Of a stretch of 64,000 bases of DNA, positions 1 through 64,000 are shown piece after piece. The stretch spans positions 1 through 64,000 of the forward strand of contig CAJNOJ010000046.1 in the NCBI GenBank assembly GCA_905250025.1, given 5' to 3'. The notes under the pieces are model-generated. The model did no database searches, had not been told where the DNA came from, and saw only the letters and a list, made by a program, of their open reading frames with translations. The translations under genes and the position numbers were made by a program. Numbering within the stretch: position 1 is the first letter of the stretch; each line of letters starts with the position of its first letter. The stretch is from Adineta ricciae. Lineage: Eukaryota; Rotifera; Eurotatoria; Adinetida; Adinetidae.

Positions 1-180
1 ATCATAGTATGCATGCATGCCTGCACGCGCGCGCCTGTCAATATTTTATCCTTATGATATACACACATGTGGTGTTTCTCGTGCAATATAATCTTATAAT
101 GATTATTGCTCTATACCTGGAACCAAATCACCAACTGAGTGGTCAGCGAACATCTAATAAAATTTGAACATGTATGAATA

Positions 181-208
181 CTTCTCTCTCTCTCTCTCTC
201 TCTCTCGT
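181..208. repeat. (CT)n microsatellite
   Basis: An uninterrupted run of CT dinucleotides, seen directly. Confidence 0.9.
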
Positions 209-568
209 GTTGGCAATAAAGTTGATTTTCAATGCCGATAGCCCTGCGGTGATTATGAACATATCGTATTGCCAGTTCAATCGATTGAGAAAACAAAATG
301 AAATTTACCCCTGAATGTCTGTTTTGCTCTATACACACGCGCGCAAAAAGAAAACTAATATGAGTTATTTCCGTTTTTTATTTGTCTATATGAACAGATG
401 TATTAACCTAGTTGTTCACGATCAAGGTCGGTTACTTTGAAAAACTAACAATGGTCACACAACAAAGTGGACATTGATATTGTTTCAGTTACAGGTCAAA
501 GATCAAATAGTTTGATGTGTTGTTTTTCTTTTCGGAAAGAGAAAAGCACGAATGACTGTCAACTGACG

Positions 569-586
569 TGTGTGTGTGTGTGTGTG
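569..586. repeat. (TG)n microsatellite
   Basis: A short uninterrupted TG dinucleotide run, seen directly, in the non-coding left flank. Confidence 0.85.
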
Positions 587-1906
587 CGTCGATAGGCAGC
601 TGACTACTGGATAACATGTAATCAAAAATGGACATTTTTCCTTCAAGGATGAACGGTCTATTGCTGTTGATGCGACTCGTGGGAGTGCACCTGCTTGTTA
701 AAAATCGAATACGAACATCAATCTGTATTTGAATGTCATCAAAATTGATTTTCATACATGTTGATCTATACCGGTGAGATATGCAATCAGATCGATCCAT
801 TCAGAGGTGTGAATGATGTTTCATTTGATTATCTACGCGCACATGTGTTCCATGAAGGATACACAGTCGAATAACGATCAAGATAGATCATACTGTTCAA
901 ACGATGATCATGTTAATAAGGAAAGAAATACGAGATTAGAAATAATAAATATCAAGATAGAATAACAGAAGGATAGGTTTTAATCAAGGTTTTACAAGTG
1001 ACAGCTCTAGTTCAACTTCTCAATTTTGACAAGGATAATATGAAGTTCGATACTACTGGGTACAAAAGATATACAAACTCGCGCTCTTCCAACTTATCAA
1101 CGATGGATCTGAGACTGTTTGTTTCGTCAATCTTAATCTTTTTCGAATAAAATAATTATCTTGTCATAGACGATCGAGTTCGTCAAAATGAATTCTTTCT
1201 CATTTGCTAAAAAAATCATTCTTTGCGAACAATACAAACTGCAAACCTCGAGACAAGTTCCCACGCGTTGACGATCACCAAACTTTATAAAAATCTTTCT
1301 ATTTACGTCTTTTCATTAAAAAACTACAACCATTCATTACCGACATTATTCATTGACGTCGTTTCTTACTTGACTTTAGGTAATGAAAACATCAATAATA
1401 TTTGTTTTTCTTCACATAAAAATCATAGTAGTACATTCCCATTTCATTCACACGCAATATCTACTCTCCACGGCAAGAAAGTGATCTGCTCAAGTCGATA
1501 TGTATGTTCACCTAACATATACTTTCTTTTCCTAAAAAAACGGTGCTCTTTGACATGCAGAAAGACTTCTTGACGTTGTACTATTAACTAAAGAGAAAAA
1601 GATCTTCTTTATGTTGAGTTTTATTCTCTTTGTCCACTTGACATGGGGCAGGAAACAAACAGTTGAGTAGACAACAACACCAAACAAACAAACGACAGGC
1701 AAAAAAAGAAGAAGAGAAAGCTTTGTGCTTCGAATGAACAGAATGGAGAAACCAAAGTTTTGATCCATACATATGTATATGCGTTTTTTTTTTATATGGA
1801 TAATGAAGGAGAAGCGAAATGCTGGGAGTGCATGAGAGAAAAATAAAAGGAAACCAATTTATACATCCAAGACACAAAAAAAGAAAATGAGTACAGATCT
1901 AATCAA

Positions 1907-4900
1907 TTAAACGACACAAACGGATATTTTTCTCAAGAGAAATAGAGCATTATTAAGTTCTTTTAATGCTTGTGGTACATCATCAGGATTCGTTAGAGCG
2001 ACAACTGCGTGACCGGTTGGCCGTCCTTGACTATCTCGATGAATTTTTAATGTCTCTTCAATTGGATGAAACGAACGTAGAAACTGTAAGATCTCTTCTC
2101 TCGTAGCACGAAAATGAACATTGGACATCAACAAAACCTGACCACGATATTGATCATAACCCGGTGGTAATTGTGTTAGTTGTTTTTGAATAAATGAAGA
2201 ATTATTGCTTCTGATCATTTTTCGTCCATTTTGATCATCCATAGAATTACCGCCACTACCCATCATATTCGATGGAGATTTATCGACATCGCCACCGCCA
2301 CGTGGACTAGATGAATCACCCTTTCGTCGATCGAACCGCTGCTGATCGGAGGGTGATTTATCATCACTGTTACCATTGTCATCCATGCGTTCATACGGAA
2401 ATTTACGTTTTTCGCCCATCGGTCCTCCGTGATACATTTGACCACCACCGCCACCACTGCTACCGCCAAATTGATCGCGTCGACCTAAACCTCCGTTGGC
2501 TGAAAAGGTGGCACCTGATTCATCAGGTTCTTGTGACGTTGCTGCTTGAAATTCCCATAAGGATAATGGACGCAATTCTAATATTCGTCCGTTGAATTGC
2601 GACCGATTCTTTTCATAAGCTTTTCGGCAATCATTACTCGAAGAAAAGCGAACGTAACATTCACCAGCTGGCCGACCTGTTTTGTCGTACTTAAACAAAA
2701 TACCATCTTGAACTATTTCGATTCCCGCAAAGAACGATTTAACATCATGATCGCGTGTTGCATATGGAATATTGCGCAAACGAAGACATGTAATTGTTGG
2801 TGGCAATTCTAAATAAAGCCCATAGAAATATTAATCAGTCAGAAAAACGTAATAAGACGACGTACCTTCGTTATGGCGGGGTCGTCGAGGATATGAATTT
2901 CCACTATTATCACCATTTGTATCATCACGAGGTGGATATCGACGTGTATCTCGTTCTTTTGGCGAACGTGATCGTGAGCCTAGAATTTATGAGAACATTA
3001 AAACATGAAGCATCGGTAATAAACTTCTCGTACGTGATCGAGATCGTCCTCTTGGTCTTGAATCTCCTTCATAATAATCTCGACGACGATTATCTTTCGA
3101 ACGAAGTGATGCTATATCTGATTCCATTTCTTTCTTGGTAATCGGTTGAATTTCCAATCGAGATGAACCTGAATTTGGAACGAGAAATGTACAAAATTCA
3201 ATTGATATTCTTGTTCTTACCGTAATGTTCGTCGTGAAAGAAAAGAGCTTTTTCAAGATCGACTTCGCTAACAAACTCGATGTAAGCTGTTCCACCCATG
3301 TTACTATCATTGTCATTATCAAGATAGATGCCTCGTTCAGAAACAATCTCCGATGCTGTGAATAAGCGACGAATATCTCGTTTATACCAATTTTTTGGTA
3401 AACCTAGAAAGAAGGTTTCGAAATGAAGAAATTCCATTTACATCAGGCAAGCGAAGAACTTTACCAATAACTTTTACACAGAAGCCTCCTTCTGGTTGTC
3501 GTTTTTTAACTGATGCAGGAATAAATGAATCGAGCGAAGATGCAAATTCATATTCACTTGCTGGAACAATCTGTACATTTGCACCGCCGTAATAAACGTT
3601 GTTAAATTGAGATAGTGCTTCTTCAGCGTCTTCGATCGAACGAAACTGAACTACTGATTCACCTGAATAGAAAAAAATTATCATGACAATTTTGAAAGGA
3701 AGAATATGTATCTGGTTTTACCTGTTCGCTCGCCATTTTGATCATTAATCATTTTAATATCTTCTAAACGCAATTTGTAATCGGCAAACAGTAGTTTAAC
3801 ATCGCGATATGAATATTTTCTCGAGAGATTTTTGACACGTAGATAGGGTTCCCGCAGTTTGGTTCGTTGTTGTGCTAAACGTGAGTTATTTGATGTATAC
3901 GATGATGGATATTGATTACCACCCAAATTTGAATTAAAATCTGGCTGTTGTCTTGAACGCATTTGTTGATCATCTTGCATATGAGGATGATTAAGTAACG
4001 GACGTTGCTGCAATCCGAAAGTTGCAGTCTGACCAGCAGCAGGCTGCATCCATGGTGGAAGTGGAAAATTGGCTGGCAACGAATTATTGCCGGATTGAAA
4101 GGGTGTTTGCTGTTGAGCACTGAGAAGAGCTGTTAGAGCATTGGGTGGTATAACTCCTGGAGGAAAGAGGTTCAGAGGTGGAGGAGCTCCTTGAGGAAAT
4201 GCGTTGGTATTTGCTACCGAAGCATTATCATGAAGTGATGCTTGCTGAAGACCATGATGTGCAACAGGTGGATTGGTCGAATTAGTTTGAGCTGCATTAT
4301 AAATCGGCGAATTTGTATTCGTTTGCATTGGCGAACCTTGTTGTTGTGCAGCTGCTTGCAGCGCAGCAAGTTGTTGTAAAACCTGATTCGGCTGTGCACC
4401 TAAACCTAGAAGAAGATGAATATTAATGATGTACAATGCCAAATGAATGATTTTCACCTTGGCCAGCAAGTTGTCCTTGCACTTGAGCTAGAACATTTGG
4501 TGGTAAATTGCTTAGATTCGATTGCAATAGCTGAAGAACAAGGTTCGCTGGAGCAAGGCCCGAACCAGCTGGAGCATTTGCAGATGGTGTTGGTAAAACG
4601 GATGCAGCTGAAGGTAAAGCTGCTGATGCTGTATTAGACTTTTGTTGTTGTTGTATTTTACTAACCACGTCCAGAAATGATGACATTGGATCATTCGAAA
4701 CATTTGCCTGTGCTATCGATGTCTGTGCTTGTTGTTGATGTTGATTTTCGTCAATATCATGTGTGAATTGTTGTGAAAGAGGGTCTGTACGTTTTGGCTG
4801 AGAAACATTTGCTTGTTGACTCGGCTGATTCGAATTCGACACGGGCATCGATGGTACCGATGGTTTACCACGTGCGGCTGCAATAACATTCTGCATTTCT

Positions 4901-5180
4901 ATTTTCGAGCTTAAAAATAATTTAACTGGCTGCTGACAGATCAGACCGCCATCCTTCTGCATTGCTTGCCGAGCATCATCATCCGAGTTAAAGGCAATAA
5001 ATGCATCACCTCGCTCACCTCCTACAATATGTACACCACCTAAACAAAACAAAATTACATCGATTATGATGGATTTCGAAGTGATGTACCATCTGGAATT
5101 TGAAGTCCTTGGAAAAAACGACGAATATCGATTGAACGCGCCTCCCATGGAAGGTTTTCCAAACGTATAATGACGGACAT
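1907..5180 (-). CDS. RBM12: RBM12/SWAN-like RNA-binding protein with five RRMs
   Basis: A nuclear RNA-binding protein of the RBM12 (SWAN) family, probably acting in RNA processing. Eight exons (5090-5180, 4458-5039, 3722-4405, 3465-3662, 3221-3403, 3034-3168, 2866-2979, 1907-2808) sum to 2889 bases with no frame break, giving 962 residues; human RBM12 is about 930. The first RRM begins MSVIIRLENLPWEARS and contains GGVHIVGGERGDAFIAF, the signature of this family. A Gln/Pro/Asn-rich low-complexity region follows, then RRM2 (RVKNLSRKYSYRDVKLLF), RRM3 (CVKVIGLPKNWYKRDIRRLF), an RS-rich linker, RRM4 (CLRLRNIPYATRDHDVKSFF), a Gly-rich linker and a C-terminal RRM5. Human RBM12 also has five RRMs. 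The start is chosen because RRM1 begins at once, as in the family. The first four introns are all phase 1 and interrupt a Gly codon. Confidence 0.93.
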
Positions 5181-8100
5181 AGTCAAGTGTTATCTTAGAT
5201 TTATGTCAATATACTGAAATAAATAAAAAGGCAATAGTAGAAATCGAATTAATAGGCTTTGGAATTTCAGCTGCACTTCAATTTTTATAGTGCACAATGA
5301 AACTTGGTCGTTTCCGCACTTAAGTAAACGATTAGAGAAATAAAGAAATTGAGGTCATAATTCAACAACACAATTAATAAGGGAGAAAAAGAAAGTGATT
5401 TCAAAATTCGAGATTTGAATGGGTTGGACAGTTTCATTAATGCCAACAAGGAACAGGAAACAAGATTGATTGTTGCACAAACATTATGAAGAGGATTTCC
5501 AAAGAATTTTTCGAAAAACAAAATAGAAGTGACGCACAAATATGTTTTAGAATTTTCTATGTACCTATCACACGTAAAACTACTTGCTCGATAAAATGTA
5601 CATCATTTCGAAGTACTTTTCGTAGGTAATCAGGTTACACTTCATTCGTTCTTTAATGCGATACTTCTCTCTAATTATCAAACAGTAGAACAAAACCTTT
5701 GATGAGATGACAAGCCATTACGAAATTGAATACTCTCTAGTTCCATAGACACGTATGATTAACGTCGATAGAAACTTATAAATTCTACAAACATCAAGTG
5801 AGAAGGTATCGATCTATCCTAGTACCAAGTTTTTTTTTATTGTACCATTCTTCGTTCTTTCGATCGTGGGGAAATATTCGCACTACTCTTCTCAAATTGT
5901 CTAACGAAAAACTACAATGATGACGACCAGATCCTTGTGCTTCGAACTCTCTCAACGATCATAATTCCTATGGGCATAAGAATAGAAAGTACAATTCTCG
6001 AGCATGGTATAGTTCCAGGTGATACACTGAATGGTTGCTTGAAATGGCGGACACCGTCGATATTGTAACGCAATACATTGACACTTGACCTAATCTTATC
6101 ATGTGTATGTGTGTGTTTGTGTTTTGTGCATGTGTATTCATTCGAAAAATGAAACGAGCATTTGTTGAGAAACACCAATATCTGATCTTTATCAACGTGC
6201 TCTTCGGCGATATTTAAATTTCAGTCGATTACGAGAAGATTGATGTTCAAATGGGTAAAAGCACACTACATTCTAGTCAATTCAATATATATATATATAA
6301 TCAAGAACATACCATCACGTTCAAATACGATATAGATTATGATATCATCATTCATTCTAATTATTGTTCACCGATAGAAAATACGAGTAGAGCCTAATGT
6401 TCACCGGTCATTTACGAGAATTAGCACAAGTCAATAATGATTGATGATAAACTCGAACTCACATATCTTATCTATTTTCTCACACTGGAAGTGATCACGT
6501 GCTTGGACTAGGTCAAACACACTCACAGGACAGAACGTTTTTAGTTCCTAGAACAATTGTATGACGTATACCAGTGCGGTTAACACGTATCCGATAAAAC
6601 CTGCTTTTGAGGTTCGTTCAGTTCATAGAAATACGATTTAGTCGTATGCGGAAAAATCTAACTCAAATTCTATCTGAATATCAGTCATCTCCCTCTCTCT
6701 CTCTGTCTGTTGTGTCGAAACAATATCGATCTGCTGCACTTAATTGTTCATCTCTTCATGAAACATTTTCACAAATATAAACTTGTCGAAGGAACTATTT
6801 GATTCCATTTGGATAACATATCCTAGTCAGCATATTTGTTCTCCTTATTGAGTGAATGCAATAGACAAGCAATCTATCAGTTCTTTCTTCTATAACCTAA
6901 CCCGGCAAGGTTTCCTTTTTTTTTTCATGTAAGCCTACTTCAATCTTGAGATATTTGGCAGAATCGACGAACGCGACGAGCAGTTGTTGTAAAACTTGCT
7001 TTATCAATAAACGCCTATTGTTCAATAAGACTTGATTGTAATATACACATGTGTGCAAATGCATTGTTTTCATAATAATGCCAACTTTTTTGATTCGTAA
7101 ATCAAGTTTGATCACGTTTGAAAAGAGAAGCCAGAAGAGAAATGAATATATATGCGCACTATCCTCTATTTTTTCAAGCAGGCCAATACTGTTGGAAAGA
7201 AACTAGGCGAACGCTCAATGACTATCATCTCCGTGCTGATACAACAGAAATGCATTATCTTGAAAATGAATCAAGTAGACAGAGAAATTTCATTCGGATT
7301 TTTATATCAACTGAATTTAGTGCCTATTCATCACAAATAGAAATGACTGGACGAAGAGCAGCTGATTTCTTTGATGGAGAATAATCGAGTTTTCCTTGTA
7401 GACCACGTATACAAATATCCAGTGTGCAATAGTTGAAAATAAGAAAAGATGTTTTTCAATTTAGTTACCGTTTTTAATAAGATGATGTCGATGGACAGAC
7501 TTGGGTTTTGATATGATGACAAATCCGTGCGTTCTGGTGAGCAATCAATCAATATTTATTTTATCAAATACACTAAACAATTGAATGTGTGCGTGTGTGA
7601 TAGATTTCGCCGACTGTTAATATGCAACTGCCAAATAGTCCGACTTGTTGAGATGTATGAAGGAAAAGAGAAAAGAAGACAAATGATAGATTCGAATGAA
7701 GAGATAAATTGAGAGGTTTTTTTCTAAAATGAAAATACAAAAGGACGAATTGTGCTTTGTCGAGGGCAAATTTCATCGTCAGAGAAAAAAACATGATTGG
7801 AGTTTGTCTTTCTCTGTTCTACACGAACCAAATGAAGGAAAAGAAAAAGAACGAGCATACGTCGGTATACATCCGTCGATAGGCAGTACTAACTAAGAAG
7901 AAAAGTCGACGATTGACGTGTTTTTTTTTCTCTCCCGCGCGCGCCGTCTTAGATGCACACGTTCGTCGCCCATTTCCGACCGTTGTCAATAGAGACGGTC
8001 GGCGAGCAAGAATCAACGAATAGAAACAGACACAACCGAACGGAGATGGCAAGGTGACAAATTTTTGTTTTTTCGCAAATAATTATCATCATTGTCATTC

Positions 8101-8476
8101 CGTAGAACAGAATCCTTGTCCTAGGAGAAGAGATAAAAATTGGAGTTTTGGAAATGATCTATGAAAATTGTTTGTCGATCTCTGGAGAGTTTCGGGAGAC
8201 AGTACGTTTGTGTGAAACAATTCGATAAAATAAAAAAAATATTTTCTTTACCTTGGAAAGATATTATCGAAAAATATATATACTCTTAAATGATATATCA
8301 TTAAAAAAAATAGTTACTTGCTGTTTTTTATTTCAATTTGGAAACGATTGTGTGTGCGCTCGACTGATTTGTTTTGAAAAACAGACCGAGTCTATATATA
8401 TATATATATGAATTAATATTCTGCTAACGAGCAAAACTATTTACGCGATCAATAAGTGAAGTGATATTCAGCAAAG
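5181..8476. other. 3.3-kb intergenic region between divergent genes
   Basis: This stretch separates the starts of two divergent genes, RBM12-like and the histidine phosphatase, so it must hold both promoters. Open frames within it are short and match nothing I recognise. There are TA runs near 6289 and 8394, T-rich tracts, and a small GC-rich patch of alternating CG near 7937. I could not define individual regulatory sites. Confidence 0.5.
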
Positions 8477-9292
8477 ATGAGAAAACCACGTATTATCATA
8501 ATGCGACATTCTGAACGGTTAGATTATGTTTTACAAAATCGTGATTGGCCAGCGGAAGCTTTCATTACTGGAGTCTACGTTCCTCATGTGAGACAATTAC
8601 CAACTGTATTACCACATCGCGCCGATCCCTATGAACACGTTCTCGATACCCCATTGAGTAGATATGGAAAGGATCATGCGAAACGTACAGGAGAGTTCTT
8701 TCGTTCGTTAAATCTAATCCCTGATCAAGTTTATACATCACCAGCAATGCGTTGCATTCAAACCGCTGATTCTGTTCTTCAAGGTTGTGGCAATCGGCGA
8801 GATATACCATTGAAAATCGACCTTGCTCTCCATGAACCAGTACGACGAGAATTACCATTACAATCGGCGAATTTCTTTGCATCAGCAGGTTTTAACGTCG
8901 ATCTACATTATCGGCCGACGTTTCCATCGAACGACAGTCGTCTCATATATGGTGAAACACGTTTAGATTATTTTCGTCGAACGCATTTTGTATTGAAAAG
9001 AATTATCGATAGATTATTGACTAGAGGTAGAAAAGGTTTATCCTTCTCACCGCCAACTGTACTCATCGTTACCCATCGTGCTAGTGTGACATTACTTGCA
9101 TCTATGCTCAATCTCGATGATGTAGATGATAAATTAACATATCTTAATGAACTAGAAAATAATAAACGTAACGAAGTAAATTTTCTGTCGATGATCGTAG
9201 CGGAATATGATGCATCAATTGGTCTATGGACATTCATATCTGACTTTGCTCAAATGCGTAAAACTCGACGTAGTAAAAGCTTCTTTTTTTGA
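8477..9292 (+). CDS. Histidine phosphatase (UBASH3/Sts-like phosphoglycerate mutase fold)
   Basis: An intronless 271-residue member of the histidine phosphatase superfamily, probably a protein or small-molecule phosphatase. The N-terminal motif MRHSERLD supplies the catalytic Arg10-His11 and Arg14. The second half of the site is seen as TSPAMRCIQTA (phosphate-pocket Arg, near residue 92), an acidic LALHEP segment, and VTHRAS (second catalytic His, near residue 197). The RHxERxD form is that of the UBASH3/Sts phosphatase domain and its nematode relatives rather than of glycolytic mutases. The UBA and SH3 domains of vertebrate UBASH3 are absent, so this is a stand-alone phosphatase domain. The usual Gly after the catalytic His is Ser, a change also tolerated in relatives. 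It is intronless among intron-rich neighbours. Substrate unknown. Confidence 0.85.
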   Translation: MRKPRIIIMRHSERLDYVLQNRDWPAEAFITGVYVPHVRQLPTVLPHRADPYEHVLDTPLSRYGKDHAKRTGEFFRSLNLIPDQVYTSPAMRCIQTADSVLQGCGNRRDIPLKIDLALHEPVRRELPLQSANFFASAGFNVDLHYRPTFPSNDSRLIYGETRLDYFRRTHFVLKRIIDRLLTRGRKGLSFSPPTVLIVTHRASVTLLASMLNLDDVDDKLTYLNELENNKRNEVNFLSMIVAEYDASIGLWTFISDFAQMRKTRRSKSFFF

Positions 9293-10954
9293 AGAGAAAT
9301 GCTCTTTTTTTTCACATTTTATGCAATATAAATCGATGTTATATTACGAACAAAATGACAACAATTCTTTGTTTGTCGACAGAAATTGAAAACATGAAGT
9401 AACTTACATCATCTCTGAAACGTTTTGCGACACACGAAAGATTCAATAGGAAATGTCATGTCTGTAGTGTTTATCACGAGCGAGAAAGATACATTAATGA
9501 ATAATATTTTTGTTGGTTTGAATGGATAGTCATCGTTGAGGCTGAACATCGATACATATGGCGGCGGTTCAGAGAAATGATGTCGCTAACTATTCATTTT
9601 CTTTTTCTTTATGCTCTCGACATTTGTCTGTTCTTTTCTTCTTCGTGTATCTTCAATGGTTTGATTAATATTTCTCTTTGTATCGATTTGATTATTTTAA
9701 GATTACTACGAATAATTTATTAGACTGTTCATTCATGAAACGTTCCATATAGATTGTTACTGGATCCCTTCAGGTAAGATTAGCTGAATTTTTTGCTAAG
9801 TGAAGTTAATTGTTCTGTCTATTATCTTCTTTCGAGCTTCAAGACCACTTATAGATATTCTCTTCTGTGTCGAAGATCTACTCTTTGTTAGTAAAAACTT
9901 GGATAGTTGTTCAATTTACGCCGCTATTCGTCCTTTGTCTATAAGCTAGACAACAAATTGCATTTCTTCTTTTCTTGCTCGCATTTCTCATATGGTCAAC
10001 ACACATTGTCGGTCATTCTGTGTACACACATACATACATATATATATATGCATGTCTCGTGCACCCTATGTCCGAGTACGTAGTAGTAAAGAGTTATTGC
10101 TATTTTGATTTCTGACTGTCTATATTATATGTGTATGAAATACGAGAGAATAAACTATATGAAATCTATCTCGGAAGAGAGAGGATGAAGTAAAATAGCT
10201 GATGATGGTAAGCGATTCTCTCTTCTGTCCCATTTGTTGATTATATTTGTTCATTCAAGGCTTTTTCTGATTACATTGAAACAAATAGAAAAGATTGTAC
10301 TCGTCACAATGACTTTCCGGCTTTTTCTTTCCCAACTAGTCAAGTATTTATATATACATGGGAGATCGAAGGAGAATAGAAACGAGTTCCATTTGTTAAA
10401 TAGATGAATAAATTGCATTCCTTTTTTTAGATACCATATGTCTTATGTCTCGTAGAGTATGACAGAAATGAAAATCTATTACATGCTATTTGCACGAGTG
10501 AGTTAGATTTATCTACTGGCTAGATAAAATACAATCATAGAACATAACGAATGAGATACTTTACAGTTTATATGTGTACCTTCAGGACAATAGAAGAGTT
10601 GATGTAACTAAAAAATGAATTGAAGAGATTTTATAACAGAACATATATTGTCCTGGAGGGATTTATACTCTACTTAGCTCATGATGATTGACTTCGTTGT
10701 AAAAATGTTTCATTCTCTTCTTTTCTTCGACAGAAATCGATAAGATTTCATACTAATACGTATGAACGATATGCGAATTTTGTTCTTTTTTTGCATATGA
10801 CCTTTAGTTTTCTTTGCTGGACATGACAGAATCGATTTGTAATTAATCTTCCATATGTTTGATCTAGAAATATAGACATTAACTGAATTCTTTTCCCATA
10901 ATCTCAATCTCTCTTCTTCTTTAGTTATAATCAATCATTACTTATATCTCCATT
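9293..10954. other. Intergenic region before the delta-catenin gene
   Basis: About 1.66 kb without a recognisable coding frame. It holds the phosphatase 3' UTR and the delta-catenin upstream region. A TA-rich run lies near 10038-10049. Nothing else is identifiable. Confidence 0.5.
10907..10924 (+). promoter_or_regulatory. Splice acceptor just upstream of the delta-catenin start
   Basis: A pyrimidine-rich CTCTCTTCTTCTTTAG lies 30 bases before the ATG with no obvious coding exon upstream. It may accept a trans-spliced leader, which rotifers use, or end a 5'-UTR intron. Inference only. Confidence 0.4.
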
Positions 10955-13900
10955 ATGCCTGGCGAAACTAAATTAGACGATCTTCAACATGAACGTCATG
11001 TTTATTCGTATACGTATACATCCGATGGTGACGATAATGACAATAATCCTCAAACAAATATCGTTAAAGTAACAACAACAGTCGAAGAAGAGACAACACC
11101 CGATGGAACAAAAGTTATCCGAAAACGCGAAGAATCACAGCAAGTTTCGAAAGTAACAAAAGTCGAAAAGATCACTCGGGTTCATCATCATTTAATTGAG
11201 CCATCGAATGGTGAGTCGAATCGAGCAACTGATTCAAAACATCACATCTCGATGAAACATGATATGAGTGGTGGATTCCTTCCCAATTCATCCTATTCTC
11301 AATATGAGAGTATAGCAAAGGAGATAACAAATGGAATGAAACATTTTGATCTTAATAATCATAATAATGAGCCTTATTCAAATGGACGAAATGGTTCTCA
11401 ACAACCTTTCAACGGTAATGGTTACAATGAACCAGAAAACAATAAAAGTATACTTCACACAGTTGTTGTTTTTAATCTCTTTAATATCTGTTCTTGTTCT
11501 TTTTCTAGTCAATACAGATGAAAAAAGCATGGGTTATGACCCAAATGATCCAAATCTAGTTGATGAACCCGACCTTGACGTCGAAAATCCTTATGAAGGT
11601 TTAGGACCGGGTCGACCTGATCCAGTCAGCCGTGTGCTAATGCCCACCGCTGGTCGACAATCACCCGATAGTCTCGGACACGGTAATTCATTGTTTGACC
11701 GCAGCTTTTTGCTATTGTTGCTTGCTGTATGTATATGCATTTTGCTTAAAATACGCTTTTTTTCAGCTCCTCCTGGTTACGGAGAAGATTATGGAACATT
11801 AAGTCGTATGTATGCACCGTTTGGCTTAAACGAAGATAACGATTCGTCAAAACGACGATCGCCTTCAGTTGATACAGAATTTCGAGGTAAAATTTCTTGA
11901 TTTCCCTGCTTAGCTTGGCATTTCTATATTGTTTATTTTCTCGAACTTTTGATAAATATACAATATTCTGCATATTATATAGAACAACATTGGCGTGATC
12001 CTGATCTTGAAGAAGTTATCGAATATCTGACTCATTCAAGTGACGTTATCAAAGAAAATGCCGCTGCTTATTTACAACATCTATGCTACAATGATGATAA
12101 TATTAAATCGAAAACTAGATCATTGAATGGTATAACTTATTTGGTTGCTCTGTTAAACCATGATAAAGTGGAAATTCAAAAAAATGCGTGTGGAGCATTG
12201 AGAAATCTATGCTATGGAAAACGAAACGATGAGAATAAGGTTTGAAGACGTTTCTCTTCTTCCATGTACAAATTCTCTTTTTCCTGAATAGATCGAATTG
12301 AAAAATCGCGATGGTATACCCGCATTGATTCATCTTCTACGTCGAACACCCTATGAAGATGTTCGTGAATCGGTTACAGCTGTTCTTTGGAATGCGTCAT
12401 CATCTCCGCACTTGAAAGGACAAATCGTTGATGAAGGTTTAAGTGTCCTTGTGAAAAATATTCTTATCCCATTCTCAGGCTGGGATGCCGATATCAATCG
12501 ACGATTGAATCCACAAGGCAAATTTCCACCTGTGTTCAAGAATACAACTGGAATACTCCGGTAATGAACGTGCTTTTCGATTAGCATTGCTTGCTGACTA
12601 AACATCATGCATATTTTATTCGAGAAAGGAATTGATTTATTAACTCAGTTCCGTTCTTTCTTTGTTCTAGGAATTGTTCATCAGCTGACTATGAAGGTCG
12701 TCGTAAGATGCGTGAATGTGAAGGATTTATACCATCACTGCTTCACGCCGTTAACTCCAGTCTTCAATCTTTGAATGAAATTGACAATAAATCAATTGAA
12801 AATTGTATGTGTGTCTTACGTAATTTATCTTATAAATTGCAAGAGGTTGTCGATCGAGACTACGATCGAAATTACCCAGCGAATATGAATACAACATCGA
12901 CGTGGAGTATGACACCGGGACAATCCAATGAGAAGATCAAGACGGGCTGTATGAGTTCGAAACAGAAGAAAAGCAAGCAAATCTATGAACAAACAGGAAA
13001 CAATATATATGCTGTTATGCCACCAAGACAAGGTCGACCTGTGGAAATGCTTTGGCAACCAGAAGTGATTGTTACATATGTTCATCTCTTACGGAATAGT
13101 AGTAACCCAGACACATTAGAGGCAACAGCTGGTTGTATTCAAAATTTAAGTGAGTATTTGCTCTTTTATGCTTTATTGAAATGTTCATTATCTGCGTTGT
13201 TTAGCTGCTTGTTATTGGAAACCATCGATTGATTTACGTGCGGAGGTTCGAAAAGCGCGTGGTCTTGTCGAATTGGTTGATCTGTTACGTGTTGTCGAAT
13301 GTGATTCTGTTGTTAATGCATCAGCTATTGCTCTGCGCAATCTAGCTATTGATCCAAAAAATTGTGATGTTTTGGGTGGATGGGCTATTAAAGAGCTTGT
13401 TGCTGTTCTACCTGATCCATCGGAACAAACAGCAGGTCGACGTCGACACTCAGACGAAACATTCGCATCTGTCCTAGCTGCGTTGAATGAAATCATTCGT
13501 ACGAATGAAGTCAATGCAAAAATTCTCTTCCAAGAAGGTGGCGTAGCAAAAATGAAAGGTATTATGAACGCAAAAGCAACTACCTACAGTTCAAAAGTTG
13601 TTAAATATACTGCCCACGTTCTTAATACAATGTATAAGCATAAATCTTTACATGAATTCTATAAGCAAAATAGTTATAAAGAAAATGATTTTCTCCAGCA
13701 TCGATCAATCAATTCGAAATCGTTAACATCAAGTCCACAATCGACCTTACATCGGCCAAGAGGTGATATGGGTCAACCAACTCATTTTACAGCGAAGGGA
13801 AAACAAATCGTGCGTCCTCAAAGTAAGACTCACGAAAATGATCGATTGATACGATGAAAAAACTGTTGATTCATAGGAACAGAAGAATATCGAATGCAAA

Positions 13901-14131
13901 AAATGAATCAAAGTGTTGACAATCTATCGAGAACATACGGAAATGGGGTAAGTGGTGAAAGCGTAATCTAATCCAACAATTTTATCCTCTCTACTTTAGA
14001 TGACTCCCATTCATATGGATCCACATGCTGATCTCTACGCTACAGTTCATAAAACTCGCTCACAACAAGTTCAACCAGCAACATGGAATCAACTAAGTCA
14101 TCCATCTGCATCACCTGATTCATGGGTATAA
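10955..14131 (+). CDS. Delta-catenin/p120-family armadillo protein with PDZ ligand
   Basis: A cell-junction protein of the p120/delta-catenin/ARVCF/PKP4 group, which binds the juxtamembrane tail of cadherins. Nine exons (10955-11447, 11509-11682, 11767-11886, 11983-12239, 12292-12560, 12671-13149, 13205-13822, 13877-13947, 14000-14131) sum to 2613 bases in frame, giving 870 residues. The first ~260 residues are polar and charged. Armadillo repeats follow, with typical helix motifs such as KENAAAYLQHLCY, KNACGALRNLCYG, VTAVLWNASSS, MCVLRNLSY and ALRNLAIDPKN. The long basic insert in the middle of the repeats (KQKKSKQ region) is usual for the family. The protein ends SPDSWV, the PDZ-binding tail of CTNND2, ARVCF and PKP4, which p120 itself lacks. 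It therefore represents the ancestral delta-catenin type and cannot be assigned to one vertebrate paralogue. Confidence 0.95.
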
Positions 14132-14475
14132 TCTCAATTGATTCGTAAGCAAACTTTGTCAGATGTAAATTTGCCAACGACTATTACAAGCTAAACGGAG
14201 CGGTTTTGGTCTTCTTTTTATGATGCATTTTGTGCAATCTTTTCGTTAATGTTCAGAGAAAAAATGAATCATGTTTTTTTTTGTCTTATTACGCGAGTTA
14301 ATCGACACATTTAATGTATAAAAGTGTTATTTTCTCTTTAATCAAGTTTGTGTGTGTATACGTTTATTCTGTCATTTCTCTTTTCTTCCCTCGAACACAA
14401 TCTCTTTTATAAAATAAAATCAAGAAATAATCAGATAAAGATTTAAAAAAAGACTCAAATTCAGCGTTTGAATAT
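14132..14475. other. Convergent 3' region of delta-catenin and DRC7
   Basis: 344 bases separate the two stop codons. A plus-strand AATAAA lies at 14413-14418 and a minus-strand AATAAA at 14363-14368, so the two transcripts probably overlap at their 3' ends by several tens of bases. Confidence 0.55.
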
Positions 14476-17400
14476 TAACTATTCTTTTTCTCTGTTGGAA
14501 TAATATATGGTTCTTTCAAACGAGGATCTTCTTGGAGTTTATTTTCCAATTGCATGTACTTCTCAGTTGTTAATTGTCTATGTCTAACAAAAAGAGAAAG
14601 ATATGCAATCATGATCGAAAGATGACATTTGAACAAACCGATCTAATCGTTCTTCGAGTATATGCAAACGAAATTGTGCTTCTTGACATAAACGTTGGTA
14701 CTCGAGTTCATCTTCTTTCGTCATACCAATTTGATGTTTTTGGTACCATTGCTGTTTAGTAAACAGTTCCTGGATTTCACTTTCATATCGTGCTTGCATG
14801 AGATTCGCTTTACGAATTGAACGTTCTTTAAAGTCACGTATCGCAGCAGTACGTAATTGATTGGCAATTTGTGCATTGATTCGACTTGGATTACCTATCA
14901 ACAAATCGATCGGAAAGTGTACGAAAGAAGATTTACGAACTACGAACCAATGGCAGCAAGAAATGGTGCAAGATAGTTTATTTCAGGTATCTTCTTTTTG
15001 TCACTTTCTTCTTTCGCTTTTTTCTCCTAAAGAAATACAATCACGAAGGACTTATTTGCCGAAATCGATGAGTCATTTACCAATGCTTCTCGATATTGTT
15101 TCGCTTTATTGTTTCGATCGGTGTCATAAACACTAACTTCGAGATCGCTTAATAGTTCTTCTTGTTGACGACGATTTTGCAGATCACGTGTCTGTTCAAA
15201 AGATCGATTAATTGATGTATGTGTGTTTAGTGGGAAAAACAGTTTACTTCGTCTTCGGCTTTTCGAACGCGTCGAATAACTTCTTCTTCTTGTTCTAACA
15301 GCTGAAGCACTTTATGATACAAATCACGTTTCGACAATTGCTTGAAATCTTCATCAGCCTGGTAAGCTTCTAATTGATCATCACTCCATTTCAATGTTAC
15401 GGTTTTATCATTCCAATTAGGCTAAATCGAGTTTTATAGGCCTCATCTCATTCATCCTGTGAAGCACTTACTGGTTTGATGAACGTTCTATAAATAAATA
15501 AAAAAAAACAAAGTTATCTATTGTAATCACACACAAGGTTGCAATTCTCAACCTACCTCGTCGATGGTGTAATGTGAATATCATCGCGATGATAAGTAAT
15601 GATGAATTTCTCATCTTTAATCGCATAGACTATTTCACGAACATCGTCATTGGCATTCAATTCTAAATTTCGACCGTATTGTTCGGTAATCGACTAAAGC
15701 GGATGCGGACAAGGAGGAAATCTACATCAATGCTCAAAATAAATTTACTCACAAGAATTGGCCGATTAGTATCCTTATCAGCTGGACCGAATTTTTTCGG
15801 TCGAGGTTCGAATACAGCTTTCCGATATTCAAGAAAGTCATCGCGATTAACAAAATAATCTGTTAATTCAAGTGTAGTTTCGTGTCGTTTAGCTAAGCCA
15901 TCTATACGTGCTTTGTCATAATAGATCATTATACGTTCAAATTCAGGCCCAAAACCGTATGTATGCTCTAAACAGTGATCAAAATGAAGTACTTACGACA
16001 TTCAATGTTAGAATTTACCTTTTAAATGATCAGATCGACCTGGTAAATAGTCTTCGTAGACTATATTACTTCGAACATCATGTCTACGTTCTTCCAGTTT
16101 ATCCTGACGATGAGCATATCTTTGTGTAACATAAATGAGGTCTTTGACTAAATTTCATCAATTGAGATATTGTTGCTTTGAATTGTTCAATGAAACTTAC
16201 AGTCATAATCAGCAAATTCGGATACTTTAAGAATAATACCATCTTTCATATGATATGGTGCATATTTTTCTACTCGAGTCTTCTTATAGAAATATGTTTT
16301 ACGGCAATGTGGATATCGCTCTTGAAATTCTATTAAAGATATCATTTGTCAAACTTTGAACTTCTCAAATGGTCATACCTTTCTTCGTTAAAACAAGATG
16401 ATCAACCCATGATGGAGGTAGTTCGATATCCTTTTGCGTGACTTCAGTACTTGGCTATGAAATAGATTCGAGTATGTATGTGAACTTTCCTAAAGGCAAA
16501 CAAAGGTTTCAACTTACTTTCTCGTCTTCTTCATCGAGAATTGCTGAATTGCCTACAGTATTTAACGTAGCTGTTAATGTGCCACGTAAATTTGCCGAAT
16601 ATGTAAACATAAATTCCCATCGTGCTTGATCATTCAAATCGAATTGAAGTGACTGAAAACATTTTCAATCATTTATTCTCTGATACAATTGCAATATCAA
16701 AACAAACCAACCTCGCAACCATTGGAACAATCTTGAACATTGACCCAATAGTTTTGATGATTCCAAACACTCTCGATACCTAAGTACTCCACATCGTTTG
16801 TTGCTTTGCCATAGCCTGTTGTTGGTTCAATAAAAAATGCTTCGGGTACTTCACGTTTACCGGAGAGAACTAAGACCCAAGCATGTACTCGAATACCATA
16901 GAGTGGATCAGGTAATGGTTTTTCAATTTCCTGTAAATGGAACAATCTTTTACAAAACATCAATGAATTTCTTTGTAAAAATTACCGCAATTCGTCGATT
17001 TTCTTCTTCTTGTTTGCGATCTTTTTCTGCTTGAATTTGATCCAGTTTTCGTTGACGCATATAAGCATCGTATTTCGATGTTAAATCTTTGGGCGGTTTA
17101 ACTGTATATTTTTTATATGGAGGTTTGACTTTTTCTACACGTTTCTAAAGAAGTTCACCATGAGAAATTCGAAGGAAAAAGTGAATTCAATATACTTCTT
17201 CTTTCTTTTTCATATAAGGATTTGGCAGTCGAGTTGTATCCATGTAGCAAACTTCTCTTGTTGCGTAACCACTGACGACGTAAGCATCGTATCCAGCACC
17301 GATTAATAATGAGCAGAGAAGAGTGGCATAATCAAAACAATTACCACGTTGATCCAAAAGAATTTTTGTTGGTGACCAAAGTGTTTTAGGCTGGAAAGAA

Positions 17401-18134
17401 ACAGATAATGTCGAAAGGTCGATTGAATGAAAAACTCGATTCTCAACATACAATTTCGTGTGGTGGTTCGAGTAATTCATAGTTGAGATGATCAGCGACG
17501 AATTCTGCTGCTGCATCCCATTGAAATAATGTTGAAAATGAAAGTAACGTTGGTTGAACTGTTGTGCAAACAAATTTCTACGGAAAATTGATTTTATTCA
17601 TAAAATTAGAAGTAGACGTTAAATTATTAGAGTACATACTTGTACACCACATTCATTGTATGGATTTAAAAAAAGTGGTTTGCGATCGCGATAAAGATGA
17701 TGATATTGTCGACGAAAATTTTCAATGAATGTCAAGATCAATTGTTCTTTTTTCGAGTTCGATCGATATGATACAGGATAATTCTCAGGATGATCACAAA
17801 CAACAACTGGTCTGCAAGCAAAAACATGTTTAAGTTACGAAAAGTTGCTGTTTTAGACAAAGAACGAACGGAGGAAACATATCAGGCGCAATGATCGGTT
17901 GTAATTGAACTTTTGGTGGTGAATTATCTTCGTGTTGACCGTTTTCTTCATCGATAAGTTGATCTGTTGTTTCTTCATTCGCATCTGGTGTGTTTTCTCC
18001 ATCTTGATCATGCTCTGCGCGTGACTATGAACACATAAAAAGGGAGTTGAGTACTTCTTTTATCAATAAGAGAACTTTCTAACTTCGTGTCCATCAGTTT
18101 TAATCAAATGCTCGGAAACTGTATGGTCCGTCAT
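14476..18134 (-). CDS. DRC7: Dynein regulatory complex subunit 7 (DRC7/CCDC135/lobo)
   Basis: A subunit of the nexin-dynein regulatory complex of motile cilia and flagella. Many short exons join across small introns into about 800-850 residues (human DRC7 is 874). A polar acidic N-terminus precedes a stretch containing RDRKPLFLNPYNECGVQ and KFVCTTVQPTLL. The transglutaminase-like core follows, LDQRGNCFDYATLLCSLL then GAGYDAYVVSGYATREVC, nearly the family consensus. Next come a charged linker with coiled-coil character, the IRVHAWVLVLSGKREVPEAF and FIEPTTGY segments, and a long C-terminal coiled coil. The start at 18134 gives a short first exon (MTDHTVSEHLIKTDGHE) and is the least certain part; the end, TEKKNS then TAA, is clear. 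The gene implies ciliated cells. Confidence 0.93.
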
Positions 18135-18698
18135 CGTTGACAAGTAAAACACCTTTTCTACGGTTAACTAGAAACTGTTTCTACATCACCATTTTGTTGT
18201 TTAACTCCATTGACAACCAACCTTTCTATGCTATTGGTTATTTTCAACCAATCGAGGCAAGTCTGCCATGCTTTCTATTTTTTCTCAAGTGTTCATCTGC
18301 CGCTTTAGCTTTTGGGGAGACAGATGTTCATACGGCTATGAGACGATAATTTATCGCTGAGACAAATGACAGTTACGACATGAATTGCGTTACCTGACAT
18401 TTTCTGTTTGGTATGCATTCAGACAGGTCTTCTTCGATTGTGTATAGTATGTTTTTATTTTTGACTCTTGATATCTTGTGATGATCACTATATGGACGAC
18501 TCATTTTGAAATTTTAAGGAATAATAAGGTTGATTTTTATTGTAGGACGCGAGGAAAAGAGCCTGTTTTATAAACAAGTAGTCAATAAATTTAGAGAAGT
18601 CAGATTACATTATTCTACGATACAATACAAAAAAAAGATTAGAGAAAAATTGTTCTGTGAATTTAGTTTTTTCTTTGGCCTGTTGTTTCATTCGATCT
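18135..18698. other. Intergenic, DRC7 upstream region
   Basis: 564 bases between the DRC7 start and the end of the next minus-strand gene. It holds the DRC7 promoter region and the 3' UTR of the membrane-protein gene. No coding frame is supported. Confidence 0.5.
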
Positions 18699-19571
18699 TT
18701 AACGAAGTGAAAATGGAAGAAGATTAGAGTGAATACCACCAGAGAGTAATTTGTAAAGAAAGAGACCATAAGCTGTGAATGTAGCAACGGCATTGATTGT
18801 GTAACCAAATGTACGTGCGGGATGATTGATCGCTGCATCAAATGTATAGCGACTAGAAATAGATGTAAATACATATTTGATTAACAAAATTTGTGAGTCC
18901 ACTTACCCAAGAATAAACAAGCCTGATAAAGCAGGAATTATACGAAGATTGTTTGCTTCGAGCACAGATGCTAAAGCGAGTTTAGCTGCAGTAAATGCAA
19001 GAAATGATTCAGTTGTATTCGTTAGAATTCGTTGTGTCATTTGTAAGTGATGATTGCCTTCTGAGGATGTTGGTTCAATTCCATCTGAAGAAAATCAATA
19101 TTGTTTCTACATCGACATCAAAGTCCACTTACATTTAGAACGAACGCCAATAACGCACCATATAGCGGTGACCATTGAAATACCCTACGAAGAAAGAAGT
19201 TTTGTCGTAATACAAATGTTCAAATTCAGAACTCATTTTACCTCAAGACCTGTCCAGCGGAGGGCATCTAAAGAGAGAAAACAAAACGAAATGCATTTCA
19301 AACATTGAGATTTCTGTCGAATATAACATACAAGCGACACGGTCAGCAGCTGATGATAAAATTGGAATACCAAGAGCCGGAATATTTCGGTTAGCTAAAA
19401 GAAGAAGACCACCGCTGACACCTAAGCCAGCTAAGATGTAGGGACCATTTTGTTTAAGCTCGAATTCAATTGTACGAGCTGTTTCCTTGACACGTGATGA
19501 CGAAGACTAAAAATAAAACCTTGAATATGTCACTAATTTTTACATAACATTTTACATACAGAATTAGCCAT
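18699..19571 (-). CDS. Small multi-pass membrane protein, possibly MAPEG family
   Basis: Five exons read from the minus strand: a four-codon first exon MANS, then SSSSRVKETARTIEFELKQ, then hydrophobic stretches, ending GGIHSNLLPFSLR. I see about four membrane segments: near YILAGLGVSGGLLLLA, GISMVTAIWCVIGV, TESFLAFTAAKLALAS to IIPALSGLFILG, and TINAVATFTAYGLFLYKLL. The arrangement QRILTNTTESF...LFILGR...HPARTFGY recalls the MAPEG pattern (Asn and Glu in one helix, then GR, then a short loop with R..G). The family assignment is tentative, and a TMEM79-like protein is another possibility. Splicing phases agree through all junctions, so the gene itself is well supported. No signal peptide is visible. 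Confidence 0.72.
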
Positions 19572-20197
19572 TTCTTATCGATTTAATCAAATGAAATGTT
19601 GATCTATAATGAAAAGACGGCTTATGGATTAGTCGACATTTAACTCGAAACTTTAGACGATGTGAATGATTTCTGAATTTATTTCTCTCTCTCACACTTT
19701 CTACTCTTTTCTCTTTCTATCGTCCTTTATTTTTCAACAATACCACAATATTGTAAGAGCATGTACGGTGGTAGATTGGATAGAAAAAGGAGGAAAACGG
19801 CGATGATGGCGAACGCCATAAGTAATACTTCGTCGGTCGAGAAAAGAAAAAAGAATGCGGAGCAAATGTGTTCGTCTAGCTGACGTAAATTGTCTGCCTA
19901 GTTGATGCAACAGACGGCGAGGATGAGGGAACTAAAAGGAAAAAAAAACAGAGAAAAGAAAAAACGTGACGAATCGACAGAAAAAATCGAGCCGACCAAT
20001 GTACTCAAATCTTATGTAATACAGCAACCAGTTTGACCTTATAACTCTGAAACAATCCGATGACAGAAATAGCAACTATCCCAAAGTGAAAATCGAAAGA
20101 ATCTGTTTCATCGATGGATCATTATTGAACCATCTGTTCAATGTAAAATATCACAATTTATTTATGAGTTGATATTTTAAAAACTAGGAAGTTAAAT
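19572..20197. other. Intergenic region with purine-rich tracts
   Basis: About 630 bases between the membrane-protein start and the FAM234-like stop. It contains A/G-rich runs around 19780-19980 and no coding frame that I can support. Confidence 0.5.
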
Positions 20198-23100
20198 TCA
20201 ATTATTTGCATGACAATCACCATTGATTCCCATATAAGCTGGCCAAATTTGTTGCTTATATGGTAGAAGGTTATTATTTTCATTGATCACTTGACAATTC
20301 GAGGAATTATTTCGTTCACATTCCATATTCTGAAAATGAAGTCGAAAACGATAAACAGTTAATTGTCCTAGTTGTTTTTTGAATGGATTTGACATCGATG
20401 TTTGCACTTGATCGATTAAATCCGGAGATATTTTCAGTATGGTCTCACGTAAGCGAGTTTTGTTTGTACAAATTTCTTCTATATAATGTTCATATGCATC
20501 GTGATCCATTCCGTATACAATTGCTACAAGATAAACAATAGAAAAACGTTTATTGGTGCAGAAGGATTGGTTTACGATTTGTTGGTTTTAGTCGATCTTC
20601 TTCTTTCGCCATGCCTTCTTCGATACAAGCCCGTTCATCTGCGTGCAATAGTATAGATGTATCAGAATGAATCCAATAGGTTGCGAAAATCAAATCGATC
20701 GTTGATTTGGAATTCAATTGGAATGAAGGTGCCAACGTTCCTGAAAACAAGATTTCATGTGGATGAATTCAAATCGATGCTTTTGCTTTCTACCAGTCGA
20801 AATCGTTCGTTGTAGTCCGCCATTATCGTGTGGACCCACATGCCGCTTGTATCTCTTTCGAATTAAACGAAAATCAGTATTTTCCTTATTATCGTCATTC
20901 GATGCAAATTCATCATTAATCTCATCAGATGCAGACGGTTGACTTGGATCTTCCGTTGGTTTTCCCTTTTCAGAAAAATACCATGAGAACACAAACTTAA
21001 GTTTCTATGTCTAACCTCCATGTAATTATCCAATCGTACCCACGATCGATATGTCGATGCGTGTTCAGGATGTTGTCGAAGAAATCTCTTTATATCGATT
21101 GAATTTGGTCGAGCAGTACTTCGTTCAATAGCTACATGATGATCTAAATACACAAAGACTCAAAACGTTTTTATTTACAATCCACTTTTGTTTACTTGAA
21201 TTGTAGATCAAAACACCAGGTGGTTTCATAGATTGTGTTAAACCATGAAGCGCAGTAAAACTTGTTGTTTGGTATCTCAATTTACACATATCAGCATGTG
21301 AAAGAAGAGCACTCGGTGTATCTATATTCAAAGAATCAATTTCCGCTTCTCGCAAAATAATCGTCGTACTTTTATCATAGTCTATTTTTCTGTCATCATC
21401 ATTATTATCGATCCCGTCGCATTCACCCATCCAATAAATGAACATGTCATGTCCATGTTGTTTGAAACTAACTAGAATAGCAGTGTATAAGAGTAGTTTT
21501 CGAAGTCAATAAGAAGAAGAAAACTCAACTAGTTAATGGAGAACTTTGTACGCCGATAGTTTGTTCGATTGGTTTATCGAGTATTGTTTTGCCTGTCAAG
21601 CCATCAAGAATAGTTGTCTAATTAAACAAAAGAAACGTTTCTTCATGGAAATCAACTTTGTTGCCATACCTGTGCACTATAGTACAATGGATATCCAGGT
21701 CCGGTTTGATAATGAATCATTATATCTGGTGTATCATCATCATTGAAATATCCAACTGCAGGTGAGCTGAAACAAGAATATGAAAATGAAATGATATGAA
21801 CGAAAATATGTACTTCATCTACCTGTACGTTTCCGAACTGAGAAACGTTCGTTTCCACAGCTGTTTGAACGTTTTCCCATCAAATGCAAATAGAGTTGAA
21901 TTATACAAAGGAATAATAATATCTTCGATTTTATCGTCATTCACATCAATTAGAACCGGAGGTGTCATCACGCCTTTAAACCTATCCCTAATGATTTCAG
22001 TGTACTAAATAGAAGAAATATGATTGCGGATTTAACGAAATCTTTGATAGGCACCGGTGTTGCACAATATTCTGTAAAACATTTCAGATCGAATGCATAT
22101 AGAGCTCCACCATGTGTTTCTCCACCGGTTCCGATAAGAATATATTCTTCCTTGACAGATCTTTTCAATAATTGAGGAGAATAATAAGATTCCATTCGAT
22201 CAGGAACGATCGACATATTTAATAGTTTACCAGTTTTTGTACTAATCAGAAGCACTTCGCCTGCTAATCTAACTACATCGTCTAACAGAGAAAAATCGGC
22301 AATATTTTCAAACGATTATTTCATATTAGAACTAACGTGGTTTTCGTATGGGATCACCACCATGCACAGTAATAACATCATTGACACCATCATTATCAAA
22401 ATCCTTTTCTAAATACAATGGTGTATAAAAGTTCATCGTTGCATTGCGTATATCATTATCAAATGTCCATATCAATGAACCTGTCTTGCTACTGATAGCT
22501 TCGAACGTCTAAAAATAAAAACGTTTAAAGAAGAGATGTTAAAATATGGTTCAAAGCTGTTGAACTTACTCCTCCTCGTCCGCCAGTTAAACAATCCGGA
22601 ATATAATCACCATCGATATCTCGTTGACAATTCAACGCAAACACTTCGTGATTGGATTTGTTGTAACTCCATAAAAGTTGTCCATTACGACCATCTAAAG
22701 CCTAATGGGACTATGTTTTCAACTAATTATGATCAAATCGTATTCGGTACTTTCACACCCCCATTACATGGAGAAATTCCATCGAAATAAAGATCACACA
22801 GCAATTGATTATCGGCTAAAGTATCCACACCTGTGCCGTAACCGAAGATAACATCGAGTATACCGTCAGAATTGCAATCGACTAGACGAAAAGCTGTTTC
22901 GGTTAACAATTTTGGAAAACCGCTGGTCCAAATCAGTTCGATTTCGACGTTCTCTTTTGATTGGGTTTTTACATTGAAAGGATGGAATATATAAGAACTG
23001 AATAGGACAAGTATCGTCGCAAACAAAAGTGAAGAAAACAATATACAACAAAAGCAAAGTCGTAAACATCTTCCAGGTTTTTTATGCCTAGATTACAGAA

Positions 23101-23269
23101 AACAAGTCAAAGTCCATCTAATAAGAAAACATTATTTTTATTCTACTGACCTGACTGCTAACTTGTAATCACTTTCATCCTTCTGCTCATTATTCAGTAG
23201 TGCTCCTTGAACATCTTCTGCTACTACCATTTCTTCGAGCTCATAACTTTCCATAATAGTTGTATTCAT
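20198..23269 (-). CDS. FAM234-like single-pass membrane protein with FG-GAP beta-propeller
   Basis: A type II membrane protein of the FAM234A/B (ITFG3) family; its role is poorly known. The N-terminus is cytoplasmic and acidic (MNTTIMESYELEEM). One membrane segment (CCILFSSLLFATILVLFSSY) follows a basic, Cys-containing stretch. The extracellular part has repeated FG-GAP-type blades with calcium-loop motifs: DCNSDGILDVIFGYGTG, DIDGDYIPDCLTGG, DFDNDGVNDVITVHGG, DVNDDKIEDIIIPLYN and YFNDDDTPDIMIHY. The C-terminal part includes a block typical of the family (FIYWMGECDG...) and ends YMGINGDCHANN. At least ten short introns interrupt the gene. An in-frame Met lies upstream at 23437, but the residues it adds are Lys/Arg-rich and unlike coding sequence, so 23269 is preferred; 23254 is also possible. 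Confidence 0.85.
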
Positions 23270-24184
23270 AGTTGTGAGCGAATTAAAAGTATGTAGTATG
23301 TTGCTGAGCACGTTTTCTTTTTCTTTTCTTCTTTCCAATATTAATGAGTTTCTATCTAAATATTCCTTTTTTCTCCGATTCTTCTTCTTTTTTCGTTCCG
23401 TTCTCAACAGTTTTCTTTGTAACAAGAGACACAACAAACGTTCTCTTTCTGCTTTTTCCTCTTTCTCTTAACCATAATCCAACAATGAACTATTAGCTCG
23501 ACATTCTATTCGAAGCTGTGTCTATTCAGCATATCAGAGCTCATCTCGATACCGTGCAACAATCAGTTCTATTTTGGTTCGTGGATCAATTAAAAAGATT
23601 GCAAACAATCAATGCAGTCATGTAACTGATAAGCCTATTGAGAATCTTGATAGCGAATATGAACGCACGTGAGGTATATATAGTTTCAATAACGTTGAAA
23701 AATCAGAAATGCATGAATACGTGGAAAATATAAATTAACAATGATTTATAATTTATGACGAATAAGCTTGATTTGATTGAAGCAATAAATACGATTAACT
23801 GTTATGCAAAAAAACATACAGTAGACTGTTGCTGTAGCAAATATAAAACCAGATTCAACAAACAAATGATATTCTATTTTATCTTCGCTGAGTACATCGG
23901 CGTGATCGATGCTAGAGGGTAGAAAACAATCGTTTGGATCAAGCTTTTTTCGTCGCGGATTATTGCATATGCGAAATGTCCTTTTTAAAATCCGTTCAAT
24001 TCAATGTATTTTTAACAGATTCCTGACATCTGATCAAACAGAAGAATAGTTCAAACAAATATTTTCAGTAAGATGCGATTGATCATAACGGCAGCTTGTA
24101 CGTATCTATATAAATGAATGGCAATGTTTCATACAAGCACTAACAATTTTCGATTCGAACTTCACCGAATTTGCACTCATTGCT
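23270..24184. other. Intergenic between FAM234-like gene and dioxygenase copy A
   Basis: The upstream regions of two divergent genes. The sequence is AT-rich. I see no supported coding frame, apart from a possible alternative first exon for copy A at 24074-24097 beginning MRLIITAA. Confidence 0.45.
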
Positions 24185-25165
24185 ATGATGAAATATATTT
24201 TGTGTTCCTCTCTGTTCACTGCTTTAGTATCATTGTCACATTAATCGGATAAGTGTTCAGTAGACTCTTTATATTCCTCAATCGTAGAATATCTATCTCG
24301 TCGTATTACAGCTCTTTCGCAATCATTGAAACGATGCCGTGGTGATACAACGTGTGTGTTCATATCTGAAGTTACCGAATGTCCCTACTATTGGAACACA
24401 ACACTCATGAGACAAAACATATTGTAATTTCTACAGTTTCATCTTCATCTCCATTATCACATTTATCTCTTGCAGAGAAGACCGCGACGGAATTCCACTT
24501 CGTATTCAAATCCTGGTCAACGACGTCAACACCTGCACACCCATTGCTAACGCGGCTGTCACCATGTGGCACTGTGATGCAGGTGGCATCTACTCACATT
24601 ACATCCAAGCCAGTCAAAACGTTCAAAATCCACAAAAAGACAATTCTACATTTCTTCGAGGTACCGTCCTTCTTGCTCTCTCACTCTTTTCATTTCAATC
24701 ACCATGTTTAAACATGTAGGTATCCTGCTGACCGATGTGAATGGTCTTGTAACATTTGACACGATCTATCCAGGATGGTACATTGGCAGATCAATTCATA
24801 TCCATGTGAAAGTGCATCTTGGTGGAACTTATGTGAATGAATCGAGTTACTATTCTGGTGCGAAGTATGTTCATACTGGTCAATTGTTTTTCAATGATTC
24901 GTTCAGTGATCTGGTGAATCAACAGGCACCGTACACCAATCACACAGGTAGTCGCACGTTGAACAGCCAGGATGGTATCTATGCATTGACAAATGTGTAC
25001 ACGTTGCTGAATGTTCAATATATGAATTCAGACGGTGGCTTCAGTAGTGGTTTATTCACTTCAATAACTCTTGGTGTTACATCACTTGACAGTGAATCAA
25101 CCACATTATCATCAGTACCAACAACAACAACAACAGCAGCAGCAGCAGAATCAGAAAAAGACTGA
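24185..25165 (+). CDS. Secreted intradiol ring-cleavage dioxygenase, copy A (ends uncertain)
   Basis: Copy A of a tandem pair. The family opens catechol-type aromatic rings with non-haem Fe(III). Core exons 24312-24423, 24476-24660 and 24720-25165 encode the same catalytic core as copy B, including GIYSHY, YPGWYIGRS and IHIH, which supply the Tyr, Tyr, His, His iron ligands. A hydrophobic leader, MMKYILCSSLFTALVS, starts at 24185, but its GT donors do not match the phase of the acceptor at 24311. The true first exon may instead be near 24074, or the 5' end may be damaged. The conserved EGPYY motif reads ECPYY here. The tail after the core is Ser/Thr-rich and stops at 25165. A second frame then stays open to about 25408 with Thr/Pro/Arg-rich coding-like sequence, so the tail is either spliced or broken. 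Possibly a decaying gene with a restored core. Confidence 0.6.
24381..24986 (+). repeat. Near-identical duplicated block, left copy
   Basis: 606 bases matching 26629-27234 at every position except one (A at 24453, G at 26701). The block covers two introns as well as exons. Divergence on both sides begins abruptly. Confidence 0.95.
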
Positions 25166-26446
25166 TACAACTTAAGAAACAGCAAGCGAAACAACTTTAG
25201 TCACCACCACCACGTCACGTACAACAACTACTACTAAGCGTGGAAGACATCCAGATCGACACCCTCCAAGTAATCAGCAACCAGACCACGCGCCAAATCG
25301 TCCCAAACCTTGGTTCTCAACACGGTTTACAAAACCATCCACAACGTGGCCCAAGCCGTCATTGAACGAAGGGCGATTGGAATTTACCAGGAGTACAGAC
25401 GTTTTTTAAGAATTTTTCTCTGTACTAACTAGCATCTGCTGTGTTAACCCAGCATTCGTTTTGTTTGAATAGAAGTTTAATCAGTTTATGAACGTTAAAA
25501 AGATGCATACATAACGGACAAGAAACATTCGAAACTGATTATAGCACTGATGGGTGTACGCACTAATACAGTAGAAGACTTTTGGAGAAAATATAGAGAT
25601 CGAGTGGCAGACGTCACTTGATCTAATGGTATCAAGATTGTGTAAGAAGACGACATTAGAAAAAATTTCAAAACGTTCTATAAATTTCGTGTTTTTATCC
25701 ATTTCTTGATTTGGCTATCTACTCTAAACATCAGGTGAAATCGACGAAGCATCACTCTGATACTATACAAGGTTATTGTGGAGAATCTTATAAATTTTCT
25801 CTAGGAGTCCGTTTCATATCAGTTGAATGGGTTCTTCAAGTATCTCACTTATCCTATAAAATAATTATAAATGTAGTATTTTTAATGTTGTTTAATAGTA
25901 AGACTTCCTTTAGTAACTTTCTACCTAATGAAGAGAAAAGTTTAACATTACTACGTCTTCTAGATGTACTTTTTCTCCTTCCTTTCGTCTCGATCACAAT
26001 CAATATGAAAAAAGTTTTGTCCTATTATCTTGTTTTTCAATTTTCTCCTTTCGAAACTAACATGATTCATGCACTGGAATACCTGAATAATTTCTCAGTC
26101 ATGAGATGAAAGATAATGTTTCTCAAAAGAGTTTCAGTTCAAAATACGATTTCAAAAATAATCACACAGCCGAATGTACTTTTTTAACATTATCTTACAG
26201 ATTTTTTACTGACGATGTACTTTTAAAAGACTCAAAACAACCCACCATGTCATACACACCGTTTTATAGACTCTTCACTTTCAATGGTAATATTATATGG
26301 CTAGTCATCGGCTCGTTATATAAATGGATAGAATTCTGACGACAAAATTAATTGCGAATATTTGTCACAGAAACATCTCTATTTTCTATAGCTTTACACA
26401 TTTTTCATTGTCATTATACGGATACTAACATATTCTTGACACAACG
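25166..26446. other. Spacer between the two dioxygenase copies
   Basis: The first ~240 bases contain the coding-like Thr/Pro-rich second frame that may be the lost tail of copy A (about 25190-25408). The rest is AT-rich DNA with open frames of up to 132 codons that resemble no protein. It must contain the promoter of copy B. Confidence 0.5.
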
Positions 26447-27458
26447 ATGGCAAAATTCTTCGCCTTGTTCACCAAATTAACTGTTTTAATAACATTACTT
26501 CATCAATCCAGTAACTTTATCAGTATTTTGTTATATAAATTCATGTTTCTTGAGTATAGTCGCATCAGAATCGCTACAACGATGTCGTCGCGAGTCCACC
26601 TGTATTCTCACACCTGAAGTTACTGAAGGTCCCTACTATTGGAACACAACACTCATGAGACAAAACATATTGTAATTTCTACAGTTTCATCTTCATCTCC
26701 GTTATCACATTTATCTCTTGCAGAGAAGACCGCGACGGAATTCCACTTCGTATTCAAATCCTGGTCAACGACGTCAACACCTGCACACCCATTGCTAACG
26801 CGGCTGTCACCATGTGGCACTGTGATGCAGGTGGCATCTACTCACATTACATCCAAGCCAGTCAAAACGTTCAAAATCCACAAAAAGACAATTCTACATT
26901 TCTTCGAGGTACCGTCCTTCTTGCTCTCTCACTCTTTTCATTTCAATCACCATGTTTAAACATGTAGGTATCCTGCTGACCGATGTGAATGGTCTTGTAA
27001 CATTTGACACGATCTATCCAGGATGGTACATTGGCAGATCAATTCATATCCATGTGAAAGTGCATCTTGGTGGAACTTATGTGAATGAATCGAGTTACTA
27101 TTCTGGTGCGAAGTATGTTCATACTGGTCAATTGTTTTTCAATGATTCGTTCAGTGATCTGGTGAATCAACAGGCACCGTACACCAATCACACAGGTAGT
27201 CGCACGTTGAACAGCCAGGATGGTATCTATGCATCGACAAATGGATATACATTGATGGCTGTTCAATACGTCAATTCAAATAACGGATTTAGTAGTGGTC
27301 TGACTACAGCAGTAACACTTGCAGTCCAAGGATTGTCTTCGGCAACTACGACCACAGTAGCCTCCACTACTGATGATAGTCAGGAATCTACAACTTCGGA
27401 TTCCTTAAGTAGTTCTTGCAATGGGCGCGCTGGCGGTCGTCCCTTTTGGCTATGGTAG
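26447..27458 (+). CDS. Secreted intradiol ring-cleavage dioxygenase, copy B (intact)
   Basis: Exons 26447-26510, 26560-26671, 26724-26908 and 26968-27458 sum to 852 bases in frame, giving 283 residues. Residues 1-24 form a signal peptide (hydrophobic stretch FFALFTKLTVLITLLH), so the enzyme is secreted or extracytoplasmic. The core opens CILTPEVTEGPYYW and NILEDRDGIPLRIQILV, continues with AAVTMWHCDAGGIYSHY, and reaches YPGWYIGRSIHIHVKV. The four expected Fe(III) ligands are present: Tyr98, Tyr141, His147 and His149. KYVHTGQLFF matches the usual HTGQLFF strand. A Ser/Thr-rich tail ends GRPFWLW. This layout (signal peptide, intradiol core, Ser/Thr tail) is that of fungal secreted intradiol dioxygenases. 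Among animals, spider mites are known to carry such genes by horizontal transfer. The three introns here argue against contamination. Substrate unknown. Confidence 0.92.
26629..27234 (+). repeat. Near-identical duplicated block, right copy
   Basis: The partner of 24381-24986, offset by 2248 bases with one mismatch. Flanking exon sequence differs at many codons. Confidence 0.95.
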
Positions 27459-28089
27459 AACAAATTCAAAGACATGTATGAACTGTGATGCTTATTACCA
27501 TTCTATACCTTTTGTGAATGATTTTTAAGCGTTTTAATTATCAATAAATCATGGCATTATACCAGAAAGCTATGCTTTAGGAACCACTAGGAGAAGTCAT
27601 TGGTTTTGCTTGTTGATTATGAATAGTTTATTACAGACTATGGCCATGCACTTTACAAAAACTGAATTAAACAAGGAATGGAAATGTTCAGAAATATTGC
27701 TAGGAATGAATGCTGGAGTAGGGAAAAGTCCATTGTGTTCAACTTCATTGCTTGGTCATTGATACTGACACTTCACGTTCTGAGCGTAATCACATCGATC
27801 AGCTTGAAAATTAAACCGAAGTGATACTGGACAACTTCGGCTCAATAACATGCCATACGGATTTGCACTAGCTCCTAAATTACATACACAAATGAAAAGT
27901 GTAGCTCAGGGAACTACTGCTATGATCAAAAGAAAAAACCTTCTTGAAAATGGATACATTCGAAATATTTTCCTTGAGCACAATTATATAAATCAACAAA
28001 ACGACCGTTTGATTGACATTGAAAATATTCTATCGGGGAGTAAAACAAAAATGATTACTTAGTTAATCAATGCAGTGGATTCAAAAGAA
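27459..28089. other. Convergent intergenic region
   Basis: Lies between the stops of dioxygenase copy B (+) and the EGF gene (-). An AATAAA at 27543-27548 probably ends the copy B transcript. An open frame of 70 codons at 27850 is not convincing as a gene. Confidence 0.5.
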
Positions 28090-29756
28090 CTACCAACCAG
28101 TTTCACAATATCGTCCAGTAAATCCGTTTTTACATAAACAACGGGTAGAATCTGATGTGCTGCCGTAGCACGTGCCACCATTGATACATTGAACACCGTT
28201 ACAATTGGGAACTGCAGCAACGGCTATTATAAGTGACTATATGTTGTGAAAACTACTCTTGTTGAACATTTTCACTTACTTGACATATGTTCACAGAATC
28301 GTCCAGCATACCCGATTGGACAAACGCAAATCTGAGAGCCGATTCTGCTACATACTCCACCATTTTGGCACGGACACAATAGTGTACGAGCAGTACTAGT
28401 TGTTACTGACAAAGAAACATAGTGTTGTGTTATCTTTCGACTAATTTTACTATTCAGATCTGAGCAGATGGTATCGACTTACTAGCTCTAGGTAAACATC
28501 GCGAACGAAAACTTCCATCTTGACAATAACATATGTATGACGCTTGTAAATCGTAACAAACACCTCCATACTGACCTAACCATCAGAATAACTCATTTTC
28601 AATACACATATTTGCAGGTTACTCACAAGGATTTGACGCGCATTCATTGATATCTGAAACATTTCCTCGATAACCGTAGTGATACAAAGCTTGCACGGTT
28701 GTTGACTTACTCATGTCACAAAAGACACCAGTATAACCTGGCTTACAAAGACAACGATAATTGTTAGCTGCTTGCAAACATCGTCCACCATTCATGCAAG
28801 ATCGACTATCATATGGATCGCACGTGAATGGCGACTTTATCGTTGTTCTCATTGTTGTTCTTGTGGTTGTCGTTGTTGTTGTTGTTGTTGTTGTTGTGAT
28901 GGCGGTAGTGAATATTCGAGCGGTGGAAGGTAAATATCCAAACACTAAAAAGAAGTGAGTAGTTTTCAGAGTTAGAAATTTTTCTTTCAATCTATTGAAG
29001 TAAAATATTTACTACGACATGATAAACCAAACTGCCCATTTGGACATAAACAAACAAACGGAATACTTGGCTCATTGAGTTGAAGACATTTGCCTGGATT
29101 GCACGGATTTTTCGAACATGGTGATGTTATTTGTTCTACAATCAAAGTAATAGACACATGTTATTTGCAAAATATTTCGGCTCAATACCATCGCACAATT
29201 TTCCAGTCCAAGTAGGTAAACAATTACAAAAATAACTAGCCAAACCTTCAATGCACAAACCATTGATACACGGATTAGAATAACAACCACTCCGAGTGAC
29301 TAAACACATGCCGATCAAATGGTTTCCAATGGATTATTAGAATTCGATCATTTCTTACCATTGCAGCTTGTCAGCGATATTGCATCGCCAGCACATCGAC
29401 ATAAATATCCATGAAGTAAACTTGGCACTGCTTCGCAAGTGCCTGACCCGCATGGATTTCTTGAGCATGGATCTACCAATGAATATTCATATATCATTGT
29501 TGACTTCCTCAAAAACAAAAAGTATCAACAAACTTTCACTTGGACATGGTAAGATTGTATTTGTACCACCTGGACATCGGCAAAAATAAGGCAATGCTGG
29601 ATTTTGTGTTTGAATACAAATACCCGATCCACAATTAACATTTTGACAAATATCTACAATTAAGATACCGGTACTTAATCTAATCAATTCAATGTAATTA
29701 CCTTCACCAGATACAAAATGTAGAAGAAGGAGAAAACAAACGTTGAGGTAAATCAT
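28090..29756 (-). CDS. Secreted EGF-repeat protein with Thr-rich linker
   Basis: A secreted protein of EGF-like modules. It starts with a signal peptide (MIYLNVCFLLLLHFVSG). Modules follow, mostly one per exon and joined in phase 1: DICQNVNCGSGIC..., DPCSRNPCGSGTC..., SGCYSNPCINGLC..., SPCSKNPCNPGKC..., then a Thr-rich linker, CDPYDSRSCMNGGRC..., NECASNPCQYGGVC..., CPCQNGGVCSRIGSQ... and CNGVQCINGGTC, ending RYCETGW. That makes about eight EGF units with the usual six-Cys spacing and a DIxEC-like calcium-binding start on one. No transmembrane segment or GPI signal is visible at the C-terminus. It resembles generic Notch/fibropellin-type repeat proteins and I cannot assign orthology. The linker is encoded by an ACA-type triplet repeat likely to vary in length between alleles. 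Confidence 0.88.
28871..28897. repeat. Triplet repeat (GTT/AAC) inside the EGF gene
   Basis: A run of GTT triplets on the plus strand, encoding poly-Thr on the minus strand. Confidence 0.85.
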
Positions 29757-30474
29757 TTTTTTCTTTTAACCGTTTGTCTTGCGACTACCAACGATGAATG
29801 CAATAGAATAGATCCGTGACAATCAGACATTTTCGAAAATAAGATCATCTCGTCTTTTTTTCTTTTATTCTCAAATTTCTCTAGTTCTTCACATACATTC
29901 GATGACGTTGTTTTTCGAAAGTGAGGTCATTTGATCACGTCGTCTGTCTCGTCATTTGTACAAAGAGACAAAAGCAGTCGTCTTCACTAACATATATATA
30001 TATATATACATTCTTTTAGACCTTGGGAAGAAGACGGACACAACACATACGTTAATCGGCTGAGAGGGTAATCTGAGCACGTTGATTGAACAAAGGCGCG
30101 ACATTTGATGAGAATGCATGAGTGAAACAAAAATCACTTGTTCTTCTTTTCGTGTCGAAGGACAGAACGAAACTTTTGATTTCTTTGTCTGAGTCGAGTC
30201 TATTAAACAAGTAATCGGTGTTTTCATATCGACGTCACTAAATTTAACTTTTATTTTAACGTATTCTTTCTATATAAATCTCATTCGACCGGCAAAAAGC
30301 TCTCATTCATGCACACACAAACACATACATCTTACATTAAAAGGATTCGCATTCTTTTATGACAGTATAAACACATGTGCGCGAAAGAATAAGAAGAAGA
30401 AGAGGAAAAAATGAAACGAAGAAAAGTTATTTAAAACCATTTGTTTCATTAATCGACATTGGAAAAAAGAAAAC
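29757..30474. other. Divergent intergenic region
   Basis: The shared upstream region of the EGF gene (-) and the 30475 gene (+). It contains a TA run near 29995-30008 and purine-rich tracts near 30390-30420. No gene seen. Confidence 0.5.
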
Positions 30475-32502
30475 ATGAGTTACGGATCAAATCTCTTAGC
30501 AGAATATCCAGCATCATACAATCAAACAGTATTACCCAATATTGAGTCAAATACACGTGCAGCTTTTGCAAATTCCTACCAAACAGAGAATTCCTATCGA
30601 AATAATGATTTGAGGTCCAGCCAGGAAAGAATGACGCATCAACGATCGTCCATTTCTCAAAGTTCTTCAATAGCGAATTCACGAAAACCAGCTCCGCCCA
30701 ATCAACCTGTTCCTTCACTGAATGAAATGCCTGAGTATGAAGAAAGTCTCGGCACAGCATCAAGCGTAGCTCGTTCAATCAATAAATTTCCTAATGTTCA
30801 ACAGAATCATCAACTATATACAAATAATACCGATCCAAATCCATCATCTCAATCGAATCAACCTACATTACAAACGAAAACGCCAAAACAATCAACATTA
30901 CGTACTCAACCTATTAAAGATGTAAATAGAAAACCGACAAAGAATGAGGCTTATGAGGATGAAAGAGCAAATCTATCGGTGCCTGTTGACGGATGGGTAA
31001 ATGATGCAAAGAAGAAATCAGTAGCAGACGGCAAATCAACTAAACAAGCTTGGGCAGTGAAAACTGAACATACGGGCCCAACCCAATCTGATAAATCCAT
31101 ACGTTCAAAACCGATCGAAAACAAAGTCAATCGAAATAAATCGAAATCATTCACTCAGCCAATTAGTCGGGACAAGACCTATGAAATTCAAAACGATCCA
31201 TATTTTGACGAAATCGACCGTGAAGATTCATCCCCACATCAGCCAACACCAACTAAACCATATCGTAAGTTATTCATTTACGAAATATTTGCACTTATTC
31301 GAAATTTCGCTATCAAGATCAACAAAGTCCAACAAATCCGAAAACATCTTTATATGAATCACCATCTTCAAAACGTTTACCAGGCGTCACGACAGCAAAA
31401 TCTTGGAAACGACCAGATCAAACACAAGTAGTCAACTTCGATATGGTTCTCTCCAATGTGTACTTTCCTTCGTTTAGTTCTCAATGGATTCACCACATTT
31501 CGATTATACTCAAAGTGAATTAAGTGATCGCGACAATCTTCACAAGAATGCAGATGAACGTTTTCGTGAAGCTCTGCAAAAGTTACGTTCTGATCGTGCT
31601 AAGCAACAAAAAGAATTAGTAAAAACAAACAACATGTCTCTTTGACATTTCACTCCTTACAAAACATATTTTCTCCTAGAGTGAAACAACAGCAAAACGC
31701 CTCCAGTACGGTGATTATATTCGTCATTCGACCCGGGATGAATTACTTCAAAGTGTGGTGAAATCGCCATCGTCGACCGGTTTTCTCGAATTGCGAAAAG
31801 GAAATTTATTATCGATCTTCAAAGAAGAAAAAGTTGAGCAGTCGAGTCGATGAAACCTGAATATTTTCTTTGTATGAATAGAAAGAACTCTACGATCAAT
31901 CACGGTCGTATGCCGAGCGCGTCCGCTATCGAAATTATGATAAATGGCAAGAAAATGAAATCGCTAAATCTCTTCAGCAAAACGCTCTTCACAAAGATGC
32001 TTCTCAAGTTACTTTCAATCATTTTCCTTTTCTCTTCAAACTCCTCTCTGTATTTATCTAGGAATCCGAATCAAGTAATCTAACTCCTCGTCAAAAAATG
32101 AAAAATGGTAGAACAAAATCTATTGATCGTTCGCTGCAACGACACCAATCAGAAATAACAACACAAACCAAACAAAAAGATGCTCGCGACGTTAATCAAA
32201 TAAAAACAAGCGAAAGAGTTCGAAATGCGCTCCGCACTCGTCGATCGGATGATGACTATGAAAATCTTGTTGATTTCAATGCCAATCGAAAGAAAACCGA
32301 TCCCGAACGAAAGAAGAAAAAAGTGAGCTATGCAAAATATGATTCCGTTGGACGAGAAACAAGTGGCATAGAAGATAATGACGATGATTTTCCTAATCGA
32401 ACACCACGGATAATGCAGTTAAAACTGCGACAAGTTACCAGCAATTTATACACGTTGGAAGAAGAAAAATCACTGGGCGATCTTCGTCAACGAAAACGTT
32501 AA
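30475..32502 (+). CDS. Low-complexity protein of unknown function, possibly ciliary
   Basis: I do not recognise this protein with confidence. The first exon (30475-31264) is a long Ser/Asn/Gln-rich disordered region beginning MSYGSNLLAEYPASYNQTV. Later exons (from 31318, 31478 and about 31680 to the last from about 32062 to 32502) join in frame. They carry charged helical segments: NADERFREALQKLRSDRAKQ, RLQYGDYIRHSTRDELLQS, LYDQSRSYAERVRYRNYDKW, then a Lys/Arg-rich end and IMQLKLRQVTSNLYTLEEEK. There is no signal peptide or membrane span. The pattern of short basic helices in disordered sequence is common in centriole and axoneme proteins, and the next gene on the same strand has a similar character. 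This is a weak inference. AATAAA signals follow the stop at about 32580. Confidence 0.75.
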
Positions 32503-33054
32503 AATATGCATCTCTCATCGTTTTTTAATGACCAATTAGTGAATCCCGAACGCATAAGTTCATGTTTTTTCTATCTGTGAATAAATAATACATAAAAATT
32601 CTCATTTTCATTCAACAACAAAGAGTAAAGAGAAGTTTTTTTTTTCTTTCTCGACAAGTTTTTTTACGTCGCTATGATGACTTTTTTTCCAGATCAATAT
32701 AATTTAAATTTTAACGTTATTTGTCGATCGTTCTGTTTGATTGTTGTTGTCGTACACCTTCGCTGTCCTTCTTCTTCTCAACGCTTGTTCGAAATAAAAA
32801 CTACTTATTGATCAAGGCAAGAGAAAGATCAAGTTCAGTTTTTTTTGCCAAACAAGAGTAGATGATTATTGAATTAGACATTTCATCTACTCGATATAAC
32901 TCACCACTTTTTCTTCTTCTCATTTCAAAATCCAATTAGAAACGAAAACAACTGAAGAGAGCACGAGACATTTCATTGCGTTGACAAAGTAAACATTCAA
33001 ACTACACGAGAGTCATGTTTAAGTGCCTATATAATGTTGTAGAGACACGCAGAA
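32503..33054. other. Intergenic region
   Basis: About 550 bases of AT-rich sequence with T-rich tracts between two same-strand genes. Nothing else identifiable. Confidence 0.5.
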
Positions 33055-35527
33055 ATGAATGCACTCGAATCCGAGTACTCATTTTTGGCACCAACATGGA
33101 AGTTACCGCCTGTTGCAACTCCGTCTATATATTCGCGAATCCATGGTAGTGCATTTCTATCGCATGAACCAACTTACGATCTAGATTGGGTTCGTGTGTA
33201 TTTACAACGATGTTCGAAAACCTTTGCAATTCAATTTTTTTAGATCCTCTGGAAAAATACATTGTACAATTCACGACCAATTCCATCGTATCTCCTTTCA
33301 TCGCGATCTAATTACGACTATACCATGCCAACGAATCAACAACGACCTACACTTCCTGCTGTTTCTTCTTCCCAAGCAGAAGAAGAACAACAACAACGGT
33401 ATTATCATCAAGTAGCCAATGCACGTCCGAAATTATCCCAATCATTCCAATATCAACCACCAAATAATGCCTCTCAACATAAACCCAATCTTAATGAATC
33501 TCAAACTTTCGAAACGAATGCAAATCGGGAATTGACTTATTCCACGCCCGCTCCAAGTAATCGTACGCAAGCATCAACACAAAAACGCCGTGTACAGATA
33601 ACTGATCGGAATAATTATCAACCGCCATCCACAGCCATTAACAATCATACATCTGGGAGAAATAGTTATAATTCTAATCACAGTCAAACAAAATCGAAAT
33701 CATCTGGAACGAATCAAGAGAATCGTTTTGGCTATACTGGAAATAATTTTAATATTCATGAGTATCTGTACGGTTTATCGGCACCTGATCCGGGTTAGTG
33801 GAAAGAATTGTTAATTATTCAAGAGAAGCCTCTGCAAACTTTTGTTTATTTCAGGTAGCTACGTCGATGCTTTTCGACAGCATCAACGTCGTTTGCAAGA
33901 CGAAAAATCAACTCGGAGATACATTTTGAAGGACTACAGAAACTTCGTTCAAAATGGCGGTTTTGGTCCGATGTTCGGAAATACGGACCATCGAACATTC
34001 ACAGAAAAAGTTCTTATTTAGATTACACTCTTCATCAAACTTCGTTTACTTGTGATTAGGTAAACAAACAGGACCGAAGAAATGTCTATTCAAAAGCTGT
34101 TCGAGAAACTAATCATAACAAAATCGAAACTCAAAGGCAATTACAAACTAGTTACTCTCAACAACGAAACCCAACTTCATCGACACCACGATACCAACGG
34201 GTAAGAACGAGTCAATAGTCTTCAACTTTTCAACTAACTTGATATGAATTGACAAATCATTCTTTATCTTATACATATGAATATATACACTCGTACACTT
34301 TTTGCAGCACGATGCCACTAAATCTTACTTTTCGTCTATGCGAGAGGTGAGAGACTTTGAACGTCAAATCAGACGTGAACACAATAAAACATGCAAATGC
34401 TCTTTGCACAAAAAATTCGCCTATACGAATGCTTAATGTACACATAGACTCAGACTGCCAACTGATGTAAATCGTTTTTAATCGTGTTCTGACTTTTGCA
34501 ACTATAACTCATCTACCTGCTTTTTTAGTATGTCTAACCTGTGTGTTTGCAGTGATTGTGATGGATTCGAATGATGATATTCTATATTTCTAGGCGAGAG
34601 AGTATGCCGACAAAATCGAAAAGCCTCAACATACGAAACCATTGGTGCGTTTGCGTGACCCTATCTCCGGCAATATTATTATTCCTGATGCTTTACATGA
34701 ACCTCGTCAAAACCTAATCACTTAACCTATACATTTATCCTCTATTTTGCTTTGTGTGTCAGAAGTTCCTTTCTCTATTATTTGTACATATCTTTCGAGA
34801 ATTAACGCACTGCAGTTTGTGAAGTACCTGCTTATGTTTGATCTGTATATCTATTGCTCTTGATTGAAGTGCCGTAATTTGAAAAGGAAAACTTGTGCTT
34901 CGAAGACTTCCACCAAACAAATAATTGTGGAAAAGAACGATAAATGCTATCATTATACTGTTAAACCAACCTCTCTGAATAAGCATAAACCAATTAATGA
35001 TAAAATATCTTATTTTAACTAAACATTTTCGATCGAAATTGCATGATCTATTCATTTCAATTTCATAGGTTGATACCAAACTATCCTCTGAACCATCTAT
35101 CATTTTACCAATAATCACACCGCTGTCAAGCAATGAGCGTCCGACGAATTTAAGTGATTTCTTACCTGCAGAGTTCGATATTAATCAAACAAGACGTGTT
35201 TCATCTTCGAAAACGGTCCCACCGCCAAAACGTCATGTTCGTTTTCATCCTCATGAATTCGTTCGACGTCGGTCAAGTACATTCACTGAATTTCCTTCCT
35301 CGTTGGAATCTGCGCAGAGACAGAACGTTGAACATTTTCAAAAATCTTCCAGTCTTTCAGCACTCACGAATCGCAAACAAATAAAAAAACAACGAATGGA
35401 CTCAAACACAACGAATCTAAATAAGAATGTGGAACTTCAGCCATCTTCAATTCCTCGAACATCTTCCCGGAAATTTCAACTCGAAAATTTCGACTTTAAA
35501 CTCAACGTCGCTCCTCATCATGTCTAG
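33055..35527 (+). CDS. Probable ciliary protein, JHY-like pattern
   Basis: Exons starting at 33055 (MNALESEYSFLAPTW) join a long disordered exon (33244-about 33796) and then several short ones. The conserved-looking part is YVDAFRQHQRRLQDEKSTRR, YILKDYRNFVQNGGFGPMFG and, further on, MREAREYADKIEKPQ. The motifs YxxLKxY...GGxGP and xEYAxxI resemble the C-terminal region of JHY, a protein needed for ependymal cilia; I hold this at low confidence. Two ends are possible. If the donor at 34645 is used, the last exon is 35069-35527 (VDTKLSSEPSIILP onward, ending NVAPHHV). If the intron is retained, a short tail (VRLRDPISGNIIIPDALHE...) stops at 34725. Both sequences look coding. A poly(A) hexamer is at 35544-35549. 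Confidence 0.72.
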
Positions 35528-35543
35528 CATGATTCATCTTATC

Positions 35544-35549
35544 AATAAA
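35544..35549 (+). terminator. Poly(A) signal AATAAA
   Basis: A hexamer 17 bases after the stop of the upstream gene and 45 bases before the next splice acceptor. The order of poly(A) signal, pyrimidine tract and acceptor is that of an operon-type gap resolved by trans-splicing. Confidence 0.6.
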
Positions 35550-35562
35550 AAGAAACAATTAT

Positions 35563-35594
35563 CTACTTTTCTCTTCTCTTCTTTTTTTTGTTAG
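35563..35594 (+). promoter_or_regulatory. Putative trans-splice acceptor before the fRMsr gene
   Basis: A long pyrimidine tract ending TTTTTTTTGTTAG, 42 bases upstream of the fRMsr start codon. There is no room for an upstream exon of the same gene, since the previous stop is only 110 bases before the start. Rotifers are known to add a spliced leader; the use of this site is inferred. Confidence 0.5.
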
Positions 35595-35636
35595 ATAAAA
35601 GAACGCGTGCTAAGGTCATTCGAAGTATCATAAAAC

Positions 35637-36251
35637 ATGCCGGAGAGTCTCGAGCATATTGACAAAAATGCATCAAAAGAGCAGAAATACAAACAGGTTC
35701 TTGCTGAAATCAAAAGTTTAGTTCAATATGAAAAGGATTTGATTGCGAATCTTGCGAACATCAGCGCAATACTCAAAGAAATCTTCGCATTTTGGTGGGT
35801 CGGATTCTATCTAGTTAAAGATAATCAACTGATCCTTGGCCCATTTCAAGTAAAAATCTTAGGATGAAAAAATTGGTGCTAAGAAAATCTCTTTTTTTCA
35901 AAGGGTCCATTAGCATGTACAAGGATTCAAATGAACAAAGGTGTTTGCGGCGCAAGCTGGGCTCAACAACGGACTATTTTAGTACCGAATGTTCATCAAT
36001 TCCCGGGCCATATCGGTATGAGTAAAGTTACTTTTACTAATTAAACTGAGTTTATTCTTTTTTTAGCTTGTTCGTCAGCTTCCTTGTCGGAAATTGTTGT
36101 CCCAATTATTCGCCGAGCATCGTCGAACGATGAACAAGGACAAGTGTTAGGTGTACTAGATGTTGACAGCGAATTTGAAAATCATTTCGATGAAATCGAT
36201 CAACGTTATCTCGAACAATTGGTTCGCGAGTCCATTGAACCCTGCTTTTGA
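35637..36251 (+). CDS. Free methionine-(R)-sulfoxide reductase (GAF domain)
   Basis: Reduces the R form of free methionine sulfoxide and so repairs oxidised methionine in the cytosol, using thioredoxin-type reductant. Three exons (35637-35849, 35904-36015, 36067-36251) sum to 510 bases in frame, giving 169 residues, the usual size for fRMsr. The single GAF domain shows WWVGFYLV, LILGPFQGPLACTRI, NKGVCGASW, FPGHIACSSASLSEIVVPI and GVLDVDSEFENHFDEID. Cys76, Cys86 and Cys110 have the same 10 and 24 spacing as the three redox cysteines of the E. coli and yeast enzymes, so activity is expected. fRMsr is known mainly from bacteria, yeasts and protists and is absent from most animals. Introns and the animal neighbours show it is part of this genome. 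It has no signal peptide. Confidence 0.94.
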
Positions 36252-37541
36252 TTCGTAGGAGGAAAAGAATCAATAGAATTCTTTCGTTTTGTTTGTAAAC
36301 AATTGCCGTTTCATTAATCGTAATTATCCATGCCTATTTGACATGTTCTAGACTATGTGTTTCAATACAAAAAGCAAAAGCTCTTGTCCTTGAATAAATT
36401 AACGAATATAATAGAAAAAAAATTATTTTTCTTCCGTTTCTCTTTCGATTGCCGAGAGGAATGTGTGATGTGAGAACACATCTAGCATTTAAAAGAGATC
36501 CTGTGTTCATTAAGAGAACATTTTTCCGGATGCTTCAGCATTCGATATAGTTTAATTAACAAGCAAGAATATCCATAAGCGAAAGAATGACTAACCGTAG
36601 TCGGACGTGATTACATTTCGATTTCAGGATCCCGTGCGCCAAACTTGTTATAACTACGATCATCTCGTGGATGAAAATGAAAGTAATTCGATCGGTAATC
36701 GGCTCGTTGTTATGCTTTGACCTTCGATGGTTTTTTTTCTTATCGAGATATTGTTAATAAACTTACGAGAAATGCACACACGGAAAGAATTGATTTTTAC
36801 AAATCGGTAGTCGATATGACACGAGCAGAGATGTATTATTTACACTTATTCTTTCTTCTTCTTCTTCTCATTATTCTATTACTTTGATTAAAGTTAGAAA
36901 AAAGAAAAGAAAGAGATCGATCTCAAAAACTATTTTGTGATTTTTCTCTTTTCTCTCCTGCGCTCCTTCTTTTCTCAATATTATTCCGAGTCAATCGTTT
37001 GCTTTAATACGGTAACGACAACACGTAGAATAATAAAACAGTCCATCATGGATTCTGATTTTCTTCCATAATTGATCAAGTATGTCGTTTTCCTATGCAC
37101 ATCATCAATTCAGTATTTTTCTTTACAGTCAACTAAAAACGATCTTTTGATTGACAGGAAATAAGGTAGGCTTATTGCATTTGCTGATGTTAGTTTACAA
37201 GGGAAAGCAGGTTTGTGTAGACGTCAATAGAAATTAGTACTTGTGACAAATGACGATGTCTATAGCAATTCTTTACATACATATAAACATATATATATAT
37301 ATAGAGAGAGAGGGAATAAAGCTGGAAGCTATTCATACTAACACATTAAAATAGGAAATCGACCTTCTCTGCAACTTCTAATCTAAACGATCCGTTGATA
37401 TTATTTTTTCCTTCCACTTGAGTTAATTTCATTTTTTCAATCATATACACATCAATCGCCCGTTGTGTTATATAAATAAGGTCGCTGGAATTCATCCTAT
37501 TTGAAGACATAACTTGTTTTCTTCATTCTTTAGTTTTACAA
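36252..37541. other. Intergenic region
   Basis: About 1.3 kb between the fRMsr stop and the C1q gene. An AATAAA near 36392 probably ends the fRMsr transcript. There are TA/GA runs at 37285-37310. No coding frame is supported. Confidence 0.5.
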
Positions 37542-38642
37542 ATGATTTATCACATCTTTACCTTCGGTTTGCTTACTCTACCGGTGCTTCTAACAGAACC
37601 TATTATTCCTAATTCGTACGGACCCGTTTCACCATCATCATATAATTACTATGCATATCAACCATCTCAACAACAACAGCAGCAGCCACAAACACCTTCA
37701 CCTTATTTGAATAAGCGCAATCCGAATAATGATCCTTACTCAAACTCTCAACAATCATATTCATCCATAGCAACAGCTTATGGTTCTGCTGGTTCGAAGA
37801 CATCATCATCCAAGCAGTGTAAATTACATATCAATTGTCCAAGTAGGAAAATAAAGAATAATTTTATGCACTTCTTTAAATATTCTTTTCTTTAGATGCA
37901 AGAAATCGAGTGACACTTGATATTCAAGGACCGGCAGGTACGTATGTATTGATTTCAAAAGCGAAAAATTTGAAAAACATTTTCTTGGTTGATGTAGGCC
38001 CGCCTGGTCCACCAGGAAAACAAGGCATGCAAGGACCAAGTGGTCCACCCGGATTGCCCGGCCCACCAGGTAAACTCTACATCTATTAACATTCACCATG
38101 AATCTCCATTCGTTTTCTTTAGGTCGTGACGGTCACTCAAATATCAAGTCTGCTTTTTTTGTCGCATTGAATAACACCTACTCTTTGCAAGCAGATTCGT
38201 CTATAATCGTTTGGGATGATATTTTACTAAACAAGAATTATCATTTGAATAGAACAACAGGTATCTACTATGCTCCAATCAACGGTCTCTATGAATTTAG
38301 TTTAACTGTTTGTGTGCCGGCAAATCATATCGTATGTTTCCTTGTTGCTTCTTGTGTTTATTTCCTCTTACGTTAATCGTTTTTCAGGCATCTGTTTCTC
38401 TATGTAAAAACACGGAAAATGTTGCCCCACTATGGGTGGAGGGTTATTTAACAGCTGTTAAGAATCAAAGAGTACCCGTTTGGAATACGGCGTCGACAAC
38501 TGTGGTTTTATTTTTGAATCGAGGCGATCGAATATACATTCGTGCCCAATCCCGTAATGATGCCGACTATAATTTCAAAACATCACTATATGGTTGGCGA
38601 TATACTACATTTGGTGGATTTCTAATTCACGAAGACAATTAA
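37542..38642 (+). CDS. Secreted collagen-C1q domain protein
   Basis: A secreted C1q/TNF-fold protein, of the type that forms trimers and binds ligands in immunity or at synapses. Exons 37542-37842, 37896-37937, 37998-38069, 38123-38331 and 38388-38642 sum to 879 bases in frame, giving 292 residues. A signal peptide (MIYHIFTFGLLTLPVLLTEP) leads into a Tyr/Gln/Ser-rich region with a CAG-type Gln run, then HINCPNARNRVTLDI. A short collagen stretch of about ten Gly-X-Y triplets is split over small exons (GPPGPPGKQGMQGPSGPPG and on). The C1q head follows, with SAFFVALNN, TGIYYAPINGLYEFSLTV, VVLFLNRGDRIYIRAQ and YTTFGGFLIHEDN at the C-terminus, all matching the C1q strand pattern. An acceptor-like TTCATTCTTTAG lies 8 bases before the ATG. 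Confidence 0.93.
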
Positions 38643-39323
38643 TCGAGCAAATACATTCTTCTTTGTGATATAATCTCTAAATATTCTGCATTGGTTTCTA
38701 AGGAAAAGAAAAATAGACATTATAATATTGGTTTGAGTTCAATCGTATAGAAATTTCGTAGTTCATATACACGTCTAGGTAGACAAAGGCACTATTGAAA
38801 GAGAATGTGAATTGAGAAATCACCATCACAAAAACTCTTTGAATAATGCTTTCGTTTTTTAATTTAACTTACTGTTTATTTTGTTTCGAACTAAAACATA
38901 TGTCTGTATTTCAATGTATTCGTGATTGTATTTATAGGTAGTAAGTTCGTTTTTTTTCTCTTCATTTTAACAATTGTCTCATTTTCTCTCTCTCTCTCTC
39001 TTTCATTCTTTCTCATAAGTCAAGCAGCTTTTCATATTGAATGCATTCAAGCATGGATTTTTTTTCACCTATTGAAAAGATAATAATGCATAGATAGGTG
39101 AAAAGAGGATGGTCATCAGTCAATGAATATGTGCGTATATTTAACATGCACATTAGGATAAAAGCGAGAAAGCAATTGCTCGAAGGGATGTTAAAAACAA
39201 ACTGACAAGCCGAATGCATACAGGTGATATTATCGTGTCACATCTATTTAGGCTATTGGATATCGTCACATATTCACATTCACCTTTTGCTTCTCTCTCT
39301 TTTTCAAATGTGTCGATTTATAG
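38643..39323. other. Intergenic region with a CT run and a hairpin
   Basis: Holds the C1q 3' UTR, a TC microsatellite at 38984-39001 and an 11-base inverted repeat at 39062-39104. No supported gene. Confidence 0.5.
39062..39104. repeat. Inverted repeat with 11-base perfect arms
   Basis: TTTTCACCTAT at 39062-39072 is repeated as ATAGGTGAAAA at 39094-39104 across a 21-base loop, and could form a hairpin in DNA or RNA. Confidence 0.7.
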
Positions 39324-39877
39324 GATGGATTGTTTGATGAAATAGAGAACTGTATAAGTAATGAAAAATCATTCGAAAAAGCCGAGCGAAACTTCGCCGA
39401 TATTTCGTATGAAAACAAAGCCAAACGAGAGATCAGATTAGATCAAGTAATCGTTTTAAAGTATATGAGCTTAATTGAAGTCACAGCTGTTTTATTTCAC
39501 AAAATAAACCGATGTTATCTTTTCCTATTGTTATTAACCATCAATAAAAGGTTTTCATTGAACCCGTCGACCAATGTTTGAATTGAATTAACAAACAGAC
39601 CTTCCTCTTCGTCGAAGAACACTTCTCTTCTCAGAATGTCAATATTGAACTTTTGACGCACCGCACATTCAATGGCAAATTGCTTCTTTTCGAGAAAAAA
39701 ACTATTGTTAATTACATCTTCGCAAATCATCATAAATATCTTCATTATATTTTCACTTAGAAGAATAAAAAAGCTGTTAAACTTCAAACGGACATTGAAA
39801 TTGCCGTCAAAACAATTATTTTATTAAAAACTAAGATGAAGAGAAAAAAATGTGTATATAGGAGGAAAACCATCTAG
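39324..39877 (+). CDS. Possible uncalled exons of a small coiled-coil protein
   Basis: Three segments bounded by good AG and GT signals are all in phase 0: 39324-39446 (41 codons), 39635-39706 (24 codons) and 39761-39877 (39 codons to TAG). Their products are charged and helical: FDEIENCISNEKSFEKAERN, then NVNIELLTHRTFNGK, then KNKKAVKLQTDIEIAVKTII. Together they give about 104 residues without an internal stop. No Met in the right frame lies at the 5' end, so a first exon is missing or the gene is a remnant. An alternative short exon at 39551 would end at once (VFIEPVDQCLN, stop). I do not recognise a family. Confidence 0.33.
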
Positions 39878-40311
39878 CGCAATGGTCTTTTAACCAATGA
39901 AAATCGAGCTACGAGAAACAAGGAAAACCTATAGCGAGCTGAATGCACTATCAAAGACAGGAACAGAGACAATCATGCGTATGGTGAATAGGACTGATAG
40001 AGCCTACGCACTTTCAATGTCAAATACGAATTGATTGAAAATCTCTAGAGATTCTTTTGTTTTATAAGATTAAACAAAAATTTCCTTCTTCTTCTTCTTT
40101 TCTAGATCAAATAATGTTCTAAAATACAGAGATCTATTTATAAAAAATAACTTAAGGTCAATAATGGCGGCCTTATTCATGCAAAAGAATCATGGTAAGG
40201 AAAAGAACTCTTCGGCGAAGTTGAATAAATGATGATTTGCTCTTTGCCGGTAGATATGGCACAAAACAAAGATGTGCAATCTTTGAAATCGCAAGCTTAA
40301 ATTGTCTTTTT
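39878..40311. other. Upstream region of RIM
   Basis: About 430 bases of AT-rich sequence. A short ATG-initiated run with a good donor (MAALFMQKNH, 40164-40195) could be a non-productive upstream exon, since it does not join the RIM frame. Confidence 0.4.
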
Positions 40312-43300
40312 ATGGATATGACACCTGATTTAAGTCATCTAACTGCTGATGAGAAAAGAATTATCGAAGCTGTTATTAATCGTGAAAAAGCAGAAGCAAA
40401 ACGTGATTCTTTCCATAATTCGTGAGTAATTTCGGCAGAAAGTTTCACTGACTATCGATCGATTCGACTTAGATCGCCATGTGATGATTATTCGGCGCCC
40501 TCCGTAGCAATAACATCTCGTCGTTATTCTCAATCGAACGAATCAGGTGCATATTGTCAAATCTGCCAACGAACAAAATTTGTCAATGAACAATCATCTC
40601 GTCAATGTTCCATATGTCAAAAACGTTTCTGTGTTCGATGTGGTATTCGTGTGAAATCGCATTATTATCTCTGTCAGCAGTGTCGACAAAAGCAAGAACA
40701 TTATTTTTCTTCAACACGGAATATTTGCAAGCAATATGTTTCGGATTATATTCTGTCTCAAACATCGGATTCCAATGTTTTGAATACGATTGCAATTCAT
40801 CCACAACGTGTTCTGCCAAAATTGGATACTAATGATGATGCATCATCGCCCGAATCGATCACAACAGCGGATAACAAACAGAGACTATTGCCTGTTGCGA
40901 GACAAGATATGCGTTCAATGAATATTTTACGAGATTTTCAGTATCATTCACTCGAAGATAGAGAAATAGGTCATGAATCGACGTTAAAAGATTCGGGAAT
41001 CGATACAGCCAGTTCAAGCACAATCTTGAACGTCATATCCACCGATCAGTTTCAAAAGGTTTCTATAAATGTCATTGTTTTTTGTCTTGTGTATGTGTTC
41101 CATATGAGTATAGAAATATTCTAATTAATAATTCATTGCCGTTTTCTAGCCGATGACATATTGGCGTTTTAATGAAACACGTACTGAGCAAATTGGTTGT
41201 ATTTATTTGAAAAATAATCTTTCAACTTATGAACGCGAACATGGTAAATTAACCCAAGATGACATATTCAATGCATTTGGTTTCAAAGTTCAACTGAATG
41301 ACACGAATCTCGTGGAAATTACCGAAGTTATTCCGGGAAGTATTGCTGATACTTATGGACAATTGCGAATGGGTATGTTTCGGAGACAGAGAGAAATTGT
41401 TTTCGGCAAAGAATGACTTATTCCAGGTGATCAAATAATCGAATGGAACGGAGACAAACTGAAAAATGTTCAATCTAAGAATGTTAATCGTGTTCTTTCA
41501 CAAATATCGCTTCAATCGCCACAAATTCATATGATTGTCAAACGATCTCTCAGGTCGGTTATTTTTATCGACACTGATGTATCTTTGGCAAATGATTGTT
41601 TAGAACTCCAATCGCATTGAATAATAATGATCATCTATTACAGAATCGATTTATGCAAGGTAAAGAACGAGTGAAAGAGTTGTTTTTTATTGAGTTTATA
41701 TTCTTGTGCGACACTTGGTTTTTTGTGTCATTTATGGTTCCTTCCTTTAGCCCAAAAGAATAAGACAAATCATAATGAACTGTACGGGAAAAGACGAATG
41801 GTAAAGAAAGGAGGAAAGAAAACTGATAATGAAGAAATGCTTGGACAAATACTCACTCTTGAAGAATGAGTTGTACTTCATTCTTTTTTTCTCATCTCTC
41901 GATGAATACTAAATCTTTCTCTCTTCCTTCTTTTTCTTCGAAACGACGTCGCGACGTTCTCCATAGAATATTAGAAGAAAAGAAGAAAATACTCAGCGCA
42001 CACACACATTCTCTTCACAACAAGACATCCATCTCTTTCCTTCTCCAAAATTCATTTCACTGTGCTGTGAATTCACTGACATTAACACCCGAGAGTTTCT
42101 TCAGGGAAATATCATGCGTTTTCTAATTATTCAATTGATCAAATAAATGCAAAGATCACTACTCAGACTATTTTCCATTTATGAATTTGTTTATTTTTTT
42201 TTTCAGAAGATCAAATCATACCATCAATAATAGAAACCCGTTCGATCCAATTACAGGTACATTTGATCCCGGCTAATCCGATAAAAACCCTCGAAGAGAT
42301 TTTTTTTCGTCTTATAGCTTTCATTTCAATACAATGAAAATTGTTTACATATTATGATCTATGGTGCTAGAAATATTCCTCTAAATCAAGGTCTTTTGGC
42401 ATGTCAAGTATCATTGGAATCAGAATATGATATCTCGTAAAATTTCGATTTGATCTTTGTCGTTGCATAAATTGAGAACTTTTTTCTAGATCCAAACAAG
42501 ACAAATGTACAAAAGGTCAGCCGTGTTCATCAGGAAGTTGTACATGGAATCAACATATAATCTTCTTTGATCTTGATACGCTTGAAAACGTGTTGTTATG
42601 GATTAAACTAATCAATCTCGAACATCGACAAGAAATTCTCGGAGAAATGAAATTTCAGCAGTTAAACTTAAGTAGCAACCCACAGTGGTATAAATTAAAC
42701 AACATAGCAGATGGTTTGTTTACAAAGAAAAAAAACAACCTTTTTTTTCTCACACTAGAATCATTTCCTTTTTACATTCAGGGTCATCGTGCAATCGCGC
42801 TCATTTGTCTACAACTGACGTGTAAGATTTAGATGAATCATCTAGAGTATGTTTCAATATTGATACAACTATTTTTAGTCTACCGGTAACACAGAGCCGT
42901 AAACGACAGTTACCAGATATTCCAACAGCACGATTGGAAGCTAATCGAGAAAAAGGTTCTTTCGTTGTTCAGACCAAATGATATTTTTTAACCTTTCTAA
43001 TGTTGATTCATAGTTTCTCAAGATCTATTTCAAAAAGCAGCTGAACTGAAGTTACGTCTTCATATGCAGTCGAAGAACGACCGACCGCTTCTGACTCAAC
43101 ACAGTTTTGATCAAACTGATTCAATTTATAAACAGCTGTACGAAGATCGTCCGCGTCCAAACGATGATACTTCGAGAAAATCAATGATGAACTTAACGTC
43201 GAAAGCAACTTCGACGATGAATTTGAAGGAGAAAGTACGTATACCAATCATTCGAGATAAAAGTGTACCGGCGACGATACCGGTTCGACGAACGACAACA

Positions 43301-44961
43301 ACAACTGCAGCAGGACCAACAACGCCTAGCCGAGTTGACATGGAAAAAACAAAAACAAAATCGTTCGAAGAGAAATATCGAAAAACAATCAAAAAACGAT
43401 GTAAATGTTTTGTTTGTTCTCCATTCTAAAATCTAAGATTAAACCTTTGATTTCTATTAAGATCCCTCTGAAACACAAGCAGATGATGTCGATTCTGATG
43501 GATCGGAAATGTCATTTGCATCACGACAGAGTACTACTAGTGCAGTATCTACGCAATCAGAACGACATCGACATTTACGAAAGCAAAAGTAATTAAATTC
43601 TATTTTAATCTTGTACTATTTGAATTGGGAAAAATTTTCTGTTTTAGTCTACAAAAACGTAGCAACGAACAGTTCTATCAAAATGATGAAGTGCAATTAA
43701 ACGAAGAAGAACTTCGACAAATGGCAATGCGAACTCATGACACATCAACAAATTCTGCAACTACAACAGATACCTCAACAGGTAAAACAATAGCAGCAGC
43801 ACCAGTGCTGACGACAACAACAACAGCAAATGTTTCGAATACAAAAACTGGTAAAGGAGAACAACGTAATGATGGTACCTTGTCTGATTCGGCTCTGAGC
43901 ACACAATCTGAATCGAATAAAAAACGACAGCCATCTATGTCATCGAAAGCTCTAGTTATACTTGGCCTATCGAAAAAAGCCAATAGTTCATCCAATCTTG
44001 GTGGTGGTAAATCAATTACAAACCTTCCACATATACTCGTTTATTGTAATTTCATTTTCTAGGTAAACGATACGGTTTTCAACGAAGTGAAGAAGTTGGT
44101 GTTCAACCACATTTACGTAATCGAACATTACAACAACAAACGAGTAAAGAGAATGAAACGCCATCGAGTGCTCCACCTACAACATCATCCCCTCAGTCAC
44201 TATTCAATTCAGCTACTAATCAGCATCATTCTCTTCCTCCTGACATGGCCAAGTAAGATTTGTATTCACTCGAACGAATCGTTTGTGACACAAGTCGTTT
44301 CTTTCAGATTATGGTCCGGTGCCTTAAAATTACCGCACGAACATCAGTTTAGTGACTTTATTGAAGGTTTAGGCAAAGGACAATTAGTTGGTCGACAAGT
44401 TCTTGCTTCGCCTTGTCACGGTGAAATTCAAATAGGTCTTCGGAATCAAAATGGCATCCTCGAAGTTGAAATAGTACGAGCAAGAAATCTTATTCAAAAA
44501 ACCTTCTATAAAGTGCCTCCAGGTTCGTCTTATCATGGTTATAATAACAGTGTTTTTAATTAACATTTAAATAGCGCCGTATGTGAAAGTGTATCTACTC
44601 GATGGAAAAACTTGCGTGGAAAAACAACGTACACGAACGACACGTCGAACACTTGATCCGTTAATTCAACAGACACTTCTATTCAAAGAATATTTTCGAG
44701 ATAAAATCCTACAAGTAAATCGTGTTGCTATCCGAAATATTTTTAGCATTTTAGTCTCGTGAGTAGATTAGCATCTGGGGTGATTATGGTAAATTCGATC
44801 GCAAGGTATTTATGGGTGTTTGTCAAATCGGTTTGCACGAAGTGAACTTGAATACTTCTCAACAGACGCTTGATTGGTATAAATTATTTTCAGCTAATTC
44901 CTTAATGAATAGTTATACGATTGTTCAACAATCATCCAAAAGAAAAAATACAGTATCATAA
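40312..44961 (+). CDS. RIM, Rab3-interacting active-zone scaffold (RIMS family)
   Basis: A presynaptic scaffold that tethers Rab3 vesicles and calcium channels. The N-terminal helix MDMTPDLSHLTADEKRIIEA matches the Rab-binding domain. A FYVE-related zinc finger follows with four CxxC-type pairs (YCQICQRTKF, CSICQKRFCVRCG, YYLCQQCRQK). The PDZ domain lies at about 41230-41560 (GFKVQLNDTNLVEITEVIPG then GDQIIEWNGDKLKN). The first C2 domain is at about 42230-42720 (LHIMIYGARNIPL ... PQWYKLNNIADG). Next come the linker SRKRQLPDIP, a long Ser/Thr-rich part, and the second C2 domain near the C-terminus (GEIQIGLRNQNGILEVEIVR, PYVKVYLLDGKTCVEKQ, IWGDYGKFDRKVFMGVCQI, LDWYKLFSANSLM). Domain order and the C2B sequence identify RIM clearly. 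An exon at 41754-41868 after the PDZ would end a short isoform. One gene here stands for vertebrate RIMS1 and RIMS2. Confidence 0.93.
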
Positions 44962-46693
44962 AAGAAGTATTGTCTCTTATTACTTATTCATTCATTCATT
45001 CATTCATTCATCTAGTTTCTATTATTTAGATTCTTATTGAAAATTCCAGTCTATCTATTTATCTATCGATTTTTTTTTGTTTTTTTTTCTTATCCGATAT
45101 AATTGTAAGAAAAGAATATTTTTAGTTAAAATTTATTTATATGAATTCGACTTGTTTTTCTCTCTCTGATTTTTCTTTCTTGATTTCTCTGTTAATAAAT
45201 AAATGTGTATCTAATGATAATTATTACAGAGCATTCAGTCCGATGATTAAAAGTTCAATTCATTATTGTGATTAAGTGTAGTTGTCGATTCGCACTGTTG
45301 CATTTTTCAATTAACAATTTCTCTACTCCATGTCGAGTATGCATTAACAATTTTCATTCATGAACTTGTATAGAAATCGATTGATTTTATAGACTCGAAA
45401 TTTTCTATCGAACTGTTTAGCAAGAGACAGATTGACTTTTTGATAAATTATTCTTTCCAAAGTGCTGACGTGTACGATGACATGCTCTTGTTCTATTGAC
45501 ACTCCAGTGTAAATCATTTTCTAAATGCATTTCCTGATATGAAGTTGACTCAGCTAACGACAGAAAGTACCTGTTTTATTTCTTATTGTTTTCTATTGAT
45601 TACACGAGATAGGATCGAATGTGTCAGCGTGAGAGATTACTTATCTCTTAAAAAGTATATTCTCTCTCGTTCTCTAGCAGTGCTAGACAAAAAGAAAATA
45701 ATGACTCGAGGGTCGTCCTTCACAGCATAAACGGCGATGCGCAGAAGATGATCTCATTGGTTGATTTTTATTTGCAAGCATAGTTCGTGTTGATTGAATT
45801 TGTCGGTTCATCATACAACTTAGGAATCTATCGATTTAGATATCATGATTCAATTTCAAGGAATTAATTGCCAAGATTTGACCTTCGATGCGTTAGATAG
45901 TCAATTGACTGTAAAGAGATGGAAAGTAGAATAGATACGGTTCGAACAATCAAAACTTCTTCATGTCTAATTTCGTCCACCGATCACTATAAATAAATGT
46001 ATTTGTCAAGTGTAATCAATATTTGGTTTTCGTTTTCATAGGTAAAAGTGTATGTAATTATTTAGTCGTCTCATATGTAGTTGTCTATTGCAAGCATTTG
46101 AATGTCAACTAAGAGGAATCATGAAGGAAACGATGACTAGCGCAATAATTGATTTTTTTTCTGATCTAGTCAAAGGCACACGTACTTAAAACAATGGTGA
46201 GAACTCGAGAATATAATGACTGAAGATGTCTAGCAGTCGTATATTTTCTGGCACTATGTAGAACGAGTGCAATAAACGAAAGCACTATCAAAATATTTAC
46301 TTCGGTCCATAATAATGCGCAAATTAATAGATTCCATGATGGCTCACATTCGCCTTATCTTCTTCGATGAAATAGTTACGTACATTCATTTGACACGGAG
46401 TGATCTCGGTAGATGCAAACGTATTTTTATAAGAAATACCAAATATACCAAAAAAGCTTATCGCACATAGATAATACATGTTATGCTTAAAAAAGAGAGA
46501 GAGAGAAGGAAAATCATTGCACATACAGAAAAAATGACTTTGTGTAATCATCACAAAAGTTTCATTGGAATATGTGTATAAAAAATTACGAAATACAATT
46601 AATGCACTAGTTAATTATCTGAAGATTACATTCACATCTCATCACTAAATATCAACAGAAAAATGATCCATTATCTTTTTCTTTGATATATCA
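44962..46693. other. Convergent intergenic region
   Basis: 1.7 kb between the stops of RIM (+) and the SLC45-like gene (-). It has an ATTC tetranucleotide run at 44986-45010 and AATAAA signals near 45193 for RIM. Remaining sequence is AT-rich with short, unconvincing open frames. Confidence 0.5.
44986..45010. repeat. (ATTC)n tetranucleotide repeat
   Basis: About six perfect units, seen directly just after the RIM stop. Confidence 0.85.
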
Positions 46694-49600
46694 TCACGTT
46701 TTAAAATAGAACAAGAAAAACATACAAAGATTTCCAAACAATGTAAATCCAGCACCGATTACCATACAATAATTTACACCTGTTTGCTCTAATAGTGGAC
46801 CCAGAGACACAGCTACTACCAGTTCACCGAGAAAATAACAGCTATTCAGTAGAGAACAATCAACGCCTATCCCACGCTTAGAACCATCTCGATTTTTATA
46901 CTAAAATTGAAAAATGAGGCAATGTCATTTGATTTAGCAAAGCTGTACTGTTTCATCGGCATGAAATTGTGATAACATGTGGTAAGGAAGAGTATTCAAT
47001 GATACAACTAACATTCCAACTACAATATAATCGTAGAAAGGGCCCGGATTCAAATGAACAACAAATGAGAAACTTACAGGTTATACACATGATAATATTC
47101 ACAACAATTTGATGGACAAAGAAATTCACTATACATCCAACGGCATACACCAAATAACCAAGAAAATACAACGTTTTCAGAGAAAACTTTTCTGATAACC
47201 ATCTCTCCAAGCAAACTAAAATAGGTGCACAATTGATTAAATGCTGTAAACGGAGATATTGACTTCGCTTGATTTACAGGCATAAATTGCACTGCTGGCT
47301 GAGTATAAAAATAGACCCCAACAGCCCATTGTAACACCGGTTTTATATCGTTCTAAACCAGCATCATCACCATGTTCGAACGTGCCGTTATACACTGTCT
47401 TCAAAGACGGAAATTAGCAATTCAAGTCTATTAGAATTATGGTATATACCGTAGCTATGAAATCAGTATAATACAAATGAGTAGCAAAGTAACCAATCCA
47501 GCCAATAACTTGACATATCATCAGTTTCCATAATCGAGGGGGCATCTGAGTAATTAAAGTATGAATATATATTTGTACTTGAAAAGCCAAGGGAAAACAA
47601 GTTACATACTCGAACCATTGAGATAAGCATTGACTTGATAGTAACATTGTCTTTTTCATCGTAATCATCATTTTCATCTGCCGCTGGACGACGCATTAGA
47701 CCTACGTTGTTTAATTAAAGAACAGATCTCAAATGCTTATTAAGTGTGGTGATTTAATCAATTCACCTAGTTTGACGAGTTTTGCCTTCTGTTTAAGTTC
47801 AGCTTCGAATGCTTGTGTTGGAACGGGTGAAGGATTTGCTGAATCAGCATTGGCTATTGATGCAGCTACAACTTGATGAGAGTTTTCCAAATTTTGTAAT
47901 AATATAGTTTCGCTTGTTCTTTCTATGTGATCATGAGGAATATGTCTACCTGTGGCAGGATCAATTTCCACAAAGCCTTCTTGATTATTCAAGTCACTTA
48001 AGTATATATTAGCTGTTGAACGATCATTTCTATTACTTGTATTATATGATCGAGAGCTGTTTCGTCGAAGAGAAAGTAATGGACGCTTTTCATCAGCTTC
48101 GATTTCTGCTTGATCATCGTCATTCGAATTTCCTGTATCACCATTGTCACGCGAAGATGAAGATATAAGAGGTTCTTCACGAACACTTGTTAATGTTGAT
48201 ATAGAACACACGATAAATAAAAGGCTTGCAACATAAAAAATGATACTAAATTCACCACCTAGAATAAAGAAAATCAATTGAGTGTCTGTTTTGGCTACAA
48301 CCTTTTCTCATCTTTACCATTTTTATAAAACATCGGAATGTACGGCCAATTGATTGCTCCGACAATAAAACCCAAACCACCACCAAAACCTATTGAAAAC
48401 ACAGCAAAATCTCCTCCATGTCATCTAGTTCATTATGATCTACCTCCTAAAAATTAAGTATGAATCAATCAGATTCTCAACTAAGTCGTTGCATCTTACC
48501 GAGAATAGCGTGGATATTGAACCCTCGTTCCTGATCCGCTGTATTCGTTGTATCAATCAAATAGGCGCGTATGGGAGCATCAGCACTATCCGCACAAAAG
48601 TCTGCATCATACACAATCATTTTTTCATTTGAGATCGTCAAACACAGTTGTCTTACCGAGTAAAGTCACACCTACGGCAGTCAGTGCGATTGCCCTGTAT
48701 GGAACCTTTAAAAAAATTAGAAACAACATTACAGTTCAATTGGCAAAAATGTTTTAACAGACTGTTCCAGGCGTTGTAGGATCTCCAAGGAGAACGCCCA
48801 AATCAGAGCTATTGAGCAACATTGCTACACCAATGTAAGCGCCTAAACAATGTTAGAAGTTAAGTATTTCAATAGAAACTTTTCTGTCAAATTAGATTTT
48901 ACCGATAGCAAACGCTAGAATGAAAGGTCGTCGTCTTCCCCATCGGCACTTGCATGTATCGCTCCACATGCCAACGATTGGTTGTAGAAAAAATCCCAGA
49001 ATAGGACTTATTAGCCAAGCCATAGAATAAAACCTCAACAGACGGAGGATTTCAAAAGAAAATTTGCTGCCTTTTAATCAAACGTACGATTCCGGTACAC
49101 GAAGGGAAGTTAAAATAGGAACGGTGAGTGCTGTTTCAGCAGCATACATAAATTCAATAGCAAAGAAGAAAAGAACCAAACGTAAAATAATCCATAAACT
49201 CTTTGACGGCGGTTGATCTACAATGAAAAAAATTAAGGACGATCATTTCATCAACGAGACAGGAGCTAATGTTCTGATAAATGAATTAGGATCAGACACA
49301 TTGGGATGTCCAGACTCCGAATGTCTCAATACGTTTTCTCCATTAATGTCTGCAACTGCTTGTCAGACGACGAAGCATGATGTCGTCTCACTTTGTTTAA
49401 TGGAGTAACATCTCTCAAGGAAATAGTATGATTGTTTAGCTCTTGACATAATTACGCTGTATAGATTTAGTCATTTACACCACTAATGTGATTTTTCATG
49501 CTCAGTTTGGCAATTAAATTTTCACAAAAGCCACTCCACTTTGCTTTTCATGTATTCTGACCAACAATTTCTTTTCAAGATTCCTTACAGCACTCATTTG

Positions 49601-51848
49601 AATATGCCCAAGTTTCTCATTCTGACGCACATTCCTACAATAATATAATTAATTTGATGTGTGAAGGTCATAGTGCTACATGTTTTTTTTTCATGTTTGA
49701 TCTTGAAAACACGTATCCTGTCCTTTCAACTATCGTCATACAAAGACGGAAAATATGTTTTCCTGAACATTGATTGATGATCAGGTGCGGATAGGAATCT
49801 ATAGAATTAATCGAACAATGGTTAAACATATAATTCACTCGTTCTATGATGAAAATGGATGTTCAACTCGGTGTGCGTGAGAAGCTATGGAACAATAACG
49901 TTAGCTCAGATGATTATATGCGCTTCGTTCTATTCAATGCGTGCCCGACCGCTAATTTTTCCTTCCGTTTCCTTACTCACATCTAGACAGAACAAAAGCG
50001 TCTTCCAAAAAAAAACTCAAGGAAGAAGATGAAGCAAGGAGAGAGAACGACGAGGGGAGAGAGACAGACAGGAATATATTAACGATAGACATTCACATAT
50101 TCATGTAACGAGAAACTATCAGCATAAAAAGAATGATAATTTCTCAATCAATAGTATCGCGATATAAATTACCAATCACCGTGATTCTTCAATATATTTA
50201 ATATGATGACACTTTGCTTTAATCATGTCAACAAATCAAATAGATCAGTTAATACTATTTCAACGTCTACTAATTATATTTGGCTCAATATGTTTTCTTT
50301 GGTTAATTATTGGTATTATCTTCCTGTCTATCGAGACATATCGATATTTGAAGAAGAAATCTAGTAAAAAGTTCTCCACTATTCATACTCTACCATTAAA
50401 TCTACCGTCGACAATATTTTCAAGTTCGAAGCAAACGTCGACTGGAGATTATACATCTGAGAATGAAATCAACGATGACGACGATGGCTTGGATGATCAA
50501 ACAAGTATTATGACTTCAGTATCCTTTATTTCCGAAAAACCAAGCATGAATCATGAACATCCATATTATATTTCCTCATGTCGACGAATATCGGAAGAGC
50601 AACTTGCATTAAAATTTCCATCTCCAACAGGGACTTCTAATTTAGCCTATAGTTCATCAACATTATTGTCATCTGGCGACAATGATCGACCGTTATACTA
50701 CTACCCAGCCTACCGAAACTTCGCTTATTCTCAGTCGTCATTGGCGTCAACGAACGAGAATTTCGATCAGAAAATGTCAACACGTTCAGTACCCGTTCCC
50801 TCAATGAACTCAACGCCTTCAATTCATCAATTGAATTTCGAACGTCAATCATCTACAAATACCATCATGAGTCAACTGACACATGAAACATGTTTATCGC
50901 CAGCAAAGTCGCCAATGAAAACGATTCCATTACCAACAGTAATGATTACTGATGTTGATCGATTACAAACTGATATTATTGAACTTGAAGAATTCGAACC
51001 AGAAAAAGACTGGTACCGTACTAGATCTCAGTTAAGATGTTTACTTAATGAGCGACTACCAATTGAAATCAAATAATAGATATGGGGAGAATGAATTACC
51101 TTCATCGTCGTCATCGTCTTCATTTTCATTATCACCGGTCTCATTTGCTGGTGACACTGTTCTACTTTGTCTGTAGCCAGGAAATAGATGTTTTGGCATG
51201 GGTGGAGCTATAAAAAGAACAAAAACGTTTTTGAATAAAATTTTGTAAGATATATAGATTTTTTTCTCTCAAACCTTTGGGTATTCTTTGCCGTCTCAAA
51301 GCAAAATATGAACGTCGAAAAGCAGGCCGTTGCTCGTAATAAGGTAAACCTTCGAGACTAGTGCGCGATTCCGATGTGCGATGAAGTCCTTTCGAACTTT
51401 GTCTTTGTAAATACGGATAGCGATTCCGATTTTGTGAATGATGTGGAAAATGATGATGGTGATGACTATGTCTTGCAACGGCTGAAGAAGGTGCAGGATG
51501 GTCAACATCAATCGCTGCTAATGAGCGTGATAATGGCGGGTCAGTTGTCGTTATTGGTCCTGCAAAAGTGACATTATCGGCTGTATCATTCATTCCCATA
51601 TTGATATAGACAGGCAATGTCGGCGCAGAAAATCCTTGCAGAAGTTCGAAAGGTGCATCATTTGATGGAAGAACTGGTGCATCAATAAAAATAGATGACG
51701 AGGCAGCGGCTACATCATCAGTTGCATGAGGTAAAGTATGTTCGAGTGATGTATCATATGCCGACGCGTATGATAAATTTGGTTCATGAGCGGAATATAA
51801 ACCTCCTGATGGTTCACTTTTAACGGATGAAGGAGGTGAACTTGCCAT
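46694..51848 (-). CDS. SLC45-family proton-coupled sugar transporter
   Basis: A twelve-span major-facilitator transporter of the SLC45 (sucrose/glucose-proton symporter) family. The first exon (51275-51848) encodes a long cytoplasmic N-terminus, Ser/Pro-rich with a His run ([13 protein letters not shown]). The second (51100-51207) ends in an acidic stretch; the third begins at 49217. The core shows [39 protein letters not shown], the MFS loop [41 protein letters not shown] and [15 protein letters not shown], all close to family signatures. A large Asp/Arg-rich loop between spans 6 and 7 contains [15 protein letters not shown]. The second half includes [36 protein letters not shown] and [20 protein letters not shown], ending LFYFKT. 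Phases agree across the 1.88-kb intron that carries another gene. Vertebrate paralogue A1, A2 or A4 cannot be chosen. Confidence 0.9.
49218..51099 (-). other. Large intron of the SLC45-like gene carrying a nested gene
   Basis: Donor GTAATT and acceptor TTTTTCATTGTAG join GAT GAA G to AT CAA CCG in frame. Most introns nearby are under 100 bases, while this one is 1.88 kb and holds an opposite-strand gene at 50225-51076. Confidence 0.75.
50225..51076 (+). CDS. Intronless single-pass membrane protein nested in an intron
   Basis: 283 residues in one exon; I do not recognise the family. A short polar N-terminus ([14 protein letters not shown]) precedes one membrane span ([20 protein letters not shown]). 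A basic stop-transfer stretch follows ([10 protein letters not shown]), which predicts an extracellular N-terminus and a long cytoplasmic tail. The tail is Ser/Thr-rich and acidic, with possible phosphorylation or adaptor sites, and ends in a compact conserved-looking segment ([20 protein letters not shown] then [19 protein letters not shown]). Its stop lies only 23 bases from the nearest SLC45-like exon on the other strand. It has its own upstream AT-rich region with a TATA-like stretch near 50190-50200. Length, amino-acid composition and the clear membrane topology support a real gene. Confidence 0.75.
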   Translation: MSTNQIDQLILFQRLLIIFGSICFLWLIIGIIFLSIETYRYLKKKSSKKFSTIHTLPLNLPSTIFSSSKQTSTGDYTSENEINDDDDGLDDQTSIMTSVSFISEKPSMNHEHPYYISSCRRISEEQLALKFPSPTGTSNLAYSSSTLLSSGDNDRPLYYYPAYRNFAYSQSSLASTNENFDQKMSTRSVPVPSMNSTPSIHQLNFERQSSTNTIMSQLTHETCLSPAKSPMKTIPLPTVMITDVDRLQTDIIELEEFEPEKDWYRTRSQLRCLLNERLPIEIK

Positions 51849-53674
51849 AGTGATATTTGACTATTTTGTTGAAATTTATATCTAAAACGATATGAATTTT
51901 TTTTTGTTCTCTACCTGTTATCTATCATTTCACTGGAAACGCACATGGTTACATATGACTCAGCTGGTGATATCATTTGCTTATCTGTCAGCCATATTAA
52001 CAGTGTTCAATGCCTTTATTCGTTTTTTAAACAAAAGATGGTGCTAATGGAAATATGTACGAATGAAGTTTAAATTTTCGTTTCAAAAGTAAATGTCACG
52101 GGAAAGTCAGTACTTATTAATGTAAAATGCTCTTTTCTACATTCTTCTTATGCAAATATAAGATTAGTTTCATCTACCTTTGTATGTGTTTTTCAATGAT
52201 GATAAACTGAAAGTATATATTTTTATCTTTTGACACATGAAGAAATGCGCTATAGTTTTCTTCTACTTTGACCTCATGATTAGCTTCTATGACATATGTG
52301 TTAACAAACTCATTTTCATAATCGGCATTAGAATTATTTATTCATTGATTCATGAAAATAATTGATGTGGTAATTCCGACAACATGAATCAAAACGAGAT
52401 CGATTATCCTAATCCTAAGCATCATTCAGATGACAAAATTCTGCTAGGAGTCGAATGTGTAAGACAAATTATCCTATTTTGGTGATTAATGAATACATCA
52501 AATTTCTTCTGTATGTATATTTACTACTACGTAAATAAATATCAAAGGAAATTTTGCTAATGTAACTGTTTAAATATATTCTATTGTTCGTTTCGCATCA
52601 ATCTTTCCATAGACAAACATGTTTAGTCGATTATTGTACTGCTTGGAATTAAAATACTGTTCTAACCGATGCAGGAACTGATACAACGACTAAGCCAACA
52701 GTTGAATGTTTTCATTGTTTTTCTCAGGAAGAATTTAATTACATCTAACATTAGATTATGTAACAGTTTACCTATAGTTATCGACTTTCTTTTCAAAGAT
52801 CAAACAATCATGAACGACCGTCGAAGGTCTCGAGAAATTCATTTACAAGTTCTACTTTGTAATTTCCGTATGTCATATGTGTAGAGAAAGAAATTGTCAT
52901 AACTCGTTACTCACTCAATGGCAAATGTTGTTGGAATCAATCGAAGTTTTCTCATGACTTTGTTACACATTGTGGCTTCGCGTAATGCAAAGTCATGCAA
53001 AATACTTCATCTTTCATACCACTAGAGTGTGATTTTTTTCTCAAAAAAACAAAATCACATATTTTCTTTATCTAGATCAGGTCCCTGTAGCATTACAGTC
53101 ATTGATACAAATATATAATTATTTTTGTAGAATAAAAAGATAATTATGCATTTGGTTTTATTATGCTCTTATTGCTTGGTTGTCTAAACAACATTTTTCG
53201 ACGCTGTGATTAAAAAACACACGGCAAATGTATGTTTCTTACTGTTACCTATGCAAACATTCGAAGAAATACAAAAAAAAGTTACAAACTTCGAAACGAA
53301 AAGCTATTTTAATTCTCTTTTCTGTTGTTATATAAACGAAGACAGAATTGTATAGACTACAGCGTAATTCAATAGAGTAAATGCTTGAATTTCTCTGAAT
53401 TCAATGAAAACAATGAGTTAGTGTACGAATACTCCATTCCAATATGATATTGGCTGAAGAATTGAAGAGTCGAATTCATATTTGTTAGTAAATATAATTG
53501 TACTAATCCGCTGAAGCTGAAAGTTTACAAATCGAGTGAATCATAAATTCCTCAAGGTCATGTATGATTTCACTGAAAATTGTATATAAATCAACACGAA
53601 ACTATTGATTGAGTACGTGATAGTTTATTTTCGCTTTCAGATCTCATTCGTTTACATTCATTTGGCAAAACTCA
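51849..53674. other. Divergent intergenic region
   Basis: 1.8 kb between the SLC45-like start (-) and the CaaX protein (+). Open frames are at most 71 codons and do not look coding. Acceptor TTTTCGCTTTCAG ends at 53640, 34 bases before the next start codon. Confidence 0.5.
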
Positions 53675-53983
53675 ATGGCACTACAGTCCGGTTCACCGAG
53701 CGTTCGTGATGATTATCGTTGTCACACGTGTCGACAACAAAATGTTTTTCGCTGTGAACATGACACTCGGTATCGTGATCAATTCTTAGATAATTTCGGT
53801 GAAGAAAATCATTCCACATCGGCGAAAACGTCTCTAGATGCCTACAATGCAGCAAATCAAGATCGTATGAATGATCGACAAAGATCTTCTCAGGCAATAT
53901 CAATAGCCTCCCATCCCATTGGCGTCAGACCGATAAACACCCGAAAAACGGAAACAAAAAAGAAGTGCTGCACTATCTTATAG
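53675..53983 (+). CDS. Small CxxC protein with C-terminal CaaX box
   Basis: 102 residues, no known family. Near the N-terminus is YRCHTCRQQNVFRCEHDTRY, a Cys/His cluster (CxxC followed by C and H) that could bind one zinc. The middle is polar and Gln/Ser/Asn-rich. The C-terminus is TETKKKCCTIL: a Lys cluster directly before Cys-Cys-Thr-Ile-Leu. The last four residues fit a CaaX box, and Leu at the end favours geranylgeranylation; the basic patch would strengthen membrane binding, as in small GTPases. A splice acceptor 34 bases before the ATG and an AATAAA about 75 bases after the stop support a real transcript. Probably a membrane-anchored adaptor (inference). Confidence 0.68.
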   Translation: MALQSGSPSVRDDYRCHTCRQQNVFRCEHDTRYRDQFLDNFGEENHSTSAKTSLDAYNAANQDRMNDRQRSSQAISIASHPIGVRPINTRKTETKKKCCTIL

Positions 53984-56187
53984 ATTGAAATTTCTCATAT
54001 CTTTGATTTTATTTCACGATGTAAGATTGTATTGACGGAAGAGTGTGAACAATTTTTAATAAATGTGATATCTAATATATGAAAATACAATTGTCAGGCA
54101 AGGAAAAAGTTCTTTCTACAATTTGTTGTTTTTTCTTTCAACGATTCCCATATGCCTTTGACTAGTCAAGATGAAGGTTATCTAACGTTCATTTCATTTA
54201 TATACAAAACTTTGAAATATAAATATTGATATGTTCTTGACAAACCACAGAGATTATCTTTCATTCTCGATCTCTAATTACTGTTTTTCTTCGATCAAAT
54301 CGTTTATTTATTCATAATTTTGAATATTTTCATTGCTTTCATAATAAATTACAACTATCGATCCCAAAAACTTCAATAATACATCAAGATTTTTCATATT
54401 TTCAATCAAATCGGTCGAGGAAAACAGAAAAACATGTGTCAAATAACTCGCCGACATTTTCATGGCCCATAGAGATCCAATGATCGAAACAAGATTCTCA
54501 ATACTTTTCTGGATGCATCGATGATATTTCCGAATGCTGATCATATCGATTACATGCATATTTGACGATAACTATACGCCATACGCATCATTACCACTGA
54601 AAACGATTGACAACTTGTTTTGTCTTGATTATTATATGTCATTGACAATCTATATGCGTGTGTATATATATACAAAGAATGACCTAATGGTTCAAATGTC
54701 TAAAAGAAAACAAGATGAATCTGTTTATTGAAAGAATTTCCTCTAAAAATCAATAAATAAATGTTGATATTCGACAATTATCGCGAAGTATTTCGACTCG
54801 AGATACCTTTTGGCAAGAATAGTCGAAAAATATATCCTTCAAGTCGTCTGATATCACGCAAATTATTTGAAATAGTTGTATTCATAAATGAGAATATACC
54901 TCTGGAGTTATTTGTCCGCAAATCATGCGTAAAAAGTGCATTTTTTCAATAAACTACACCACATAATGAATGTTTTACTCCTGTGCTCTAGTCTGAAGAT
55001 ATTCTCTACAGAATTTTACATATTCTATCGTTGACATTCGTTCAGTATTTGTACCAATGCTTTTGATGGCTGAATACGGAAAGATATCTTCTTAAACAAA
55101 TCATGTGAGTGATGCAATGTAAAGTCTTTGTTGTATTGAACATTTCATGTAGACGATCTTTTCAATTAATTCAACATTAGTTGAAGAGAAATTGAAAAGT
55201 AATTTATCATTCTTTCACCGTAAGATTAGTCTCGACAAAGAAAACACAAAACAATACATGAATACATTTCATTATGCTTGTTGATTGTATCATAGTCTTT
55301 CGAGAAAGTGTCATCTTCGATAAATCATATGCTTGAACGATTCAGATTATTTATCTCAGCAAGTCAGTCGACTAGATATTTGTGATGTTTTTCTAGAATA
55401 GAATAATGTTACATCACAGAACAGCTTGCTATGCGAAGCTTCTTTTCTTGAGCGAAAGTAAAATTGGTCTAATGTGTGAAAGTATACACACAAAAGTGAG
55501 ATTACAGTTTAATTTTCTCTCACTCACGCGATGTATTTTACATCGAAATATAAAACGAAGAAATTGAATTGGAACTGTTGTTTTCGTTTGTGTTCAATGC
55601 AAAGAACAGAATGATGAACACATGTCATTGTGTTCCTATCGGCAATTATTTCATAGAACTTTATGTTTGTGCCTTTCTTCTTCTTTTTTCAACTTATGCA
55701 TAGAATACATAGTGAACACGTCGTTGAATTCTATAGAAGACAGACATGAATCGATTTTAATGTTATTGACCATCAATACGATTAAATCGTTCATTCTCCT
55801 CCCTCGATGATGTTAATATAATTTGATTTTTTCAACCAGAGTTCAGAAAGAGAAATTATTCTTTTGTCCTTTTTTCGTATTCGTCATTCATGTTGGTTAG
55901 TCTTATGCTCTCTTTCCGTTCTCATTATTCGTTTTTAAAGCACAGATCAGACGATATTTGACAAGAAGAAACGACGTTGAACAGTGTGTCGATTTGATCG
56001 AAAGGTAAAATCTGTTTTTCTTTCATTCATTAAAACATTTAATTATAGTTATTGACTAGTGTATAGAACAAGATCAAGTGTAAATATCGATATTCTTTAT
56101 CTTAATCTAGATTGTCTCACATAAATCATTCCTGTATCACGTTGAACAAAAAAATTTTATGGTTATAGATTCATTTGATTCAAACAA
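53984..56187. other. Intergenic region
   Basis: 2.2 kb of AT-rich sequence between two plus-strand genes. An AATAAA near 54059 serves the upstream gene. Open frames of 60-85 codons on both strands show no motif. An acceptor-like TTATAG lies about 20 bases before the next ATG. Confidence 0.5.
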
Positions 56188-59100
56188 ATGTGTTGGACCA
56201 TCCGAATTCTGTTCATTAACGTAATCCTGTGTCATGTTCAACAGTATGTGTGCCCATCGGACACGAATGCTGAAGATTCTCATCGTGATAACCAGAATTC
56301 CACTATACTCAAGTCGTATAACGACACGTTCGCCACTGGTAAGTTGTTGAGAACATTACTGCGAAGAGTTGCACTAGTAACTCGCATGTATTTTCATTCT
56401 GAAGTTCAAGTAGATGATGGAGTGTATGTTCTCGTTGATAATCGTACAATTCTATTCATTGATTACTTCGATTTCCTTTCTATTTAGACAAGTTCTTACC
56501 GAAAGATTCAGTGAACCTCAATTATGAAATACCTCGAAGTATTATTGACTATCCGTTAGCAACAAATTCACACATGAAATATATCACCGATGAAGAAGAT
56601 TACACGAGCGATGAATTGATTACATTTGTCATTCAAACTAACCAACGAAGTTCACAATCGATTACGATTCTTGCTGGTTTTGCTTATGAGAACATCAATT
56701 ATGTATTCACTATCGAGGTATAAACCATTTTCAGTCCACAGATCGTTGTAAATTTCCTTTTTAGAATCATCAACTGAAAATTATTTTCTCACAAGATAAA
56801 CTACCTGATTTGATATTGACATCGAAAAACGATTCCGGCCCGATTAATGATGGTCAATGGCATCGACTGCATGTCCAACGACTGAATCATACGGTTTGTC
56901 ATTTCATACCACGGAATACTAAACTCTCATTTATTTATTTATTTATTTATTCTTAGCTACGATTTATTCTTGACAATATTGAAGAATCTACCCTCAATTT
57001 AACTAACGAATGGCAAACAACTCCCAATATATTCATTGGCAGTGAACTAACACCTGTTCCTAATAATGATTACATTGGTAGAATTGGTGATGTAAGTCTA
57101 ACATACGTTTGGACTAACAAGGTTAACAACTAGACAAATCAAGATATCGATGTAATTAGTACATTAGCTGCCAAAGATCTTTCTACATTCTGTTGACAGG
57201 ACGACAGACACTGTTTAACACTGAATATTTCAGTAACAGACAATTGACTATTAGAGCTGTTCTCAGATGAATGTCCAAACAAGATTGAGTATGATATAAT
57301 TAATAGATCAAGGCAATGGCAGATAGAATCTCTTCTAATATATATATCTGCAAGAAAAATAATCAATAGGTACTAAAAGAATCCGATTAAATAAAAATCT
57401 TCGTTTTCGAGAAATAGTTTTCTAGTCGATAAACATCTGTATGTGATTATCATTGTTTGTCTGAATTAGATCATCATTAGCAATGCAGGTCGATCACTAA
57501 TCCTGAGAGAAGAAAACCATTCCGATGAAAATGCGAAAGATTTGTTAACAACTACTCAATCGAATTCATCTCAAACGATTACTTTTCTACCGAATGATAA
57601 CCAAGAGATTAGCTTATCACTTCCAACCAATTCTTCTCTCCGCAGTTTAGCATTTGCCTTTCAAACTTATTCCAACATCAGTACACTTTTACATTCCGAT
57701 GATATCGATATAAACATCGATATTGATGGTTACTTAACAGTAGCTGTTCGAAACCATCCTTTACAAAGAATTCTCTCTTCCAACGAACAAAATCCGATCA
57801 ATGATGGACATCTGCATTTCATACAATTCGAATTCATTAATCAAACTCTTCGTGTATGGTTAAATATCAACAAAACAGTTTCCATTAAACTTTCTTCTCC
57901 ACTAATCATTGAAAGTTTGATCTTTGGTTGGCACAATGATTTCCTTGGTTGTATACAAAATGTGACTTACAATGATCAACTATTCTCATTTGAACATATT
58001 CCATTTCATCGTCAACACTGTTCTTCGAATAACATTCGTTTAAAGTCTCTCCATAATGTTTATACTGATAAGATAATCGCATTTGAAGAATACGATCGGC
58101 CAGTTGTGGTTATTCTCGATCAGCCTGATCAATTCTATTCCTTTTCGTTTCCATTTTATACGCAAGAATCTGACGGCATCATCTGTTCATTGACAGATTC
58201 AACTTATGAAAATCTGATCTTAATCAGTGTTCGTCAACAACATCTAGTTATAACCTCTATCAATGAATATCATGAGCGAATGGAAATTTCCATGAATCAA
58301 ACGATTGACGATCGGATTGAACATGAATTAATTATTCGATTAATTCATAGAGACCATCTATTATTTCAATTGGATGATGTTCAAATCGTTCGAAAATTTG
58401 TTAGTCTATTTTATATTCACACGATTTACATGGGACAACTGGATGGATTTATTAAGGAAAAATATCATGATTTAGATGGAGAAGATTTTCTCGGTTGTAT
58501 CAAGGACATCTTGTTAAATGATAAATCAGTAATTAAACTGGAACATGTATATCGGTCAAGTCGGTTGGGAGACACGTGTCGATTAACAAAACGTGGACGT
58601 AAGTTGATTGAAAAAAAAATGCGTTTGTTTCATTAATCGTTTCGCAATGAGTCATGAGAGTATTCGATGTGTCAAATAAATTTGTCGAAGAAGTGAGGAG
58701 AGAAAATTAATTAGAACGATATCTATGAAATGGAACAATAACTTTCTTCATTTTGTTAGTTATGATAAACAAGAGAGAAAGAGAACATTGTTGAAAATTG
58801 TTGATTTAACCTTGATAAAGTTGTGACATAATATGTTCGATATTCATTTTCATACTCAGTCTGTTAGCGACATTTTCACGGTTATTTTCTACCTGTCAAG
58901 ATCGATAGAGATCAGATTATTTTTTTGTTTCGTTCTAGGCAAAAATTTCATGTCATATATGTCGTCAGAGATCAGTTTTTCTGTACGTGATGATCACGAT
59001 ATAGTTGAAGTTGAAATTCCATTCAATGAAGAATTCTATCACTGTCAACTATCGATCAAAACTCGTTCGCTCGACGGAATTCTCTTGTCGCTTCATTCTG

Positions 59101-62100
59101 ATGATGATTATACATTTGTTTTCTATTTAAATCGTGGCCAATTAGTTTGGAAATATCATTCCTATGATAACACTATCTCGGAGATACTTTTCCAAGATAA
59201 TCAAACGATTAACGATGGACGACAGCATGATGTTTTCATATCCCGACAGATATCTAAATTAACTTCATATAAGAATATCTACATAGAAATCGATGAACGA
59301 GCAAGTCAAATATCACTGCCGTCATCTTCGTTATTATTTTTTGATGTTCTAACCGTTGGCGGTTCACGACGAGGAACATCAACAAGTAATTTACTTGTTG
59401 CTTGTTTTGCTAATCTAACGTATAACCATCAACTATTGTTACCTGAAGGAATTGTGAAATACGATCGTTATGATTGTTTTTATGAGCAAGATTCGATCTG
59501 TGATAAGCAGACGCCTTGTGAACCAATTCAAAGTTTACAATTTTGTGGTCAGATCGATTGTTCAGTTGTGTGCACACCCTCGACATTTGATATTAATAAA
59601 AAAGGACTCGTACGATATTTTTCTGATATTGAATCGGGCGAATATGAACAAATATATTTAACAATATTTACAACGGCAGCCAATTCAACTCTATATTTGA
59701 CACAGAATGGTTCGATTCAAGTATCAATTATCCTTCAAGTGAACCGATACGCAAATCGAGATTTCTTTTTAATTAAATTTCCGTTACTATTTAGGATTAT
59801 TATCCACGTTTAATCATTCAAAACGGCGGAATAATTTATACATATGATTTTCCTGGGCGTGTACGGAATGATCAATGGCATATATTGCAATGTCAGAAAA
59901 CATTGAATACAGTATATTAGTTCCGTTGCTGTCATCATCATTCATATTGCTTTCCTTTTTCTTTTCACTTCAGATTGATTTAACATTTGATGAAGAAACA
60001 CGGCATTACACGAATCTTACTGAGCACTTTACTCTGTTTGCAGATAATTTAATTCATATATGTGGAAGAAATTTTAATGGATATATTCAAGATGTAAGTG
60101 AAGACCTAGAACGACAAATTTCTTGTCGGTTATTGATCGAAAAGATTTTCATTGAAATTGTATAATAGATTATTCTTACAGCTGATAATCATTACGAAAA
60201 TTTAATACAAAACGCGATTCATAATCCGGGATTAATCGATTATGATCGAAGTGTTACTTGGAATAATCGTGCCAACATACCTGAATGTAAGTTTTATCAA
60301 TATGTAAAACTAGACATTGATGACTAGAAGCCTTTCGTGTACTCGCCTTTTTTTCCTTTCGATCAACATCTATATATTTGCTCAGGTGATCTAAGATCAT
60401 TGCTGTTAATAAATTTTTATTCGAGATTGTATGTATGCAAGTGTGGATATTGCCTTGAAGTTTGATTCAATAGAGAGGTGGCGACGACAATGTCAAGAGA
60501 GCTGAGGCGACGCTTGATGGTAGTGAAGGAGAGAGAGAGCATAACTGTAGTGAATGTGCATTTTGACAAACTTATCGTTCCTGTTGGCGCATATTCGTAA
60601 CAAATTTTTTTACACACACCCTTACTTTTATTTTTTTTTGTCGTTTCTACATCAAACAATACTACTAACGGCCCAATTCGTACAACATAAACGTGCGCTC
60701 ATACATATATACACGATCGTTCTTATGTGTAGTTTTTTTTTTATGTTAATAAGAAGTTTTTTTTCTGTTGCTTTAGTCCTTCTTTTTCCTCTCTCTCTCT
60801 CCCTCCCTCCCTCCTTTTCTTTCTTCGTTCCTTTGTACGTGTGCTTGAGCATACATACATGTATAGTCAACATATACAGAAGAGTAAAAGAACAAAAATG
60901 TAGGAAGAGAACGACAATGAGGACAACGACTTGTGGTTTCGGTATTAGTATTATTGATAAAGGAAGAGAAAAGAGCGATAAATAGATAGAAAACAGTAGA
61001 AATGTTGTTAGTATAGNAGTAGTCATTTTTCTTCGGCTGGTTCAAAGGTGATGCAAGAATAACTAACGATCGAATTCCATTAGTGAATAGAATAAAGAAT
61101 GAAGAGAAGAAAATTAGGATACATTCTTGACTGGCATATATGTATGAAGACAGACATCAATCATTGTCTTTCGAGTGCGAGTTGTGGTCAGTCGCTTTTC
61201 TTCTTATCATTACTTATGTATAAATGTCGCCGTGTGAAGAGAGATTTCAAAAGAATAACATTTGGATAAAAAGATCGGTGACAGCACATCTCGTTCATAA
61301 TCATAGAATGCAAACAAAGACAGACAGATGTTTGGTCTTTGAATAATAGACTAATAATTACATATTGGATGCCATCAGAAGCTAAACGAGTTCATCCATA
61401 GATTATCAGAAAGAGAAGGAAAATTGATCAACACTAGAATAGGATACGATTGTGCAAGGGCTTGCATAATTCTATCCAATTGTTTATCTCTCTATCGAGC
61501 GATCAACACTAGTTCGTATTTCTTTCTTTCTCGTTTTCATATACTACCCTGTCATTGCACCTCCTCTTCAAAGATATAATTCAACATTATATTCAAGGTA
61601 ATAGGTTGTCGTCGTCCATTTTTTACATCACATTGCACCATGCTGTGTATACATATACGAAAAAGTAACATTATGCAAATTTCTCTTGATTGAACATGAG
61701 CATGTATAACATACCTATACGTATACCGTTAGCTAGGAATAGGACAAAAAAAAATCATACTCACACACGCTCAGCTAGTCAAATACATACGTATATACAA
61801 CATGCATATATGTGAACATGTATACTCTCTCCCATTTCTAATTGAACTAGTCTCCACCCTTCAATTTGCATAATGGAAAAGATTTCTGAACATTGATATA
61901 CTGATATGTAGTCGAATGAAAAACGATCATAATAATTAAAATTAGGAGATAAGCAAACTAATTAAACACAAGAGTTCATCTTGTTTTTACATTATAAAGA
62001 CACCATGTAAGTTCTGTCTAGATCCTTGTGCCCGAACCAGTTGTAACTATGGACGATGTGAAGTGGTTCGTAGTAGGCCAGTTTGTCGATGTTATCAAGG

Positions 62101-64000
62101 ATATACAGGCCAGGAATGTCTCACAACGATTGGTGAGTTTCGTGTGTTTGTTTTTGGAGTGTTTTCTTTCGATGCAGTTGGATTTGCTTTTGGTAGTCTA
62201 TAGGAAACCAATTTCGAAAACTAGTACTAGAATCTGTAGAGAAACATGTATTTTTATGTCATCTTTTCTTTTTTCGTTTCTTTATATCTAAAGATGCATG
62301 TGCTCGGGTATCATGCAATTATGGCACATGCATCAACGAAGGTTCATCGTACAGATGTGAATGCCATCGAGGTTATGAAGGTTCGGCATGTGATCGGCAA
62401 ATAGATCCATGCGCAAGCTTTGTTTGTTATAATGGAGGTGTATGTCATACACAAGCAAATAGTCAACCAGTGTGCCAATGTGCACTTGGTTATCGAGGAG
62501 CGAATTGTTACGAAGCAGATGGTAGGTGATTCAGCCCAGGAGTAATAAAAAAAAAGAAAATTGTTCGCATGAACCAACGAACAAATGCATGCGGATCTTT
62601 TATATCTGCCCGTGATGTCTTCGATTAGGCACCTGTCATAATATTCAACGTAATTATGAGAAGTGTCTTCTCCGTCAGCATGGATGGAACATCAGTTTTG
62701 CGAATGTTTGCGTTTCTATGAAGATGCTCAATGTGTTTGGATGAATTCCGAATGTTTGATTGTTATGAATAGACAGTTGACATACGTGTTCTGTAAACAA
62801 TAAAAAAGAGAGACAAAAGGAATGACACTGTACTAAGGCTTCACTAAACCAGCGCGAATCAGCTTCTATTCAATCTAACAATTGTATGTACTTGAAAAAA
62901 ATCGTTTCTTTTTTCGATATTCGTCTTGCCATTTGAATGAGAATACTAATCCTAATACAAATGATTGTATTATTTTTAATATTCAAATTGGAGATCAAGT
63001 TTGTTTTGATTTTTCCTTCTCCAATGCATGAATGCATTGCTTGGGCTTCTAGATAATAAATTAAAAATAAATTTAACCTTTGAATATCCTTCAGTTTGAT
63101 AGTCTATAATACGATTGTTGATTTGATTTCTTCTTCTTTTTTTTTAATCATTAGTTGTTGATCCATGTTCGCGTTTCGACTGTTATGGTGGTACTTGCAC
63201 GAATGATCGAGGTGTAGCTCGTTGTATTTGTCCATTGGGACGTGCTGGCAGCCGTTGTCAAGGTTAATTGAATTAATCAAGTTTCGATGATATAAAAAGA
63301 AGATTAATGTTTCTGTTTAAAGATGATATTTGTACATTATATCCATGCGCCAACAGCGGACAATGTATCCCAGAAGGAACTACTCGACGATGTATTTGTT
63401 CAACGCCCTACTATGGCGACGATTGTCGAGAAGGTATGAATGAATGAATATGACCAAAACTGACAATCTGTGACGATTTTGTTTAGCTCAACGGCCAAAT
63501 CCGTGCGATAATGTCTATTGTGGTTATGGTCAATGTCATGAAGGATATTGCGAGTGCCATGGAGGCTACTCTGGTGTACGTTGCGATGTTCCGCGTAAGT
63601 TCTATTTCTTTTCCTCTTTTTCGAAAGAAATGACATTTGATTTTCGTTTAGCTGATCTTTGTGCTGGTGTTAACTGTAATCAAGGTACATGCTACGAAGG
63701 TCGTTGTACTTGCCTAGAAGGTTATACTGGAACATATTGCGAGACTCAAAGTATGATTAAAAGAAAGATTTCTATGAAAATTCAACCAGCTTTATATGTA
63801 TCTCGATATTTAGTTACAACACCTTCACCAGCCCCGCAAATTGCCTCAACACCACGGCCAGTTTTAACAGCACAAACTGTTGGTCTCATTGGTGCAAGAA
63901 AAGGTCAATTAATTGATTACGGTCGACTATTAGGAGCTCGTGCTGGTCCCATCGGGTGGTTGTTGGCACCATTAGCTGCTCTACTTTTACTTCCATTAGC
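56188..64000 (+). CDS. Neurexin-like LamG/EGF surface protein (3' end outside window)
   Basis: A signal peptide (MCWTIRILFINVILCHVQQYV) is followed by LamG modules. LamG1 (about 56490-57090) has DGQWHRLHVQRLNH and YIGRIGD. LamG2 (about 57475-58020) has DGHLHFIQFEF and FLGCIQNVTYNDQ. LamG3 (about 58060-58590) has DGIICSLTDS and FLGCIKDILLND. LamG4 (about 58960-59480) has DGILLSLHSDDDY and DGRQHDVFIS. A Cys-rich EGF-like stretch follows, then LamG5 (about 59590-60286, NDQWHILQCQ and GYIQD-IILTADN). A 1.7-kb intron leads to EGF modules in phase-1 exons: 62022-62132, 62294-62521 (two units), 63155-63262, 63323-63433, 63487-63594 and 63652-63750. Then comes a Pro/Thr stalk and a hydrophobic segment (GPIGWLLAPLAALLLLPLA) running off the window. 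The order LamG-EGF-stalk-membrane fits a neurexin/Caspr-like adhesion receptor, but EGF clustering differs from true neurexins. The join across the large intron is inferred; a stop at 60327 would end a shorter form. Confidence 0.78.
60287..62021 (+). other. Large intron or gene gap with low-complexity sequence
   Basis: 1.7 kb between the last LamG exon and the first EGF exon of the array. It holds T-rich and CT/CCCT-rich runs (60788-60816), many purine tracts and one ambiguous base (n at 61017). No coding exon is convincing. If LamG and EGF parts are separate genes, this would be the promoter of the second. Confidence 0.55.
60788..60816. repeat. CT/CCCT simple repeat
   Basis: A (CT)n run followed by CCCT units, seen directly. 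Confidence 0.8.
62631..62805 (+). pseudogene. Relic EGF exon in an intron of the LamG/EGF gene
   Basis: After a good acceptor (TCGATTAG, ending 62630) comes GTCHNIQRNYEKCL in the frame expected for the array. The continuation of an EGF unit (HQFCECLRFYEDAQC) is in another frame, and no matching phase-1 donor follows. Splicing directly from 62521 to 63155 keeps the frame. This looks like an EGF exon lost by a frame shift. It could also be spliced from the inner acceptor CTTCTCCGTCAG near 62672. Confidence 0.5.

Follow-up and report, generated by a model that had tools for sequence, protein, structure and literature searches.

The question raised by this locus is whether an animal genome encodes a secreted intradiol ring-cleavage dioxygenase that was taken over from a microbe. 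The window, i.e., the whole stretch of 64,000 nucleotides that was analysed, contains two tandem copies of such a gene, termed A and B. In the reading preferred here, to which a probability of roughly 80% is assigned, copy B works as an animal gene that is spliced and encodes a secreted Fe(III) intradiol dioxygenase; this gene was acquired from a microbe, duplicated and homogenised with copy A, the latter having lost its secretion signal.

Gene model and predicted product of copy B

Copy B is located on the forward strand at positions 26447-27458, with the ATG at 26447 and the stop codon ending at 27458. Its four exons were joined to an 852-nt CDS encoding 283 amino acids plus the stop codon. 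Exon 1 (26447-26510) carries the start codon and, as judged by hydropathy, a signal-peptide-like segment (MAKFFALFTKLTVLITLLHQS...), exon 2 (26560-26671) the TEGPYY motif, exon 3 (26724-26908) the iron ligand Y98 in WHCDAGGIY and exon 4 (26968-27458) the ligands Y141, H147 and H149, the conserved residues R144 and Q175, a Ser/Thr-rich tail and the stop codon. The introns of 49 bp (26511-26559, phase 1), 52 bp (26672-26723, phase 2) and 59 bp (26909-26967, phase 1) lie on the same strand and all have GT-AG boundaries, in agreement with the three spliceosomal introns of the initial annotation. Introns 2 and 3 are regarded as real and not as a product of chance, because bacterial homologues align without gaps once the exons are joined (RQNIL/EDRDG and FLRG/ILLTD). 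Intron 1 was placed by its splice sites and by the in-frame join of the signal-like exon to the catalytic domain. The GC3 of copy B amounts to 39% vs. 24-33% in the neighbouring genes, a difference that says little about the donor.

The protein matches the Pfam family PF00775 (Dioxygenase_C) with 37.9 bits at a curated cut-off of 27.3 (E 1.6e-9). The four Fe(III) ligands named in the initial annotation, Tyr98, Tyr141, His147 and His149, are numbered exactly and stand in register with the solved enzymes 6bdj/5vg2 and with the bacterial relatives. Furthermore, R144 and Q175 are invariant across an alignment of seven sequences; a second-shell role of Arg and Gln is known from protocatechuate 3,4-dioxygenase. 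The top relatives among solved structures are the two entries of the mite enzyme TuDOG6 (tetur07g02040; PDB 6bdj and 5vg2; E 1.6e-36 and 2.9e-36). Structures of catechol 1,2- and protocatechuate 3,4-dioxygenases were matched with E 3.5e-5 or weaker, and the NCBIfam equivalog models of the intracellular catechol/protocatechuate dioxygenases all scored far below their cut-offs on copy B. By these structure and NCBIfam comparisons, copy B is nearer to the extracellular DOG type than to the intracellular enzymes.

For the signal peptide, only hydropathy and the -3/-1 rule were used: hydrophobicity over 11 residues peaks at positions 5-15, and the residues S-I-A at 21-23 agree with the rule. The tail (residues 237-283) consists of 40% Ser/Thr. 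A signal-like N terminus and a Ser/Thr-rich tail are present as previously described. The sequence supports copy B as an intact, intron-containing gene for a predicted secreted-type intradiol dioxygenase.

As a working, spliced gene, copy B would encode an extracellular ('DOG'-type) intradiol ring-cleavage dioxygenase with a non-haem Fe(III) centre. After entry into the secretory pathway and removal of some 23 N-terminal residues as signal peptide, the product would fold as an intradiol domain, with Fe(III) held by its two Tyr and two His ligands. Catechol would bind to the metal, and O2 would open the ring between the two hydroxyls, resulting in a muconate-type product. That copy B opens catechol rings outside cells is the most likely function by analogy to the mite enzyme and its gut-expressed paralogues: TuDOG6 is reported to cleave catechol and 4-methylcatechol, and for the mite DOGs, secretion, expression in the gut region and activity of gut-expressed paralogues on plant phenolics are reported (PMC9167512). 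Like copy B, for which secretion is predicted, the spider-mite TuDOG family is of the secreted type, has the same four iron ligands and is multiplied in an animal genome; however, T. urticae has 17 paralogues, whereas the window holds one intact and one defective copy.

Copy A and the homogenised tract

Copy A (24185-25165, forward strand) is a tandem paralogue with an intact catalytic part and an apparently defective 5' part. The two copies are 2248 bp apart, and no further copies were found within the 64,000-nt window. An in-frame TAA at 24242-24244, inside the homologous signal segment, takes the place of a CAA in copy B, the intron-1 donor is lost at about 24249 by a change from GT to AT, and TEGPYY reads TECPYY. 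A functional but unsecreted enzyme was considered for copy A by means of 25 open gene models. Because none of these retains the whole exon homologous to the signal segment, copy A is treated as probably defective. It probably represents either a pseudogene or a form that is not secreted, and not an independent functional gene. Of the duplication claimed in the initial annotation, the tandem copies are real, but a second working gene is not upheld in view of the stop codon and the donor loss. Directly past the stop codon of copy A, a Thr-rich open stretch in another frame (25176-25409, forward strand) resembles a frameshifted continuation of the Ser/Thr tail.

Positions 24381-24986 of copy A, a tract that spans introns 2 and 3, match 26629-27234 of copy B (both on the forward strand) in 605 of 606 bp. 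In copy B, this tract comprises codons 45-210 with all four iron ligands. In its flanks, 40 of 138 aligned bases differ (~29%) vs. 1 of 606 inside (Fisher p 1e-30). Since purifying selection does not hold introns and silent sites identical, either gene conversion has recently acted on a duplicate pair of greater age, or the tract is an artefact of the assembly. According to the preferred reading, the catalytic parts of both copies would have been homogenised by gene conversion after the duplication, and the secretion signal would have been lost in copy A. The tract would then neatly illustrate gene conversion at work on two copies of probable horizontal origin.

Animal context and microbial origin

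The contig also encodes Arm repeats, a RIM-type zinc finger, laminin G and EGF domains, with animal-type genes on both flanks of the copy pair. Because these genes share the contig, the host is an animal. At 35.6%, the G + C content of the window coincides with that published for Adineta ricciae, a bdelloid rotifer (PMC5916493), which is a weak hint at the host. Scans with Rfam and for tRNAs gave no matches in the window.

Intradiol dioxygenases are described as restricted to bacteria and fungi with the exception of mites, and their horizontal acquisition was reported in tetranychoid mites (PMC9167512). For tardigrades, horizontally acquired intradiol dioxygenase clusters were reported as well (PMC5531438). 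The initial annotation had stated that the family is generally missing from animals apart from mites, which agrees with this literature once the tardigrades are added. Copy B is a further animal case beside the transferred enzymes already reported in these two groups. The clusters of Hypsibius dujardini resemble the window pair, likened by description only, in being tandem, in belonging to a meiofaunal animal and in their reported horizontal acquisition (PMC5531438). Within the literature library that was searched, no direct report of intradiol enzymes in rotifers turned up; in Adineta ricciae, foreign enzymes were assigned to benzoate and polycyclic-aromatic degradation pathways (PMC3499245).

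That copy B was acquired from a microbe is very likely, mainly because the family is reported as restricted (PMC9167512, PMC5531438). The source would have been bacterial or fungal, and intron gain and tandem duplication would have followed the transfer. Of the horizontal acquisition from a fungal-type source proposed at first, a probable microbial origin is retained, with the restricted family and the animal neighbours in its favour, but not the fungal source specifically. If confirmed, the transfer would add another, perhaps independent, animal lineage to the small number for which uptake of ring-cleaving enzymes is reported, and parallel recruitment for catechol detoxification would become testable.

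Bacterial or fungal donor and other explanations

Bacterial homologues were drawn from plasmid and prokaryote genome searches. The best matches to copy B are secreted Streptomyces enzymes with 45% identity and 202 bits (E to 1e-60), while TuDOG6 reaches 38.6% identity over 184 aa and 140 bits. Trees were calculated from the window pair, bacterial rows and the mite enzyme as the sole other animal sequence, without fungal sequences. In the first tree, 33 rows, most of them from Actinomycetes, form the sister group of the window pair (support 98/86). After removal of seven (most long-branched) rows, it joins the mite, weakly (58/34), and a clade of window and mite was not rejected by the AU test (p = 0.344), so that the phylogeny of the core left the donor undecided.

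A fungal donor, as reported for the mites, comes just short of an even chance. Fungi possess secreted intradiol dioxygenases, the mite DOGs are reported to be fungal-derived (PMC9167512), and the mite enzyme is both the top solved-structure match and a partner of the window pair that the AU test does not reject; against this, bacterial sequences clearly outscore the mite protein in a comparison set without fungal sequences. The combination of signal peptide and Ser/Thr-rich tail had been taken as a fungal-type layout, but a specifically fungal layout is not supported: secreted enzymes of Streptomyces and other actinobacteria are similar in layout and score above the mite protein.

A bacterial donor with an actinobacterial-type secreted enzyme, independent of the fungal acquisition reported for mites, is possible rather than probable. 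Besides the higher identity and bit score of the Streptomyces enzymes and the position in the first tree, it is favoured by two features that copy B has in common with the Actinomycetes group, the motif PGWY and a long loop preceding HTGQ; in TuDOG6, the motif is PGHY and the loop in front of HIGQ is short. However, the window pair moves to the mite in the second tree, a grouping tolerated by the AU test, and fungal enzymes, being absent from the trees, may have the same loop and motif. The secreted enzymes of S. albiflavescens and of a Streptomyces sp. Caat 7-52 plasmid (43-46% identity over about 210 aa) share PGWY-GR-HIH, the long loop and an N-terminal export-type signal with copy B. They differ in an Arg-Arg (Tat-like) signal and in having no introns, whereas copy B has a predicted eukaryotic-type signal and three introns; the Caat 7-52 plasmid enzyme is also without the Ser/Thr-rich tail of copy B. 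The Streptomyces SACTE enzyme (PDB 4ilt, 4ilv) has the intradiol fold and the ligand motif in common with copy B but is a far more remote relative (E 6e-10 and 3e-9). It is rather doubtful that a non-mite animal lineage took the secreted enzyme from bacteria, added introns and a eukaryotic signal, and keeps the catalytic parts of the tandem pair identical by conversion.

An old animal or rotifer family, passed on vertically and missing from most animals through loss, or a single earlier transfer common to several animal lineages, is improbable. The reports from mites and tardigrades would fit it, as would an HGT-flagged 'Dioxygenase' of Adineta vaga with a best match in Brachionus (PMC12220480), which was not identified as intradiol; but the reported animal holders are scattered, and mites aside the family is described from bacteria and fungi only (PMC9167512). 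Contamination with fungal or bacterial DNA, or a false join in the assembly, is very improbable because the same contig carries animal genes, which flank the pair on both sides. Although a chimeric assembly could likewise yield an identical 606-bp tract, the three short introns are incompatible with bacterial DNA, and the two diverged copies are separated by 2.2 kb.

A viral carrier was not found, with two weak matches to faecal contigs in the phage search and one in IMG/VR. Relatives of the intradiol dioxygenase with ~31% identity are present on contigs filed as viral (MT835714.1 and one IMG/VR contig), which may be misfiled bacterial DNA. A further relative with ~33% identity is encoded at positions 1875-2645 of plasmid pArsBee4 of the honeybee-associated symbiont Arsenophonus apicola.
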